Shown here one piece after another: positions 1 through 64,000 of a DNA stretch of 64,000 nt. Where the stretch lies: assembly GCA_022538095.1 (NCBI GenBank), contig JAKYXN010000005.1, positions 62,001 to 126,000 of the forward strand, given 5' to 3'. The first letter of the stretch is position 1. Each line of letters begins with the position of its first letter. The position numbers were made by a program, and so were the translations under genes. The notes under the pieces were generated by a model. That model was given only the letters and a program-made list of their open reading frames with translations. It did no database searches and had not been told where the DNA came from. The stretch comes from Puniceicoccaceae bacterium K14 (GTDB lineage: Bacteria > Verrucomicrobiota > Verrucomicrobiia > Opitutales > Opitutaceae).

Positions 1-862
1 CAATGAAAACCTCTCTATTTCTGGTTTCCTTGATATGTCTACAGTTTACACTGATTTCGAAGAAGGTGATGAAACTGCCTTCAACCTTGATCAAGTTGAA
101 CTAGACTTCCTATTCGACTTCGACACAATCACAGCTCAAGTTGATATCAATTACCTTGGGGATAATGATTCGGGCGACGTTGATCTTGAGCAAGCCTTCC
201 TAACTTACAACTTCGGTGAAGGTTCATCAATCTCTGCGGGTAAGTTCCTTAGCTACCACGGCTGGGAAACAGCAGAACCGACAGGACTTTATCAGTACTC
301 CTATGCTTACGATTTGTTTCCAACAATTCCTGGCTACCATAACGGAGTTAGCTATGACTACTCAGCAGACTGGGGTAGCTTCGGCATTGCTCTTTTAGAT
401 TCAGCTTATTCTGCAGACGGCAGCCTTAGTGAAGGCGAATACGAGTGGGGTGGTGAACTCAAACTAGTCCTTACTCCTACTGAAGGCCTAACACTCTACT
501 TTGGTTATGCAACTGACCAAGGAAACGATTCCGTCGCAGACGTTGATCTCTTCAATTTCTGGACTTCTTACGAATGGGATGCACACACGGTTGCATTCGA
601 GTATAATATCCTAGACACTGATGGTCTGGAAGACGAAATCAAGCAATGGCTACTTATGTACAGTATTGCAGCGACTGATACAGGCACTTTTACAGCTCGT
701 ATCAGCAACGAGGATGCTGGAGTTATAGATGCTGACAAATACACTGTCGCATGGATCGAAGCACTGACTGACAATCTTGCACTTGTTTTCGAATACAGCA
801 TGTCAGACATCGGAGAAGCAGATGTAGATACGTTTGCAATTGAAGCCCTCCTTACATTCTAA
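1..862 (+). CDS. Outer-membrane beta-barrel (porin-like) protein, 5' end missing
   Basis: The reading frame is open to the left edge (second base onward reads NENLSISGFLD before the first Met), so the signal peptide and N-terminus lie outside the window. The visible 287 residues alternate hydrophobic and polar residues in short strands rich in Tyr, Trp, Asp and Gly, and end in TFAIEALLTF with the C-terminal Phe typical of barrel insertion. The pattern resembles small OmpL-like or bbp2-type porins. It is acidic and lacks Lys-rich loops. A strong terminator follows. Because it sits next to urea-transport genes, a role as a urea or amide porin is possible but is only inferred from position. Confidence 0.75.
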   Translation, partial: NENLSISGFLDMSTVYTDFEEGDETAFNLDQVELDFLFDFDTITAQVDINYLGDNDSGDVDLEQAFLTYNFGEGSSISAGKFLSYHGWETAEPTGLYQYSYAYDLFPTIPGYHNGVSYDYSADWGSFGIALLDSAYSADGSLSEGEYEWGGELKLVLTPTEGLTLYFGYATDQGNDSVADVDLFNFWTSYEWDAHTVAFEYNILDTDGLEDEIKQWLLMYSIAATDTGTFTARISNEDAGVIDADKYTVAWIEALTDNLALVFEYSMSDIGEADVDTFAIEALLTF

Positions 863-893
863 TCGAATTTAATTAAGTATTATAGTTAATACC

Positions 894-925
894 AAACCCT
901 TCGGTCTCCGGCCGAAGGGTTTTTT
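894..925 (+). terminator. Rho-independent terminator after the porin gene
   Basis: An 8-bp GC-rich stem (CCCTTCGG at 897-904, CCGAAGGG at 912-919) is extended by A/T pairs and followed by a run of six T. It lies about 30 bases after the porin stop codon. Confidence 0.9.
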
Positions 926-930
926 GTGCC

Positions 931-962
931 TAAAATAAAAGGCATTCATTTAACTGAATGCC
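931..962 (-). terminator. Rho-independent terminator of the urt operon
   Basis: Read on the minus strand, GGCATTCA and TGAATGCC form a perfect 8-bp stem with a 6-base loop, followed by TTTTATTTTA. It lies just beyond the urtE stop codon and ends the urea transporter operon. Confidence 0.85.
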
Positions 963-989
963 TCCCAACCAGTAAGAATTAAACTCCAC

Positions 990-1709
990 TTATACCGTCA
1001 AATAACGAGCAACCAAGTCGTCATCGAGCTTCGCAATATCCCCACTTTGGACGACGGCGCCACGCTCTAGGATGTAGAACGAATCGCAGGCATTACGAGC
1101 GAAATCTATGTACTGCTCGACTAAGATGACACTCATCTCACCCTTCTTCTTAATTGCATAGATAGCGTCTTCAATCTGATCAATAATGGAGGGCTGAATA
1201 CCTTCAGTCGGTTCATCCAAAATCAAAAGCTTGGGGCTCAACAATAACGCACGGCCAATCGCCAATTGCTGCTGTTGACCTCCGCTCAAAACTCCGCCCT
1301 TGCGTTTCAACATTTCCTTGAGGACGGGAAATAACTCATAGACTTCGGATAAACGCTTTTCAGCTTCATCGCCGATTGCTCCACTTACTCGGAGGCTCAC
1401 GTTCAAATTTTCCCAAACCGTTAACCCTGGAAATATATCGCGCCCTTGCGGCACATACCCAATTCCCAGCCTCGCACGCTTATCAGTCGGCATCGCATTG
1501 ATCACTTCACCTTCGAACGTTATAGTTCCCGAGCTCGCGGCGACTAGACCCATTGCTGTATTCAAAAGAGTAGTTTTCCCCACTCCGTTGCGTCCCAACA
1601 ATGCAACAGCTTTCTTTTCCGGAACCTCAAGCGTTACATCCTTAAGAATAGCCGACTCGTCATACCCAGCCGATACGCCTTCAAATTTGAATAACATTTT
1701 TTCAGCCAT
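990..1709 (-). CDS. urtE: Urea ABC transporter ATP-binding protein UrtE
   Basis: One of two cytoplasmic ATPases that energise urea import. Visible motifs are Walker A GRNGVGKTT near residue 40, signature LSGGQQQQLAIGRALL, and Walker B LLILDEPTEG. The protein resembles LivF of branched-chain amino-acid systems but lies in a complete urt set, and the GIQPSII stretch after Walker B is typical of UrtE. I chose the ATG that begins MAEKMLFKF, 4 bases after the urtD stop. A longer frame starts with TTG at 1751 inside urtD but has no well-placed ribosome site. The resulting length of 239 residues is usual for the family. It is the last gene of the operon and is followed by a terminator. Confidence 0.92.
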   Translation of the reverse strand: MAEKMLFKFEGVSAGYDESAILKDVTLEVPEKKAVALLGRNGVGKTTLLNTAMGLVAASSGTITFEGEVINAMPTDKRARLGIGYVPQGRDIFPGLTVWENLNVSLRVSGAIGDEAEKRLSEVYELFPVLKEMLKRKGGVLSGGQQQQLAIGRALLLSPKLLILDEPTEGIQPSIIDQIEDAIYAIKKKGEMSVILVEQYIDFARNACDSFYILERGAVVQSGDIAKLDDDLVARYLTV

Positions 1710-1713
1710 TTCT

Positions 1714-2505
1714 TTAGTGGTTTCGGGTTTGTCTGCCAAGATAGACTTCAATCACCTCTGGATCGCTTCGCACAAAGTCAAAGCTTCCCTCCTTTAAAAC
1801 GTGCCCCTGATGCAGCACTGTAACACGCCGAGCTATCTGCCTTACGAATTCCATGTCATGCTCAATCACAATCAAGCTATGCTTGCCTTCTAAACTAAGA
1901 AGAAGTTCGCCCGTGCGATCTGTCTCCTCATCACTCATCCCAGCAGCAGGTTCATCAACCAACATAATTTTGGGGTCTTGAGCCAATAACATCCCAATTT
2001 CTAACCACTGTTTTTGACCGTGTGAAAGCGAACCTGCCAAGCGGTCGGCAAATTCACTCAAGCGAATCGTTTCTAGCACATCGTATATTTTATCACGATT
2101 TTCTTTGGTTTCTTTATAAAATAGAGAACTCAACAAACCACGCTTCCCACTTAGAGAGAGCTGCAAATTGTCGTAAACCGTATGCGACTTATAGATCGTT
2201 GGATTTTGAAATTTCCTCCCAATTCCTAGTTGGCTCACCTGATGTTCGCGAACCCTCGTCAAATCAACATCAGACCCATCGTCCTGATGATAACGAATAC
2301 GCCCAGAGTCTGGTTTCGTCCGTGCAGTAATCAAATCCATAAAGGTACTCTTACCCGCGCCATTGGGTCCAATCACAGTTCTGAGCTCACCTTCTTCGAG
2401 GTAAAAATTGAGGTCATTGATCGCCTTAAATCCATCAAAAGATTTCGTAACTCCGTCTACTGACAGAATCAAAGGCGTGTGCTTTTCTGAAGGTACGTGG
2501 GCCAT
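1714..2505 (-). CDS. urtD: Urea ABC transporter ATP-binding protein UrtD
   Basis: The second ATPase of the urea importer, LivG-like, 263 residues. Walker A GPNGAGKST is at about residues 46-54. The signature region is LSHGQKQWLEIGMLL, in which SHGQKQ replaces SGGQ as is normal for UrtD. Walker B reads IMLVDEPAAGMSDEE. The ATG overlaps the urtC stop by one base (TAATG), indicating translational coupling. It should pair with UrtE below the UrtB/UrtC channel. Confidence 0.94.
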   Translation of the reverse strand: MAHVPSEKHTPLILSVDGVTKSFDGFKAINDLNFYLEEGELRTVIGPNGAGKSTFMDLITARTKPDSGRIRYHQDDGSDVDLTRVREHQVSQLGIGRKFQNPTIYKSHTVYDNLQLSLSGKRGLLSSLFYKETKENRDKIYDVLETIRLSEFADRLAGSLSHGQKQWLEIGMLLAQDPKIMLVDEPAAGMSDEETDRTGELLLSLEGKHSLIVIEHDMEFVRQIARRVTVLHQGHVLKEGSFDFVRSDPEVIEVYLGRQTRNH

Positions 2506-3647
2506 TATGAGACAGGTGAGGTTGTAGCCTTGCGGCTCTTAAGGCGATCAATCCACGGCTTCAGTTGTTGAGGCAGACCAACAAGCCCGTTAGGCATAAA
2601 GAGCACCGTAAAAATGAAAATGGCTCCTAAAATAATCAGCCAAGAATCCGGAGCAGCTCTCAAAAAGAAACTTTTCAATACACTCACAACAACGGCTCCT
2701 AAAACGGGGCCGAACTTTGTTCCTCTCCCTCCAAAAGCTACCCAAACTACAACATCGAGTGACTTAGCTGGCGTCATTTCATTTGCGTTAATTCCTCCAA
2801 CTTGAGGAACATACAAAGCGCCTGCCGCTCCAGCGATCATTGCGCAAACCGTAAAAATCAACAATTTGTAAGAAGTCGTTGAATACCCAGAAAATCGTAT
2901 CCGATTCTCACTATCTCTGATCGCCTGTTGAACCTTTCCGAACTTAGTTTTTAAAACCCAAGCAACCAAAAGGTAAACAGAAAGCATTAATAAAACGCTT
3001 CCAATAAACAGCCAACGTTGAGTCGACGCTGAGTCCACATCTGCCCCGAAAATTTCCTTAAAATCGTTCAGGCCATTATTGCCTCCAAATAAAATGTAAG
3101 ACTGACCAAACAGTTCGAGATTGTTCTTAAAAAACAAAAGCATTAACGCATAAGTTAAAGCCTGCGTAATGATGGAAAAATAAACCCCCTTAATCCGAGA
3201 GCGAAATACCAATATCCCAAAAATCAAAGCAACGACACCTGGAATTGCCATTGCGGCGAAAACCGCAAATGCTCCATACTCAAACGGTGCCCAATACCAC
3301 GGTAATTCCGTGTATCCTTGGAAGTCCATAAACACTGGCAACGGCGTATTATACACTTCGTCAATACCGATATGCAACACCAGGTACATTCCGAAGGCAT
3401 ACGCCCCCAAAGCGAAAAATAGACTTTGGCACAAGCAGAGTAGCCCAGTGTAACCCCAGAGAATATTTAGGCTCATCGCCAAAACAGCATACGTTACATA
3501 CTTCCCCCAAAGTGAAAGTTGAAACGAGGATACATGTAAAAATGAATCAGGTGAAGTCAGGGCATTCAGCATTGGTAACAAAAACACCAATACGAGCGCA
3601 CCAATGAGAAACCCTCTAAACTCAATTTTATTATCAAATATGTTCAT
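2505..3647 (-). CDS. urtC: Urea ABC transporter permease UrtC
   Basis: An integral membrane permease of the LivM family, 380 residues with about ten hydrophobic segments. Family features seen are the stretch [20 protein letters not shown] near residues 64-83 and, in the C-terminal half, [19 protein letters not shown] and [15 protein letters not shown]. It forms the channel with UrtB. The start ATG lies about 90 bases after the urtB stop, the largest gap in the operon, and the gene overlaps urtD by one base. Length is normal. Confidence 0.94.
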
Positions 3648-3738
3648 GAGTCTTTCCTCTTCTGGTTGTTCGTTGTAAAGTTGTAGATGATTAGCATATT
3701 GCTACGGACAAAAAGACGACAGTCGAACAGGCTCATAA

Positions 3739-5358
3739 TCAATCATCCATGCTTCGAGATTTCGTTGGGAATAGCCCTCCAGGTTTCCATTGCAGGAAGA
3801 GGATTATCACAAAATACACGATAATTTTGCCCATTACCGGCCCCCAATAAGGTTGCAAAAACTGGTCGACCGCTCCGATTCCCATCGCAGAAATTCCAGC
3901 TCCGAGGAGGTTTCCAACTCCCCCAACAACGACAACCATAAAACTGTCCACAATGTAGGTTTGGCCCATACTAGGCCCTACATTTCCAATCTGCGACAAG
4001 GCAGCTCCAGCCAGGGCAGCTAAGCCGCAACCAAACGCAAACGTGAGTGAATTCACGCGACTTACTGGAATACCTAGACTTGAGGCCATATTTCGATTCT
4101 GCATCACCGAACGAATATAAAGACCTAGGTTCGTTTTGGATAAAAGCAGCCAAGTCATAACAATTACCACTCCAGCAAAGGCTATAACGAAGATTCTGGT
4201 ATAACTCAGTGCAACTCCTGCGACCTCCAAATTTCCAATCAACACATCAGGCGTATTCACTTGAACATTCGCTGCTCCAAAATTCAGACGAAACAGCTGT
4301 TGCATGATCATTGACAATCCCCACGTCGCCAAAAGTGATTCTAGCGGTCTCTTATACAAAAAGCGGAACATCCCCTTCTCGAGACCAAAGCCTATAGCTC
4401 CAGCCACGACAAAAGAGATTGGGATAGACACCCAAAAGAACCACTGGTACGCCGCAGATTGGACTCCAAACGCATTCGCAAAAATATTTTGCACCACATA
4501 GCAGGTGTATCCACCAATTGCGAGAAACTCGCCATGGGCCATATTGATAATTCCCATCAACCCGAAAGTAATCGCTAGCCCAAATGCGACCATCAAAAGC
4601 ACAGATCCAGTACTTAAACCTCTAACGAGGTTGCCCCAGCGTTCGATTGTTTTTTGAGCTCGGTCGATCCTCCCGACAGCAACGGTGCAGGCAGTCACAA
4701 GATCTTCGTCTTCCGCCTCGATCGCTTTGTTCTGGATATTAGTGATTCCATCGCGAGACGGAAGGGACTTTAGCTCTCCAAGGCGGACAATCGCAGACAA
4801 CAACGCTTCAGGCCCTTCCGCATTTGCCAATAAGCTAATGTTTATTGCTTCCTCAAATTTTAAACGAACTTTCTCGTTTTCTTCGTTCTGCAATTTCTTC
4901 TGCAGAGCCTCGAGGTAAACTGTATTTTGGCTCAACCCGAGCTTAAGGGCCGCATCAATGCGGGTCTTTGAATCTGGAGACGAAAGATCGATCGTATCTG
5001 TTATTGTTTTGAGGAGCTTTCTTAACTTCCTCGCAGGACGAATTTTTTTTAATCTAGAATCATCCTCAGCAAGATCGACTATCTCATTATCTGAGAGTCG
5101 TCTAAATTTTTCTGATACTCGAAGGAGTACGATCGTTTCAGAGTCTGAAATAGTATAGGAATACACTTCACCGGTTCGCCAGCCGCCGATAAAGGTCTTA
5201 ATATAGGGGTCACCCAGGTCGGAGAGTTCTTCCAATATTTCAGCTTGGGAACCTTCTCCAAGGGCAAGCATTTCCAACGCGGCAAGCGTGGCTTGATCTT
5301 GGCTATATGCAGGTACGAGCACTGCTAGAAGCCCAAAAATTAGAAGGATCTTCTTCAT
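3739..5358 (-). CDS. urtB: Urea ABC transporter permease UrtB
   Basis: A LivH-family permease with the long extracytoplasmic N-terminal domain normal for UrtB. A signal peptide (MKKILLIFGLLAVLVPAYSQ) is followed by about 230 residues of helical, HEAT-like sequence (DAALKLGLSQNTVYLEALQK and similar) and then about 290 residues with eight or more membrane segments, including GLMGIINMAHGEFLAIGGY and VVVGGVGNLLGAGI. A longer frame runs 20 codons upstream, but the Met that begins the signal peptide is the better start. It lies about 100 bases after urtA in the same orientation. Confidence 0.93.
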   Translation of the reverse strand: MKKILLIFGLLAVLVPAYSQDQATLAALEMLALGEGSQAEILEELSDLGDPYIKTFIGGWRTGEVYSYTISDSETIVLLRVSEKFRRLSDNEIVDLAEDDSRLKKIRPARKLRKLLKTITDTIDLSSPDSKTRIDAALKLGLSQNTVYLEALQKKLQNEENEKVRLKFEEAINISLLANAEGPEALLSAIVRLGELKSLPSRDGITNIQNKAIEAEDEDLVTACTVAVGRIDRAQKTIERWGNLVRGLSTGSVLLMVAFGLAITFGLMGIINMAHGEFLAIGGYTCYVVQNIFANAFGVQSAAYQWFFWVSIPISFVVAGAIGFGLEKGMFRFLYKRPLESLLATWGLSMIMQQLFRLNFGAANVQVNTPDVLIGNLEVAGVALSYTRIFVIAFAGVVIVMTWLLLSKTNLGLYIRSVMQNRNMASSLGIPVSRVNSLTFAFGCGLAALAGAALSQIGNVGPSMGQTYIVDSFMVVVVGGVGNLLGAGISAMGIGAVDQFLQPYWGPVMGKIIVYFVIILFLQWKPGGLFPTKSRSMDD

Positions 5359-5457
5359 CGTAGATAAGGGAGTGAGATGTGAGACAAATAAAGCCGCCTG
5401 GTGAAAAGGGGGACCCACCAGACGACCAAAAATTTAATCGATAATCGAAATACCCGA

Positions 5458-6705
5458 TTACTTCATGAATGTGCCTTTAAGGAAAGGCTCACCGTATACA
5501 TTCTCAAAAGACTCGAGGATTTCGAACTGACCATCCTCAAGAGTTTCACCAATGTAAACATTCTTCGTCATGTGATGGTTTTCTTGTGAAGTAACAGTGC
5601 CACCAGGTCCATCAAAAGAGATACCAGACTTAAGGGCTGCAATAACCGCTTCTGGCTCGAAAGTACCCGCTTTTTCAACAGCTGCTTTCCAGAGGTAGAC
5701 TCCGTTGTAAGAAAGAACCATTGGTGAACATGTCACACGTCCTTCTTTTTGAACGCCTGCAGGAGCTGTCTTGAGCCATTCTTGGAAGTTGGCAACGAAC
5801 TCTTTATTCGCTGGTGTATCCAAAGACTGGAAGTAAGTCCAGCAACCGAGGTGACCGACCAAATCCTTAGTAGGCAAGCTACGGAACTCATCCTCAGACA
5901 AGCTGTAAGAAACGATTGGGCAATCATCAGCAGTCAAACCAGAGGCTGCAATTTCCTTGAAAAGAGAAACGTTTGAGTCACCATTTACTGTGTTGATAAC
6001 ACACGCATCGCCAGAGGCTGCGAATGCCTTAATCTCAGCAACGATTTGCTGGTAGTCAGAGTGACTAAAAGGAGTGTACTTACCAGCAGAGATGACTTCA
6101 CCATCTGCATCCTTACGAAGACCTCCTCCAATGTTTTCGATAGGAATTCCCTTTGACTGCAAGTATTCGAACAATACGAGGTTTGTTGTTTGTGGGTAAA
6201 CGTAGTCAGTACCGATGAGGTAGAACTTCTTGTACCCTTCTTCTAATAGATAATCAACTGCTGGAATCGCTTGCTGGTTAACCGCCTCAGCCGTGTAGAA
6301 GATATTCGGAGACATTTCTTCACCTTCGTACTGAACTGGGTAGAAAAGAAGGCTGTTGTACTTTTCGTAAACAGGCAAAACGAACTTACGGCTCACAGAT
6401 GTCCAGCAACCAAATGTTGCAGATACCTTATCTTGGGCCAAAAGTTGCTCTGCTTTCTCAGCAAACGTTGGCCAATCAGATGCGCCGTCAACAACAACAG
6501 GCTCGATCATCTTGCCCATAACCCCACCATTCGCGTTAATTTCGTCAAATGTGAAAAGCAAGATATCGCGGAGCGACGTTTCACTAATTGCCATCGTACC
6601 ACTCAACGAGTGCAATACGCCGACTTTTACAGTTTCCTCTGCCTGGAGGGAGAATGCTGATGCCACAAGGCTCAGTCCGAGGGTTAGTTTTTTTACAAGC
6701 TTCAT
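5458..6705 (-). CDS. urtA: Urea ABC transporter substrate-binding protein UrtA
   Basis: Periplasmic urea-binding protein, 415 residues, which delivers urea to UrtBC. The signal peptide is [20 protein letters not shown] with cleavage after QA. The mature protein opens with [17 protein letters not shown], and [21 protein letters not shown] and [18 protein letters not shown] are highly typical of UrtA. A frame extending 24 codons upstream was rejected because it puts a polar tail before the signal peptide. It is the first gene of urtABCDE and has a sigma-54-like promoter about 90-115 bases upstream, suggesting control by nitrogen status. Confidence 0.96.
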
Positions 6706-6804
6706 AGTATAGAGAGCGGTTGTCAGTTTGTTATTATAGGTTGGATTGGGATAGTTTAGTTCACATAGAAGTCCCAACAGCTCCGATATGCGAGAGACCC
6801 TACT

Positions 6805-6820
6805 AGCATCGACTGGGCCA
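6805..6820 (-). promoter_or_regulatory. Sigma-54-like promoter for urtABCDE
   Basis: On the minus strand the sequence is TGGCCCAGTCGATGCT, against the consensus TGGCAC-N5-TTGCW. The essential GG and GC are present with the exact 10-base spacing between them. The predicted transcript start is near 6794, about 90 bases before the urtA ATG. Confidence 0.55.
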
Positions 6821-6950
6821 ATTTCCCTCAGTTTGATTTTTTTACGAACAAAGACCCTTTTTCACGCTCTCCCTAGACAAGCGCTCAAAAGTGAGCATAT
6901 AAAACTGCTAATTTATGCGCACCTATTTTCACGATCGGCGTTACGCAAAG

Positions 6951-6966
6951 TGGCTCAAAAGCTGCT
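6951..6966 (+). promoter_or_regulatory. Sigma-54-like promoter for the urease operon
   Basis: The sequence TGGCTCAAAAGCTGCT matches TGGCAC-N5-TTGCW with two substitutions and the exact GG-N10-GC spacing. The predicted start is near 6977, leaving a leader of about 117 bases before ureA. Confidence 0.55.
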
Positions 6967-7093
6967 CAATTAGAAAGCGATTACTTCTTCTAGCAAAAGT
7001 GGTTGCGTAGTGCTTTACATACATCCAGTTTTTAAATTCTTGTGTTATATTAAGTCTCTAACGTATGCCCGCTAACTTAACAAACTACTCAAT

Positions 7094-7396
7094 ATGCACC
7101 TAACTCCCCGCGAAAAAGATAAGCTTCTAGTTGTAGTCGCTGCCGACCTCGCACGTAGACGCCAAAGCAGAGGACTAAAGCTCAACTACCCAGAAGCAGT
7201 ATCCATAATAACATACGAAATCATGGAAGGGGCACGTGATGGTAAATCAGTGGCGGAACTTATGGAATACGGCACAACGATCCTTTCCCTATCGGATGTC
7301 ATGTCAGGAATCGCAGAGATGATTCACGAAGTTCAAGTTGAAGCAACTTTCCCAGATGGAACAAAACTCGTAACTGTCCACCATCCAATACAATGA
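7094..7396 (+). CDS. ureA: Urease subunit gamma
   Basis: The small structural subunit of nickel urease, 100 residues, the standard length. The opening [20 protein letters not shown] and the core [20 protein letters not shown] are diagnostic. It assembles with UreB and UreC into the (UreABC)3 enzyme in the cytoplasm, which hydrolyses urea to ammonia and carbamate. Its stop overlaps the ureB start by four bases (ATGA), so the two are translationally coupled. No strong Shine-Dalgarno sequence is visible before the ATG. Confidence 0.97.
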
Positions 7397-7707
7397 CGCC
7401 CGGCGAACTTATTCCTAAGAATACGAGCGAAACGCTCAAAGCCAATGTCGGCTTAGAGACGCAAATTCTCAGTGTTAGCAATACGGGAGACCGACCCATA
7501 CAAGTCGGTAGTCACTATCACTTTTACGAAACAAACACTGGGCTCAATTTCGACCGTGAGGCGAGCAAAGGCTTCCGACTAAACATCGCCGCAGGCACAG
7601 CAGTTCGCTTCGAACCTGGCGACACCAAAGAAGTCGAACTCGTCGCCCTTGCGGGCAAACGCCATGTTTATGGCCTCAACGGCAAAGTCGAAGGGCCTTT
7701 AGACTAA
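7393..7707 (+). CDS. ureB: Urease subunit beta
   Basis: The second structural subunit, 104 residues, with the family motifs [27 protein letters not shown] and [15 protein letters not shown]. It is a separate polypeptide from UreA, as in most bacteria. It overlaps ureA by four bases. It is followed not by ureC but by a GAF-domain gene 25 bases downstream, which is unusual. Confidence 0.97.
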
Positions 7708-7732
7708 GCATCCGCCCACAAGATCAACGATC

Positions 7733-8230
7733 ATGAAGCGAACCAAAGAGCTCCTTAAAAAACTGGACAAAGAGGACTTCAATACGGACGAACTTCACTC
7801 AGCAATTTGCCTCGACATCTCAGATAATCTAGGAGCCGATCTCGTAAGCCTGTGGAGTTTCGATAGCGAACTCAGCCAAATCGAATGTCTCTTTTGCCTG
7901 GATACAACATCGAATGAATCCTCCTCAGCCCAAGTCCTAAAGCGAAACGACTTTCCCACATATTTCAGTTACATCGTCGAGGACAATGTCGTCTGCGCTC
8001 CAAATGCACGAACTCATTTCGCAACTAAAGAACTCACTGAAAAATACTTCAAACCCAACGGGATCGTCTCCCTCTTGGACTTTATTCTACAAAAAGACTT
8101 CAAGCCAAGCGGGATAATTTGCTGCGAAGCTCGCAAATCTGAAATCGATTGGACAGTTGCCCATCGCACCTATTTACGTTCGATCGCTTCCCTCATCTCC
8201 TTCCGGTTTGACATTATCAAGAACAGCTAA
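7733..8230 (+). CDS. Stand-alone GAF-domain protein inside the urease operon
   Basis: A 165-residue protein consisting essentially of one GAF domain. A short helical lead (residues 1-25) is followed by DISDNLGADLVSLWSFDSE, VLKRNDFPTYFSYIVEDNVV, NARTHFATKELTEKYFKPNG, and SGIICCEARKSEIDWTVAHR. This order closely matches the N-terminal GAF sensors of hybrid histidine kinases and diguanylate cyclases. There is no kinase, GGDEF, DNA-binding or membrane segment, so any output must come through a partner. The ligand is unknown. It lies 25 bases after ureB and 34 before ureC on the same strand, so it is almost certainly co-transcribed with urease and could modulate the enzyme or its maturation. That role is inference. 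Confidence 0.85.
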   Translation: MKRTKELLKKLDKEDFNTDELHSAICLDISDNLGADLVSLWSFDSELSQIECLFCLDTTSNESSSAQVLKRNDFPTYFSYIVEDNVVCAPNARTHFATKELTEKYFKPNGIVSLLDFILQKDFKPSGIICCEARKSEIDWTVAHRTYLRSIASLISFRFDIIKNS

Positions 8231-8264
8231 GCCATTAACTTTCAAACCTCTCTAATTTGAACAC

Positions 8265-9998
8265 ATGCCACTAGAATTCGATAGAAAGCAATACGCCGAA
8301 ATGTTCGGTCCCACTGTCGGTGATCAGGTCCGCCTAGGCGATACAAACCTATTAATTGAAGTCGAACGAGACCTCATCGCAGAAAACGGAGGATACGGCA
8401 ATGAGGTCAAATTCGGTGGCGGCAAAGTCATCCGCGATGGCATGGGCCAATCTCCGAAGGCACTAGACGCCGACTCCCTCGACTTAATCATCACCAACGC
8501 CACAATCATCGATGCCAAGCTCGGAGTCATCAAAGCTGATATTGGAATAAAAGCTGGCCGCATTGTCGGAATCGGTCATGGAGGAAATCCTCTCATTCAA
8601 GATGGCGTGACAGAAAATATGACCGTCGGAGCTGCCACCGAAGTCATAGCCGGTGAAGGGCACATCGTTACCGCAGGTGGATTCGACTCCCATATACATT
8701 TTATTTGTCCCCAGCAAATAGACGAAGCTCTCGCAAGCGGTGTCACCTCGATGACAGGCGGAGGCACTGGACCCGCAACAGGAACCAACGCGACCACCTG
8801 CACACCAGGCAAATGGAACATACACCGCATGTTAGAAGCTGCTGAAGAGTACCCCATGAATCTCGGCTTCATGGGGAAAGGTAATTCGTCAAATATCGAA
8901 GCTATTCGAGAACAAGTCGAAGCCGGAGCAATGGGACTTAAATTGCACGAAGATTGGGGGACGACGCCCCAGGCAATCGACACATGCCTATCACTTGCCG
9001 ACGAGATGGACGTTCAAGTTGCCATCCACACCGACACGCTCAACGAATCTGGATTTGTAGAAGATACTATTGCAGCCTTTAAGAACCGTGTAATCCACAC
9101 CTTTCACTCGGAAGGAGCCGGCGGCGGTCACGCTCCCGACATTATCAAAGTCTGCGGGGAGCTAAATGTACTCCCCTCCTCGACTAACCCCACCCGCCCT
9201 TACACGGTCAATACAATCGACGAACACCTCGACATGCTCATGGTTTGCCACCACCTCGATTCCAAAATCCCAGAGGACGTCGCATTCGCCGAATCTCGCA
9301 TCCGCCCAGAAACAATCGCCGCTGAAGACATACTACACGATATCGGAGCCTTTTCCATCATGTCCAGCGACAGCCAGGCAATGGGCCGTGTTGGTGAAGT
9401 CATTTGCCGCACTTGGCAGACCGCCCACAAGATGAAAGAGCAACGCGGTAAACTCGAATCCGAAATTCATCCCGCAGCCGATAATTTTAGAGCGCTACGC
9501 TATATTGCTAAATACACAATCAATCCCGCAATCGCATGTGGAGTCGGCCACGAAGTAGGCTCACTCGAAGAAGGCAAATTTGCGGACATCGTAATTTGGA
9601 AACCCGCCTTCTTCGGAATAAAGCCAGAACTAGTGCTCAAAGGGGGGCTCATCGCTCTTGCAAATATGGGTGATCCAAACGCGTCAATTCCTACGCCTCA
9701 ACCGATGCACTATCGCCCTCAATTCGCAGCCCATGGAAAAGCTAAGTATTCAACTTCCATGACATTCGTGAGCCAGAGTTTCTTAGAAAGCAACCAGAAC
9801 GAGAAACTCGGATTGCAAAAGAAACTTGTTGCAGTGAAAAACACTCGAAACATTTCCAAAAAAGACCTCGTCCTCAATGACTCGACACCAAAGATAGAGG
9901 TCGACCCAGAGACCTATATTGTCACTGCTGACGGAGAAGAACTACGCTGCGAACCAGCCTCTGAACTCCCTCTAGCACAACGCTATCTATTGTTCTAA
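8265..9998 (+). CDS. ureC: Urease subunit alpha (catalytic)
   Basis: The catalytic amidohydrolase subunit, 577 residues. All active-site residues can be placed: nickel-binding His143 and His145 (DSHIHF), the carbamylated Lys226 with His228 (GLKLHEDWG), His255 (AIHTDT), His281 ([13 protein letters not shown]), the flap Cys328-His329 (MVCHHL), and Asp369 ([10 protein letters not shown]). Length and start ([20 protein letters not shown]) are normal. The enzyme should be active once nickel is loaded by UreDEFG. The ureE ATG begins one base after its stop codon. Confidence 0.98.
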
Positions 9999-9999
9999 A

Positions 10000-10449
10000 A
10001 TGCCGGGATCTCAGCAAATAAAGCACATATCCGGACACATACACCCATCGGATACAAACAGCAAAAAAAGTATTTTCCTAAAAGTCGATCGACGCAAATT
10101 GGCCAAACGTAGATGGCGAGGAGAAGCGGAAAACGGAGAAGCATTTGGGTTTGACCTAGGTCACCCGCTTACGGATTCAGACGCCTTCTACGAAGACGAA
10201 ACCTCAATTTATAGAATTCGGCAAGAAGCCGAAGCCGTATTGAAAATTCCCTTTTCTGAAATGAAACAAGCTGCTTACTACGGATGGATGATTGGCAACC
10301 TCCACTTCTCGGCAGCTTTCGATGACGATTGCGTCATAGCGGAAAATGACCCCGCAGTCCGTCAAATGCTAGAACGCAACCACATCCCATTCGAAGATAC
10401 AAATCGCGTCTTTCGCCCCACCATCGTTTCCCACGGCCACAGCCATTAG
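10000..10449 (+). CDS. ureE: Urease accessory protein UreE (nickel chaperone)
   Basis: A 149-residue metallochaperone that passes Ni2+ to the UreG/UreF/UreD complex. The N-terminal half is a peptide-binding domain (KKSIFLKVDRRKLAKRRWRG) and the second half is ferredoxin-like (AAYYGWMIGNLHFSA, MLERNHIPFEDTNRVFRP). It ends in a short His-rich tail, SHGHSH, that can bind nickel. The ATG follows the ureC stop after one base. Immediately after its own stop begins a 30-base terminal inverted repeat of an apparent insertion. Confidence 0.95.
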   Translation: MPGSQQIKHISGHIHPSDTNSKKSIFLKVDRRKLAKRRWRGEAENGEAFGFDLGHPLTDSDAFYEDETSIYRIRQEAEAVLKIPFSEMKQAAYYGWMIGNLHFSAAFDDDCVIAENDPAVRQMLERNHIPFEDTNRVFRPTIVSHGHSH

Positions 10450-10881
10450 AAGGATTGAGTTGTGAGGAGAGAGTAGTGAACATGAGCGGATCGCAACCTC
10501 AAATAAAGGAGAGATCTTTTGATTTCTCAATCCGTATTGTTAAGCTTTGCCAGTCTTTAGAAAACGATTCTCGAATTTCTCAAACCTTGGCAACTCAACT
10601 CTTACGCTCCGGTACATCAATTGGAGCAAATGTTGAAGAGGCAAATGGTAGTCAGAGCAAAGCAGATTTCACCGCAAAAATGTATATTGCCTGCAAAGAG
10701 GCACGCGAAACAAATTATTGGTTACGATTGTTAGTCGCAACCGAGTTGGTTGCAGAAAACAAGCTAGCTCCTTTAGTCGATGAATCAAATCATATTGTCG
10801 CTATTCTAACTGCGATAACTAAAACCTCACGCACCAACCGCTAACTCCAACTCACCATTCACTCCTCACCACTCACTCCTT
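10450..10881. mobile_element. Possible insertion cassette: four-helix-bundle gene flanked by 30-base imperfect inverted repeats
   Basis: Bases 10450-10479 and the reverse complement of 10852-10881 match at 25 of 30 positions, with the shared core AAGGA-TGAGT-GTGAGGAG. The left repeat starts on the base after the ureE stop. The right repeat ends 20 bases before the ureF ATG. Only the four-helix-bundle gene lies between them. No transposase and no obvious target duplication are visible. Confidence 0.6.
10482..10844 (+). CDS. Four-helix-bundle protein (S23 / 23S rRNA intervening-sequence protein family)
   Basis: A protein of 120 residues belonging to the four-helix-bundle family first seen in 23S rRNA intervening sequences. 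Typical motifs are FDFSIRIVKLCQSL, LATQLLRSGTSIGANVEEAN, QSKADFTAKMYIACKEARET, and YWLRLLVATELV. I chose the ATG preceded by GAGGAGAG, since the longer frame starts with TTG at 10455 inside the left repeat. The molecular function is unknown; family members form homo-oligomers and are often found in variable insertions. It has no known part in urease maturation and lies between ureE and ureF within an inverted-repeat frame. Confidence 0.88.
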   Translation: MSGSQPQIKERSFDFSIRIVKLCQSLENDSRISQTLATQLLRSGTSIGANVEEANGSQSKADFTAKMYIACKEARETNYWLRLLVATELVAENKLAPLVDESNHIVAILTAITKTSRTNR

Positions 10882-10901
10882 CAACTCCCTGGCTTACCCA
10901 T

Positions 10902-11567
10902 ATGCTACAGACCGTTGACCCGCTCTTTCCGATCGGATCATACGCTCATTCTTATGGCTTAGAGGAGCTCGTCCAGCTTGACCGAGTGAAAGATCCTGAA
11001 AGCCTGCAGCAATATATAGACAGCATTCTTTTCCCAAATTTAGAGCTATTCGAACTCCCGTATCTAAGATTCCTTTACGAAATAGCCCACACTGAAAATT
11101 GGGGAGAAATCAGTATTCTCGACCAGGAGATCGGAGCCGCCAAATTGACTAAGGAAATTCGCAATGCGAGCTCATCACAAGGGCAACAACGCCTGCGGAT
11201 TTTGCGAAAACTACGGCCTTGTTCGGAATTCGAAAAGCTTCAAGAACTTAAATTATCCAAAGAAGTGGCTCCTCATCACCTTACTGTCAATGCTATCGAA
11301 AACTCCATTCTCCAAACACCTCTACTACCCACGCTTTCAGCATGGACCTACCAAGCGCTTGCCGCTCCTTGTTCTGCGTCGTTGAAACTATTTAGAATCG
11401 GACAAGAAGGGGCACAACAAGTACTCACACAATCAATACAAAAAATCGAAAATGTCGTTGAAAAATCGCTCGAAATCGAGCGAGACCACGCTGGTTGCTT
11501 CAACCCCCTACTAGACATCGCTTCAGCCCGCCACGAACAAGCATTCTCACGACTTTTCATTTCGTAA
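10902..11567 (+). CDS. ureF: Urease accessory protein UreF, N-terminus probably trimmed
   Basis: A 221-residue all-helical GTPase-regulating chaperone of the UreDFG complex. The diagnostic motif LQTVDPLFPIGSYAHSYGLE begins at residue 2, and DHAGCFNPLLDIASARHEQA closes the protein. Codons just upstream of the ATG read WLTH, which continues the usual UreF N-terminal pattern WLxxLLQ. No ATG, GTG or TTG start occurs between the preceding stop (10842) and the ATG at 10902. The native start was therefore probably lost when the upstream cassette inserted. No Shine-Dalgarno sequence is visible. The core is intact, so function is likely retained. Confidence 0.93.
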   Translation: MLQTVDPLFPIGSYAHSYGLEELVQLDRVKDPESLQQYIDSILFPNLELFELPYLRFLYEIAHTENWGEISILDQEIGAAKLTKEIRNASSSQGQQRLRILRKLRPCSEFEKLQELKLSKEVAPHHLTVNAIENSILQTPLLPTLSAWTYQALAAPCSASLKLFRIGQEGAQQVLTQSIQKIENVVEKSLEIERDHAGCFNPLLDIASARHEQAFSRLFIS

Positions 11568-11608
11568 TCCCTACTGAACTATCAACCCATAAACTAAAGC
11601 CTTAATAA

Positions 11609-12226
11609 ATGACTGAATCCAAGTTTTCAAGACCTGTACGAATTGGAATAGGAGGCCCCGTTGGCTCAGGCAAAACCATGTTGCTTTTGCGTCTTTGTCA
11701 AAGACTCCGCGATGTCTACAAACTAGCCGTCATCACCAACGATATTTACACCCGTGAAGATGCTGAATTTTTGATCCGCAACGAAGCCCTTGAAACTGAG
11801 CGCGTTCTAGGTGTTGAAACAGGAGGCTGCCCTCACACAGCGATTCGCGATGATACCAGCATGAACATGGCCGCCATCGACGATCTAATCGAGCGAAACC
11901 CGGATACACAAGTCATCCTTATCGAAAGCGGTGGCGACAACCTATCAGCAACGTTCTCGCCCGAACTCGTCGATGCCTTTATCTATGTGATAGATGTTGC
12001 CGAAGGCGACAAAATCCCCCGTAAAGGCGGGCCCGCAATTCAGTATTCCGATTTAATGATCATCAACAAGACCGAGCTTGCTCCTTATGTGGGAGCAGAC
12101 CTTGGCGTGATGGAACGCGACAGCAAGAAAATGAGAGGCGAACGGCCATTCCTTTTTTGTGACCTTAAATCCGAAAAAGGTCTAATCGACGTAATCGATT
12201 GGCTACAAAAGGAATATCTCTTTTAA
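11609..12226 (+). CDS. ureG: Urease accessory GTPase UreG
   Basis: A 205-residue SIMIBI-class GTPase that powers nickel insertion into apo-urease. Motifs are P-loop GGPVGSGKT (residues 15-23), [28 protein letters not shown] (the Cys-Pro-His nickel site), [33 protein letters not shown] and [13 protein letters not shown]. All are intact and the length is standard. ureD follows within two bases. Confidence 0.98.
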
Positions 12227-12228
12227 TT

Positions 12229-13065
12229 TTGCCTGAACTCACTACACTACATCAGCGCTTACATGGCTACTTAAAACTCATCGCAGAATGCGATGAAGAT
12301 GGCCGCACTCGCCTCTCACGTCGCGCATTCAAGCCTCCCATTCATATCAGTAAGGCTTATTGGAATGATCACAGCTTATTGCTCAATGTCATGTCCCCGA
12401 CCGCAGGATTGCTTCAAGGCGATTCAATCGACATCGATGTTTGTACCCATCCAAGGACAAGCCTGACCTTATCGAGCCCAGCAGCTCTCCGTATCCATAA
12501 AATGGAAAATGGGCTGGCTCGATTGACCCAAGCCTACCATGTAGCAAGCAATAGCTTTGTAGAGATGAACCCTGAATGGCTCATACCTCAAGCTCAAAGC
12601 TCCTTCCTACAAAAGACGATTCTAAACATCGAGGCAGGAGGAGAGCTCTTGTTCATCGAAGCCTTTGCTCCTGGTCGAGTGGCCCACGGAGAAACATTTT
12701 CATTCGATCGATTCGATAGCCACTTAAGGCTAAGTTACGACAATAGACTATCCGCACTCGAACATTTCTCACTCTCAGATCGCACTTCTCTGCAACCATG
12801 GAAAGGCTCAATAAAAAACGCATTCTACATTTCGGCTTTTCTCGTATCCGAAAAATTAGAACAAAACTCTGAGATTTGGAAAGAAATCCACGCCCTCCAA
12901 TCGAGTGACATTCTCGTCGGTTGTAGCCAGCTCGCTCAAGGCCCATGCTGGAGCGTTAAACTACTTTCTGAAAAACCCGAAGTTGCTAGGCGAATGATCG
13001 AACAAATCCGACAGTTATTCTACCTAGCCATCGGAAGGCATTGTTCAAATCTCCGGCGACAGTAA
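12229..13065 (+). CDS. ureD: Urease accessory protein UreD (UreH)
   Basis: A scaffold protein that binds urease and channels nickel from UreG. Family motifs are SPTAGLLQGDSIDIDV, SPAALRIHKM, NPEWLIPQAQSSF, EAFAPGRVAHGE and RHCSNLRRQ at the C-terminus. No ATG lies near the 5' end. I favour the TTG two bases after the ureG stop (278 residues), with AAAAGGA about 15 bases upstream. A TTG at 12199 inside ureG would add ten residues. ureD is often the first gene of urease operons, but here it is last. Confidence 0.92.
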   Translation: MPELTTLHQRLHGYLKLIAECDEDGRTRLSRRAFKPPIHISKAYWNDHSLLLNVMSPTAGLLQGDSIDIDVCTHPRTSLTLSSPAALRIHKMENGLARLTQAYHVASNSFVEMNPEWLIPQAQSSFLQKTILNIEAGGELLFIEAFAPGRVAHGETFSFDRFDSHLRLSYDNRLSALEHFSLSDRTSLQPWKGSIKNAFYISAFLVSEKLEQNSEIWKEIHALQSSDILVGCSQLAQGPCWSVKLLSEKPEVARRMIEQIRQLFYLAIGRHCSNLRRQ

Positions 13066-13134
13066 ACTTTTTAGACTTTAAGAAGAGCTCTCAGTCTCTA
13101 TAGCTATTCAACAAACAACCAACACGACATATAT

Positions 13135-13761
13135 ATGCATCTTCCAAACGAGTACATAAGCGACGCGACCTGCATCGCAACAGCCGCCATTAGCGCCACC
13201 GCAATTACCTGGGCAACCTCATCTACCCTTAAAACCAAGATGAAGGAAAATTCTGCATTGGCCTTAGGAGTTGCAACCTCTCTTGTTTTCGTCGCTCAAA
13301 TGCTCAACTACCCAATAATGAATGGTGTGTCAGGACACTTAATTGGAGGTGCTCTACTTGGTGCCCTTTTCGGACCAGCAAGAGCAATCCTAGCAATGGT
13401 TAGCATAACACTCTTTCAAGCCCTCCTGCTCGGTGACGGTGGCTTGGCTGCGATCGGAGCAAATAGCATAAATCTAGCGATTATTCCTGCCCTACTCGGA
13501 GCTGGGGGAGCCCGTCTTTGCCAGTGCATCGAATTCAAGGCCGTTGCCATCGCATCAGCCGCTGTCATTGCAACGTTCCTGGGTGCCATCAGTGCAAGCG
13601 TAATGATTTCGACCAGCTCCAATGCCACCCTTTCAGAAAGTTTACACGCAATGGCATACTCACATTTGATCGCTGGACTCTACGAAGGAGGTCTCACATT
13701 GGTTGCCTACGCTCTAGTACAACGCTTCATAAAAGTTTCTGAATTAGAAACCATTCGCTAA
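13135..13761 (+). CDS. CbiM/NikM-like nickel (or cobalt) transporter substrate component
   Basis: A 208-residue membrane protein of the CbiM family with about six hydrophobic segments. The N-terminus MHLPNEYI places His at position 2, which in this family helps bind the metal through the free N-terminus. The core NYPIMNGVSGHLIGGALLGA plus DGGLAAIGANSINLAI is diagnostic. Its position 70 bases after ureD points to Ni2+ uptake for urease. The T and ATPase components (NikQ/NikO) are not in the window, so it either uses components encoded elsewhere or works with the PDGLE protein downstream. Confidence 0.9.
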   Translation: MHLPNEYISDATCIATAAISATAITWATSSTLKTKMKENSALALGVATSLVFVAQMLNYPIMNGVSGHLIGGALLGALFGPARAILAMVSITLFQALLLGDGGLAAIGANSINLAIIPALLGAGGARLCQCIEFKAVAIASAAVIATFLGAISASVMISTSSNATLSESLHAMAYSHLIAGLYEGGLTLVAYALVQRFIKVSELETIR

Positions 13762-13796
13762 ACTTACCCTCAAAAGTGGGAAAGCAGTAAGTATCA

Positions 13797-13943
13797 ATGA
13801 CTCTTAGCCCCCCTCCCCACTCAACTGTTAATCTAACCTCGCAAATCAGTGGTACATTAAACTGCTGGAAACAGATTGAAGTCAAAGGCGTTGACTCTAC
13901 CCTGAGTATAGGTACCCACGACAGTGAACAAAAAACGATCTAA
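13797..13943 (+). CDS. Possible 48-residue ORF, unknown
   Basis: A short frame beginning MTLSPPPHSTVNLTSQ lies between the CbiM-like gene and the next small gene and ends 5 bases before that gene's ATG. No family, signal peptide or membrane segment is recognised and no good ribosome site precedes it. It is listed because the gap is otherwise empty and spacing to the next gene is tight. It may be chance. Confidence 0.2.
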   Translation: MTLSPPPHSTVNLTSQISGTLNCWKQIEVKGVDSTLSIGTHDSEQKTI

Positions 13944-13948
13944 ACATA

Positions 13949-14101
13949 ATGGCATATACACCAAGTAAAGACTACAAGCGCCGCGAGCGCGAACAGAGAA
14001 AACGCGATAAAAAACTTGCACGTGAGGAAGCAAAAGCTGCAGCTGCAGCAGAAGAAGCAGAAACTGCCAGCAAGGCTGAGTCTGAAAAAACAGAGTCTTA
14101 A
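13949..14101 (+). CDS. Small basic/Ala-Glu-rich protein, 50 residues
   Basis: The frame encodes a highly charged peptide starting MAYTPSKDYKRREREQRKRD, followed by an Ala/Glu-rich tail and ending EKTES. The first half is strongly basic, the second acidic and helical, so it probably forms one long helix or coiled coil. No enzymatic domain is present. It lies between the two nickel-transport genes in the same orientation. The function is unknown; RNA or ribosome binding is a guess from composition. Confidence 0.6.
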   Translation: MAYTPSKDYKRREREQRKRDKKLAREEAKAAAAAEEAETASKAESEKTES

Positions 14102-14167
14102 TATAAAAGACTCCTCAATAACATAGGCTCCAAAGCACCGCAAAACGCCCCCTTACAATAAGGAAAC

Positions 14168-14428
14168 ATGAATCTTCGGTTAACAGCGATTTGGTTGGGG
14201 GCAGTACTAGTCCTTGCTACTTTCGCTGCCCGCTTCAGCTCCCAATCACCCGATGGGCTCGAGTATGCTGCCATTGAACTTGAGCTAAGCTCTGAAACGG
14301 GTACAGCAACCGAGTTACGCACGAATACATGGGCAGAAGGCACCGGCATTGGACTAGCGGCCATACTTGCCGGAAGTCTAGTGACTTTAGTCAGTTTTAG
14401 GAAGAAGATCGCACAGAGAAATAATTAG
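14168..14428 (+). CDS. PDGLE-domain protein, accessory subunit of the nickel transporter
   Basis: An 86-residue protein with an N-terminal membrane helix (residues 5-21), the motif SPDGLEYAAIELEL at about 27-40, and a second helix near 60-77. PDGLE proteins fill the place of CbiN next to CbiM/NikM in Ni/Co ECF-type transporters, and both ends anchored with a periplasmic loop fits that role. An AAGGAA ribosome site sits at a good distance before the ATG. With the CbiM-like protein it forms the membrane substrate-capture part of a nickel importer serving urease. Confidence 0.8.
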   Translation: MNLRLTAIWLGAVLVLATFAARFSSQSPDGLEYAAIELELSSETGTATELRTNTWAEGTGIGLAAILAGSLVTLVSFRKKIAQRNN

Positions 14429-14453
14429 CAGAGCGTTCTCAAAATCTCTATTA

Positions 14454-15425
14454 ATGCTCCTTCTCTCGCCTTCCAGATCCCACAGCCTCCTTTTACCCCT
14501 TCTTTTAGGAATCATCGGCCTTTTTCCCGGATGTCAAAATCCGGCGGTTATGAGTGTTTCTGACACTCCCCTTCCCCTAGCCCCACAGGACTATCGCGAA
14601 AAGTATACAGGACTTACCTTTCCTCCAAAAATATTGGAAATGGCGGTGGCCGCAATAAAGGACTATGAGCAGGAAAATCCCGGTCTGGGAAAAGGAATTT
14701 CCTACCGCGCTCCTAACAGCAAACTCGAATTCTACATTTACGACCTGCAAGCAGCCATAATCCCGAATGGGACAAAAAGCGAAGCAATCACCAAAGCATT
14801 CGAAAGTGCCATCGCCGATGTTCGCTCTACTGCCGATTCCGGTTTCTACAAAAACTTCTCCATTGAAACGTCCAACGAGATCGAACTCGGCGATCATTCC
14901 TTTCTCCATAGTCGCTTTGCTTACAGTGAGGAACTCATCGCAAAAGAATCCCACTTGCTTGTTACCGGATTCAATACGCAAATCGTAAAAATACGTCTTA
15001 CTCTTTCGGAGAAAAATTTCTCTATACTTGACCTTTCGCTGACAAACAACCCATTCACTTCCGAGCGCAAGCAAGCCTTCCAACAAATTGCGAAGATTTT
15101 CAAAGATAGTAAGACCCTCGGCTACACAGGCGTTTCGCTAGAACAAATACAATCTCTTCAAGAAAATCTCCAAAAAGTGAATACCGACGACGGTATCTCT
15201 ACAAACGAGGCCATTACAATCGCCCAAATTGAGTTGATCAACAAAGGTTATGCACACACTTGGGATATTATGAAGCCAGCAGAAGCTATCCCCTCACCGG
15301 TTGCTCACTTTCAAACATCTTTTCCTAAACGTAATCAGCAGAAAAAACAAGAGACTCTACAAGTTTGGATAAGCGACAATGGGGCAGTTACAGTCGAACA
15401 AAAGGACTTTGAAGCTCAATTTTGA
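14454..15425 (+). CDS. Putative lipoprotein of unknown function
   Basis: A 323-residue protein. The N-terminal segment SLLLPLLLGIIGLFPGCQ looks like a lipoprotein signal with the lipid-attached Cys at about residue 27. The rest is soluble and mixed alpha/beta with no motif I recognise. The central part (FYKNFSIETSNEIELGDHSF, SEELIAKESHLLVTGF) has the pattern of a small periplasmic beta-sandwich domain. It ends 6 bases from the convergent helicase gene. It follows the nickel genes by 25 bases and could be co-transcribed, but no functional link is evident. Confidence 0.75.
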   Translation: MLLLSPSRSHSLLLPLLLGIIGLFPGCQNPAVMSVSDTPLPLAPQDYREKYTGLTFPPKILEMAVAAIKDYEQENPGLGKGISYRAPNSKLEFYIYDLQAAIIPNGTKSEAITKAFESAIADVRSTADSGFYKNFSIETSNEIELGDHSFLHSRFAYSEELIAKESHLLVTGFNTQIVKIRLTLSEKNFSILDLSLTNNPFTSERKQAFQQIAKIFKDSKTLGYTGVSLEQIQSLQENLQKVNTDDGISTNEAITIAQIELINKGYAHTWDIMKPAEAIPSPVAHFQTSFPKRNQQKKQETLQVWISDNGAVTVEQKDFEAQF

Positions 15426-15431
15426 AGAAAC

Positions 15432-16631
15432 TTATCGCCCTGATCGACCAAACAAACGGCTAGTCGTTCTACCGGCTGATCGCTTTTCTTCCGCTTCAAA
15501 CAGAGCAGAGTACATGTACTTGAAACCTTCGATTTTCTTTCGCTCTACCTTCTGACCAATGAAATGTTCAATCGCTTTAGAGTTCTTAACTTCATCCTCA
15601 GTTAGCAAGGTGAAAGCATCTCCCTCTGTCTGAGCTCGACCTGTACGACCAATACGGTGAACATAATCCTCAGGATTTAGCGGGACATCGTAGTTGATAA
15701 CATGCGACACACCCGCAACATCTAATCCTCGAGCTGCGATATCGGTAGCGACTAATATTTCAGCTTTTCCGGATTTAAAATCAGCTAAAGCAGCGGTACG
15801 CTCGCGCTGGGTACGATCCGAGTGCAACACCGCAACAGAATGGCCCAATCGCTCCAAACGACGCGAAACCATGTCTGCATTGAATTTGGTACGCGTAAAA
15901 ATCAATACACTCTGAAAAGTCGTGCGAGACATTAACTCTATCAAAAGCTTGTACTTCTGACGCTCGACAACCGGATAAAATGCATGGGAAATTGTTTCTG
16001 CAGCCGACCGCGAACGTCCAATTTCCACCTTCTCAGGGTCCTTGAGAACCCACTTGCTAAGGGATTCAATCTCTCGAGGCATCGTCGCGGTGAATAGCAA
16101 AGTCTGACGTTCATCCGGACAATTTTTAATAATTCGCTTAACGTCAGGGAGAAAACCCATGTCTAGCATGCGATCAACTTCGTCCAAGATCAAAACCTTC
16201 ACTTGGCTCAAGTCAGCTGTTCCCTGACCGATATGGTCCAACAAGCGGCCAGGAGTTGCGACAACGATCTCTACGCCGGATTTCAACTGATCAATCTGAC
16301 GTTGGTACTTCACGCCCCCAAAGATGACCGCCACTTTGATCTCATCCAAATACTTTGAGTACTTTTCGATAGCCTCCTCAACCTGAGCGGCCAATTCACG
16401 TGTCGGCTCGAGTATCAAAACCTGCGTTTTCTTACCTGGCTCTAGACCATTGAGTACTGGGAGTGAAAACGCAGCAGTCTTTCCTGTCCCTGTCTGAGCA
16501 GATCCGATGAGGTCCTTACCTTCTAAAACTATAGGAATCGCCTGAGTTTGAATAGGAGACGGTTCGGTAAAACCGAGGTCGTTGACTGCTTTAACAATAG
16601 GTTCTGAAAGTCCGAGAGCACTAAAAGGCAT
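15432..16631 (-). CDS. DEAD-box ATP-dependent RNA helicase, RhlE-like
   Basis: A 399-residue RNA helicase with all core motifs: Q motif (GFTEPSPIQTQAIP), motif I AQTGTGKT, Ia PTRELA, Ib TPGRLLD, motif II, III TAT, IV VLIFTRTK, V DIAARGLD, and VI HRIGRTGRA. Motif II reads DEVD instead of DEAD. The phrase RMLDMGFLPDVKRI is typical of the RhlE group. The C-terminal tail is short and basic. Such helicases act in ribosome assembly or mRNA decay, often in the cold. It is a single-gene unit convergent with the lipoprotein gene. Confidence 0.92.
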   Translation of the reverse strand: MPFSALGLSEPIVKAVNDLGFTEPSPIQTQAIPIVLEGKDLIGSAQTGTGKTAAFSLPVLNGLEPGKKTQVLILEPTRELAAQVEEAIEKYSKYLDEIKVAVIFGGVKYQRQIDQLKSGVEIVVATPGRLLDHIGQGTADLSQVKVLILDEVDRMLDMGFLPDVKRIIKNCPDERQTLLFTATMPREIESLSKWVLKDPEKVEIGRSRSAAETISHAFYPVVERQKYKLLIELMSRTTFQSVLIFTRTKFNADMVSRRLERLGHSVAVLHSDRTQRERTAALADFKSGKAEILVATDIAARGLDVAGVSHVINYDVPLNPEDYVHRIGRTGRAQTEGDAFTLLTEDEVKNSKAIEHFIGQKVERKKIEGFKYMYSALFEAEEKRSAGRTTSRLFGRSGR

Positions 16632-16725
16632 GATGCGTATATGCTTAGCTAAAAAAAATAAGCAAGCTCTGCTTTTAGATCAAAAAAAGGGATTATTAGC
16701 AGTAGTTGCGGGTAAACAAACAAAA

Positions 16726-17172
16726 TTAAGCCAAAGAAGTGGACGGCCTTTGATAAAGATCTGATTCGAGCACCATCGTGATAAAGAGAATCAGATCCGC
16801 AGAATCCATCGTATAGTTACGTTTGTACGCATCTCGTATCGCTCGTATCTTTTTTGGGTCAATTCTTCGTACACTCCTCAAGTTGAATGAATCCATCTTC
16901 CATTTCGCAAAACTGCGGCAAGCTATTGGCTCATCTACAATGCGGTAAACCTCAGTATGCCTTCTATCCCTCTCGAGCTTAGACATAAGAGTTTCCACAT
17001 TGATTTTTTCTCCTTCGATCACCTGCATGAAGTAACCTCCATGATAGAAAAGCACTCCTGTAATTCCGAGTAGATCGTTATTGATGAGCGACTTCTGTGT
17101 GATGTCCGCCATTACAGAATCAACCTCAAAACCACATCCCGCGAATTTGCTAATATACACAACTAGATGCAT
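16726..17172 (-). CDS. BLUF-domain blue-light sensor
   Basis: A short (148-residue) flavin-binding photoreceptor. The residues of the photocycle are present: Tyr6 (LVVYIS), Asn31/32 (NNDLLGITG), Gln50 (YFMQVIEGE), Trp91 and Met93 (KWKMDSF), at the same numbers as in PixD/SLL1694-type proteins. After the BLUF domain only about 45 residues of helix remain, and no EAL, GGDEF or DNA-binding module. It therefore belongs to the short BLUF class that signals by protein-protein contact. No partner gene is adjacent: the flanking genes are a helicase and an ABC exporter. Confidence 0.92.
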   Translation of the reverse strand: MHLVVYISKFAGCGFEVDSVMADITQKSLINNDLLGITGVLFYHGGYFMQVIEGEKINVETLMSKLERDRRHTEVYRIVDEPIACRSFAKWKMDSFNLRSVRRIDPKKIRAIRDAYKRNYTMDSADLILFITMVLESDLYQRPSTSLA

Positions 17173-17533
17173 AGCTACTCCTCCATTCTTCGAACGTTAA
17201 ACCTATAAACTGAGGAAGTAAATTTAGCCTGCCAAGCGAAGTTAGGCAAATGCATCAACCTAGCAATTTTCATTTAAATACTATATTTACATAAGAACCG
17301 CCGCTCATGATTTAAAAACTTCCCTGCACATATATTCTAAATCGTAAAAATCGGGGGATAAAAACGATTTTTCAAAACTTGTTCTTGATCCAATCCCGTG
17401 AGCCCCTAGAAACACTCTGAAATCCAATCAAGTAACTCTATGAATCTCGCAATGTATATCATTAATCGCCATCTCAACTCAATTGGGATCGGTATCGCGG
17501 GATTGCACAGTAGACGTTAACGTTTCCCTAGCA

Positions 17534-17571
17534 GCCCGCTTATTAACAGCAGCGGGCACTATAGTTTTTTT
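17534..17571 (+). terminator. First of two tandem hairpins sharing one stem
   Basis: GCCCGCT (17534-17540) pairs with AGCGGGC (17551-17557) across a 10-base loop. Seven bases later comes a run of seven T. The gap before the T run makes it a weaker terminator than the second hairpin. Confidence 0.45.
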
Positions 17572-17584
17572 CACTTTCGAGTTG

Positions 17585-17613
17585 GCCCGCTTATCAAACA
17601 AGCGGGCTTTTTT
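17585..17613 (+). terminator. Rho-independent terminator upstream of the ABC exporter genes
   Basis: GCCCGCTT (17585-17592) and AAGCGGGC (17600-17607) form a perfect 8-bp stem with a 7-base loop, directly followed by six T. It lies 57 bases before the GTG of the first exporter gene, so it either ends an upstream transcript or acts as an attenuator. Confidence 0.8.
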
Positions 17614-17669
17614 GCGTCCCCCGAGCTTATTTCTTCAAGCGTCAACTCTGTATCCGACCAACCACTTCC

Positions 17670-19502
17670 GTGAAAAAACAAACTACTAATTCCAATACTA
17701 GCCAAAAAGGATCTTCTCTCATTTGGCAGGTTACGAAAGGGCATCGGCAACCCTACCTTATTGCAGCCGTCTTTCTTTTCTTCGCCACTGCCTTTAACTT
17801 CATAATCCCACTGATAGCGAGCGCGACCATAGACGAGGTCATTGGCGGGGCTCATGAAGCAGAATCCTCCAAATTACTTCTACACATTGCAGAACTGATG
17901 GGAGGAAAGAACTACGTCAGCGATCGCTTGTGGATTCCAGTAATAGCAACACTCCTGTTTGCAACTATCGCAGGTGTTTTCAACTACTACCAAAAAGTGT
18001 TCGCAGCTCGCGAGGCCAACAGCATCTGTAAACAACTCAAGGATCGCACTTACAATCATATCCAACAGCTAAGTAACCGGTATTTGGACAGTCAATCGAC
18101 CGGAGACCTCGTTCAACGCTGCACATCGGATATAGAAACTATCCGAATCTTTCTATCCGCACACGTGGTCGAAATCGGAAAAGGGCTAATTCTTATCATA
18201 ACGGTTATTCCCATCATGCTCTTGCTCGATCCATGGCTGACACTTGTTTCCATATTCCTAATACCAGTTATTATCTTCTTCGGTTATTTTTACTTCAATC
18301 GCGTCAAGCACGTCTTCAAGGAAGTAGACGAAGCCGAAGGGGCTCTAACCACAGTTGTTCAGGAAAACATAACAGGCATCCGAGTCGTTCGAGCGTTTGG
18401 ACGACACAGTTATGAGATTGAAAGATTCGCGACACCAAATCTCGAATATCGTGACAAAGGAATTAAGCTGATAAAGCTCATGTCTTGGTTTTGGGCACCT
18501 TCAGATTTCATAAACCTAATGCAGATCGGAATCGCTCTTATAGTTGGCTCGTACATGGCACTTAATGGATACATCACAATAGGAACTCTATTCGCTTTCC
18601 TAAGCTTACTTAATATCGTGCTTTGGCCAATCAGAATGCTCGGACGTATTTTGACGGATCTCGGCAAGACAATCGTAGCCCTCGGTCGTCTATACGAAAT
18701 TCTCAACCAGCCTCTTGAAACAGCAGACGACTCCATAATCAAATCACCGTGTGCGCCAATCAGCGGACGAATCGAAATTAGAAATCTGAGCTTCTCTCAC
18801 AATGAAAGTGCCCCAACTTTACGCAATGTAAGCTTTGTCGTGGAGCCCGGAGAGACGCTTGCCGTAATGGGACCATCCGGAGCAGGAAAATCAACCTTGA
18901 TGCACCTCCTGTTACGCTTCTACGATCCAGATTCCGGCACAATACGCTTAGACAAGTACCCTATCCAAGACCTTAATCGAAAGTACGTGCGAGCTCAGTT
19001 TGGCGTAGTTTTGCAAGAGCCGTTTCTTTACTCTCGATCGATAAAAGAAAATATCCGATTTGGCAGACAGGAATCAGAAGAACGCGATATAGAAGAAGCT
19101 GCTCATATGGCTTCGATTCACGAAACGATTGCTAAGTTTTCCAAAGGCTATGAAACGCAAATTGGCGAGCGTGGGATCACGCTCTCAGGGGGTCAAAAAC
19201 AACGAGTCGCTCTATCTCGAGCACTGCTAAGTAACCCACCCATTTTGCTTCTCGATGACGCTCTTAGCGCAGTCGACAATGAAACTGAGTCAAACATCAT
19301 CGAAGCTCTAAAATCGCGTCATGGGACTTCTACTACAATTGTCATCGCCCATCGTTTATCGACCCTCGCTCACGCCGACAAAATCTTAGTGTTAGAAGAA
19401 GGTGCCGTAACGCAAAGTGGGCCACACTCAGAACTCATAAAACAGGATGGCCTGTATAAAAGACTTTGGGCCATACAAAACGAAGTAAGAGCCATCTCTT
19501 AA
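17670..19502 (+). CDS. Heterodimeric ABC exporter subunit (degenerate-site half), membrane domain fused to ATPase
   Basis: A 610-residue half-transporter with six membrane helices (residues ~30-310) and a C-terminal ATPase. Walker A GPSGAGKST is near residue 400, and the signature LSGGQKQR is canonical near 505. Walker B ends LLLDDALSAVD, with Asp in place of the catalytic Glu. In known heterodimers such as TM287/288, this half contributes the non-hydrolysing site. The GTG start follows a terminator hairpin. The partner gene follows after 34 bases. The substrate (drug, lipid or peptide) cannot be read from sequence. Confidence 0.92.
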   Translation: MKKQTTNSNTSQKGSSLIWQVTKGHRQPYLIAAVFLFFATAFNFIIPLIASATIDEVIGGAHEAESSKLLLHIAELMGGKNYVSDRLWIPVIATLLFATIAGVFNYYQKVFAAREANSICKQLKDRTYNHIQQLSNRYLDSQSTGDLVQRCTSDIETIRIFLSAHVVEIGKGLILIITVIPIMLLLDPWLTLVSIFLIPVIIFFGYFYFNRVKHVFKEVDEAEGALTTVVQENITGIRVVRAFGRHSYEIERFATPNLEYRDKGIKLIKLMSWFWAPSDFINLMQIGIALIVGSYMALNGYITIGTLFAFLSLLNIVLWPIRMLGRILTDLGKTIVALGRLYEILNQPLETADDSIIKSPCAPISGRIEIRNLSFSHNESAPTLRNVSFVVEPGETLAVMGPSGAGKSTLMHLLLRFYDPDSGTIRLDKYPIQDLNRKYVRAQFGVVLQEPFLYSRSIKENIRFGRQESEERDIEEAAHMASIHETIAKFSKGYETQIGERGITLSGGQKQRVALSRALLSNPPILLLDDALSAVDNETESNIIEALKSRHGTSTTIVIAHRLSTLAHADKILVLEEGAVTQSGPHSELIKQDGLYKRLWAIQNEVRAIS

Positions 19503-19536
19503 AAAACACCTAAAACCCAACCCTTTCAAACTTAAC

Positions 19537-21393
19537 ATGCAAACTGAAGAAATAGATGAAATTCGGTCTAAAATCGACCTAAGCCTGTGGAAGCAAATAT
19601 TCGGTTTCGCTTTAGGACACAAGCGTATCCTCACTTGGCTTACAGTTAGCGCTTTGAGCATTAGTTTAACAGAGGCACTTTTCCCAATTCCAACCAAAAT
19701 GGCCGTCGATGTGATTCAGGGCAAAGCTACAGACTACGGCTTATGGCTCCCTTCTGCTCTTTTTGCAGTTTTAACCGTCTCGCTATGCATCGGAGTATAC
19801 TACTTTATAAAACACGCCGGCAGTATATCGTATCACGTGGGACACGACATTAAGCGAGAAAGCTTCAAACGTCTTCAAGAACTCGAGTTCGCTTTCTACG
19901 ACTCACAGCCAACAGGTTGGCTCATTTCGCGACTCACTGCAGATTGCGATCGCCTATCCCGCATTATTGCCTGGGGCTTTCTCGATATTGTTTGGGGAAC
20001 TGGTTTCATTATCGCAATGGCAATCGTCATGCTAATCTTAAAATGGCAACTCGCCTTAATCGTTCTCGGCACGGTTCCACCTTTAATCGTTATCAGTCTC
20101 TACTTCAAAAAACGTCTTTTGGAAAGCTCACGCGAAGTGCGCAAGGAGAATGCACGGATCACAGCTTCCTACAATGAATGCATATCAGGCGTCAAAACAA
20201 CCAAGACTCTTGGACGTGAGGACCTCAATTTGCGCGAATTTGAAGGTATGTCCCAAGCGATGGAAAGCGCTTCTAACCGCAACGCGACCTTTGGCGCTGT
20301 CTATATGCCTATTGTAATGACCATCGGCAGTGCCGGAGCGGGCATCGTATTGTGGTACGGTGGAAAGCAAACCTTGGCTTCTGCGATAGAGCTCGGGACT
20401 TTGATCGCTTTCATAAATTACGCTGGATCGTTCTTTAATCCAATAAACCAAATTGCTTCGGTCTTTACTGAAATTCAGTCCGCCCAAGCTGCTGGCGAAC
20501 GCGTCACTGGTCTTTTGAATACAAAACCAAAGATAGTCGATTCCGAAACGGTAGTCGCAAAGATAGAAGCACATTCTAAAGCGAATTCAAAAGACGAAAA
20601 ATTGGCACCCGATGGGCATGAAATGGAGATCCAATCCATTGAATTTCAAGAAGCTTCATTTTTCTACAAAGAAAACGAGCCCATCCTCAGATCATTTAAC
20701 CTAAAAGTTGAACAGGGCCAAACTGTAGCCTTGGTCGGGCCAAGCGGTGGCGGGAAAAGCACTATCGTTAGTATTCTCTCTAGATTTTACGAACCGCAAA
20801 ATGGTGAGGTTCTAATCAACGGATTAGACTATCGACAGAGGAGCTTAGAGTGGCTTCAAAGTCAGCTCGGCATCGTACTGCAAACACCTCATCTCTTTAG
20901 TGGCACAATTCGAGAAAACATACGCTACGGCAATTTAGCTGCAAGCGACCAAGACATCGAACAGGCTGCAACTATCGTCAATGCACACAGTTTTATATCA
21001 AATTTGGAAAATGGATACGATACACAAATAGGTGAAGGAGGAGCCAAACTATCTACAGGTGAAAAGCAATTAGTCTCCTTTGCTCGGGCATTGATCGCCG
21101 ATCCACAGGTTTTTATCATGGACGAAGCCACTTCCTCTATTGATACAGAAGCCGAACAACTCATACAAAAAGGGCTTCAAAAAGTGTTCGATGGGCGAAT
21201 CAGCTTTGTGATTGCTCATCGTCTTTCGACAATTCGCTCAGCCGATGTAATTTTGGTGATCAAAGGGGGCGAAATCGAGGAACAAGGCGACCATGAATCC
21301 TTAATGGAAAAGAGAGGGTACTATCACAAGCTCTATACAACGCAGTTTAAAAGAGAACGTGTCGAAACAGTTTTAAACAGTTCCTCCAATTAG
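19537..21393 (+). CDS. Heterodimeric ABC exporter subunit (catalytic half), membrane domain fused to ATPase
   Basis: The partner of the preceding gene, 618 residues, with the same layout: six helices followed by an ATPase. Walker A is GPSGGGKST near residue 401 and Walker B is FIMDEATSSID with the catalytic Glu. The signature is degenerate, LSTGEKQLVSFARAL instead of LSGGQ. The two genes therefore have complementary defects: this Walker B with the partner's LSGGQ gives one active ATP site. A charged insert (residues ~340-365, EAHSKANSKDEKLAPDGHE) precedes the ATPase domain. The ATG lies 34 bases after the first gene. Confidence 0.92.
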   Translation: MQTEEIDEIRSKIDLSLWKQIFGFALGHKRILTWLTVSALSISLTEALFPIPTKMAVDVIQGKATDYGLWLPSALFAVLTVSLCIGVYYFIKHAGSISYHVGHDIKRESFKRLQELEFAFYDSQPTGWLISRLTADCDRLSRIIAWGFLDIVWGTGFIIAMAIVMLILKWQLALIVLGTVPPLIVISLYFKKRLLESSREVRKENARITASYNECISGVKTTKTLGREDLNLREFEGMSQAMESASNRNATFGAVYMPIVMTIGSAGAGIVLWYGGKQTLASAIELGTLIAFINYAGSFFNPINQIASVFTEIQSAQAAGERVTGLLNTKPKIVDSETVVAKIEAHSKANSKDEKLAPDGHEMEIQSIEFQEASFFYKENEPILRSFNLKVEQGQTVALVGPSGGGKSTIVSILSRFYEPQNGEVLINGLDYRQRSLEWLQSQLGIVLQTPHLFSGTIRENIRYGNLAASDQDIEQAATIVNAHSFISNLENGYDTQIGEGGAKLSTGEKQLVSFARALIADPQVFIMDEATSSIDTEAEQLIQKGLQKVFDGRISFVIAHRLSTIRSADVILVIKGGEIEEQGDHESLMEKRGYYHKLYTTQFKRERVETVLNSSSN

Positions 21394-21483
21394 CCTATAG
21401 TTGAACATGAACTATTGCACCCATCATCGAGATAATGGTATTTTAACCAATACAAATTCTACAAAACAGCGTACCTGTTTTAT

Positions 21484-22923
21484 CTAAAATGATACGCCTG
21501 TTGCCTCCCGATCAACAGGCGGTTCTCCAAGGTTGATTTCAAGCGATTTTTTCTTTTTCCAGCCTTTCGATGGCACATCACCGTAGGATTCTTGCGACGC
21601 TGAATTATAATATTCGTTTCCTTTCCAAACGCCTGAAGTTGTCAGGTCACTAGCGAAAACAAACATCGGGTAGCCGCTTTCATTGCTCAGTATCCGATTA
21701 CCAATCATTGAGAGGTTTCGAGGAGGAGAATCATAGTCTTCCCCTCGCCCATTAGCAAAAGACATATTTATCGGCTGGGCACAGTTTAAAAACAGATTCC
21801 CTTCGATCAAGATATCCTCTACACCTTCGTACTGGTTGTTAACGATGCCGTAGCCCCCTTGCATCGTCGTCAGCGTTGCCGCGTATTCGATACCATCTAA
21901 ATCACTGAAGACATTACCTTTCACAGTATGCCCCGTGCCAATGATACGAACTCCTGTCGCTCCATTACTTCCTTTTCCGAGAAACCAATTATTCTCTACC
22001 AAACAATCTCGGCCATGGCGCAACGTTATTTGCCCATCGCACTCTTCAAATACATTATTTATGTATTTATTTTTTCGCGACTTATTCGAAATTATTTCTT
22101 TCTCTTTGGAAAGGCTTCCTGGGTTTAGAATTGCTCGGTAAAAATAATTACTGTCGATCACACAAGCGAGATCGTAATCCTGTTTACTACTATCCGATAT
22201 ACGGATCGTTTCCCAACCGTTTTTCCCGACGTAATTTCGCTCACCAAAATAGTTATGATGAATATAGTGATTCCTTTCCACGGAAGGGCCCGCTTCTTTC
22301 CCTGGGTCTGGTTTGATAAAGATCGTCGCATTCAAAGAGCGTTTATGCTCGAACGTACAGTGATCTATTTCGTTTTCAAACCCGCGCAGCATAATGTAAT
22401 TCATGCCTTTGGGATAATCATCATACGATCTATCAAAGTTTGAAAAAAATGAATTGGTCAAGCGGCACCCAGTAGAGTTTTCGCTAAACACGACCATCCC
22501 ATTATAAGAAGGTGGCCCACCCATAGATTTTGGGTCGGACAGAGGGCCGACGTTGTCATCCAAGAATTGCTTTGGACTTGAGTCGAAATTTTCGGGACGT
22601 CCGTCAAATACAAGGCCAGATAGAGTTATATAGTTCCCATTCACCCCAAACCCAGATCGGCCAAGAAACTTCACAGATCCTGCTTCTTCGGCCTCAACAA
22701 TCACCTGCTGTTGGAGGTCTCCACCGCCTACAAATTGAGTTGATACATCATGATAAGTGCCCGGTTTGATAATTACCTTATCTCCAGGGGCTAATTCAAA
22801 GGTATCCGGAAAATCTGACTCAGATTGCCAAACGTAAGTTTCACCTTTCGATATGGTAGTTAATACACAGAAAAGCGCAATCGCTGACACGCTGATACAC
22901 GTAGGGAATATGGGTATGTTCAT
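21484..22923 (-). CDS. Secreted polysaccharide lyase, PL6 family (alginate lyase / chondroitinase B type)
   Basis: A 479-residue exported right-handed beta-helix enzyme. The signal peptide is MNIPIFPTCISVSAIALFCV and the chosen ATG is preferred over a TTG seven codons upstream. PL6 hallmarks are NHYIHHNYFGERNYVGKNGW, the stretch SNKSRKNKYINNVFEECDGQ with the catalytic Lys, and ITLRHGRDCLVENNWF with the catalytic Arg. The family cleaves alginate or dermatan sulphate by beta-elimination. Which of the two is not decidable by eye. It is a single-gene unit, about 4.5 kb from other carbohydrate genes. Confidence 0.88.
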   Translation of the reverse strand: MNIPIFPTCISVSAIALFCVLTTISKGETYVWQSESDFPDTFELAPGDKVIIKPGTYHDVSTQFVGGGDLQQQVIVEAEEAGSVKFLGRSGFGVNGNYITLSGLVFDGRPENFDSSPKQFLDDNVGPLSDPKSMGGPPSYNGMVVFSENSTGCRLTNSFFSNFDRSYDDYPKGMNYIMLRGFENEIDHCTFEHKRSLNATIFIKPDPGKEAGPSVERNHYIHHNYFGERNYVGKNGWETIRISDSSKQDYDLACVIDSNYFYRAILNPGSLSKEKEIISNKSRKNKYINNVFEECDGQITLRHGRDCLVENNWFLGKGSNGATGVRIIGTGHTVKGNVFSDLDGIEYAATLTTMQGGYGIVNNQYEGVEDILIEGNLFLNCAQPINMSFANGRGEDYDSPPRNLSMIGNRILSNESGYPMFVFASDLTTSGVWKGNEYYNSASQESYGDVPSKGWKKKKSLEINLGEPPVDREATGVSF

Positions 22924-23069
22924 GGGTAAAATCTGGATTAGCAAAAGTAGTATTGCAGGTTAGTTAATACCAGAAACTCCTTTGCGATCAAGCTCTAGAG
23001 ACGATTACACAAGCTGCTCTTGAACATTTCGCACTCTATTTATAAGAAACTCCTTAATAATTTTACTGC

Positions 23070-24392
23070 ATGTCCAATAATAAAAGGAAAATCTCTCCAA
23101 AAACCGTCACCTTCCTCGCGATCTTGGTATTAACGGCAACGATCTCATACAATGCCGGGCTCAAGAAATCATCTGCGCTTCGTGAATCTACAAACGAACC
23201 ACCCGTACAAGCGCCTCCCACTCATCCAATCCCTGACAAGTTGACCAAAGAAGAACCAATCGGAGTTGCTCAAGAGACTGTTGGCCTTACAGAGGATATT
23301 GAGACATTTGATCTAAGAACCGCACTCATTCCACTTGATAAATTACGAGGATCAGATCGCTTAAATTACTTAAACGATCTCTTTACCTACTTAGCGAACA
23401 ACCACTCCCCAGACGAAGCTCTACGAATCGCGAGCTCGCTAGAAAGGGAAAACGATTACGCCCTACGGGTACTCATCACCGAATGGCACCTGAAAAAACG
23501 GAATTTGCCTCTTTCACAAGAGAATGCGTTCAGAAGGCGTATGATGTCGTTAACTGGTGGCGATTTTGGGATCGAAGTTCAATTAAGCGAGCAAATCTCA
23601 AGACTCAGTTTAGACGAATCTGTAAAATCAGCCTGGATACATAATTTTTCTGACCACATTAGCCGGTCACAAATCCAAGGAATCTTAGACGCAAAAGAAA
23701 TCGCTTCTAACCCAGAGAAGCTACTTGAAAACAAAGATGATTGGACTGATTGGGAACAGCAAAATTACAGAAATTCCGTATTAAATCTCTGGGCGCAACG
23801 ATCACCAAAACAAGCTTTCGACTGGTACACGGAGAATAGCTCCGCACTCAACGAAGAGTATTCCCAGGATATCCTAGCTCAATGGGCAAAAAGAAATCCT
23901 TCAGAATTAGCCAACTACACGGCAAACATCGAAGACTATAACTTGCGACAAACTGCGATCAAAACCGCTGCCGCTTCACTTGCCCTTTCAAATACAACAA
24001 AGGCGATGGCTTGGGCCGACAGTATCAGCGATACCTACGAGCGAGAAGTCGCATACGAAGCCATTTATGAGAACTCAGTGAAAGGTATTGGAGCTCGCAT
24101 CAGCTCGTCTGACGGATTCCCAGAAATAAGAGACATTTTAGCAAATGGCCCATTAGTAGATTCCGGTATCACAGAGGGCGATCGCCTCATCAGCAGCATC
24201 GAGTCGGATGGGACAACACACGATCTTTACGGCAAAGACCTTAGCAGTGTAGTAAGCGCTCTCAGTGGAGAGCCTGATTCTGTAGTTCAACTGCGAATAT
24301 TGAGGAAAAATGAAGAAACAGGCTCGCTAGAAGAACACCTGATAGAGACAAAACGTGATCTACTAATCATCAATCGCTTCAGGGGAAAGTAG
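23070..24392 (+). CDS. Membrane-anchored helical-repeat protein with C-terminal PDZ-like domain
   Basis: A 440-residue protein with one N-terminal membrane anchor (TVTFLAILVLTATISYNAG, residues 12-30), a Pro-rich linker, and about 270 residues of helical repeats. Repeats such as LWAQRSPKQAFDWY, QWAKRNPSELANY and KAMAWADSI are a pattern common in Verrucomicrobiota secreted proteins. Residues ~340-430 look like a PDZ domain (GIGARISSSDGFPEIRDIL, then SGITEGDRLISSIES), as in C-terminal processing proteases, but no protease domain is present. It is probably a periplasmic scaffold. Its function is unknown. Confidence 0.75.
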   Translation: MSNNKRKISPKTVTFLAILVLTATISYNAGLKKSSALRESTNEPPVQAPPTHPIPDKLTKEEPIGVAQETVGLTEDIETFDLRTALIPLDKLRGSDRLNYLNDLFTYLANNHSPDEALRIASSLERENDYALRVLITEWHLKKRNLPLSQENAFRRRMMSLTGGDFGIEVQLSEQISRLSLDESVKSAWIHNFSDHISRSQIQGILDAKEIASNPEKLLENKDDWTDWEQQNYRNSVLNLWAQRSPKQAFDWYTENSSALNEEYSQDILAQWAKRNPSELANYTANIEDYNLRQTAIKTAAASLALSNTTKAMAWADSISDTYEREVAYEAIYENSVKGIGARISSSDGFPEIRDILANGPLVDSGITEGDRLISSIESDGTTHDLYGKDLSSVVSALSGEPDSVVQLRILRKNEETGSLEEHLIETKRDLLIINRFRGK

Positions 24393-24489
24393 CCAAAAGA
24401 GTCAACCAACAGTCCTGAAAACCGATACAATCATATTGGACATGGCGCATTCCGCGCCTCACAGACTCCAATAACGAAATTCCTTAGTT

Positions 24490-25104
24490 ATGATTGTTAG
24501 CATGTATATGACCTCTCCGCTCGTTACTGTTGAAGCTAACATCAGCCCGCGCGATGCAGTCTCTATTATGCGAAAGAATCGCATTCGGAGGCTTATCGCT
24601 GTCGACGAAGGCAATAGATTGAGCGGAATTCTATGCCATCGCGATCTCACAAGAGCCGCTGAACGCGTTGGAACAGCCAAACAAGTTAAGCAGATCGGTG
24701 ACATCATGAATTCACGGGTAATCACAATTGGCCAAAGTGAACCGATCGAAAGCGCGGCCAGACTTATGACGAAATATCATATCGGCTCTTTAGTTGTTAC
24801 CCAAAATGAATGTCCGGTTGGGATCATAACGGAATCTGATATTTTCAGAGCACTCACTTATTTGTTAACCGCAAACGGAAACTCAGTTCGTATCACTTTT
24901 GACATCACTAAGAATGAGAACATTCTTCAGTACTTAGTGGAAACTGCTTTCGCCAAGGGATTGAAGCTAAACAGCTTTCTCACTTTTAGTGAAAACGAAC
25001 GCCTCTTGGCTATCGCTACAATAAGCGGCGATTGCCTAACTTCATTCATAGACGATGTTTGGAATTCCGGTCACCCAATCATAAGTGTGATCGATACCTG
25101 CTAA
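24490..25104 (+). CDS. CBS-domain pair protein, AcuB-like
   Basis: A 204-residue cytosolic protein with two CBS domains (residues ~5-60 and ~70-125) and a C-terminal ACT-like region (ITFDITKNENILQYLVETAF). The motif pattern YMTSPLVTVEANISPRDAVS and IMNSRVITIGQSEPIESAAR is classic for CBS pairs that bind adenine nucleotides. The architecture resembles AcuB. No target enzyme is adjacent. Its stop overlaps the convergent sulfotransferase gene by four bases. Confidence 0.85.
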   Translation: MIVSMYMTSPLVTVEANISPRDAVSIMRKNRIRRLIAVDEGNRLSGILCHRDLTRAAERVGTAKQVKQIGDIMNSRVITIGQSEPIESAARLMTKYHIGSLVVTQNECPVGIITESDIFRALTYLLTANGNSVRITFDITKNENILQYLVETAFAKGLKLNSFLTFSENERLLAIATISGDCLTSFIDDVWNSGHPIISVIDTC

Positions 25105-25757
25105 TGGGGATAAAATATTTCGAAATCTTTTTCATACAGCTCATGAATCCGCGCTAATGACCTCCTCGAAAGTTCAGGAGGGTTACCCTTTCCGGAAATA
25201 TTCAATGTTGGCAGCTTATCAGGAATTCCGGAAATACGTTCTTTTAACTTAGCATAATCTTCATCGATGTTTTCTATTTTGAGGATCATATCCATTTGAC
25301 ACTCTGCATGCGCATTACACACGAAAAAGAATTGAGGTCGAAAAAGAGCCCACCCCAATACCATCTGGTGATTTAAAACATCCCCTACAAATTCATCAAA
25401 CGAGTCAGACCGACTCTTTAGAAATTCCGTCATTCGAACATCTTCTTTTTCTCCATTACCACCCTGAATTATGTAATTATAACATGAATACAATCGATCC
25501 ACTGGGTTTCTAACAATCGCAAATTTAAAGTATTCTTCGTAACGTTTTGCATCAGAACGCAAATAATGCGAATAATCGATATGCAGTCTACCCATTGGAG
25601 GGGCTCCTAGAATATTTAGAATACTAGAACCAGCGGATTTTGGGATATGAATAAATATCGATTTTGTGGATTCGTTGTACTCCTGGTAAGGATAAGAGAA
25701 GTATCTCTCCTTCAACTTAGTTATGATAGCTCTCTTTGCTTGGGTAATTAAATGCAT
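25101..25757 (-). CDS. Sulfotransferase family protein
   Basis: A 218-residue cytosolic or membrane-associated enzyme that should transfer sulphate from PAPS. The 5'-phosphosulphate loop is FIHIPKSAGSS (residues ~35-45) and the 3'-phosphate motif is FAIVRNPVDRLYSCYNYII. It resembles the Sulfotransfer_2 / carbohydrate sulfotransferase group. It lies 22 bases after a polysaccharide flippase gene in the same orientation, which suggests sulphation of an exported polysaccharide. It is somewhat short compared with eukaryotic relatives but contains both PAPS motifs. Confidence 0.85.
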   Translation of the reverse strand: MHLITQAKRAIITKLKERYFSYPYQEYNESTKSIFIHIPKSAGSSILNILGAPPMGRLHIDYSHYLRSDAKRYEEYFKFAIVRNPVDRLYSCYNYIIQGGNGEKEDVRMTEFLKSRSDSFDEFVGDVLNHQMVLGWALFRPQFFFVCNAHAECQMDMILKIENIDEDYAKLKERISGIPDKLPTLNISGKGNPPELSRRSLARIHELYEKDFEIFYPH

Positions 25758-25779
25758 ATGGATATGAGGATTGGTAGAG

Positions 25780-27240
25780 CTAATTCTTTAATTCTGACCA
25801 AATTTCAGTAAGAATGCGTCGGCTGTTTGGATATAAAAGAGTTATAAATGCAGTGATTAACAAAAAGATCAGAGCCAGCACTATAAGCCTAGCTATTGGG
25901 GGCAGCCCTATCATGGTTCCTGTCAAAAAGTATGAGAGACATCCTGCAGTAAAAGAGCAAAGCAAAGGGACGAATGATACAGACACTAGATCCAAAGTCC
26001 TGATAGATGTTCCTCGAATAGCATACGAATGCATCGGCATTGCCAACAGCCATACTGCCAAACTGTACGCATAGGCAACTCCAAGCGCACCCCAGGAAAT
26101 TCCGACAACAAAAGCTAACGCTATCACGATAGATGTTACGATTCCAGAAAGTAAATTCCTTTTAGAGTTACCAGCCGCTAGCATAATGACACCTCTCATG
26201 CTCGAAACGGGTTGAATAAACCCTGCAATTGCTAAGGCCTTAAATAGAGGAGTAACCTCTGACCAATTGTGGCCCAACACAACTTGGATCAGATCATTTG
26301 ATGCAAAAAACAACCATGTCATCAATGGCATTGTCGCTAAAGCCAACAATGTCATAGACTTGTGGTAGTAGTTTCTAAATTTTTTAGAAAGTGGATCTAG
26401 CCTGCTCAACGCTGGAAACATCACAGAGCTCACAGGGCCTCTGAGGTTAATAATTGGAAACATTAACAATTGATACGCTCGATTATACGCACCGAGGACC
26501 TCTGCCCCCCAAAATCGACCAATCAGTATGTTGTCCAAATTTCTGCTAAAATAATTAACAAAATTGGATGCCGTAACATTCGCTCCAAAGCTAAATAGCT
26601 CACGAGTTCCTGAGTTCTTCGAAAACCACTTAGGTTTAAAAGGCGAAAAAACTAATAACAACACCGTCGTACATCCCGTTCCTGCTATAATCCCGTACAC
26701 CAACGCCCAATATGACAAGCCCTCATAAGCCAACCAAACTGAAACAGCCATGTTTAGTAGAGCCCCAGCAACGTTTGCTACCGCATTTTTGCCAAACTGC
26801 ATTCCTCGAAGTAGCATAGCTCCATGTTGGGCACCTAGACTACCGATAAACAAACTCGACGATATAACCACCGCTACCCAGAGCAATTCCGGCTTATCAT
26901 AGAAACTTGCGATTAGCGGAGAAGATAATGCAATGGCTAAAGTAAGAAACAAACCCATAGCAACATTCAGCCAAAATAAATTACTTTGCTGAGCATATGT
27001 AAGATCTTTTTTCTGTATAGCCGCTGATGATAAGCCCATATCACGAAACAGACCAGCAAACGCGGTAATTGCTAGCACCATTGATATCGTCCCATAATCA
27101 GCAGGAGTGAGCAACCTGGCTAAAATAATAGTAGATAACAACTGAACAATGATGCCAACTCCTTGAGAAGTGATGGAAAACACCCCTCCACGAACTACTT
27201 TTTTCTTTAAACTGTCCGTATCCAATGAATCTGACGTCAA
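25780..27240 (-). CDS. Polysaccharide flippase, MOP/WzxC-like
   Basis: A 486-residue membrane protein with 12-14 hydrophobic segments. The N-terminus KKKVVRGGVFSITSQGVGII and LARLLTPADYGTISMVLAIT is typical of lipopolysaccharide/exopolysaccharide flippases of the WzxC group, as is FRDMGLSSAAIQKKDLT. It should turn lipid-linked sugar units across the inner membrane. The start is a TTG; no in-frame ATG occurs before residue 54. It is followed closely by a sulfotransferase gene. No glycosyltransferases are adjacent, so the substrate is unknown. Confidence 0.9.
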   Translation of the reverse strand: MTSDSLDTDSLKKKVVRGGVFSITSQGVGIIVQLLSTIILARLLTPADYGTISMVLAITAFAGLFRDMGLSSAAIQKKDLTYAQQSNLFWLNVAMGLFLTLAIALSSPLIASFYDKPELLWVAVVISSSLFIGSLGAQHGAMLLRGMQFGKNAVANVAGALLNMAVSVWLAYEGLSYWALVYGIIAGTGCTTVLLLVFSPFKPKWFSKNSGTRELFSFGANVTASNFVNYFSRNLDNILIGRFWGAEVLGAYNRAYQLLMFPIINLRGPVSSVMFPALSRLDPLSKKFRNYYHKSMTLLALATMPLMTWLFFASNDLIQVVLGHNWSEVTPLFKALAIAGFIQPVSSMRGVIMLAAGNSKRNLLSGIVTSIVIALAFVVGISWGALGVAYAYSLAVWLLAMPMHSYAIRGTSIRTLDLVSVSFVPLLCSFTAGCLSYFLTGTMIGLPPIARLIVLALIFLLITAFITLLYPNSRRILTEIWSELKN

Positions 27241-27280
27241 ATTAGGACCACTTTCTGCTAGCTTTGAGCATTAGAGCATA

Positions 27281-27396
27281 ATAATGTTAAAGAATTGGTG
27301 AAATTACGTCCACCATTGAATATGAGCATTTTGGAATCATTTAAATAAGAATACAGATTTGTCGTGTCATAATGTTAAATAGGTCGAAATCACGTC
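27281..27396. repeat. Direct repeat in the divergent flippase / sugar-ABC promoter region
   Basis: Two similar 28-30-base segments, 27281-27310 and 27369-27396, both start ATAATGTTAA and end in AAAT-ACGTC with GGT between. The first overlaps a TGGTG-N10-CACCA inverted repeat (27296-27315). Repeated sites in a spacer between divergent genes suggest operators for a transcription factor. Confidence 0.4.
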
Positions 27397-27489
27397 TAGA
27401 GACCACTAATTGTCAACAACTCCTTTATCAATTACGTTACTACTAGGTGCTAATACCAAATACTTATAGTAGTTGATTCATGAAACTAA

Positions 27490-28887
27490 ATGACCTTGGA
27501 CTGTAATTTGAACATCAATACCAGAGAAAATTCATCTACGAAAACTTATGTAGTACTCGTATCCACTCTGGCTTACTTTATACTGATAAGTTTTACAGGA
27601 TGTAAACCCAACCAAATCGGTGAAAAAACCGATAAAAAAACCATCGTATCGTTATGGGTAAAATGGGAAGGCTCTGAACGCAATGCAATCGAAAGGTTGG
27701 TAGATCAATACAACCAATCTCAAGAAAAGAATTTCGTAAGAATCCTCAGCGTATCCGACCCAAAAAAGAAATTGATGCTCGCTATCGCAAATGGGCATCC
27801 TCCTGACCTAGCGTACCTCTTTTACTTCATCCTGCCAGCGTACGCAGAGAACAATGCTCTAACTCCCCTCGATTCACTTTTCGAACAATATAGAATAGAA
27901 AAAGACGATTTTACACCGAGCTGTCTAGATGCCGTTACACACAAAGGTTTTATTTGGGGCATTCCAACGACTTCAACTGCAACAGCCTTGCATTACAACA
28001 AATCCTTGCTCAACAAAGCGGATATTGAGTCCTTGGCCACACCAAAAACCTTAGAGGAGTTAGAAGCCATAAACGACCGACTTTTCGTAGCAAACGAAAT
28101 AGGAAAAATTCAACAAATGGGATTCCTGCCGATTGAACCAGACTGGTGGTTGAGCGAATGGGCCTTTTGGTTTGGCGGAGAAGTTTTCAACAACGACAAA
28201 CTGCAAATCAACATGCCTGCCTGGAAAGATTGTTCGGAATGGCTTGCTAGCTACCCGAATCGATTTGGTGCGAGCGATTTAATGAAATTTAAGTCAAGTT
28301 TTGGCGGCTTCGCTTCTAGTCAAAACGCTTTCTTTACAGGCAAAGTTGCAATGGTGCACCAAGGCATGTGGATGGAAAACTTCGTTCAATCGTACGCATC
28401 ACCAAATTTCGAATACGGAATTGCCCCAATGCCAGCAGCAAAGAGCTCTGGCCTACCCTATGTTTCAATTATCGAACCTGACACGCTCTGCATCCCGCGC
28501 GGAGCAAAGCATGTAGCTGAAGCAATGGACTTCGTGAAATTTCTACTCAAACGAGAGAACCTCGAACAACTCGCACTCGGTCAACGCAAACTGACCTCGT
28601 TATCCGATGTGAGCCTAGATTTTTTAGAAAAACACCCTCACCCCTTTATCCACGAATTTCAACAAATCGCTTCAAGCCCATATTCTCGATCTCGCCCAAA
28701 GCTCCCATACTACGGCAAGTATCAAAGCGATATCAAAGAAGCCTTTACTGGAATATTTTTCGAGAGAAGTGAAATCGAAGATGCGTTGAACAAGGCAACC
28801 CAAAAACAGCAAGAATCACTAGACAAGAACCAGAAGCGCTGGAATCGCGTGTCCAGTTCCCGAATAAAAGAATGGTCACAACTATGA
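27490..28887 (+). CDS. Sugar ABC transporter substrate-binding lipoprotein
   Basis: A 465-residue family-1 extracellular solute-binding protein. A membrane-export segment (TYVVLVSTLAYFILISFTGC) ends in a lipobox with Cys at about residue 38. The mature protein shows VSLWVKWEGSERNAIERLVD, ANGHPPDLAYLFYF, GIPTTSTATALHYNKSLL and FFTGKVAMVHQGMW, typical of UgpB/MalE-type binders. It overlaps the next gene and heads a binding-protein/permease/permease set. The ligand is probably an oligosaccharide but cannot be named. Confidence 0.9.
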   Translation: MTLDCNLNINTRENSSTKTYVVLVSTLAYFILISFTGCKPNQIGEKTDKKTIVSLWVKWEGSERNAIERLVDQYNQSQEKNFVRILSVSDPKKKLMLAIANGHPPDLAYLFYFILPAYAENNALTPLDSLFEQYRIEKDDFTPSCLDAVTHKGFIWGIPTTSTATALHYNKSLLNKADIESLATPKTLEELEAINDRLFVANEIGKIQQMGFLPIEPDWWLSEWAFWFGGEVFNNDKLQINMPAWKDCSEWLASYPNRFGASDLMKFKSSFGGFASSQNAFFTGKVAMVHQGMWMENFVQSYASPNFEYGIAPMPAAKSSGLPYVSIIEPDTLCIPRGAKHVAEAMDFVKFLLKRENLEQLALGQRKLTSLSDVSLDFLEKHPHPFIHEFQQIASSPYSRSRPKLPYYGKYQSDIKEAFTGIFFERSEIEDALNKATQKQQESLDKNQKRWNRVSSSRIKEWSQL

Positions 28888-29813
28888 GCCACTTCAAACG
28901 ACGCAACCGACTCAAAGGAATTCTATTCATAAGTCCTTGGATCCTGGGCTTTATCGCCTTTTCAGTCTACCCAATCGTCTCCTCTATCATTTTCGCGTTC
29001 ACTGACTATTCCGTACTATCATCCCCAATTTACATAGGAACAGCAAACTTCGAAGATATCGCATTCGATGATATATTTTGGAAATCCATGGTCAACACCC
29101 TCGGGTTTTCCATAGTAAGCGTGCCCATAAACCTAATACTCGCGTGCGGGCTAGCATTGTTGCTCAATTTTAACATTCACGCAAAAGGTCTTTTTCGCAC
29201 ACTGTTCTTCCTCCCTTCACTCGTTCCCATGGTATGCCTTGGTGTAATTTGGAGATGGCTTTTGAACGGAGAGCTCGGATTGGTAAATCAAATGATACAA
29301 CCCGCTCTTGAGTTAGTGAGTTGGTTATTTGACACATCAATTTCCGCACCGAGTTGGTTAGAAGACCCCTTATTCACAAAACCTGGTTTAGTCATTGCAG
29401 GGATGTGGGGAGTCGGACACTCAATGGTAATATTTCTTGCCGGAATGCAAGAAGCACCGAAAAGCCTTTATGAAGCGGCCGAAATTGACGGAGCTGGCTT
29501 TTGGAGCAAACTACGGCACGTAACTATCCCAATGTTAACACCCTACATCTTATTCAACCTCGTAATGGGAATAATAGGCTCCTTTCAAATATTCGCGATG
29601 CCCTACGTTTTGATTGATGGAGCCAACCAAGGGGCAGATGGTCCCGGACGTTCGCTTCTTTTCACAGCCACTTATATTTTTCAAAAAACCTTCCGAGATT
29701 GGGACATGGGCTACGCCTGCGCTATATCGCTTATATTCATTGCTCTGATTGCGACTCTCACGCTCTCCGTCATGAAATTAACCGAGCACAAAACATACTA
29801 CGCTGGGAAGTAA
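28884..29813 (+). CDS. Sugar ABC transporter permease, MalF-like
   Basis: An inner-membrane permease of 309 residues with six hydrophobic segments. The EAA loop, EAAEIDGAGFWSKLRHVTIP, which contacts the ATPase, is intact. FISPWILGFIAFSVYPIVSS at the N-terminus is typical. The start used is MSHFKRRN, which overlaps the end of the binding-protein gene by four bases. A GTG-less alternative four codons upstream is also an ATG (28872). No ATPase gene is found nearby, so a shared MsmX/UgpC-type ATPase encoded elsewhere is expected. Confidence 0.92.
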   Translation: MSHFKRRNRLKGILFISPWILGFIAFSVYPIVSSIIFAFTDYSVLSSPIYIGTANFEDIAFDDIFWKSMVNTLGFSIVSVPINLILACGLALLLNFNIHAKGLFRTLFFLPSLVPMVCLGVIWRWLLNGELGLVNQMIQPALELVSWLFDTSISAPSWLEDPLFTKPGLVIAGMWGVGHSMVIFLAGMQEAPKSLYEAAEIDGAGFWSKLRHVTIPMLTPYILFNLVMGIIGSFQIFAMPYVLIDGANQGADGPGRSLLFTATYIFQKTFRDWDMGYACAISLIFIALIATLTLSVMKLTEHKTYYAGK

Positions 29814-29818
29814 ATTTT

Positions 29819-30661
29819 ATGGATACACATAAACTCAGCAGAACTGGTAATCTAATTCTCTATACGCTACTTATTCTATTCGCAATTTCGTTTGCGATGC
29901 CCTTTGCCTGGATGCTTTCAACAGCACTCAAACCACTCGAAGAAACAATGAGCCTACCTTCTCGCTGGATACCGAGCAAACTTCAATGGCAAAATTTTTC
30001 CGAGGCTATCGACTCCATGGGCCTCTTCTGGCGATACACTTGGAACACCCTATACCTTTGTGTTGTATCTTCATTTGGAGCAACCGCATCTAGTGCACTA
30101 GCAGCTTATGGGTTTTCTCGCATTGATTGGCCGGGTCGAGATAGAATTTTCATGTTCTGCGTATCCACAATGACGATCCCATTTCCAGTGATTATGGTAC
30201 CAGTATATACTCTATTTCGAGAACTTGGTTGGATTGGTAGTTTCAAACCGCTATGGGTTCCATTTTTCTTAGGTAATGCCTTCAGTATCTTCCTCTTACG
30301 TCAATTTTTTATGGCAATCCCAAAAGATATCACTGAAGCCGCCCGGATCGATGGAGCCAGTGAATTGCGAATTTTCTTTCAGATAATTCTCCCCATGTCA
30401 CGCTCTGCCCTCCTCGTAGTCGCACTATTTACATTTATGTTTGTATGGAACGATTTTCTCGGACCCATGATATACCTTACGGAGCAAAAACAATACACGC
30501 TAGCCCTCGGACTACAGGCCTTTCAAAGCCAGCAAGCGGGTACGGAATGGCATTATTTGATGGCTGCATCTACTTTGATGATTCTCCCTCTGGTCTTCCT
30601 ATTTTTTCTTGCCCAAAAGTCGTTTATTCAAGGAATTACAACAACCGGCATGAAAGCATGA
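29819..30661 (+). CDS. Sugar ABC transporter permease, MalG-like
   Basis: The second permease, 280 residues and six hydrophobic segments, with the EAA loop EAARIDGASELRIFFQIILP and the usual C-terminal GLQAFQSQQAGTEWHYLMAA. The ATG five bases after the preceding stop is preferred; a longer frame extends 40 codons into the previous gene with no matching sequence. Together with the two previous genes it forms an importer lacking only the ATPase. Confidence 0.93.
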   Translation: MDTHKLSRTGNLILYTLLILFAISFAMPFAWMLSTALKPLEETMSLPSRWIPSKLQWQNFSEAIDSMGLFWRYTWNTLYLCVVSSFGATASSALAAYGFSRIDWPGRDRIFMFCVSTMTIPFPVIMVPVYTLFRELGWIGSFKPLWVPFFLGNAFSIFLLRQFFMAIPKDITEAARIDGASELRIFFQIILPMSRSALLVVALFTFMFVWNDFLGPMIYLTEQKQYTLALGLQAFQSQQAGTEWHYLMAASTLMILPLVFLFFLAQKSFIQGITTTGMKA

Positions 30662-30708
30662 CGATAATAGAAAGTTGCCAAACCTGACGATTTCTTTACG
30701 CACTAATC

Positions 30709-32112
30709 GTGGTCTTTTCATCGTCCATTTTTATATTTTTCTTTCTTCCCGCCGTCTTAATCGCATATTTCGCTTCCCCAAAACGGCTGCGGAATCTCAT
30801 TCTTTTGGCTTCGAGTTACTTTTTCTACGCATGGGGTGAAACATTTATCTTAGCGGTCCTTTTAATTAGTTCATACATCGACTACATTATCAGCTTAAGA
30901 CTGGAAAAAGGTGAGAATAATAAGAAAATCCTACTTGGGATCGCGATTGGACTTAATGTTTTAAGCTTGGTCTACTTCAAATACGCCAATTTTTTTATTG
31001 GCCAATCAATAGACCTCCTTCAATTCTTCGGACTGAAACTCGGCCAATGGAAAGAGATCGCTCTCCCAATTGGAATATCCTTTTTCACCTTTCAGAAGAT
31101 TAGCTACTTGGTAGACGTTTACCGTGGTACAACAGAACCCGCAAAGCGATTGCACCACTACCTCTTGTATGTATCCTTTTTTCCACAACTTATCGCAGGA
31201 CCAATAGTTCGCTATAAAGATATTTACCTCCAAATAATCGATCGACACTCTTCATTCTCAGATATTGGGATCGGCTTTAACCGCTTTGCTTTGGGTTTAA
31301 GCAAAAAAGTTTTGATAGCCAACCCGATGGCTCAAATAGCTGACAGCATATTGTCTCACCCCATAGACACATTGCCCGGAGCTTACCTATGGTTAGCCAT
31401 TCTAGCATACTCGTTACAAATATACTTCGATTTCTCAGGTTACTCGGACATGGCAATCGGGATCGCTCGTATGTTCGGGTTCCGAATATTGGAAAATTTC
31501 AATCGGCCCTATATTGCAAAATCAATCACCGAATTCTGGAGACGTTGGCATATTTCTCTCTCCAATTGGATGCGAGATTACCTCTATATACCACTTGGAG
31601 GGAATAGAATTAACCCCACTAAGACCTACTTTAACTTATGGATCGTCTTCTTACTATCCGGGTTTTGGCACGGTGCGAGCTGGAATTTCATTCTTTGGGG
31701 CGCATTCCATGGAACTCTCATCACCTTTGAGAAATGGAAGAAGAATACGTCCACTTTAACTCTTCCCAGTTGGAGCCAGCAAGCAGTAACCTTCCTTTTT
31801 GTATTAATTGGTTGGATAATATTTAGGCTCGAGACCATACCGGAGGTTGGAACCTTTATTATTGGAATGGTCACACCAAATGGTTTTTTCTCCGACGGGT
31901 TCATGCCGCTGTTTGAAATCATATCGCCTCGGTCTCGATTCACACTTCTGATAGCCGCTATCATCGCCTTCACGCCCATTATTAGAAGCAAGGGTTCAAT
32001 ACTTAAGCTACCTCTTGTTCTTCAAACAACGGCAGCTTGGGTCCTTTTCGCATTATCAGTCGTTAGCCTTGCTAGTGATAGTTATAATCCCTTCATCTAC
32101 TTCCGATTCTAA
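30709..32112 (+). CDS. MBOAT-family O-acyltransferase, AlgI-like
   Basis: A 467-residue membrane-bound O-acyltransferase. The GTG start gives MVFSSSIFIFFFLPAVL, the expected AlgI N-terminus. Motifs include LPIGISFFTFQKISYLVDVY, FFPQLIAGPIVRYKDI, DFSGYSDMAIGIARMFGF, and the catalytic region FWRRWHISLSNWMRDYLYIPLGGNR with the active His in SGFWHGASWNFILWG. AlgI-type proteins pass acetyl groups across the membrane for O-acetylation of alginate or other exopolysaccharides. The stop overlaps the start of the downstream acetyltransferase by one base. Confidence 0.93.
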   Translation: MVFSSSIFIFFFLPAVLIAYFASPKRLRNLILLASSYFFYAWGETFILAVLLISSYIDYIISLRLEKGENNKKILLGIAIGLNVLSLVYFKYANFFIGQSIDLLQFFGLKLGQWKEIALPIGISFFTFQKISYLVDVYRGTTEPAKRLHHYLLYVSFFPQLIAGPIVRYKDIYLQIIDRHSSFSDIGIGFNRFALGLSKKVLIANPMAQIADSILSHPIDTLPGAYLWLAILAYSLQIYFDFSGYSDMAIGIARMFGFRILENFNRPYIAKSITEFWRRWHISLSNWMRDYLYIPLGGNRINPTKTYFNLWIVFLLSGFWHGASWNFILWGAFHGTLITFEKWKKNTSTLTLPSWSQQAVTFLFVLIGWIIFRLETIPEVGTFIIGMVTPNGFFSDGFMPLFEIISPRSRFTLLIAAIIAFTPIIRSKGSILKLPLVLQTTAAWVLFALSVVSLASDSYNPFIYFRF

Positions 32113-33251
32113 TGGAGAAAATCGTAAACAGCATAAGCACAACCCTCTTTCTTGTAGTTGCGATCATCATAGCCTGGCAAACAATTGCTCCCTTTGCTGA
32201 ACAAAAAAAACTCAAAGGCAGCGTAGTTGAAACACAGACACCCGAATTAAATCTTAAAAACGTTTTATCTGGAGACTTCACAACCAAAATCGATACTTGG
32301 GTTTCAAATAATTTGGGATTTCGAGAATCGCTGGTAAGGTTTCAAAACGATCTCAATTACAGACTTTTCAAAGATGTATCACGCAATGGGACACGAATCG
32401 TCCTCGGCAAAGACAACTGGCTCTACGAATACGGCTATATTGCGAATGCAATGTCCAAAGGGTACTTAGACGAGAATGCTGTTAGCCTATTTTCAGATGG
32501 CCTCCTTCAGGTTCAGGGTTTTTGCCAAAGCAAACGTGCGGACTTTTTTGTAGTCACTGCCCCAAGCAAAGTGATTTTGTATCCAGAATACCTATCCGAT
32601 GGATATCAAAAACGAATAATCAAGCAATCAAACAAAGATTACCAAATGTCTGTAAAGGCTTTTCGACAAAAAGGAGTCAACTTTATTGATGGCCCTAAAT
32701 GGTTTGCTGAAAAAAAAATACAACTCAACAAATATCCCCTTTTTAGCCCCGGTGGGACTCATTGGGGACTCATGGCGGGTTTTCAGTTCCTCGAATATTC
32801 AATAGATCAAATCAACAAAAGTCCGCACGTCTTTATCGAAAAGCCGCAACTACAATCCATTGAATATTCTCAAATCAAAGATGCAGATAGCGATATCTTG
32901 AATTTGCTAAATTTTAACAAAACGACGGATTTCAAGCGAGATATGCCGTTCCCTGTAATAGCGAAAAACAACCAACCTTTGGATACTAAAATTGTCATAA
33001 TAGGGGATAGTTTCGCATGGTTAATCGTTGATCACTTGAGAGCAGCCAATCCATCTCTAAAAATTGACATGTATTACTATCTTCAAACAAAACATGAATT
33101 TCGAGCCTCCGGAATAAAAAGATCCCCGGTCGAAAATTTTTCGTTCGAGGAAATAGTAGACGAAGGCGACATCGTCTTAGCAATCTGCAACGAAGCAGCA
33201 ATCTACAGCCTCTATTGGCGTTTTTATGAAACTCTAGACCCTCGCCTTTAA
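32112..33251 (+). CDS. AlgJ/AlgX-like SGNH polysaccharide O-acetyltransferase
   Basis: A 379-residue protein anchored by one N-terminal helix (FLVVAIIIAWQTIAPFA). The periplasmic SGNH-like domain shows KDNWLYEYG, FFVVTAPSKVILYPEYL, GGTHWG with the catalytic His, and GDSFAW with the catalytic Ser. AlgJ/AlgX proteins usually have Asp two residues before the His (DTHW); here this position is Gly, so the acid member of the triad may differ. It is coupled to the AlgI-like gene by a TAATG overlap and likely receives acetyl from it. It converges with the TRAP permease gene, overlapping by four bases. Confidence 0.85.
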   Translation: MEKIVNSISTTLFLVVAIIIAWQTIAPFAEQKKLKGSVVETQTPELNLKNVLSGDFTTKIDTWVSNNLGFRESLVRFQNDLNYRLFKDVSRNGTRIVLGKDNWLYEYGYIANAMSKGYLDENAVSLFSDGLLQVQGFCQSKRADFFVVTAPSKVILYPEYLSDGYQKRIIKQSNKDYQMSVKAFRQKGVNFIDGPKWFAEKKIQLNKYPLFSPGGTHWGLMAGFQFLEYSIDQINKSPHVFIEKPQLQSIEYSQIKDADSDILNLLNFNKTTDFKRDMPFPVIAKNNQPLDTKIVIIGDSFAWLIVDHLRAANPSLKIDMYYYLQTKHEFRASGIKRSPVENFSFEEIVDEGDIVLAICNEAAIYSLYWRFYETLDPRL

Positions 33252-35185
33252 TTAGACTGAATCAAACTAGGTAGCCAAGTCGTAAGAGCAGGAACGTATG
33301 TGATGACAAGCACTCCTATAATAAATACGACTAGCATCGGCAAAGAAGCTCGAATAACTTCCGACATTGGTTTCCCAAATCGGTAGGAAGCGAGAAAGAG
33401 ATTCATCCCAATTGGTGGCGTCAAATAACCAAGTTGTAGGTTTGCTAAGAATACTATTCCTAAGTGGATAGGATTGATTCCAAACGCAGCGCCTAACGGT
33501 ACAATCAAAGGGACGATTACGATGATCGCGGAAAAAATATCCATTAAACAACCCACCGCTATCAAGAAGATATTTAGCGCCAGCAGGAAAACAAGTGGAG
33601 ACTCAATAGTGTTCGTTGCCCATTCCACAATCTGGTCAGGGATCATTTCAGTCACCAAATAATTCGTGAAACCGAATGCAACTCCCAAGATGAGCAACAC
33701 TCCGCCTACCAAAAGCCCACATTCGGACATAACGCCCGGAAGTTCTTTGAATACGTTCACCTTTCGCACAGCCAACGCATCCACAACATAAAGGACGAAT
33801 GCATAAAAGGCTGATACCGAAGCCGCTTCTACCGGAGTAGCGTATCCACTAAACAAAGCTACTAAAGCCACGACAGGAAGCATTAGCTCACCCAAAGCTC
33901 CAACTAATGCCTTACCCAACTCACTTGGGTCGAAAGCCTTTCGTTCCATCCCTTGGCTGGGAGCCTTCATAATTCCCCAAGCGATAGTCATTCCGACTAA
34001 TAAAGCCCCAGGAATCGCACCACCTAAAAAAATCTCTTTAAGCGAAATGCTTACCTTAGCCGAGGATGCTACTACAGTATAGAGAATCAATGGCAAACAA
34101 GGAGGAAATAACACACCAAGGGAGCCCGCTCCGGTTAAGAGGCCAATACTCGATTTTTCATCATACCCAGACGACTTTAATACGGGAAGCAAAAGCCCAC
34201 CTAAAGCCAAAATAGTAACGCCCGAAGCTCCAGTAAACGTGGTGAAGAAAGCGCAAACTAGAACAGTTACAATAACTCCGCCTCCTTTAAATCCACCGAA
34301 TATAGCTTCGATCAATCGAATCAACCGTTGAGATGATTTCCCCTGAGCCAACAAATAACCAGCCAAAGTAAACAATGGTAAAGTAACCAGCATCGGGCTC
34401 TTAACCAAATCGTAGTGATTCAAAGCGACAATCCCTGCGGCTTCATCAGCGTAGTACCCCCCCCAGCCCCAAAAAAGAACAACTGCAGCCCCTCCGAGAG
34501 TTACAAATATTGGAGCCCCTGAAACCGTCGCAAGAAGCACAAGTATTAGCAAAGGCCATACAAACCCATCAACCTCGTTAAAATCATATACTCCGAAAAA
34601 ATATAGACCAATCGCAACCAGCAATGGAATGAGCCGATGCCACCAGCGATCACCTGCTCCCCAAAGTAAACGTAAGCCAATCATTCCGAACCCAACTGGC
34701 ATGATCGCTTTCGCCCACCAAACTGGAAACCCAGGAAAAATCACTCGATCCGGCTCCAAGGTTTGCTGGATGTACAAATAGCTTCCAATCAGAAATACGA
34801 TTGAAACGAAAAATGCCACCGAGGCGGCAATAATCTTAGTGGCTACCGCCCATCCGCCTTTCAAATATGCGGTGAACGTCGACAACGACAAGAGTCGCGT
34901 TTCGCGAGCCGCTATAGCACTACCGATCATAGCCACATACAGAACGAGGTGCTGCAAAATGGTAGCTCCACCATAGATGCCGGTATTAAACTGTCTCAGA
35001 AAAATTTCCGCGAGTGGCAAAGTCATCATAGCGAGCAATGCCAGTACGATCGACCAATCTTCAAGATTGGCCCATAATCGCTTTCCAGTAGCCAACAAAC
35101 CAGCTGGGTCGCCCTCTTTTTCTATATCCGAAGTTTCGCTCTCTAGCACAGCAGGAATGGCAACGAATTGACTGCCAGTAATCAA
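33248..35185 (-). CDS. TRAP transporter permease, fused small and large subunits (DctQM)
   Basis: A 645-residue membrane protein. Residues ~40-210 form a DctQ-like four-helix part (LEDWSIVLALLAMMTLPLAE). Residues ~210-640 form the DctM large subunit with more than ten helices and typical segments LPLFTLAGYLLAQGKSS, FTTFTGASGVTILALGG, SLGVLFPPCLPLILY and NLQLGYLTPPIGMNLFL. It imports a small organic acid or similar solute with Na+, using the upstream binding protein. The start is a TTG. A terminator-like hairpin separates it from dctP. Confidence 0.92.
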   Translation of the reverse strand: MITGSQFVAIPAVLESETSDIEKEGDPAGLLATGKRLWANLEDWSIVLALLAMMTLPLAEIFLRQFNTGIYGGATILQHLVLYVAMIGSAIAARETRLLSLSTFTAYLKGGWAVATKIIAASVAFFVSIVFLIGSYLYIQQTLEPDRVIFPGFPVWWAKAIMPVGFGMIGLRLLWGAGDRWWHRLIPLLVAIGLYFFGVYDFNEVDGFVWPLLILVLLATVSGAPIFVTLGGAAVVLFWGWGGYYADEAAGIVALNHYDLVKSPMLVTLPLFTLAGYLLAQGKSSQRLIRLIEAIFGGFKGGGVIVTVLVCAFFTTFTGASGVTILALGGLLLPVLKSSGYDEKSSIGLLTGAGSLGVLFPPCLPLILYTVVASSAKVSISLKEIFLGGAIPGALLVGMTIAWGIMKAPSQGMERKAFDPSELGKALVGALGELMLPVVALVALFSGYATPVEAASVSAFYAFVLYVVDALAVRKVNVFKELPGVMSECGLLVGGVLLILGVAFGFTNYLVTEMIPDQIVEWATNTIESPLVFLLALNIFLIAVGCLMDIFSAIIVIVPLIVPLGAAFGINPIHLGIVFLANLQLGYLTPPIGMNLFLASYRFGKPMSEVIRASLPMLVVFIIGVLVITYVPALTTWLPSLIQSN

Positions 35186-35200
35186 CGAAAAATCGCCTAC

Positions 35201-35243
35201 TCAAAAACAAATAAAGCCCATTCGAACTGGAATGGGCTTTATT
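35201..35243 (-). terminator. Terminator-like hairpin between dctP and dctQM
   Basis: AATAAAGCCCATTC (35210-35223) and GAATGGGCTTTATT (35230-35243) form a perfect 14-bp stem with a 6-base loop, followed on the minus strand by TTGTTTTTGA. It would let the binding protein be made in excess of the permease. Confidence 0.75.
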
Positions 35244-35264
35244 AAATTCATCTTTAACGAGGTT

Positions 35265-36296
35265 TTATTGATTCTCAGCTCGATATTCTTCGAGCAACTC
35301 AAGAACCTTATCGAAAACTTCAGCTGGGACTGTAGTGTCGCGGATAATAGGATACGCCTTGTTTGATACTTCCTGCCAAGCATCTAGGGCGTCCCCTTCA
35401 GATTTCAAAACTTGCAGCCCCCAATCTTTTTGCATGATCTTAACTGAATCCACGTTCTCCGCTCTTCCAGATTTAGTCATCTCGCGACCCGCTTTTTCTG
35501 CCGCTTTTTTCATTTTAACTTGGATCTCAGGATCAATTCTATCCCAAACTTTTTCCGTTACTACTAGAGCCCCGACGAGTGGAACGTAATTCAAATCCAA
35601 CATATGCGGAGCCGTATTGTATACTTGCCCTGCTAGTGCAAAAAAAGGAGGCATCGGTACGGTATCTATTAAGCCGGTCTGCAAACTCGAACTTATCTCG
35701 GTGCTATCAATAGGTACTGGACGAAAACCAAGCTTCTTTAATAAATTGGTCTGTGGTTCATCACCCGACCAAGTAAAGAGCTTCGTCTTCGCCATATCAG
35801 CTGGTGTTGCGAGCGTATCCTTACTAAAAATACGCACCCAACCAGAATCGAGCCAAGTTAAAACGACAAACCCTTTTTCGCGAATTCTCTCCTCCAAGAT
35901 CGGAGCCATTTTCTCCATCACGTAATTCAGCTCATCGAGCGAACGGTACAAAAGTGGAATCTGCTGCAAGCCTGCGACTGCTGGGTCGATCTCTGCAAGG
36001 CCCACTCCCGAAATCAAAGCCGCCTGAATCTGGTTGACGCGCATGCGGTCCACCATCGCCGACTCACCACCTTGGATACCTCCAGCAAAAACCATCAACT
36101 CTGCCTGACCCTTACTGTCTTTTTTCCACTCTTGTCCCATTCGGAGCAAACTCTTGTGGAACGACGAATCCTTCGGAGCCAATGTCGTCAGGCGAAGTCG
36201 TTGTTTTCTCGCTTCCGCATCCGGAGCCAGCGACAAACACGATACAGCCACTGCCAAAGCAAGGACTGCTTTTCCAATTTTTGAAATAACTCTCAT
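35265..36296 (-). CDS. TRAP transporter substrate-binding protein DctP
   Basis: A 343-residue periplasmic binding protein. The signal peptide is MRVISKIGKAVLALAVAVSC with cleavage near DAEA. The mature protein begins RLRLTTLAPKDSSFHKSLL, and ALISGVGLAEIDPAVAGLQQ and TWLDSGWVRIFSKDTLATPA are typical of DctP. The conserved substrate Arg is likely the one in WVRIFS. I preferred this Met over one 12 codons upstream. It lies between tatT and dctQM and starts a three-gene transporter with them. Confidence 0.92.
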   Translation of the reverse strand: MRVISKIGKAVLALAVAVSCLSLAPDAEARKQRLRLTTLAPKDSSFHKSLLRMGQEWKKDSKGQAELMVFAGGIQGGESAMVDRMRVNQIQAALISGVGLAEIDPAVAGLQQIPLLYRSLDELNYVMEKMAPILEERIREKGFVVLTWLDSGWVRIFSKDTLATPADMAKTKLFTWSGDEPQTNLLKKLGFRPVPIDSTEISSSLQTGLIDTVPMPPFFALAGQVYNTAPHMLDLNYVPLVGALVVTEKVWDRIDPEIQVKMKKAAEKAGREMTKSGRAENVDSVKIMQKDWGLQVLKSEGDALDAWQEVSNKAYPIIRDTTVPAEVFDKVLELLEEYRAENQ

Positions 36297-36367
36297 AAAA
36301 ACAATTACGTTATCTACTCGTCTATAAAACACTCAACTTCAGCAAACGTTTCCCAGCTAGCCTCTTT

Positions 36368-37285
36368 TTACAAAAATAGCCAATCCAAGCGCGTCAACAA
36401 CCACTTAGCTCTTCGCTTATAAAGTTCATTGGTCAAACGCCAATCTGGTCGCGCATCTACATCCACAGACAATGCTTTCTCCAGCAGCTCTATAAATGCC
36501 TCCTTATCTTGCTGTTCCACCAAAACCGACTCCGCATAAGCGACGTAAATCGAAACCATGTGTCCGCCCGACAAACGGTTTGCTTCTTCAAAGTGATAAG
36601 TTGCACGTTCAATTGGATCCCCAACACCGTTCAGGCGGCTCATTTCATAGGTGATGAAAAACGAATGGATGGACCCAGAATCAAATTCCGGATCAAGCTC
36701 CAAACACTTCTCCATAATTGATTCAACTAGAGCCAACTTACTCACCAACTCTGGATTGTCCAAAGAGATCGAAACAGCAGCCCCCAGCGATAGACCCGTC
36801 CAATAGAGCAGCTCAACATCCTTCTTTTTCAAACGATCCAAAGCCTTTTCTCTATCCTCCTCAAACTGCTCGCCAAATCCTCTGTAACTCGCCTCTAAAC
36901 CCCGCAACCCGTAGGCATACGCTCGCAAATAAAACTTAAGGCTACGCTCTCGTATCGCTACCGCCTTATCGTAATCTTCGTCTTCAATTTCGTCCGCCTC
37001 GAGTTGCAAAAAACCATACCCATACTGCGTAAAACCGCTGGTCAACGAGGTGAGTAAACCCACATGTTCAGGGGTACCTTCAAGCACGCTCTCCATGAGC
37101 TTAAGGCTAAACGGTAACGCATCGCGAACCAACTCTGGGTCTTCATCTCCAGAAAACACGGTTCCGCCACCCGAAAGGGCATCTCCGATCTGGTTCATAG
37201 CCATCTTCTTCACCGAGCAACCGTTGCTCAGCAAAAGTGCCGAAACTGAAATAGCGCATAAAAGCGAACGCTTGAGAAAATCCAT
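36368..37285 (-). CDS. TRAP-associated TPR lipoprotein TatT
   Basis: A 305-residue lipoprotein. The signal ends LLLSNGCSVKK with the lipid-attached Cys at residue 23. The rest is helical and matches the TatT family of trimeric TPR-like proteins that bind the TRAP binding protein: FSLKLMESVLEGTPEHVGLL, YGYGFLQLEADEIED, YAYGLRGLEASYRGFGE, LYWTGLSLGAAVSISLDN. It is the first gene of the transporter set, 71 bases before dctP. TatT-associated systems are described for Treponema. The solute here is unknown. Confidence 0.85.
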   Translation of the reverse strand: MDFLKRSLLCAISVSALLLSNGCSVKKMAMNQIGDALSGGGTVFSGDEDPELVRDALPFSLKLMESVLEGTPEHVGLLTSLTSGFTQYGYGFLQLEADEIEDEDYDKAVAIRERSLKFYLRAYAYGLRGLEASYRGFGEQFEEDREKALDRLKKKDVELLYWTGLSLGAAVSISLDNPELVSKLALVESIMEKCLELDPEFDSGSIHSFFITYEMSRLNGVGDPIERATYHFEEANRLSGGHMVSIYVAYAESVLVEQQDKEAFIELLEKALSVDVDARPDWRLTNELYKRRAKWLLTRLDWLFL

Positions 37286-37350
37286 AGTGGGATACGATTG
37301 ATTAACGATTAGAGCAGTTCAAAAACTGCGAGCAGACCCTATTGTACAAG

Positions 37351-37383
37351 CAAAAAAAAGCCCGTATGCAAACGCATACGAGC
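37351..37383 (-). terminator. Terminator after amtB
   Basis: On the minus strand GGC-CGTATGC type arms (CGTATGC 37363-37369, GCATACG 37374-37380) pair across a 4-base loop and are followed by eight T. It lies 30 bases past the amtB stop. Confidence 0.85.
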
Positions 37384-37414
37384 CTATCAAAGTGAAGATT
37401 AGGTAAATAACGGT

Positions 37415-38710
<1,296 letters not shown>

Positions 38711-38925
38711 TAAGTTATTCGCGTGTGGGCTAAGAGGGTTTTAGATACACGCCAAAAACTACGTTGGTAAACGCTAGCTGTCATTTCGCCTCACGATTAC
38801 CAAATAGCTTATGGCAACGCTTGGACTAGGGGGGATTCGCATACAATCAATGACCTCTACAGAGCGGCAACGAAAAAATCGGTAAACACCATCATTCCCT
38901 AGCTAGCTGAAAGCCAAACAAGCCG

Positions 38926-39813
38926 TCAAATCCCACTCAAAATGACTCTATCGCTTGGCTGCTCAGGGCGTTCGATCGTTTCTTCAGTCACGAAAAAGGA
39001 GACAGCTCCATCTAACTTCACGTGCTCCTCACCTTCTGATAGATCGAAGAAAAACAGTCCACGTGAATTTCTTCCTGGGCGAAGCGTTCCAGCTCGCACT
39101 GGTTGCGAACTCGCAGTCTGCGCCCAAACATGGTACCCTTTCCCATCCTCTTCACTCGGCAAGTTTTCTATGCCGATAAACCCAATTCGATACTTGCTAT
39201 CAAACAAAGTAAAGCCACGCGACGATTCCACTTCAGAATTTTCAGCGAATTCCCCTTCTGGAGGGAGTCCATCGTAAGAAAACCAATAGGCCTCCGCCAA
39301 TTCCGCCAACTCGATCATCCTCTCGTCTAAACTCATCTGCTCGCGAATATTCGCGATAGCTTGAGGCGTCGCTTCGAAGCCTGGGCGATTCAACTCGCTC
39401 AGCAAAATATCAGCCCGAGCCAAATTCCCAGGCTCATTGCTCGGCGATGCACTTGTTGGGTCGAAAGCCTTAAGCCCTAGTACAAGCAATAGGCAAGCAG
39501 CTGCAGCCCAACCACCCCAAGAGACAAATTGGACGATCTTTGGCTGAGCCTTCGAACTTTCGCTAAGAGAATTCTCTTCGGCCTCTTCGATTTCAGCGTC
39601 GATTTCGCCCATGACTCTCGAATAAAGCTGAAAAGGAACCTCAGCCTGTTTCGCCTGTTTCGCTCCAAATTCATTTACCTCTTGGAAGCCATGAACCAAG
39701 TCCTGCAGTTCCCGATCCGCCAGTAAACTACTCTCGAACTCAGCCATCTCATCCTCGGGCAAAGTTCCCAGAGCATATTGTACTGCCTTTTCCTCTAGAT
39801 ATTCTTCACTCAT
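38926..39813 (-). CDS. Anti-sigma factor, RskA/FecR-like membrane type
   Basis: A 295-residue single-pass membrane protein. Residues 1-85 are a cytosolic anti-sigma domain (EEYLEEKAVQYALGTLPEDE). One membrane helix (WGGWAAAACLLLVLGLKAF) is near residues 99-117. The periplasmic part matches the RskA domain, with KYRIGFIGIENLPSEEDGKG and YHVWAQTASSQPVRAG. It overlaps the ECF sigma gene by eight bases and should hold that sigma factor inactive until an envelope signal triggers proteolysis. Confidence 0.9.
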   Translation of the reverse strand: MSEEYLEEKAVQYALGTLPEDEMAEFESSLLADRELQDLVHGFQEVNEFGAKQAKQAEVPFQLYSRVMGEIDAEIEEAEENSLSESSKAQPKIVQFVSWGGWAAAACLLLVLGLKAFDPTSASPSNEPGNLARADILLSELNRPGFEATPQAIANIREQMSLDERMIELAELAEAYWFSYDGLPPEGEFAENSEVESSRGFTLFDSKYRIGFIGIENLPSEEDGKGYHVWAQTASSQPVRAGTLRPGRNSRGLFFFDLSEGEEHVKLDGAVSFFVTEETIERPEQPSDRVILSGI

Positions 39814-40372
39814 AGCATTGTGCCATTAATTGTTTCAATCGTTGCATACCACGCCTCATAGACGTCTTCACTGTGCCCAGTGGCATTTTTAAAGTATCGG
39901 AAATTTCCTGCTGCGTCATTCCGCGATTCATCGCCAGCAGAAGACTGTCCTGCTGAGCTTTAGGGAGCTTTTCTATCATCCGCTTCAACTCACCGACCTC
40001 TTCTGCGATTACAATGGAATCAGACGGACTTCGAGCATTCGCCGCGTGCAACTCCATGGGAGCAATCACCATAGGGTCTTCCATCAACGTCTCGGGCTTA
40101 CGCTTGCGTAACTTGTCTATGCACAGACGCTTAGTGACTAGTACCGACCAGCTAAACGGTCTCGATAGAGCAGGATTATAATTTTTTGCCGTCTTCCAAA
40201 TTTTTACAAATACGTCCTGAAGTACCTCCTCGGCTTGCATCCTATCTCTGAGAAATTTCAACGCATAGGAAAAAAGTGGCTTGGAGTAACGAGCATACAA
40301 TTCATCAAAAGCCACGCGATCGCCCTCGGCGATCCGACGTATCAAATCGGCTTCCTTACTTGCGTCGTCCAT
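39806..40372 (-). CDS. ECF RNA polymerase sigma factor (SigK-like)
   Basis: A 188-residue sigma-70 family factor with only regions 2 and 4. Region 2 covers residues ~22-90 (FDELYARYSKPLFSYALKFL, AEEVLQDVFVKIWKTAKNY). Region 4 covers ~130-180 (LPKAQQDSLLLAMNRGMTQQ, then LGTVKTSMRRGMQRLKQLM), a helix-turn-helix for the -35 box. It pairs with the overlapping RskA-type gene downstream. The regulon is unknown. Confidence 0.94.
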   Translation of the reverse strand: MDDASKEADLIRRIAEGDRVAFDELYARYSKPLFSYALKFLRDRMQAEEVLQDVFVKIWKTAKNYNPALSRPFSWSVLVTKRLCIDKLRKRKPETLMEDPMVIAPMELHAANARSPSDSIVIAEEVGELKRMIEKLPKAQQDSLLLAMNRGMTQQEISDTLKMPLGTVKTSMRRGMQRLKQLMAQCYE

Positions 40373-40393
40373 AGTACTCCAAACCGAAAAGCT

Positions 40394-40951
40394 TTATTCG
40401 GTCGCCTCCTCTTCCTTCAATGGATCTAAATCAGACGAGCCTTCCCCTGTTAACGGAAAATGCCCTTCTAGCTTGGCCAGCAATTTTAAAAGTGTGTCTT
40501 TTAGCACCTCTTTATAGGCCTTTTCACGCAGCGTCCCACTCGTCATAATTGAAGCAAAGTCAGAATCATAGTAGATGCCTAAACTATTCTTATTACCGCT
40601 AGATGAGCGGAGGTAAGCACTGAGGCGGACTTCGATTGAACCCATACGGTCGACCCCCCACTTTTGCACCGTTATGTAAATGCATGGTTGGTTCTTCGGC
40701 ACTCGAGCGCCAAACTCGTGTATCTCATAGCCCATGGGGAACTCGATCTCTTGAAACAAAGAGTCGAGTGTAGATTCGAAATAGAAGTATCGATGCTGGT
40801 TCGAACTCCCATAATCGTGCATATTATCTATTACGACAATTTGGAGGATCTCTTCCTTATCCAAATATATGAATTCACGCTCCTTCTTCGCCTCAATGGA
40901 AGAGGCAAAAACTATCGCAAAAAACAAAACTACAAACTGCTTGAGGTTCAT
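40394..40951 (-). CDS. Exported protein of unknown function
   Basis: A 185-residue protein with signal peptide MNLKQFVVLFFAIVFASSIE cleaved after A. The mature part is soluble, mixed alpha/beta and acidic, with no cysteines in obvious motifs and no family I recognise. I prefer this Met to one ten codons upstream because it starts the signal peptide. It lies 21 bases before the ECF sigma gene in the same orientation, so it may be co-transcribed with the sigma/anti-sigma pair. Confidence 0.65.
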   Translation of the reverse strand: MNLKQFVVLFFAIVFASSIEAKKEREFIYLDKEEILQIVVIDNMHDYGSSNQHRYFYFESTLDSLFQEIEFPMGYEIHEFGARVPKNQPCIYITVQKWGVDRMGSIEVRLSAYLRSSSGNKNSLGIYYDSDFASIMTSGTLREKAYKEVLKDTLLKLLAKLEGHFPLTGEGSSDLDPLKEEEATE

Positions 40952-41159
40952 GGTAAGATAAGTAGCAAGAAGCCGAAACATAGTCCGGCTCCAAGGACTA
41001 CTTCGAAGACAGGGCTGTGTTTGGATTCAAGCCTTACATTAAATTACAACAGAAGAGTCCTACTGGAAGGCCAGCTTATAACGAAAATTCTGCCTCAATA
41101 GTTGCATTCATCTCCCAAGGAAGTTGCCAACATCTCTGCGAGTACTCTATCTCTCCATC

Positions 41160-42239
41160 ATGCAGGAAACCATCAGACTAGGAATCGCTGGCGGCGGCAT
41201 TGGACGTCGCCACACTATCGCATTCAGAAACATCGAAGGCATAGAACTCACCGCTTTTTCGGATCCATCGGAAGAAACGCGTAAGCGCATGCAAGAATCA
41301 TTTGGTTTTTCTCACACATTCGCCGATTTCACCGAGATGGTTCAAAGTGGCAAAATCGATGCCGTTGTAGTGGCCACCCCCACACATTTGCGCTCGAAAC
41401 ATGTTTCTGAGGCTCTTGAAGCCGGGTTACACACTCTTGGAGAAATGCCACCATGCGGCAACTACAGCGAGATGTCTCGCATCGCCACCGCAGCTAGTTT
41501 AATTGGCAAAGTCTATATGTTCGCGAGCCACCACCGATTTGCCCCTGAAATAGCCGAAGCCCACAAACAAATCGCCAATGGAGATGCAGGCGATATCTTT
41601 CACGCAGATACCAAATGGCAATGGGCCTGGTGGCCCTACGATGATGACAACTGGAGAGGCGATTCCGACCTTTCCGGCGGCGCCCTCCTCGACATGGGAG
41701 CTAGCCTCATCGATGCAGCTTGGTATGCCATGGGATCCCCGTCACCTGTAGAGGCAATGGCAACCCAATTTTCCCACTTCATGAAGTCGGCCGTCAAAGA
41801 CCCTGAACGTCTTGCCGAAGATACATCAACCGGCATGGTTCGCTTCAAAAACGGGGCATCGCTCAACTACTCAGTAATGTGTTTTTCCCACATCGCCAAC
41901 GAGCGCAACGGCTGGAATTCGCCCGAAGTGCGCGAGTCCCACATTTACGGGATCAAAGCCTCCTATGATTTGGAAAACGCAGAACGGGTCGCTGTAGGCG
42001 AAGACAAACAAATCGAGCGCGATACTTATGCTAAAAAACTAGGGCTTCCCCAATTGCTTTCGCTCCAAGCAAAGGAATTCATTTCATCAATACGCGAAGA
42101 ACGCGAACCCATCAATTCAGCCAAAGAAGCCCTCGAACTCATGAAGATGATGGACGCCCTTAAAAAATCCGCAAAAGAAAAAGAAGGTGTGCCGATAAAA
42201 GTAGAACGCAGCCTAGACGATTTGTTTTCAGGAATGTAA
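41160..42239 (+). CDS. Gfo/Idh/MocA-family NAD(P)-dependent oxidoreductase
   Basis: A 359-residue dehydrogenase. The Rossmann fold opens with IRLGIAGGGIGRRHTIAFRN (residues ~5-24). The family motif normally reading EKP is EMPPCG here (LHTLGEMPPCGNYSEM), with Met in place of the usual Lys. The C-terminal half includes GGALLDMGASLIDAAWYAMG with the usual Asp, one residue away from the expected His position (usually D-x-G-x-H-x-x-D). Substrate is probably a sugar or inositol derivative. The ATG giving MQETIRLG is chosen over one 12 codons upstream. Confidence 0.88.
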   Translation: MQETIRLGIAGGGIGRRHTIAFRNIEGIELTAFSDPSEETRKRMQESFGFSHTFADFTEMVQSGKIDAVVVATPTHLRSKHVSEALEAGLHTLGEMPPCGNYSEMSRIATAASLIGKVYMFASHHRFAPEIAEAHKQIANGDAGDIFHADTKWQWAWWPYDDDNWRGDSDLSGGALLDMGASLIDAAWYAMGSPSPVEAMATQFSHFMKSAVKDPERLAEDTSTGMVRFKNGASLNYSVMCFSHIANERNGWNSPEVRESHIYGIKASYDLENAERVAVGEDKQIERDTYAKKLGLPQLLSLQAKEFISSIREEREPINSAKEALELMKMMDALKKSAKEKEGVPIKVERSLDDLFSGM

Positions 42240-42396
42240 TTCGCAAAAAAATGCCCAGAAATCACCTTGGGCAGCCGGTTACTTACCCCAAAACCAAAGG
42301 GGATTGTGAGACCTGTCATCCGCTACCGTATACAAAAATCGACATAAGTCTTTAACGAACTGAAGAGCCTATTCTTCGTTACCATGGTCGATGCCA

Positions 42397-42425
42397 AATA
42401 AAAGCACCTGCTTCTGAGCAGATGC
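42397..42425 (-). terminator. Terminator of the DUF3570-ApbE operon
   Basis: On the minus strand GCATCTGCT and AGCAGGTGC form a 9-bp stem (one G-T pair) with a 4-base loop, followed by TTTTATTT. It lies about 30 bases beyond the Ig/repeat protein stop. A second, weaker minus-strand hairpin (TGCCCA/TGGGCA, 42252-42273, then seven T) lies 125 bases further. Confidence 0.75.
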
Positions 42426-42456
42426 CTAAAAAATATTTATTCTCTATTCCACTGCT

Positions 42457-43632
42457 TTAATCTAGCTGGTACGCTTCGATTAGAGCGATTCCAGAAGAGC
42501 CATCGACTGTGTTAATAATTGCTGTGTAAGCCCCAGGATTAAAAGTACCAATTATCGCAGCATCCTTACTATCAGAATCCCAAACTCGTGCCCCCACTTG
42601 TTCGAATGCTTCTATGAGCTCCGCCTCATTTCCATCGCTTCCCCAATTGTCGTTCACCAAGATTATACTGGCTCCATCTACAATCGCCAACAACGGGTCA
42701 GCAAGTACTTCATTCGCTGGGACACCATCTTCTGCCAAAGCCGGCCCTACGGCACGAACAAGAACAGTCTTAGCCGAATTTCCTGTAATGACAAAACCTC
42801 CAATCAATACGCGATTCCCCGACTCCATATAACCACGAGTCGCGATATTGAAAAGCTCGTTTGTCGCCGTTTCATCGATACTTAGAGTCGCAGATGTACT
42901 TACAGATTCAGATCCATTTACTGTAGCAACTGCTTCGTATGTCCCCACATCGGCAGCATTGACATCATCAATAATCAGCGTCGCATCCGTTTGGCCACCC
43001 AAAGCAATTCCGTCTTTTCTCCATTGTATTGATGCCGTTGCATCCGAAGGGACTACAAAAAATTGAGCACGCCCTCCCGTTTTAACAACCGTATCTTTGG
43101 GTTCTAGAGCGAATGCGGGTCCCTCAACCAGAATCGTAATTGGAACCGCAGGCGCAGTGTTTCCAGTTAAGTTGGCTCGATGAAAAGCCTTCACAGTAAA
43201 AGAGAATGAACCTGCAGTCGTTGGAATTCCATCGATAATTCCAACCTCAGCATTCATCGTATCGCCTACTAATCCCTGCACGGCTAAACCTTCTGGTATA
43301 TCTCCTAAAACTTGCCAGGACCCTGCGGAGCTCCTGCCTCCATTTGCACCCGTAACTGTAAATGCCATTTGAAACTCTTCGCCAACGGTTGCTGTCGCTG
43401 GAGACGCTGGATTAATCACGAACGTTGTCGCCCCAGAGTAAGCTTGAAAACCTCCAATTGCAGTCGCAACGAAACCCACAGAACGAATCGCTTGAGCAAT
43501 TGGAGCGGATAAGGCACGTTGAAACTCAATCACGTGTTTGATCACGGGTGCGCGTTGCAGCAACATTGCCAATGTGAATACAGCTACTTGGGCTTTGGGA
43601 TAATTAAAGCGAGTTAGAATACGGTAGATCAT
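42457..43632 (-). CDS. Secreted Ig-domain protein with SGAT motif and Verrucomicrobiota C-terminal repeat
   Basis: A 391-residue exported protein. The N-terminal 60 residues are amphipathic and hydrophobic (VAVFTLAMLLQRAPV, IRSVGFVATAIGGF). They are followed directly by QAYSGATTF, in which SGAT (residues 66-69) matches the core of the ApbE FMN-attachment motif. A putative-Ig domain (INPASPATATVGEEFQMAFT), an Ig-like domain (FALEPKDTVVKTGGRAQFF), and a C-terminal repeat of about 125 residues (RVLIGGFVITGNSAKTVLVR, DPLLAIVDGASIILVNDNWG) follow. It is the last gene of the DUF3570 operon, 24 bases after DUF4266. Its function is unknown. Attachment of flavin is an inference from motif and context. 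Confidence 0.8.
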   Translation of the reverse strand: MIYRILTRFNYPKAQVAVFTLAMLLQRAPVIKHVIEFQRALSAPIAQAIRSVGFVATAIGGFQAYSGATTFVINPASPATATVGEEFQMAFTVTGANGGRSSAGSWQVLGDIPEGLAVQGLVGDTMNAEVGIIDGIPTTAGSFSFTVKAFHRANLTGNTAPAVPITILVEGPAFALEPKDTVVKTGGRAQFFVVPSDATASIQWRKDGIALGGQTDATLIIDDVNAADVGTYEAVATVNGSESVSTSATLSIDETATNELFNIATRGYMESGNRVLIGGFVITGNSAKTVLVRAVGPALAEDGVPANEVLADPLLAIVDGASIILVNDNWGSDGNEAELIEAFEQVGARVWDSDSKDAAIIGTFNPGAYTAIINTVDGSSGIALIEAYQLD

Positions 43633-43656
43633 TTTGGTTAGCGTTTGTTGTTAAGT

Positions 43657-43875
43657 TTAATTACAGCCGCACCCACCGCCACCGACTCCCTCGCCGCCAG
43701 TTGATGCTTCTCGCGAAAATTGTACGTGGGACATCATTACGGATTCTATCTCATCGCGATCAGACTTCATCGTGTAATCCGCCAAATTTCCTTTCTGCCA
43801 CGGCTCTACTGTTGAACAACCGACAAAAAGCGAAATCGTCACCACAAAAAGAATACCGGTGAAAAATCTCTTCAT
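43657..43875 (-). CDS. DUF4266 lipoprotein with Gly/Cys-rich C-terminus
   Basis: A 72-residue lipoprotein. The signal MKRFFTGILFVVTISLFVGC ends in a lipobox with Cys20. The conserved family pattern follows: VEPWQKGNLADYTM, then HVQFSREASTGGEGVGGGGC and CGCN-type end (GGGGCGCN). The two C-terminal cysteines separated by one Gly are invariant in relatives I know and could bind metal, form a disulphide with the neighbouring thioredoxin, or be modified. It overlaps the thioredoxin gene by four bases. It consistently accompanies DUF3570 proteins. No function is established. Confidence 0.88.
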   Translation of the reverse strand: MKRFFTGILFVVTISLFVGCSTVEPWQKGNLADYTMKSDRDEIESVMMSHVQFSREASTGGEGVGGGGCGCN

Positions 43876-44375
43876 ACGTCCTCCTCCAATAATTCAACTA
43901 GTTCCACCTCTAATTGTTTGATACTTTTATTCCCATGCCAGCCAATATGGATGTAGCGGATATAACCTTTTTTATCTATCAACAAAGAGGTTGGCATTAC
44001 TGAAACCTTTGCAGCGCTGACAAGAGATTGTTTTCCATCCCATACAATCGAAAAACTGGGAGAAAGTTTTTGGGTAAAGCGATCAACCAAAGCCTGCTTC
44101 TTATCAACACTTACTGCAATAATCTCAAATCCCTGGTCTTTATGCACTGTGTATATCTCGTCCATCGACGGAAAAGATGCCTTGCATGGAGCGCACCACG
44201 ATGCCCAAAAATCGATTAAGACAACTTTGCCCTCAATATCTGGCAGCTCGCCTGTCAGTTCGTATCCATCTAAAGGAGGCAACTTTGCTCCTACAGAAAA
44301 TTCCTCCGAGGCACTCGACAAGCTAGATAGCAGAGACAGAGATAAAACAATTAATAATAGTCTAATTTGCGACAT
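43872..44375 (-). CDS. Periplasmic TlpA/ResA-like thiol-disulphide oxidoreductase
   Basis: A 167-residue exported thioredoxin. The signal peptide MSQIRLLLIVLSLSLLSSLS is followed by the thioredoxin fold with active site WASWCAPCKASFPSM and the cis-Pro region VSVMPTSLLIDKKGYI. I chose the Met that starts the signal peptide; the frame continues 43 codons upstream into apbE. It overlaps apbE by 14 bases and DUF4266 by 4, so the operon is tightly coupled. A likely job is to keep cysteines of the DUF4266 protein reduced. Confidence 0.9.
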   Translation of the reverse strand: MSQIRLLLIVLSLSLLSSLSSASEEFSVGAKLPPLDGYELTGELPDIEGKVVLIDFWASWCAPCKASFPSMDEIYTVHKDQGFEIIAVSVDKKQALVDRFTQKLSPSFSIVWDGKQSLVSAAKVSVMPTSLLIDKKGYIRYIHIGWHGNKSIKQLEVELVELLEEDV

Positions 44376-45345
44376 AAGCGTGAAAATTCTTTGATTGATA
44401 GATTCCATTTTGCATGACGTAGCAGCCTTCCGCTCCAGAAGTGTTTTCGATAAGCTCCATCCCACAATCTTGTCCCATGATAAAGCAGGTAGTTGATAGA
44501 ACACCTGCTTCCAAACAAGAGTTAGCGATTACAGTAACGGAAAGCACTTCATTCGCAACAGGTCTCCCAGAGCGAGGGTCTAATATATGCCCATAGCGCT
44601 TACCCCCACTTTCAAAAAAGCGGCGATAATCCCCAGAAGTCGCGATTCCTCCTCCCAAACAAGCCAAACTGGACCATGCCTTGCCAGGCTCTTCAGGGTT
44701 TTCAAGAGCGATATGCCAAGCAGGAAATTTCGGTGGCGTGCCCAAAACATGAATATCTCGGCCGAGGTCAACGAGACACGATTCAATTCCATGCTCCACC
44801 GCTATCGCAGCAATTTTGTCCACCGCGTACTCTTTGCCAAACCCACCAAAGTCTAGGGCCATTCCCTCTTTAGGGAGGAAAACGGCATTTGAGCTACGCT
44901 CCACTTTTTTCCACCCAACGAGCTCTAAGGTCTCTCTGATTTTCTCTTCTTCAGGCAGTCCTTTCCTTGTTCGGTAATCCCAAAGCTTTAATAGCGGTAA
45001 GGCCGTTGGGTCGAGAACGCCATCAGTCATGAAATGTAGATCATCACAGATCGAAAAAATCGAAACTAACTCATCATCGATTTCCACCCATTCCTTCCCA
45101 GCTAAACGATTTATCTGACTAACAACGCTATCGTCGCGAAAGCGCGAATACTTCGTCTCAAAATCCGCCAACCACTTCACAGCACTTTGAGCAAATGCGA
45201 TTGATCGATTCCTATCAAAGCATGAAAACCGTATCGAACAAGCCGCCCCTAAGGCTTCAAACGAAACAATGTAAAGATCTTGCTCGGAATCATAGGACAT
45301 CCGAACATCAATTGTTTTTCCAGGCTGGTTCTTTGCTAAAACCAT
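44362..45345 (-). CDS. ApbE-like FAD:protein FMN transferase, non-exported variant
   Basis: A 327-residue ApbE-fold protein. Family motifs are SRFRDDSVVSQINR, LDPTALPLLKLWDY, LDFGGFGKEYAVDKI with the conserved Lys, TSGDYRRFF and YGHILDPRSGRP. Two features are unusual. The motif ADALATALFVMG, whose Asp binds Mg2+, reads EAGVLSTTCFIMG, so Asp is replaced by Gly. There is also no signal peptide or lipobox, while typical ApbE proteins are periplasmic. The gene overlaps the DUF3570 gene by 10 bases and the TlpA gene by 14. The likely targets are the SGAT motifs in its neighbours; whether it is catalytically active is open. Confidence 0.88.
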   Translation of the reverse strand: MVLAKNQPGKTIDVRMSYDSEQDLYIVSFEALGAACSIRFSCFDRNRSIAFAQSAVKWLADFETKYSRFRDDSVVSQINRLAGKEWVEIDDELVSIFSICDDLHFMTDGVLDPTALPLLKLWDYRTRKGLPEEEKIRETLELVGWKKVERSSNAVFLPKEGMALDFGGFGKEYAVDKIAAIAVEHGIESCLVDLGRDIHVLGTPPKFPAWHIALENPEEPGKAWSSLACLGGGIATSGDYRRFFESGGKRYGHILDPRSGRPVANEVLSVTVIANSCLEAGVLSTTCFIMGQDCGMELIENTSGAEGCYVMQNGIYQSKNFHAYVAN

Positions 45346-46517
45346 AATCGAGCGCCCAACGTAGTTATATTCGCATCAGGAAAAGCAGCTTGAGACGTTA
45401 TTCCATCTTGACCTTCCATCTCGTATCGTTCGTACGCCACATCAAAGTGGAAATGATCATTGAGCTGATAGACTAATTTCAAGCCGTAAGAAAAGGTTTG
45501 CAGCTCAGCCAAACGATAGTCCGATGAATAATTGGGAGCAGAACCGTCTGGCACATCCAAAGCAGTAAAATCCACTCCCTCTAGGTCAACATAGTAAAAA
45601 TCTGCCGCACTCTGGTCGTATAAGCGGACGTTTGGACGAACAATCCACTTTTCCCCTATTTTCTGATACCATGAAATTCCAAGAGTTGTGCTATCGATTC
45701 CCCAAGAATCGGAAAAATACCGAAAATCTACATCAAGGCTTCCATTTAAGGGCTCAACAAATGTTTTTATATTAGAAAACCAAATACGCCTAAGACGTTC
45801 ACCCGGCCTATTTTCAGAAAAAGCTAATGGAAGTGTCAGCCCTGGAAGAATTTCCGTTTCTTGCTGAATCGATTTATAAGGATCGTTTAAATAACCATCA
45901 AATACGCTGTAGGTATAATTCAATGTTACCACAGTGTTAGGATTTACAACTTGGCTAAGGCCAACAAAGAAGTCCCAACTTGTCTTTTCCTCTTTTTCCA
46001 GAAAAAATGCTGGTTCCACGTCGTCATCGATAAACGACACCCCTACACTTACTCCCGTATTCCGTTTGTTGAATTCAGTCGTCCGCGAGATTGAGTACCC
46101 TTTAGAAAGAAAATCGCTTTCCTTGCTATACGAATACTGAAAATTCGTCGTACTCGCTCCCTGAGTCCAAACGAGATCCACCACTCCCGCATTGCGTTCA
46201 TCCGCCAAATTGCTAAGAGGGACCGTTTCTCCTTCGTCTTCAGAAGGCGTTCCAAGCGGCGTCGCTCCAGAAATGACATCGTTTACTCCATGACCTTTAA
46301 GAGCCAGACTCGCATTGATTTGTTTCTCAAATCCAAGATAACGAGATATTACTCGGATCCTATCATCGTCTTCATTATAGTCCTGCCACTTCGCAGAAAT
46401 ATAATCTTCGGCGAACAATTCGCTATTTGAAACAAGGTACAAATAAGCCGCAATTGAAGCTGATAAAATCTGTCGATTGGGTCTGGATTTGATTTGGAGG
46501 TGCCTATTTCCTATCAT
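45336..46517 (-). CDS. DUF3570 outer-membrane barrel protein carrying an ApbE flavinylation motif
   Basis: A 393-residue exported protein. A signal-like N-terminus (SASIAAYLYLVSNSELFA) is followed by beta-strand-rich sequence with aromatic-girdle pattern and a C-terminal ITTLGARLWF, typical of outer-membrane barrels. Family features include AKWQDYNEDDDRIRVISRYL and TVVTLNYTYSVFDGYLNDPY. Residues 80-86 are DVISGAT, an exact match to the D-x-x-S-G-A-T motif modified with FMN on Thr by ApbE (as in NqrC, RnfG and FMN-bind domains). It is the first gene of the operon and overlaps apbE by 10 bases. A flavin-carrying outer-membrane protein is proposed. Confidence 0.85.
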   Translation of the reverse strand: MIGNRHLQIKSRPNRQILSASIAAYLYLVSNSELFAEDYISAKWQDYNEDDDRIRVISRYLGFEKQINASLALKGHGVNDVISGATPLGTPSEDEGETVPLSNLADERNAGVVDLVWTQGASTTNFQYSYSKESDFLSKGYSISRTTEFNKRNTGVSVGVSFIDDDVEPAFFLEKEEKTSWDFFVGLSQVVNPNTVVTLNYTYSVFDGYLNDPYKSIQQETEILPGLTLPLAFSENRPGERLRRIWFSNIKTFVEPLNGSLDVDFRYFSDSWGIDSTTLGISWYQKIGEKWIVRPNVRLYDQSAADFYYVDLEGVDFTALDVPDGSAPNYSSDYRLAELQTFSYGLKLVYQLNDHFHFDVAYERYEMEGQDGITSQAAFPDANITTLGARLWF

Positions 46518-46785
46518 CGAATTTTGGAGGAGGTTTCAACTCTTTGACGAACGAGACTATTGCTTTCTACGGACCCTTTGAAATTTTGGATGCAATTTGT
46601 TTCATTAAATATTAATTTGTCTATACGCAGCATTAGATCCGGTTTTAACGTCAGCCAAGCATCGCGATTCATCTTAAAGTCAGCTACCTTTGGGAACCTC
46701 TCATTGAAACGACAACTCCCAACCTTTCATGAGGTACAATCACTTTTTAGGATCAGCCAGACACCACAAAGAAATCGGAACCACC

Positions 46786-47286
46786 ATGCAAAACAACCTT
46801 CTCTTATTCGCTTACGGAACCCTCAGAACCACCGAGCCAGAAAGCAAAATGTTTCAACACAAGCTTATCGAGTCCAAGCCAGCTCGTATATTTGGAAGGC
46901 TTTATCAAATCCAAGAAGGTTACCCGGTTCTCCAAATCCCCAACGAATCCGTGATAGCTCATGCGAGTGACTATCTCCTCTCCGATTGGATGCTAAATAC
47001 CGAACAAACGATCGACGCAAAAGAGCCAGATGCCCCATCCTTTGCTTGGATTCAAGGAGAGTTGCTTACTTTCCCACTAGAAGAAGACGTTCTTGAATCG
47101 ATGGATGCATGGGAGGGGTTCACTCCCGGGAAAAAATCATTCTACAAACGAGTGATAACACAGGCATACACAACTGACGAAATGGCCCACCGATGCTGGG
47201 CCTACGTATGCCTTTCAGAGCCCAGGGCACCTTCAAGACCTCTTAAAGAGAACTCGTGGACTCGTCCCAAAGACTTGAAATATTAA
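46786..47286 (+). CDS. Gamma-glutamylcyclotransferase-like (AIG2/GGCT fold) protein
   Basis: A 166-residue cytosolic protein. The substrate loop LLLFAYGTLR is at residues 4-13, and ESMDAWEGF near 103-111 carries the expected catalytic Glu, followed by FYKRVITQAYT. The fold handles gamma-glutamyl peptides or amines; the exact substrate is not readable. The ATG that starts MQNNLLLFAYG is chosen over one 19 codons upstream because the fold begins directly after it. It is a single gene followed by a strong terminator. Confidence 0.85.
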   Translation: MQNNLLLFAYGTLRTTEPESKMFQHKLIESKPARIFGRLYQIQEGYPVLQIPNESVIAHASDYLLSDWMLNTEQTIDAKEPDAPSFAWIQGELLTFPLEEDVLESMDAWEGFTPGKKSFYKRVITQAYTTDEMAHRCWAYVCLSEPRAPSRPLKENSWTRPKDLKY

Positions 47287-47306
47287 AGGCTGATTACATC
47301 TCAGAC

Positions 47307-47343
47307 AAAAAGAGCCCGACTCCAAAAGGAGTCGGGCTCTTTT
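47307..47343. terminator. Bidirectional terminator
   Basis: AAAAGAGCCCGACTCC (47307-47322/3) and its exact complement (47328-47343) form a 16-bp stem with an AAAA loop, flanked by A and T runs. It serves the converging GGCT-like and DUF3127 genes. Confidence 0.92.
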
Positions 47344-47371
47344 ACAAATATATACTCGAACCTCTCTTTAA

Positions 47372-47722
47372 TTAGAAGGGTGAGTCTTCGAAGTCGTCTG
47401 CTTGGCCCTGTGAACCCGCACCGCTGTCAGTTACGTTTGCGAGTGAGCTATCAACCTCGCCACCAGCATTTTCAACGCGCCATGCTTGGAGGTTCACGTA
47501 GTAACGCCCTTTATATTCATTACCGCGAATATTGAAGCTCACCTTTACCTTGTCACCAGCTTTGAGCTTATCCACCAATTCGATTTTCTCCTTGGTGCAC
47601 TCAAATTTGATGTCTTGGGGGAACTTATCCTCGCTAGTAACAACGAATTCGCGTTTCGCGAAACCGCTGGAAAACGTTTGTGTATCTTCAATGACCTTCA
47701 CGGTCCCTTCCATTTCGTACAT
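47372..47722 (-). CDS. DUF3127 OB-fold-like protein
   Basis: A protein of about 116 residues of the DUF3127 family, which has an OB-fold like single-stranded-DNA-binding proteins: [60 protein letters not shown]. The acidic, Gly/Ser-rich C-terminus ends DDFEDSPF, like the protein-interaction tip of SSB (DDDIPF). This suggests recruitment of DNA-repair or replication factors. The start is uncertain: ATG at 47722 or 47713, or a TTG at 47761. It is a single gene. Confidence 0.85.
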
Positions 47723-47981
47723 TCGGGCAACAATGGATGCTGCTTCTCCAATGTTAAGCAAAATCTATTAACAAATAATTCACCGAGGTCTGGCCTCCAC
47801 GTCATGAGCCTTTTCCTCTAATAGCGAACCGCTACCAGACACTAGCTCCCAAAGCCATTTACTCAGTCGATGGCTATTCAACAGAGATTATTACTCCTTT
47901 GCGTAAAGCCCAACGCGAATCGAACGAATAGCCAGAGTACCCACACGTGGGCATCATTCTATCACCGCAACGAACAACCAC

Positions 47982-49661
47982 ATGAACCTAAACACTCCTC
48001 AACGCAAACTTCTCTCCACCGCCAGCATCTTAGCTCTCGGCGCTTTCGCCGCCACGCCAACACATGCTCAATCTCAATTTGTCGGTACCCGTTCACTCGG
48101 CATGGGCGGAACCGGAGTCGCCGGAGTCAACGACACAACCGCTCCCTACGCGAACCCGGCCGCATTTCCCTTCATTAAAATAGACGCAAACAATTCGAGC
48201 GAAGTTGAATACAAGAACGCTCTAAAATCACGTCGCAACACTCCTTACGATCAAAGCTTTTACCTCAACCTAGACTTCGGCGGCGGCTATCGAATGACCG
48301 GCGATATCGATCAGTATGTCGACGAGCTAATCGACATTGAGGACAAAATTAACGAAATCGACTCGGACAACCTGACAAGCGAAAACATCGTGGATCTCCT
48401 AGATGCGGTTTCCTTACTCAACAAGGTCAAGGAGCCGGGCAACGCCTTCATCGGCGGCGGTAATGGTGGGTTCAGCACACAACTCGGTTGGTTCCGCTTT
48501 GGTCTACGTACCTATGCTCAAGGATATGGATACGTTGAAGACGTTGAGTTCACCAACGTTGGCTTAGATATTAAAAGCTCTCAGGATCTGATCGACCGAA
48601 TCAATGATATCAGCGAAGATGACGCTAGCGAGTTCGGAGGCATTTCCTCGCTCACAGCTACTGCCGAGTTAGAAGCTGTGACGCAGTTCGATGTCGAATA
48701 CGACCCCGAACTTTTCAAGAATCTCACAGAAGCGCAATTTCAACAAATTCTCGATGCCGTAAACAACGGTCTCGTCGATGGGGTAGACGTCGCAGAAATC
48801 ACCAATGAAGACGTGCTAGATGGTATCGCACAACTAGACGAAGAAATAGGAACTGCAATTGAAGATGGCGTCATCGAACGGGACGAAGTTGGCACAATCA
48901 CAGATTCTCTCTCCGAGACCATAGAAAACCTTGAAGAAACAGATGGCGATGGAAGCCTGGAAAACAACAGAACATCGGTTTTCGTAAGAAATTTCAATTA
49001 CGTCGAAATTCCATTCAGCTTCAGCAAACGCTTCACGGAAAATTTCTCAATGGGAGCCAATGTTAAATACATGCGCGGCCGCGTCTATGGCGTGAGTGTT
49101 AGCGTCTTCAACGATGACACCGATGATGTCATCGATCGCCTCGAAGGAAACTACCATGAGTCCGATCAATTCGGCGTTGATCTTGGGGCAATGTATCGCA
49201 TGAAAAATCTCCGTTTCGGAGCGACAGCGAAAAATGTTAATTCACCTAGCTTCGACGGAATGAGCTACACGAGCTTTACGGGTGATGAAGTAACAGTACA
49301 AGGACACACAATCGACCCTCAACTTACAGTGGGAGCTGCATGGGTACCAACCAATTTTTTCACTGCTGAAGTCAACGTCGACACATTAGAAACAGAAGAC
49401 TTCGGAGGATTTACCAAGACACAACTTTTCAAAGCAGGTGCGGAAATCAACGTAGTCGAATTCCTAGCACTGCGCGGAGGGTACTACACAAACTTGGCCG
49501 ATGGCGAAATTGGTGATGTGTTCACAGCCGGCATCAGTCTCGATATCTGGGCAGCTCGCTTCGATATTTCCGGGGCCCGTTCCGTAAAACAAACCATTAT
49601 CGACGGCGAAAAAGCTCCAGTAGAATCCTACGTCAACCTAGCCTTAAACTTTGGTTTCTAA
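47982..49661 (+). CDS. TraF-like outer-membrane beta-barrel protein
   Basis: A 559-residue exported protein. The signal peptide STASILALGAFAATPTHAQ is followed by SLGMGGTGVAGVNDTTAPYA and NPAAFPF, the opening typical of FadL/TraF_2-type barrels. A long acidic helical insert (residues ~110-320; EDKINEIDSDNLTSENIVDL and similar) interrupts it. The C-terminal half returns to barrel strands and ends VNLALNFGF. Despite the name there are no conjugation genes here. The substrate is unknown. Confidence 0.82.
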   Translation: MNLNTPQRKLLSTASILALGAFAATPTHAQSQFVGTRSLGMGGTGVAGVNDTTAPYANPAAFPFIKIDANNSSEVEYKNALKSRRNTPYDQSFYLNLDFGGGYRMTGDIDQYVDELIDIEDKINEIDSDNLTSENIVDLLDAVSLLNKVKEPGNAFIGGGNGGFSTQLGWFRFGLRTYAQGYGYVEDVEFTNVGLDIKSSQDLIDRINDISEDDASEFGGISSLTATAELEAVTQFDVEYDPELFKNLTEAQFQQILDAVNNGLVDGVDVAEITNEDVLDGIAQLDEEIGTAIEDGVIERDEVGTITDSLSETIENLEETDGDGSLENNRTSVFVRNFNYVEIPFSFSKRFTENFSMGANVKYMRGRVYGVSVSVFNDDTDDVIDRLEGNYHESDQFGVDLGAMYRMKNLRFGATAKNVNSPSFDGMSYTSFTGDEVTVQGHTIDPQLTVGAAWVPTNFFTAEVNVDTLETEDFGGFTKTQLFKAGAEINVVEFLALRGGYYTNLADGEIGDVFTAGISLDIWAARFDISGARSVKQTIIDGEKAPVESYVNLALNFGF

Positions 49662-49696
49662 TAGACTTCAACTTTCATAGCCTATCTTAAGTACTC

Positions 49697-49730
49697 AAGG
49701 CTGGGATCCCATAGGATCTCAGCCTTTATC
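49697..49730. terminator. Bidirectional terminator overlapping the yidD stop
   Basis: AAGGCTGGGATCC (49697-49709) pairs with GGATCTCAGCCTT (49714-49726), 13 bp with one G-T pair and a 4-base loop. The yidD stop codon (49719-49721) lies inside the right arm. On the plus strand TTATCTTT follows, so it mainly serves the TraF-like gene. Confidence 0.75.
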
Positions 49731-50024
49731 TTTAGAGTGTTCGACACTCGCTGACTTATCGACTTTAGGAACCGGATCCTCCCCTTGCCCTCCCCAAGGA
49801 TTACAACGAAGAATTCGATAAATCGACAAATATGTAGCCCGCATCAAAGGCAGAGATCTAAAGCACTCAAGTGCGTATTGAGAGCAAGTTGGCGTGAAAC
49901 GGCAACCCGCGTTGGCCCCAAAAAACACATACTTTAGCGGCGATAACGCAAACCGGTAAAATCGTATCAACCCAATTGCAAACCAAGCGAATGGTCTACC
50001 TACACTATACAACAATTTGCTCAT
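49719..50024 (-). CDS. yidD: Membrane protein insertion efficiency factor YidD
   Basis: A 101-residue peripheral membrane protein. The family core is complete: IGLIRFYRFALSPLKYVFFG, CRFTPTCSQYALEC and RILRCNPWGGQGEDPVP. YidD assists YidC/Sec-dependent insertion of inner-membrane proteins. In many bacteria it sits between rnpA and yidC; here it follows a RibD-type deaminase by 12 bases instead, so its usual cluster is broken. The last residues are encoded within a terminator stem. Confidence 0.95.
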   Translation of the reverse strand: MSKLLYSVGRPFAWFAIGLIRFYRFALSPLKYVFFGANAGCRFTPTCSQYALECFRSLPLMRATYLSIYRILRCNPWGGQGEDPVPKVDKSASVEHSKDKG

Positions 50025-50036
50025 TTTCGAGCCAGC

Positions 50037-50486
50037 TTAGGTCTCATGCCCACCAAAGTTCGGATTAACTGCCTCGCATTCCTCAGGTAGGACCTCCGTC
50101 ACCACCGAAATACCTGCACCTTCCAAAACCGCGACTGCATTTCCACGGTGAGCAGGAGTAGGATCCAGCGTGCCTATAATCACACTCTCGATTCCAGCTT
50201 CGATAATCGCATCAGTGCACGCACCCGTTCGACCTCTTGTCGAACACGGCTCCAAAGTCACATACATGGATGCCCCATGAATCGGTTGCCTTCCAAGAGC
50301 CATCAACGCATTTCGCTCCGCATGCGGCTCACCGTTTTTAATATGATAGCCAGAAGCGACAACCTCTCCGTTTTCTACAATCACCGCGCCAACTCTTGGG
50401 TTTGGGTGAGTCAGGGCAACATCCGCCTTCATCGCCTCGTTAATCGCGAGCCTCATAAATTTGGAATGTGATTCGCTACCGGACAT
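50037..50486 (-). CDS. Stand-alone RibD-type deaminase domain protein
   Basis: A 149-residue zinc deaminase equivalent to the N-terminal half of riboflavin-biosynthesis RibD. The zinc motifs are HAERNAL (His and catalytic Glu) and PCSTRGRTGACTDAI (two Cys). HPNPRVGAVIVENGEVVASG is typical. The C-terminal reductase domain (about 200 residues) is absent, so the reductase must be separate, or this is a related nucleotide/pterin deaminase. It lies between sufE and yidD on the same strand. Confidence 0.85.
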   Translation of the reverse strand: MSGSESHSKFMRLAINEAMKADVALTHPNPRVGAVIVENGEVVASGYHIKNGEPHAERNALMALGRQPIHGASMYVTLEPCSTRGRTGACTDAIIEAGIESVIIGTLDPTPAHRGNAVAVLEGAGISVVTEVLPEECEAVNPNFGGHET

Positions 50487-50512
50487 TACAATAAACAGTC
50501 GTCAAGATGGTC

Positions 50513-50932
50513 TTAAGCATTACCTGTGCAATGCTCGGCATAAGCCTTTATCTTTTTCCGCACATTCGTGAGACCATTACGTCGATTTGGCGAAAGGTGC
50601 TGCGTAATGCCCACATCCGCTAAGAAATCAGGCTCCAAAGCGATAACATCTGCCGGAGTTTCCCCACTGTACAATTCGCACAACAAAGCAGCCGTTCCTT
50701 TAGTAATTGCAGCATCCGAATCCGTTGTGTAATAACATTTTCCGTCTTTGAACTCCGGAAAAATCCAAAGACGCGACAAGCAGCCTTCGATCAAAAACGC
50801 ATCGATCTTATACTGCTCGTCCAAAGGAGGATGGCCTTTCGCCCGATCAATAACATAGGCAAACCGTTCGAAATGGTCTTCGAACGGACTCAGTTCATCC
50901 ACCAAGGCATCACGCTTCTCTTCAATACTCAT
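50513..50932 (-). CDS. SufE-family sulphur acceptor protein
   Basis: A 139-residue cytosolic protein that accepts sulphur from the SufS cysteine desulfurase for Fe-S cluster assembly. The acceptor Cys is in IEGCLSRLWIFPEFKDGKCY. The C-terminal NRRNGLTNVRKKIKAYA is diagnostic. The ATG chosen has AAGGAA seven bases upstream; a TTG five codons earlier is rejected. No sufS, sufB or sufD gene is nearby. Confidence 0.93.
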   Translation of the reverse strand: MSIEEKRDALVDELSPFEDHFERFAYVIDRAKGHPPLDEQYKIDAFLIEGCLSRLWIFPEFKDGKCYYTTDSDAAITKGTAALLCELYSGETPADVIALEPDFLADVGITQHLSPNRRNGLTNVRKKIKAYAEHCTGNA

Positions 50933-51006
50933 AATCAATTCCTTCAAACCATTGAGACGCTACTGCTCTCAGAGCAAACATTTATCTCAAATTGGAAGGC
51001 CTTGAA

Positions 51007-52983
51007 TTACTTAAACCCAATTACAACCGGTCGCTTTTCAGCCCTCGTTAGCTGGTCGAAGAAATCGACTGTCTCCTGGTAGCGATTCGCTGGGAGCACA
51101 AAGCTTTTTTCAACTAATTTCCGCTCCGCAATCACCGTGTTTTCGACCGAGCCAATTTTCAATGAGTAGTTAGCAAATTCTGTTTCGAGCAAAAATTCAT
51201 CAGGATTTTCTACGAGAACCAAATTCTCAGGGAGCTCAAAGTGTATTTTTTCAGAAAGCATGTAGGGTTCTATGACTGCATCCGACTTGCGAGGCTCGTC
51301 GCTAGGAGGAACCCATTCTCTTCTACCTAAAAATACTGGACTAAAAATCATCCGTTTTCGGCTAATGGCCCTCCCGTAGTACTTGGACGAAAACTCTATT
51401 TCCAAAATAAATCGATTCTCCTCAAAGTAGTCTTCGCACTTAACCGAACCAATGGTGGTCTCGATCGCCTGGGCAGATATCCAAGATAACAACATTTCGT
51501 CAAATTCTTCCTTGCCCAAAGATCGGTATAAATATCTCAATCGTCCCGCCATTCTTCCTGACAACGTGTCGCGTAAACGCCCGTCGAGCCCTCCAGAATG
51601 GTCGACCTTAACATAAATTTCTCTTTCTACTTGAAAATGCTCGGGCCCCAAATTCGGAACCTTAGCCAAGCCGTTGGTTTGACCATTCTCAACTAGGACA
51701 TTCCCACCCATTAAATAGCTCGGCACTTTTCCGACTGGGGTGTACCAATTTGTTGGATCAAAAAGCAACACTCGTCCTAACGACTCCACTTCAACGATCG
51801 AGTCAGCTACGACGTCCTTCCCCACCGGTATACCCACTATACAATGATCAAACTGAAACGGAGAAGGCCAAGAATCGAACACAAAGGCTTCTTCATCGAC
51901 ATTTGCACTAACCGGGTAGGCATCAATTCCTTGTGTAGCGAGCATCGCAATCGTCAAAGCTGACATATCCTTACAATCCCCAAAATGTCTTTCGAATATT
52001 TTTCCTACATCAAATGGTTCGTATCCACCCCCTGAATTCAAATCAACGTTAATCTGCATGTAATTAAGCGACTGAGCGTAGCGACTAATAGCCTGAATTT
52101 TTTGCCAATTAGTTTCCGAACCTGCGACTAAGTCATCTGCCTTTTTTTGAATCGCCAGTGTTGGTTTGGTTTTCCGCAAAAAGGTCTTATAGCCGAATTC
52201 TGACACATCCTGCCAATTCTCAAAACGAAAACTCAAATCCTCCTTGTTCTTACTTTCAGCGGGAACAATTGTAATGCCCACCTGGGCCAGCAATTTTTTG
52301 TGCGGCAATCTATCGTACTCTTCGAGATTTACACTTGGGAGCTCACTCGCCTCCCAACGATAAACTTCATCCGTTTGCGTGCTTACAATTTGGTCACTAT
52401 TAAAAATAGTCCCTTTTGCTTCCCAAGCGTTTGGCAATTTTAATTCAAATACAGAATGAACAGTTGGGCTAGCCAATTGAAAAAACCAATACTCTTGGAG
52501 GAATTTTGTTTTCTCAGCAACTTTGTATTCGTAGGCAAATACAATATCTCCCTTAGTAATTGATCTAGTTTTATCCAAAAGAAATGCCATTGATTCACTA
52601 TGCAAGGCATCTCGGTCTCTCGCCTCTAAATAACCGTCCTTCCTTCCAAAGGTCTCTATCTTACCAGAGGGAAATACCAACCAAGCTTTGAAGGACTTAA
52701 GGTTTTGAGATTTATTGTACAATGGGATGTAGGCCGAAGCGAGCTCTCTCTCCGAACGGGATTTCAAATGAATCGCATATTGAGCATACGAATTTACATT
52801 TCCTCCTCCCAAATATTCGACTTCCTTTTTGTCTATCAAAACTAAAGACTTAGCATCCGGCTCGATTCGGTCGTATGCATCCTTTTGTTCGATAGCATTC
52901 GATAGCCAATCAGGAATCTTCCCCTTCCCACTTGCAACAGAGAGTAGCGAAATTAGCGGCAAGATAAAAAGGAGAAGTCTCAT
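51007..52983 (-). CDS. DUF3857/transglutaminase-like exported protein, intact catalytic triad
   Basis: A 658-residue exported protein. Signal peptide MRLLLFILPLISLLSVASGK, then a DUF3857 domain (residues ~30-240) and a transglutaminase-like core. The triad is complete: Cys in RHFGDCKDMSALTIAMLATQ, His in FQFDHCIVG, Asp in VLLFDPTNWYTPVG. A DUF2569/3858-like C-terminal domain follows. These may act as peptidases or crosslinkers in the envelope. It is 25 bases downstream of a paralogous gene. The start chosen opens the signal peptide. Confidence 0.87.
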   Translation of the reverse strand: MRLLLFILPLISLLSVASGKGKIPDWLSNAIEQKDAYDRIEPDAKSLVLIDKKEVEYLGGGNVNSYAQYAIHLKSRSERELASAYIPLYNKSQNLKSFKAWLVFPSGKIETFGRKDGYLEARDRDALHSESMAFLLDKTRSITKGDIVFAYEYKVAEKTKFLQEYWFFQLASPTVHSVFELKLPNAWEAKGTIFNSDQIVSTQTDEVYRWEASELPSVNLEEYDRLPHKKLLAQVGITIVPAESKNKEDLSFRFENWQDVSEFGYKTFLRKTKPTLAIQKKADDLVAGSETNWQKIQAISRYAQSLNYMQINVDLNSGGGYEPFDVGKIFERHFGDCKDMSALTIAMLATQGIDAYPVSANVDEEAFVFDSWPSPFQFDHCIVGIPVGKDVVADSIVEVESLGRVLLFDPTNWYTPVGKVPSYLMGGNVLVENGQTNGLAKVPNLGPEHFQVEREIYVKVDHSGGLDGRLRDTLSGRMAGRLRYLYRSLGKEEFDEMLLSWISAQAIETTIGSVKCEDYFEENRFILEIEFSSKYYGRAISRKRMIFSPVFLGRREWVPPSDEPRKSDAVIEPYMLSEKIHFELPENLVLVENPDEFLLETEFANYSLKIGSVENTVIAERKLVEKSFVLPANRYQETVDFFDQLTRAEKRPVVIGFK

Positions 52984-53008
52984 CAGAAGGCTGCTAAAAA
53001 TGATCCTA

Positions 53009-54982
53009 TTAGTTGGATACATCTTCATTTACTAGTGCTATAGGAGTTGAATCTGCATGATTTATTACATCAAAAACTTCTTGAACTGCTGCATAAAAAC
53101 GATTCGCAACTCTTAATGCTTTTAGTGTGTAATTCCTTTCAAAATACAACTCACGATTTCTCGCATCAAACTTTGACCAAGTTGTAAAGTCTAGTAGAGC
53201 ATTTTCAATGTTCGCGTTCTTACTGTAATCTTTCTCCAAACTATAGCCTTCCGGCACGCTTATTGTTACTTTGTCTCGCTGGTGTGTCTTAAAATTAAAT
53301 GCAATCCCTTCCGTTCTTTCCTCCTCAGGAAACAAACGTGGCGACGCCACTTCAAACAAACTTGGCTTCACAATTATCCGATTATCCAGTACATCCGCAT
53401 AACCGGGCACTTTCAAACGATAACTTACTCGTAATTCATTGTCATGAAGATGCACACCTTCAACTACGACTTCCTTTACACTCGAACGCGGCAGACGAGA
53501 CTTCCAAACATCTTGCTCAATATACTCTTCCACCTCCTCATCTGTCATCGTGGAAAATAAACGCTTCCTCCAAAGACTTTCATATCCTTTGTAAAGGATT
53601 GTTACCTCCCCTTCCAGATCACCATATTCATCCACTGAGGCATTGATGGTTCTTTCCGCATTGGAATAGTCATCCTCAACCTTACTTGTTTTCATTAAAT
53701 AGTAATACTTTTTTTCCGTGGTAATGACACTACCGTCTACATTTTCTGGATTCAAAGTTTCTATCGGCAAGAACCGGCTACCTGGGTCAAAGAACCTCCA
53801 CGTTTCGCCTTGTCGGATCGAAACGATCCAGTCTGATAAATTAAACGAACTCAGAGCATTTTTGTTATACGTATAAAGCTGATGATTTTCAACCTGAGCG
53901 AATCGAGCATGAAATCCCGCTACGGAAGCGAGGGATGCAAATACGCCATTAATGTCATAACGAGTCCCATAACAATTTCTTATAGTCATATTCGGGTTAT
54001 CGTTTTCTTTTAGATTCTCGAGTTCCTCCTCGGTGTATTTGTCAGTGTAGAAACTGATGTTCGTCAGTTCTTGGGTACAATATTCATAAGCCGCCTTAAG
54101 TTTGTCTTCCCCGTGGTATAGCCCCTCAAAAAGCTTAGCCGCCAGTTTCTTAACCTCTTTTTGCTTAGCTTTTACATAATCACTATTAACGCTAATAACA
54201 GTACCACCCCTGTAATCCCAATACTTTTTCTGAGTTAACTGATTCAGGTGGGATGCATACTGTAAGTAGATAAAAGGCTCAAAATCCTTGCGGGGTGGAA
54301 TATAGGATTTAGTCGAAGCCGCTGGTTCATGTTTTGAGCTGTAGTAGTATTTGCCACCCTTCTTATCTACCCCAATCCTGCAATTGTAAGGAACTATACG
54401 CGACGCCATAGCAGTATGAAATTTGATAGATAAATCAAAATTCCAAGTAGCCCATTCTGCCCGAACAGGAATGTCAAAGCTGGGAACCCAGTAACGCCTC
54501 GAGGCCGTCCAGCGATACTCGATAATACAACCAGGCGACAAATTCGGAAAAGAGAATGACTTCGCATTTCCCTCAAACTTGTCATCCTTGTATATCTGCC
54601 TCGTGTATACATCACTCTTATCGAGATAAGCAACTGAACCATCCGGATAGATGATACGGGCTTTTATAGAGTATATTCGCCAACCTGTTTGGTAAAGCAG
54701 GTCTATTTTATCGAGTTTATCGACCCCAGCTTCAGTGTAAATTTTCAATCGATTGTGATACTTAAAAAGTGTATCACTGCCTGAGTCGTCCACGTTCAGT
54801 TTTCGGTATAAAAACTCTGCATCCGCCTCAGGGTCAACCTTCCCACTCCCAATTGATAATTCCTCTTCGGGAATTGCCTTCCATCCACCTTTTGCTAAAT
54901 CCGAGTTTCCACGAAGCTCGAATTGATAGTTTAGAACTAGGACGCAAAAGATCCAAAGGAGAGACGAGAGAGAACGAATCAT
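53009..54982 (-). CDS. DUF3857/transglutaminase-like exported protein, degenerate triad
   Basis: A 657-residue paralogue of the following gene with the same layout: signal peptide MIRSLSSLLWIFCVLVLNYQ, DUF3857 domain (VDKLDKIDLLYQTGWRIYSI), transglutaminase-like core. The Cys region reads RNCYGTRYDINGVFASLASV rather than GDCKD, and the expected His position is replaced (SDWIVSI where the paralogue has FDHCIVG), while Asp is kept in WRFFDPGS. It is therefore probably inactive and could be a regulatory or binding partner of its neighbour. Confidence 0.85.
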   Translation of the reverse strand: MIRSLSSLLWIFCVLVLNYQFELRGNSDLAKGGWKAIPEEELSIGSGKVDPEADAEFLYRKLNVDDSGSDTLFKYHNRLKIYTEAGVDKLDKIDLLYQTGWRIYSIKARIIYPDGSVAYLDKSDVYTRQIYKDDKFEGNAKSFSFPNLSPGCIIEYRWTASRRYWVPSFDIPVRAEWATWNFDLSIKFHTAMASRIVPYNCRIGVDKKGGKYYYSSKHEPAASTKSYIPPRKDFEPFIYLQYASHLNQLTQKKYWDYRGGTVISVNSDYVKAKQKEVKKLAAKLFEGLYHGEDKLKAAYEYCTQELTNISFYTDKYTEEELENLKENDNPNMTIRNCYGTRYDINGVFASLASVAGFHARFAQVENHQLYTYNKNALSSFNLSDWIVSIRQGETWRFFDPGSRFLPIETLNPENVDGSVITTEKKYYYLMKTSKVEDDYSNAERTINASVDEYGDLEGEVTILYKGYESLWRKRLFSTMTDEEVEEYIEQDVWKSRLPRSSVKEVVVEGVHLHDNELRVSYRLKVPGYADVLDNRIIVKPSLFEVASPRLFPEEERTEGIAFNFKTHQRDKVTISVPEGYSLEKDYSKNANIENALLDFTTWSKFDARNRELYFERNYTLKALRVANRFYAAVQEVFDVINHADSTPIALVNEDVSN

Positions 54983-55133
54983 TAAAGGACCGATAGATCT
55001 ACACCCAATCCTGATCAAGGATAAACCTTAGAGCCTGCGCACAACTTAACTAAATTCAACTCAGATACTTACACTCGCAAATAATCTGAAATGCGGATTT
55101 GAAATTTCGCCGTTATCAGCAAACCTTGAGATC

Positions 55134-56666
55134 ATGCGCATCACCCCATTCACTTTAATTATATTGCTCTGCCTAAATGCGCTTGTCGCCGCACCTAAAC
55201 TTCCAAAGCCATGGGAATTTGGACAACTACCAACTTGGGATGCCGGCGTTCGAGGAGGTATTCCGAAGGTGAAAACCAAAATCGAAATAGATGCGGAGGT
55301 TTTATCCTCTAAAACTGATCCAGCTGCTTTTATCCAAAGCATTATCGATTCTACGAAAGCTCCCGCTGCCATTCTACTGCCCAAAGGAACCTACCACCTC
55401 ACGAGTCCTCTCTCATTAAAAAGCGGTATTGTTCTTAGAGGCCAAGGACCCAAGCGTACGATTCTGAAATTTGATATCACACTTCCCGATACAGAGTATA
55501 CCTTTGAACGCCCCAGCCTTGGATCAATAAGGTTTGAAGGAAGCATCAGTGAAAAAGAAATTTCATTAACCGATATTCACCTAAAAGGTACGACTACCCT
55601 AAAGATTGCCGAAGCCGACACCTTCAAAAAGGGCGACTTGATCGAAGTTTTTTCCGAAAATGACCCCGCCCTTCTTTATACCGATCCACGATGGAAACGC
55701 CCTTGGGCAGATCGAGCATTGGGCCAAATCGTATCGATCGTTTCGATCAAAGCGAACACCATCAAAATTGATACTCCTCTCCGCCTCAATTTTTATCTCG
55801 AGCTCAACCCACGTATCCGCAAAATCGAACCGATTGAAGAAGCAGGCGTCGAAAACTTAGGTCTCGAAAGAATCGACAATTCCATTGATAGCATAATCGG
55901 TTTCGAAGGAGCCCTTAATTGTTGGGCTTTAAATTGTAATTCCTTTATGGCAGGCCGCGGCCATATTTGGGTAAATCATAGTCGGTTCGTCACTGTCCAA
56001 GGAAACGAGGTTCATCATGCATTTAGTTATGATGGCGGTGGAAATGGATACGGCTTGGTTGCAGGCAACATCGCCGTTGACTGTCTCTACATCGACAATA
56101 TTGCCCACAATTTACGCCATTCCTATATGGCCAAAAAAGGTTCAAACGGGAATGTATTCGCCTACAACTACTCGCACACCCGCCGCCGCGAACCGGAAGG
56201 CGAGCCGCTTCTTTGCGACATTTCGCTCCACGGCCACTACCCGTACCAAAATCTATTCGAAGGCAATGTCGTTGAATACGTCGACCTTGCCGATCATTGG
56301 GGGCCTACGGGACCCGACACCACTTTCTTCCGCAATCGTATCAAAGATAAAGTCACTATTCGAGACTACTCGCACCACATGCGCTTTATAGGAAACGTAA
56401 TCCAAAATAACGGAATACATCCTGATATCACGGTGCAAAACACAAGCCTCCTGGAAAACATTTTGCTTTCAGCCCCAAATGACGATCAGCCCAAGTACGA
56501 AGGCGAGTTGCCCGCATCTCTGATTTTTGAGAGCAAGCCTGGCTTCTGGGGAGACGATCTTGCTTGGCCGTCAATTGGCCCAGATTCAGATAATTCCCAA
56601 GATATCGTGATCCCAGCTCAACATCGTTGGGAAAAATCGAAAAAATTGAGCGACATGGATTCCTAA
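55134..56666 (+). CDS. Secreted right-handed beta-helix protein (pectate-lyase-like fold)
   Basis: A 510-residue exported protein. Signal peptide MRITPFTLIILLCLNALVAA, then a pectate-lyase-type start (AILLPKGTYHLTSPLSLKSG, IVLRGQGPKRTILKFD) and a beta-helix with repeats such as VQGNEVHHAFSYDGGGNGYG and GNVFAYNYSHTRRREPEGEP. No known catalytic Arg/Lys arrangement could be placed, so whether it is a lyase, hydrolase or binding protein is unclear. It is a single gene, divergent from the DUF3857 pair. Confidence 0.78.
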   Translation: MRITPFTLIILLCLNALVAAPKLPKPWEFGQLPTWDAGVRGGIPKVKTKIEIDAEVLSSKTDPAAFIQSIIDSTKAPAAILLPKGTYHLTSPLSLKSGIVLRGQGPKRTILKFDITLPDTEYTFERPSLGSIRFEGSISEKEISLTDIHLKGTTTLKIAEADTFKKGDLIEVFSENDPALLYTDPRWKRPWADRALGQIVSIVSIKANTIKIDTPLRLNFYLELNPRIRKIEPIEEAGVENLGLERIDNSIDSIIGFEGALNCWALNCNSFMAGRGHIWVNHSRFVTVQGNEVHHAFSYDGGGNGYGLVAGNIAVDCLYIDNIAHNLRHSYMAKKGSNGNVFAYNYSHTRRREPEGEPLLCDISLHGHYPYQNLFEGNVVEYVDLADHWGPTGPDTTFFRNRIKDKVTIRDYSHHMRFIGNVIQNNGIHPDITVQNTSLLENILLSAPNDDQPKYEGELPASLIFESKPGFWGDDLAWPSIGPDSDNSQDIVIPAQHRWEKSKKLSDMDS

Positions 56667-56731
56667 GATACCTGCATATCATTGCACGCTTGCCTTAATC
56701 CTAGCTTATCTCCTTGCTGCCCCGTTTTCCC

Positions 56732-57982
56732 ATGAGCAAGCACAGTCAGCCTCCACGCAAATTCCGACCAGAGCCCTTCGAATACCACCAGGAAATCGAA
56801 TTGGAAATCACCTCTTTGACGAACATGGGTCAAGGCGTTGGCCGCATCAATGATTGGGTGATCTTCGTCCGCTTCACCCTCCCTGGGGAAAAAGTCAAAG
56901 CCCGTGTTTATCGCAACGACAAGAATTTCTCCGAAGCAGATCTTGTCGAAGTCATAACGCCCTCGCCTCACCGAATCGACCCGAACTGCCAATATTTCGG
57001 AGAATGCGGAGGTTGCCAGTACCAGCATTTTGATTACGAGGAACAGCTAAAATGGAAAACCCAACAAGTTAAGGAGCTTCTCTGGCATATGGTACGTATT
57101 GAGCAAGAAGTTTTGCCAGCGATCGCATCGCCTAAAGAGTACGCCTACCGATCAAAAATCACCCCTCACTTTGCCAAACCCAAAGAAGGTATTTCTCCAA
57201 AACTCGGGTACTTAAAAGCGGGAACTCGATTCAGTTATGTCGATGTAGAGGAATGCCCTTTGGTCTCTCAAGCGATGAATGATCGACTCAGCGAGCTTCG
57301 AGCAGAGGTCTTCCAAAAAGCCGACGAAAAGGCTTATCGAAAAGGAGCCACTTTACTTATTCGAGAACACATCGATGGCGTAAGCAGCGACCCCAAGGCG
57401 ACGATTCGCGAAAAAGTGGGCGATATCCATTTCTCATTTACTGCAGGCGAATTTTTTCAAAATAACCCGCACATCTTGCCTCAATTCACTGAATACGTCA
57501 GCAGCCAAGCAAAAAGGGTCGGCGCCCGTTTTCTAGTCGATGCCTACTGTGGCAGTGGGTTGTTTTGTCTTACCGCAGCGAACGACTTCGAAAAAGCAAT
57601 CGGCGTCGAGGTCTCGGAACACTCCGTAAAGTGGGCGGTACAAAACGCTCAAGATAACAACGTAGACAACGCTTCATTTGTTCTCGGGGATGCCGCATCG
57701 ATTTTCGAACATATCGATTTTCCAGGAGATGAGTCGGCCGTTATTATCGATCCTCCACGGAAAGGATCCAACGAGGATTTCCTCACTCAGCTAATTCAAT
57801 TTGGTCCCAAATCGATCGTTTACGTCTCGTGCAATCCTTCCACTCAAATGCGCGATTTGAACACCTTGCTTTCCGGTGGGTACGAAATCGCAGAAGTTCA
57901 ACCATTTGACCTCTTCCCCCAAACCAAGCACCTAGAATGCGTGGTCACCTTGAACAAAACGGGAACCACCAAGGAATCTTAG
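56732..57982 (+). CDS. Class I SAM-dependent RNA uridine methyltransferase, TrmA/RlmD family
   Basis: A 416-residue enzyme that makes 5-methyluridine in rRNA or tRNA. An N-terminal TRAM domain (EIELEITSLTNMGQGVGRIN) is followed by an Fe-S cluster motif (CQYFGECGGCQYQHFDYEEQ), the SAM site (FLVDAYCGSGLFCLTAA) and the catalytic motif IVYVSCNPSTQ. Residue DPPRKG is intact. Which RNA position it methylates is not decidable. The ATG chosen replaces a TTG six codons upstream. It overlaps the convergent response regulator by four bases. Confidence 0.92.
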   Translation: MSKHSQPPRKFRPEPFEYHQEIELEITSLTNMGQGVGRINDWVIFVRFTLPGEKVKARVYRNDKNFSEADLVEVITPSPHRIDPNCQYFGECGGCQYQHFDYEEQLKWKTQQVKELLWHMVRIEQEVLPAIASPKEYAYRSKITPHFAKPKEGISPKLGYLKAGTRFSYVDVEECPLVSQAMNDRLSELRAEVFQKADEKAYRKGATLLIREHIDGVSSDPKATIREKVGDIHFSFTAGEFFQNNPHILPQFTEYVSSQAKRVGARFLVDAYCGSGLFCLTAANDFEKAIGVEVSEHSVKWAVQNAQDNNVDNASFVLGDAASIFEHIDFPGDESAVIIDPPRKGSNEDFLTQLIQFGPKSIVYVSCNPSTQMRDLNTLLSGGYEIAEVQPFDLFPQTKHLECVVTLNKTGTTKES

Positions 57983-58374
57983 TTATTTCCTGCCGTTAGG
58001 CGCGAAACAACCGTGAAGAGCGATTCAGGCTGAAACGGCTTGGAGAGAGCCGGAAATTCGATCCCGTCCAAACGTAGCTTCGTTTCTTCGCCAGGTTTGG
58101 CCACTTTCGAAAGAAGGGACGTAAGAAAAAGTACGTTCAAATCCTTACCTGCAGCAGATTTTTTCAGCTGTTTGACCATTTCTGAGCCATTCATATCAGG
58201 TAGCATGATGTCTGCGATGAGGAGGTCAGGTTTTTCACGTAAAGTTAGTTCAATAGCAAAACGCCCTTCCGAAGTGGACAAAACCTCAAAGCCTTTCTTT
58301 TCCAAAAATGCGGTTAATACCCGAGCAGAAGACCGGTCGTCTTCAAGCACTACAATTTTCTTTTTATCGTTCAT
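57979..58374 (-). CDS. Single-domain response regulator (receiver only)
   Basis: A 131-residue CheY-like receiver. The acidic pocket is LEDDRSS (residues 10-16), the phosphoacceptor Asp55 lies in DLLIADIMLPDMNG, Thr85 in VLFLTS, and Lys112 in LSKPF. No output domain exists, so it acts by docking to another protein or as a phosphate relay. No histidine kinase is adjacent. Confidence 0.92.
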   Translation of the reverse strand: MNDKKKIVVLEDDRSSARVLTAFLEKKGFEVLSTSEGRFAIELTLREKPDLLIADIMLPDMNGSEMVKQLKKSAAGKDLNVLFLTSLLSKVAKPGEETKLRLDGIEFPALSKPFQPESLFTVVSRLTAGNN

Positions 58375-58560
58375 TTTGGTAATAATTCTTATTCGCCACG
58401 GGGATCTTGATGTTCTTGCTCAATGTAGCCCAAAGAAGGAGAGATCCTAAGAGACGTTATGTTGGGCTTTTTATCGGCAAATTTCCGAAAACGTTTACCT
58501 AGAAAACGCCGGAGAACCTCTGTGCCCCTTTTAAATAAAAAGGACCATACCATTAAAGCG

Positions 58561-59058
58561 CTAACACGATTCCAATTCGCGAATTTGATCCCGCAACTTA
58601 GCGGCTTCTTCGTATTCCTCGGTCAATACGAGTTCTTGCAGTCGTTCTTTTAGAGCAGCGATTTCTCTCAGTGGGTCTTTATTAACAACCCCTGGCGATC
58701 CCTTGCCTTTATGCAGGAGTCCGCGCTGCACCTTTTCCAGCACCTTGGATAGTCCTTCGGCGAATGTATGATAGCACTCCGAACAGCCTAAGCGCCCCTT
58801 CTCTTTAAAATCCTCTTTGGTAAATCCACAATTCGGGCAGGCAGTGGATTTTTTAGACGGGTTCGCCATCGTTTGCTTCGACACCGCTTTACCAGCAAAC
58901 TGCATGACATCTGCCCCCATAGAGCTAGTGGCCATCTTAGCCGTAGGACAGCTTTCGCAAACACTCATTTTGGAGAGCTTTCCATCTATCACTTGAGATA
59001 GGTGGAGAGTACATGGCTTCACACAATTCGCACATTTGTTAGGTCGCTTCTCGCTCAT
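58561..59058 (-). CDS. McsA-like zinc-finger/UVR-domain protein
   Basis: A 165-residue protein with three pairs of CxxC-type cysteines (CANCVKPC, CESC, CPNCGFTKEDFKEKGRLGCSEC) and a C-terminal UVR motif (EIAALKERLQELVLTEEYEE). This is the layout of McsA, the activator of the protein-arginine kinase McsB in the CtsR/ClpC stress system. Neither mcsB, clpC nor ctsR lies next to it, which is unusual. It may still pair with them at a distance. Confidence 0.88.
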   Translation of the reverse strand: MSEKRPNKCANCVKPCTLHLSQVIDGKLSKMSVCESCPTAKMATSSMGADVMQFAGKAVSKQTMANPSKKSTACPNCGFTKEDFKEKGRLGCSECYHTFAEGLSKVLEKVQRGLLHKGKGSPGVVNKDPLREIAALKERLQELVLTEEYEEAAKLRDQIRELESC

Positions 59059-59186
59059 TTAAGTCAGCTACAGGTCTATTTTAGAATTCGTTCAATATAG
59101 ATTCGACCAGATACCAAGCGATATTCAGCAAAAAGATTTAAAAAGCGAGCTCGCCTCTCATTGAAGCCTGCCTCTAAGCTCAGTTC

Positions 59187-59636
59187 ATGTCACAACACAA
59201 AGCTACGCTTACTTGGAAACGCGGCGACGCAGACTTTTCCTACAAAACCTATTCGCGGAACCATCAATGGGACTTCGGCCCAGAGTCTAGCATCACCGCA
59301 TCCGCTGCCGCTCAATACCTAGGCGACGAAACAAAAGTCGACCCTGAACAAGCCTTCGTCGCCTCCCTCTCTAGCTGCCATATGCTCACTTTCCTCGCTA
59401 TCGCTTCTATGAAAAAGATCGTTGTCGAGAGCTATGAAGATCAGGCAATCGGCCATCTGGAAAAAAACGAAGATGGAGTCATGGCGATTACTCGAGTCGA
59501 TCTCTACCCAAAGATAGAATTCGCTGGCGGCCAAGAACCTGATAAAGCGACTCAAGAAAAATTTCATGAACTCGCTCACAAACAATGCTTTCTTGCCAAT
59601 TCAGTGAAATGCCCGATTAAAGTGAATCTCACTTAA
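59187..59636 (+). CDS. OsmC/Ohr-family peroxide-protective protein
   Basis: A 149-residue cytosolic protein. The peroxidatic cysteine is in LSSCHMLTFLAIASMK (residues ~60) and the second in HKQCFLANSVKCPIKVNL. Arg in SYKTYSRNHQW and Glu in DPEQAFVASL are typical of the active-site network. Such proteins reduce organic hydroperoxides with thiol donors. OsmC and Ohr subgroups cannot be separated with confidence. It is a single gene before the tRNA. Confidence 0.88.
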   Translation: MSQHKATLTWKRGDADFSYKTYSRNHQWDFGPESSITASAAAQYLGDETKVDPEQAFVASLSSCHMLTFLAIASMKKIVVESYEDQAIGHLEKNEDGVMAITRVDLYPKIEFAGGQEPDKATQEKFHELAHKQCFLANSVKCPIKVNLT

Positions 59637-59737
59637 TCGTATCTGCATAAAACCTACGCAAAAGCAATTGCTCTGCTAGTAGGAATAACGCTTGCCAAGC
59701 GCAACAAAAGTTACTTTCTTCCCACCTTCCAATTGTC

Positions 59738-59814
59738 GGGCCTGTAGCTCAGTTGGTTAGAGCAGTGGACTCATAATCCATTGGTCCTCGGTTCGAGTCC
59801 GAGCGGGCCCACCA
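59738..59814 (+). tRNA. tRNA-Ile with CAU anticodon (AUA-reading, lysidine-modified)
   Basis: A complete 77-base cloverleaf with encoded CCA end. Anticodon loop CTCATAA gives CAU, so Met, fMet and Ile2 are candidates. The first acceptor pair is G-C, excluding fMet. Acceptor pairs C4-G69 and C5-G68 are the TilS recognition pairs, and the variable region reads TTGGTC as in Escherichia coli tRNA-Ile2, not GGGGTC as in elongator Met. Ile(CAU) is therefore favoured. Confidence 0.85.
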
Positions 59815-59852
59815 TTGATTTGGTCGATTTTCGCTGGATTTCAGTTTTCCAG

Positions 59853-60431
59853 CTAGCTCTCACTATCCGAAGACTCTTCCGCTCCAGATTGCTGATCTTT
59901 ACCCTTCATCAACTCTTGAATAGCTAGATTCCAAACCCCTGCTTGCTTGGACTTCGCTTCTTCCTGAGCTTTCAACAATTCAGAATCATTGCTCGCCTGA
60001 CTCGGAACCCATCGCGCCAAACCTTGGCGAACGAAAATCGCATTCACGTATTCGTCCGCAAGCGTGTAAACCTCAGCTAGGATCACATCGCCGTTGGCAA
60101 CCTCCTGCGGTTTGAATTTGAAACGCGAACCCAGAATACTCCCTTGCAGAAATTCGTCTATCTTTTCATCCTGCATCTCAGATTCATGAGCGACGCTAAT
60201 TCCGAAAAACTTTACCACTGCATTCTTCCCATTACCAAAGTCCACCGAAAGCGCGTCTTTACTCAATATCGAGTTTACCACCCCTTCGCGATCATGTGTC
60301 TCGCTCTTCTTGTTTAGAAAAATGAATGCAAAAGCGAGCGCTCCTACAAATAAAAGGATGAATACCAACATGGCTAAATCTGCGTTTAGGGTGAAAACGA
60401 GCGGTCGAGAATGAACACGCTTCTCGTTCAA
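59853..60431 (-). CDS. Membrane-anchored SNase-like protein, probably non-catalytic
   Basis: A 192-residue protein. One membrane helix (LAMLVFILLFVGALAFAFIF, residues ~19-38) is followed by a staphylococcal-nuclease fold. The C-terminal part EYVNAIFVRQGLARWVPSQA and AQEEAKSKQAGVWN is typical. The two catalytic Arg and the Glu of nuclease are not conserved: VRLLGID-PE becomes VKFFGISVAHE and the YGR-LA motif reads NGDVILAE. It likely serves as a binding module. The Ser/Glu-rich tail is flexible. Confidence 0.75.
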   Translation of the reverse strand: MNEKRVHSRPLVFTLNADLAMLVFILLFVGALAFAFIFLNKKSETHDREGVVNSILSKDALSVDFGNGKNAVVKFFGISVAHESEMQDEKIDEFLQGSILGSRFKFKPQEVANGDVILAEVYTLADEYVNAIFVRQGLARWVPSQASNDSELLKAQEEAKSKQAGVWNLAIQELMKGKDQQSGAEESSDSES

Positions 60432-60593
60432 ACTACGTCTATGCAGGAACGAAAAGGAAACCTTTCCCCAAAAACTTAATGATTTTGAAATTTATTTTAA
60501 GCTTTGCCCCAGATAAGCCCTTACAATCTAAAAATTTTAAACGTACAAAAACCTCGCTCACGAACCATCGATTCTAAAAGCTCGTATACTAAT

Positions 60594-61400
60594 ATGTTTC
60601 CATTTGAGACCATAAGCAGCCTACAAAACACTCGCGTCAAAAACCTCGTCAAACTCAGAAATCGCAAAACGCGAGACTCCCAAGGCGTATTCATCGCCGA
60701 AGGATACCGAGCTATTTCAAGAGCTTTGGAAACGAATATTATCCCCCAAGAAGTGTATTTTTCGCCTGAATGCTTTCTCGGCGAAAATGAAGAATCCCTC
60801 CTTAAACAACTCGCCGACTCCGGTTGCAAACTGTTCGAGCTCCAAAAACACGCATTCGAAAAAGTGTCCTATCGCGACCGCCCCGAAGGCTTACTCGCTG
60901 TAATTGAACAATGGAATCATCAGCTTGAAACGCTTAATCTAAGCGAATCACCCTTTTTGCTAATCGTCGAATCGATCGAAAAACCAGGCAATCTCGGGAC
61001 AATCCTACGCTCAGCCGATGCAGCAGGAGTAGACGCAGTGATCTGCTGCGACCCAGTTACCGACCTCTACAACCCAAATGTTGTACGATCTTCAACCGGC
61101 GTACTTTTCTCTATGCCAAGCGTAATGACATCCACAAAAGAGACGATCGACTGGCTCAAGAAAAACGGTATCCGTTCTGTAGCCACAACACCACACACCA
61201 CGAATCTTTACACTGACATCGACTACCAAGGCTCCATTGCAATCGTAATGGGAAGCGAACAATTCGGCCTCTCCGACACATGGCTAAAAGCTTGTGACAT
61301 CAAAACACGCATACCTATGGCAGGCCAAGCTGACTCTTTAAACGTTGCCATGGCAGCTCTCATCACTCTGTTCGAAGCCGTGCGCCAACGAAGCACATAG
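60594..61400 (+). CDS. SpoU/TrmH-family RNA 2'-O-methyltransferase
   Basis: A 268-residue SPOUT methyltransferase. An N-terminal substrate-binding domain (RVKNLVKLRNRKTRDSQGVF, EGYRAISRALET) precedes the SpoU core: IVESIEKPGNLGTILRSADA (motif 1, with the catalytic Arg), IVMGSEQFGLSD (motif 2) and IPMAGQADSLNVAMAALITL (motif 3, the knot). It methylates ribose in rRNA or tRNA. The ATG in MFPFETISSLQN is chosen; the 30 codons upstream do not resemble the family. Confidence 0.93.
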   Translation: MFPFETISSLQNTRVKNLVKLRNRKTRDSQGVFIAEGYRAISRALETNIIPQEVYFSPECFLGENEESLLKQLADSGCKLFELQKHAFEKVSYRDRPEGLLAVIEQWNHQLETLNLSESPFLLIVESIEKPGNLGTILRSADAAGVDAVICCDPVTDLYNPNVVRSSTGVLFSMPSVMTSTKETIDWLKKNGIRSVATTPHTTNLYTDIDYQGSIAIVMGSEQFGLSDTWLKACDIKTRIPMAGQADSLNVAMAALITLFEAVRQRST

Positions 61401-61463
61401 GAACCTAATAGATTTACACTAAGAAAATCGAATTCGCCTGCAGAAGCTTCATATCGACATCTA

Positions 61464-63113
61464 CTACTCCGCTAGGTAAACCTCAAGAAGGCCTACTCCA
61501 GTTCCGCTATTCACTCCACTCAGAATAGCTGTGTAAATGCCAGCTGGTACCGTCATCATTATCATTGAATCCTTGCTGCCCGCATCCAATTCAAACGCCC
61601 CGGGCACAACCACCGCAGCCTGATCAGCCATAGCTTCGTCCTCCCAATTATCATTGAAAGCAACTATCGTATTAACTTCATTAATACTTGTTACCAAAGA
61701 TAACTGAGGATCTGTCAAAACATTCGAAACCCCTTGAGTCGACAACCCTGGACCCACACCACGTATCAGCAAACGCTTCGGCTCATTTCCAGAAATCACG
61801 AAGCCAACAATTAAAACGTTTTCGCCCTCTCCAACCAGATTACGTGCGGATACGTTTACCAATTTGCCCGAACCGACACCCAAATCGTAGAGCTCAGCGA
61901 GGGCAATCCCCTCGCCACCGCTGGCATCGCTGATGACAACAGTTCGCAAACCATCAATCGTATTCACTATTGCAGAATCTAAGCTACCAGCACCCAAGGA
62001 GAAAGCACCCACATCAGCGAAAACCTCGTTGTTAGCGTTTGGGTATTCGATATGCCAATCATCATTCTGAACAAAATTATCTGGCAACGACTCAACCAAT
62101 ATTGCAATCGGATTAGCCAGAGGGTTGTCAACTCCTTGATCCATCAATGAAGGGCCAACTCCACGAGCCAAGATTTCTAAATCTCCTCCATCTGCAACAA
62201 AGCCCATTATAAGCGGCTCGCCTCCCACTCCTGTAAGTGAACGAACAGACATATTAATAATATCCCCAGGTTCCAGAGTTGCCACTGTCAAACGAGCAAA
62301 TCGGCTTTCCGCTGTACCGATTTCTGTGGATACGACTACAGTGTAGTCGCCCTCGTCCGCACCAGCGACTGAACTAATCTCAATTTGATTGGAGGCACCC
62401 TCTGTGAAAACAACGCCATCTTTCAACCATTGATAGCTCGCTCCACTAGCATTCTCAACTCCAACTGAAAGCAAAAAGGTGCTCCCTTCACTCAAAGTCT
62501 GACTCACAGGATGCTCCACAATACTCGGAGGCCCATCATTCGATTGGACAACCGGTCCCTCGACCGCGTCAATCGCAGCTCGAAAAGCCGCGATAGGCCC
62601 TTCCAAATCATTAAACCCTAACCGTGTGAATATAAGCTCCCATTGCTCGTGACTTGGAGAATTTGCGACGCCATTTATAATGGCAAAAATCGGCTGACCA
62701 CCTGATTGAAAAAGACTCGATGCACTTCGATCGAAATCATTCCAAACTGTCTCAAAGTTAAACGAGTCAATAAAATCTTGCGTATCCGCCTCCTGAAGAC
62801 CCTGAAGATTGAGCCCCACATGCTTGAAAGGTACACCGTTAGGATTTCCTTCTAGATTGGCATAATACTCAACAATACCCGGCTCAATCTGATGCGCTGC
62901 AGCTGAACAAAAAGGACACCACCAAGCGAACCATTCCAAAAATATCACCTGCCCTTCCAAGTCGTACAGACTCACCTCTTGCCCCGTCTCACGATCGATC
63001 AATGTGAAATCCTCTACAATATCTCCAACCTCATACCGTTGCCCCAAAGCTGAAAACGTGGGAACTAAGACTAAGAAACATAACAAAAATTTCTTCAAAA
63101 TATTCGTATTCAT
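61464..63113 (-). CDS. Secreted thioredoxin-Ig-repeat fusion protein
   Basis: A 549-residue exported protein. Signal peptide MNTNILKKFLLCFLVLVPTF cleaved near ALG. Residues ~28-185 are TlpA/AhpC-like with the active site WFAWWCPFCSAAAHQIEPG. An Ig-like domain (~195-275; SIVEHPVSQTLSEGSTFLLS) and two copies of the Verrucomicrobiota C-terminal repeat follow, at ~285-405 and ~415-549 (NVLIVGFVISGNEPKRLLIR, AVSG-NSGTGVGLLEVYL type end). The same repeat ends the Ig protein at 42.5 kb. It lies 12 bases after a barrel gene. Function unknown; probably surface redox. Confidence 0.82.
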   Translation of the reverse strand: MNTNILKKFLLCFLVLVPTFSALGQRYEVGDIVEDFTLIDRETGQEVSLYDLEGQVIFLEWFAWWCPFCSAAAHQIEPGIVEYYANLEGNPNGVPFKHVGLNLQGLQEADTQDFIDSFNFETVWNDFDRSASSLFQSGGQPIFAIINGVANSPSHEQWELIFTRLGFNDLEGPIAAFRAAIDAVEGPVVQSNDGPPSIVEHPVSQTLSEGSTFLLSVGVENASGASYQWLKDGVVFTEGASNQIEISSVAGADEGDYTVVVSTEIGTAESRFARLTVATLEPGDIINMSVRSLTGVGGEPLIMGFVADGGDLEILARGVGPSLMDQGVDNPLANPIAILVESLPDNFVQNDDWHIEYPNANNEVFADVGAFSLGAGSLDSAIVNTIDGLRTVVISDASGGEGIALAELYDLGVGSGKLVNVSARNLVGEGENVLIVGFVISGNEPKRLLIRGVGPGLSTQGVSNVLTDPQLSLVTSINEVNTIVAFNDNWEDEAMADQAAVVVPGAFELDAGSKDSMIMMTVPAGIYTAILSGVNSGTGVGLLEVYLAE

Positions 63114-63125
63114 AATTTTATTTTG

Positions 63126-64000
63126 TTAAAAGGTTTTCCCAAACGAAATTTGAGCGATATCCCAGTCTCGGTCGCGGTATAAATTCTGAAAGAAATCCGT
63201 ATTCGGATTTGTAGGCTCGTAAGTAGAGCTCAACCGAGAAAAGTAAATGCGAGCAGACCATTTCTCTCCCGTCATCCAACGAATTCCTATTCCTTGCTTA
63301 TTCGTCTCCACTCCGGGGGCTGCACTCGTAAAGAGGAGCGAATCTTCGATCTCCCCCGTATCTTCATAATACCGGGCATCCGCATAAATCGAAATCGTAT
63401 CTGTTATTGAATACGACAACTCCAAATTTCCATAGTAGGCCTCGAAATCTGGGTTTTCAATCGCCGCGCCAACTTGTAACTTAGCAATCAACTTGTCAGA
63501 CAACCCAAAATTTCCAGAAGCCTGCAATCCATAACGCCAATCTCTTTCGCTCGTCCGAGATCCCCGCAACTCCACTAAAGTGCGAATCCGCTTCGTAAGA
63601 ATATTTTCCGTAGAAAGGCTTATTGCCGAAGTAGCTAGCACAAGCGAACTCCGCGTTAAACCATCAAAATCGATTTCATATCCAGGCGAAATATCGTCGC
63701 GCAACTGCGAAAGCGTCAACTGAGCGTAGCCCGTATTCGGTTTATACTGCCAGCGAATACCCACACTCCCATTGATCCCCTTGGGATCAGCGGCAATGTA
63801 ATTATCAGCGCCCTCGACGCCCTCTGGAAGGTCCGAGAAACGCTCTGCAAAATACTGGTCTAACCAAATACTCGAGTAACTCGTAAAGCCATCATACACT
63901 CCCAAACTCCCAAGAATCCAAAAATTCTCTCCCAGAGCCTTTCGTGTATTGAGTTGCAGTGAAACATTCGATTCCGACCGCTCGGCAGGTTCACCCAAAA
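63126..64000 (-). CDS. Outer-membrane beta-barrel protein, 5' end missing
   Basis: The frame is open to the right edge, so the N-terminus and signal peptide are outside the window. The visible 290 residues are strand-rich (RLSSTYEPTNPNTDFFQNLY, DWDIAQISFGKTF) with alternating pattern and a C-terminal Phe, as in outer-membrane barrels. It precedes the thioredoxin-Ig fusion by 12 bases on the same strand. The pairing of a barrel with a thioredoxin/repeat protein echoes the DUF3570 operon at 42-46 kb, although I cannot assign it to DUF3570. Confidence 0.78.
   Translation of the reverse strand, partial: LGEPAERSESNVSLQLNTRKALGENFWILGSLGVYDGFTSYSSIWLDQYFAERFSDLPEGVEGADNYIAADPKGINGSVGIRWQYKPNTGYAQLTLSQLRDDISPGYEIDFDGLTRSSLVLATSAISLSTENILTKRIRTLVELRGSRTSERDWRYGLQASGNFGLSDKLIAKLQVGAAIENPDFEAYYGNLELSYSITDTISIYADARYYEDTGEIEDSLLFTSAAPGVETNKQGIGIRWMTGEKWSARIYFSRLSSTYEPTNPNTDFFQNLYRDRDWDIAQISFGKTF

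Follow-up and report, generated by a model that had tools for sequence, protein, structure and literature searches.

A probable intervening-sequence-type S23 cassette at the start of ureF in the urease operon of Puniceicoccaceae bacterium K14

Anatomy of the ureE-ureF junction

In the urease operon of Puniceicoccaceae bacterium K14, a small gene of the S23 type lies between ureE and ureF and is enclosed by two short sequences that mirror each other. Within the window, i.e., the whole stretch of 64,000 nucleotides that was analysed, the ureE stop, one arm, the S23 gene, the mirror arm and the ureF ATG follow one another with little DNA between them (numbers beginning with L and G below are our designations for loci and genomes):

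10000-10449, + strand: ureE, the upstream host gene; stop TAG at 10447-10449; PF05194 match (E 6e-11), UreE NCBIfam models below their cut-offs
10449-10479, + strand: left arm, made of degenerate heptamers in tandem (GTGAGGA/GTGAGTG type), with 26/31 positions pairing with the right arm; lag-7 identity 0.58
10482-10844, + strand: S23 (four-helix-bundle) gene, 120 aa from the ATG, stop at 10842-10844, TTG at 10455 as alternative start; PF05635, TIGR02436, 2rld
10852-10882, - strand: right arm, a mirror-image heptamer array that pairs with the left arm and is like the array 3′ of the S23 gene of strain DG1235 (L135)
10890-10901, + strand: W-L-T-H codons in the ureF frame; W-L-P in L016, L017 and L019, absent from L018
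10902-11567, + strand: ureF (PF01730, E 3e-26), its current start probably an internal Met by comparison with relatives

The assignment of the S23 gene is supported by matches to PF05635 (E 2e-22; 79.7 bits, curated cut-off 33.8) and TIGR02436 (E 9e-28; 96.7 bits, curated cut-off 24). Family searches returned only S23-type models, plus two models of hypothetical proteins below cut-off, and a sequence search identified PDB 2rld (E 8e-25) as a relative of solved structure. A profile built from 18 S23 proteins also picked up PDB 2gsc (XCC0516).

An imperfect inverted repeat bracketing the S23 gene between ureE and ureF had been described in an earlier note on this DNA, and it was recovered here with a length of 31 bp, in which 26 of 31 columns pair between the left arm and the reverse complement of the right arm; the latter stops 19 bases short of the ureF ATG. 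A default-settings repeat search of the window listed no inverted pair. When 3150 equal-offset pairs of the window were scored (mean 6.6, sd 1.3), the arm-pair score of 21 was reached only at offsets 10420 and 10440, both of which cover the arm pair, and the next-best pair scored 15. Compared with shuffles, the arms are weakly 7-periodic (p 0.009 for the left arm; lag-7 identity 0.62, p 0.004 for the right), and this periodicity stays under the threshold of the array scan. The predicted RNA fold of 10440-10910 beats 100 of 100 shuffles (z -5.6). No promoter-like site and no Rfam match were found in the cassette region, and terminator-like sites numbered 1 vs 1.0 expected.

Of 115 genomes, 38 proved to contain ureF, and 30 of these loci were read, the own genome being included in both counts. 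A motif scan of the 30 loci (about 1.5 kb on each side) placed an S23 gene at the window's locus only, a match in L024 being taken as chance, which supports the earlier reading of the S23 gene as an insertion. In the comparison of start codons, 27 relatives were located and two loci (L038, L041) were not placed. The codon corresponding to the first Met of the window's ureF is ATG in two relatives (L017, L040), TTG in two (L020, L031) and none of ATG, GTG or TTG in the other 23. The four closest ureF relatives show 54-60% identity, and an in-frame ATG lies 15 codons upstream of the window-Met codon in L016, 8 codons in L018 and 15 codons in L019. Judged from these frames, the ureF genes of L016, L018 and L019, three of these four relatives, must start upstream of the window's Met. 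The ureF of L017, which has the Met in common with the window and GTG/TTG at -8/-6, may start at the same position as that of the window. The 19 open codons upstream of the window's ureF ATG contain no ATG, GTG or TTG; the earlier observation of in-frame W-L-T-H codons with no start left was thereby reproduced, and these codons probably remain from the N-terminus of the ancestral ureF. Among the loci compared there was no close cassette-free relative of the window site, and it appears likely that the insertion cost ureF its original start region.

Inverted heptamer arrays in related genomes

A set of 92 S23 loci was compiled, comprising the two of the own genome and, from related genomes, 90 of the highest-scoring places among the matches listed; it is not a random sample. 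A motif parser handled 87 of them, leaving out L054, L071, L105, L112 and L121, of which L071 had strong arms. The inverted-arm score of the 87 loci averaged 19.4 vs 9.05 for 779 pairs from neighbouring DNA (control maximum 16), with 57 loci above the control maximum and 30 at 16 or less. Flank pairs taken across different S23 loci gave a mean of 9.2, about 1% of them scoring above 22, and the direct orientation a mean of 8.8. In both S23 flanks identity was 0.41 at lag 7, 0.38 at lag 14 and 0.25-0.30 at other lags; the 7-nt period was absent 120-300 nt from the gene and inside it (87 loci). The heptamer unit varies among loci and sometimes measures 8 nt. What the earlier note had taken for a fixed 30-base terminal repeat is therefore better described as arrays of 7-nt (sometimes 8-nt) units differing between loci, and the GTGAGGAG core proposed around other S23-family genes was not borne out, the arm units differing among loci. 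Likewise, a search of the genome for other copies of the window repeat with GTGAGGAGNGAGNRG (at most one mismatch) yielded 21 hits vs 19 for the reversed control.

A second set comprised 40 S23 loci from named genomes, found with the window's protein. Lag-7 identity was 0.405/0.390 in their flanks, and arms scored above 16 in 21 loci and 16 or less in 19; the former belonged to Opitutaceae and other Verrucomicrobia, Proteobacteria, Bacteroidetes and relatives, and Terriglobia records. The S23 proteins of L135-L142, 67-78% identical to that of the window, are encoded in other gene contexts, most of them, as read by eye, with GTGA-containing flank heptamers. In strain DG1235 (L135) the S23 gene lies in another operon, its product is 78% identical to that of the window and its 3′ array is similar to the window's right arm; the arm on the 5′ side of that gene is weak, with a score of 12. 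The following gene junction of DG1235, from about position 4155 of L135, holds a heptamer array, and no S23 ORF was seen at this place; the array is open in the frame of the downstream gene and would read as a repeated PLTTHYS-like peptide. In three genomes (L138-L140) the S23 cassette has an SNF2/helicase-type frame on one side and a DUF4391 frame on the other, with arms that end or extend the neighbouring frames, a context that may be a defence operon.

The third set held 37 S23 loci, 32 from the Lysobacteraceae family and five from two other genomes; four of the 37 repeat loci of the 40-locus set. Arms scored 16 or less in 26 of the 37; mirrored arms above 16 were present in 10 of the 32 Lysobacteraceae-family loci and missing from 22, several of these loci having 5′ arrays without a mirror. 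GGGAAT-type arms were found in L246, L273, L275 and L279, read by eye as accB-accC junctions of genomes with many GGGAATC hits. The second S23 gene of the own genome (C296; region L001 819-2053) stands between Cas4 and Cas1 genes and has an arm score of only 10; AAATCTG/AGATTTC-type repeats occur at several junctions of this Cas4/Cas1 region. Gene names were taken from Pfam matches (livH, cas4/cas1, gyrB/gyrA, pheS, gatA/gatB, hemC, ilvC, SNF2/DUF4391), read partly by eye (livJ, pheT) or wholly by eye (accB/accC, carA/carB).

Comparison of orthologous sites showed that the two arms of one copy co-evolve. In 16 orthologous-site groups (67 loci, near-duplicates removed), the 5′ arm pairs better with the 3′ arm of its own copy than with the 3′ arms of orthologues, the summed own-copy score being 1394.5 vs 1162 ± 31.8 (0/20000 permutations), where equal scores for own and orthologous arms are expected if arms change independently. 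Selection on an RNA stem through G-U pairs was looked for and gained no support: 92 G-U-compatible mismatches were counted vs 166 of the A-C type (93 loci), and since cross-paired arms are similarly skewed, the skew appears to be compositional. Because arm mismatches do not favour G-U pairs, arm matching may be maintained on DNA. The S23 protein of relatives was found to be under purifying selection by codon comparison, with dN/dS not exceeding 0.15 in 11 of the 12 pairs and the twelfth pair saturated. A conserved-frame test, confined to sites common to two or more loci and with its baseline from a plain ORF caller, found S23 flanked on both sides by genes of its own direction at 15 of 16 conserved sites and by two genes of the opposite direction at the remaining one; with the plain ORF caller itself, neighbours were same-same in 38 of 83 cases, no excess over 45%.

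Heptamer arrays are also found apart from S23 genes. In 800 kb of genome G029, 44 strong arrays were detected at lag 7 and 13 at lag 14, vs 0-7 at eight other lags. Its 14 best-scoring inverted array pairs, ranked by a pairing score without control, comprise 13 spaced 26-64 nt apart, too near for an S23 gene, and one at 674 nt. Several different 7-nt units are present in this one genome (L205-L244), namely GTGACGA, GTAGCGA, TTAACGC, AAATCTC and others. The 431 kb of the own genome searched, window included, held no array at the 21/28 threshold, and one further hairpin with the window's heptamer unit was found in this genome (L005).

Without regard to phylogeny, heptamer arrays are over-represented in the S23-bearing genomes of two families. 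Among 198 genomes of the Lysobacteraceae family, S23 was present in 38 of 46 with at least 10 GGGAATC hits vs 46 of the 152 others (p 4e-10, phylogeny ignored). With at least 20 hits, 36 genomes had S23 and seven did not, numbers for which the arms of S23 itself do not account; eight genomes of this family had at least 10 hits and no S23. In the Bacteroidota family of G315 (195 genomes), where two heptamer arrays were searched for, S23 was present in 66 of the 67 genomes in which one or the other gave a hit vs 84 of 128 (p 2e-8, phylogeny ignored), low array counts in these tests possibly being the arms of S23 itself, and in 30 of 31 with at least five hits vs 120 of 164 (p 0.002, phylogeny likewise ignored). 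S23 copy number in this family was 7.6 in genomes with at least three array hits and 3.4 in the rest. A second pattern, meant as a reversed control there, is itself a heptamer array and gave hits in 36 of the 195 genomes, all 36 of which contain S23.

Empty sites and copies at different sites

Several genomes carry S23 with matched arms at a livJ-livH-type junction. Gap lengths were obtained from 17 of 30 livH loci (13 gave none); seven gaps measured 454-488 nt, about as long as a cassette, and ten measured 2-208 nt. S23-less sites of this type without arms are L178, L192, L201 and L204 (gaps of 50, 22, 2 and 27 nt), and the S23-less junctions L186 and L188 retain array-like stretches. Since the four short empty sites have no arms, the arms arrive together with the S23 gene, and remnants of them can stay behind.

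Genome G079 contains two copies, L046 and L075, that are 92.7% identical over 453 nt and have unrelated flanks. Their likeness ends on the right at the outer end of the arm and on the left inside arrays of unequal length, and no target-site duplication is evident by eye. A third cassette copy of G079 (L326) is internally deleted. On a contig that also holds an intact copy, a degenerate S23 cassette whose arms are of the AAGGCAC type lies just past hemC (L313, about 2726-3197). For cassettes at gyrB-gyrA, pheS-pheT and gatA-gatB, all of the 38 cross-site pairs align, mostly over 340-440 nt, and none of the matches extends more than 36 nt beyond the S23 gene on its upstream side or 48 nt on its downstream side. 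These alignments suggest that the S23 gene and its repeats travel jointly as one small genetic element; the claim that S23 genes move as small units outside rRNA finds its support in the G079 copies and in this three-junction family. S23 protein identity averages 67% within one site and 33% between sites, and because inheritance within a site is vertical (in 46 of 50 cases the nearest S23 is one of the same site), such movement is rare. Recent movement was also sought from similar S23 pairs, and the pairs listed (at least 71) aligned along most of the stretch, i.e., represented the same sites.

Relation to rRNA intervening sequences and other explanations

According to the accessible parts of a study on Coxiella burnetii (PMC4990558), the function and origin of intervening sequences (IVS) were unclear more than 25 years after their discovery and S23 proteins were without known function. 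The 23S rRNA IVS of this species is described there as an element of 428-444 nt with one S23 ORF, terminal inverted repeats forming a 28-bp stem and tandem heptameric repeats immediately 5′ of the S23 start; rRNA IVS with S23 are excised by RNase III at the stem, and the Coxiella S23p is suggested to be decaying and not made in vivo. As far as that description goes, the window cassette resembles the Coxiella IVS in its terminal inverted repeats around an S23 ORF and in heptamers beside the S23 start, which are clear in relatives and weak in the window. Unlike rRNA IVS, it sits between ureE and ureF and not in an rRNA gene, and is in this respect IVS-like; it further departs from the Coxiella element, on the same partial basis, in its operon host, in the purifying selection on the S23 of relatives and in arrays that also occur elsewhere in the genomes of relatives.

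Several other systems share traits with these cassettes. Xanthomonas GGGAATC heptamer arrays are often convergent inverted pairs, with 70 and 75 cases in two genomes, and the GGGAAT-type arms of L246, L273, L275 and L279 resemble them, whereas the accessible text of that paper does not tie the arrays to S23 or to a mobile unit (PMC4692102). Like the second S23 gene of the own genome, 18 S23 (23S_rRNA_IVP) genes have been reported from cas loci, where the available portion of the source treats them as a CRISPR-Cas-associated function and does not mention flanking arrays (PMC3936711). Excerpts of two further papers report S23 ORFs in rRNA insertions of CPR bacteria (PMC11270868) and describe Avd of diversity-generating retroelements as a four-helix bundle homologous to S23 (PMC10053308). 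Among the matches listed in a literature search (titles and abstract starts, with subscription papers mostly outside), none joins S23 outside rRNA with inverted heptamer arrays. REP sequences and REP-associated tyrosine transposases combine dispersed short hairpins with a gene flanked by the same arms. S23 cassettes are similar to these in outline and differ in their protein, which in the family searches matched S23-type models and, below cut-off, the two hypothetical-protein models, and in having arms of a variable heptamer unit. With MITEs they share a likeness between sites that is bounded by the arms (L046/L075; 38/38 cross-site pairs), but not a common terminal repeat, the arm unit varying among copies.

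We consider it rather probable that the feature in the window is an intervening-sequence-type S23 cassette in an mRNA operon that probably replaced the start region of ureF, and the cassette is probably of the same kind as the elements interrupting rRNA genes. Such an element, about 430 bp long, would be a hairpin with inverted arrays of tandem 7-nt repeats for arms and the S23 gene, which codes for a four-helix bundle, in its loop. It would have entered the ureE-ureF junction in sense orientation, probably displacing the ureF start region, with S23 presumably translated from the operon mRNA and the paired arms forming a stem that might be cut by RNase III, as in 23S rRNA intervening sequences. 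The S23 protein, a relative of the retroelement protein Avd, would work on the heptamer arrays when the elements spread or are maintained and may itself be their acting part, and hairpins lacking S23 could be internally deleted derivatives of cassettes. Points that weigh against this reading are the S23 loci with arm scores of 16 or less in all three sets, the array-like stretches retained at L186 and L188, arm mismatches without a G-U-compatible excess, the lack of an evident target-site duplication in L046/L075, the eight array-rich Lysobacteraceae-family genomes without S23, the 431 kb of the own genome free of arrays at 21/28, the rarity of movement and co-occurrence tests that leave phylogeny aside. 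Extended beyond the window, S23 with inverted heptamer arrays might constitute one unrecognised class of bacterial mobile elements, spread over several phyla, in which the arrays would be built, matched and spread by an Avd-related four-helix-bundle protein that handles nucleic acids, and not by a transposase; gene-bearing cassettes would be the full elements, short hairpins their deleted derivatives, and 23S rRNA IVS copies that landed in rRNA operons. This extension is offered tentatively, as a possibility with less than an even chance of being right.

A different account assigns S23 the role of a passenger: heptamer arrays grown by slippage would fold into hairpins, template switching would keep their arms matched and host recombination would move an S23 gene trapped between them. 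The frequency of S23-free hairpins in G029 (44 lag-7 arrays in 800 kb, 13 of the 14 best pairs 26-64 nt apart), the co-evolution of arms without a wobble signal and the eight array-rich Lysobacteraceae-family genomes without S23 all agree with it. However, S23 is under purifying selection, the arrays go with its presence in two families and with its copy number in one, and likeness across sites ends in the arms, so that we regard this account as doubtful. If the cassette were instead a domesticated device for mRNA processing, with arms kept for an RNase III-cut stem that uncouples upstream from downstream genes and with any mobility ancient and irrelevant, the sense orientation at 15 of 16 conserved junctions and the strong predicted fold (z -5.6) would be readily understood, as would the excision of rRNA intervening sequences with S23 by RNase III reported in the accessible text of PMC4990558. 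Arm mismatches without an excess of G-U-compatible ones, copies in G079 that are 92.7% identical and the patchy presence of cassettes among relatives make this unlikely.

Inverted repeats at both ends, and units at different sites that are alike as far as the arms, would also suit a MITE-like non-autonomous DNA transposon with 30-base terminal inverted repeats recognised by a transposase in trans. This is very improbable in view of arm sequences that differ between copies and change in concert, the lack of an evident target duplication in L046/L075 and an exact repeat that is not multi-copy in the own genome. Chance or low-complexity DNA as the source of the inverted repeat, which the low complexity of the arms might suggest, has a negligible probability, considering that only offsets over the repeat reach its score and that most sampled S23 loci have the same anatomy.

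Should operon-borne S23 genes be the same element as rRNA IVS, many comparative cases (empty sites, cross-site copies, arrays) are at hand, and direct tests of mobility, of array upkeep and of RNA processing become possible away from the ribosome. S23 elements could then account for part of the heptamer arrays of bacteria. Caution is advisable with S23 genes in cas and other operons, which may be insertions rather than components of the respective systems. In the window, a 165-aa ORF at 7733-8230 (+ strand), with no Pfam or NCBIfam match at E 0.001, lies between the ureB and ureC frames as a second extra gene of the same urease operon.
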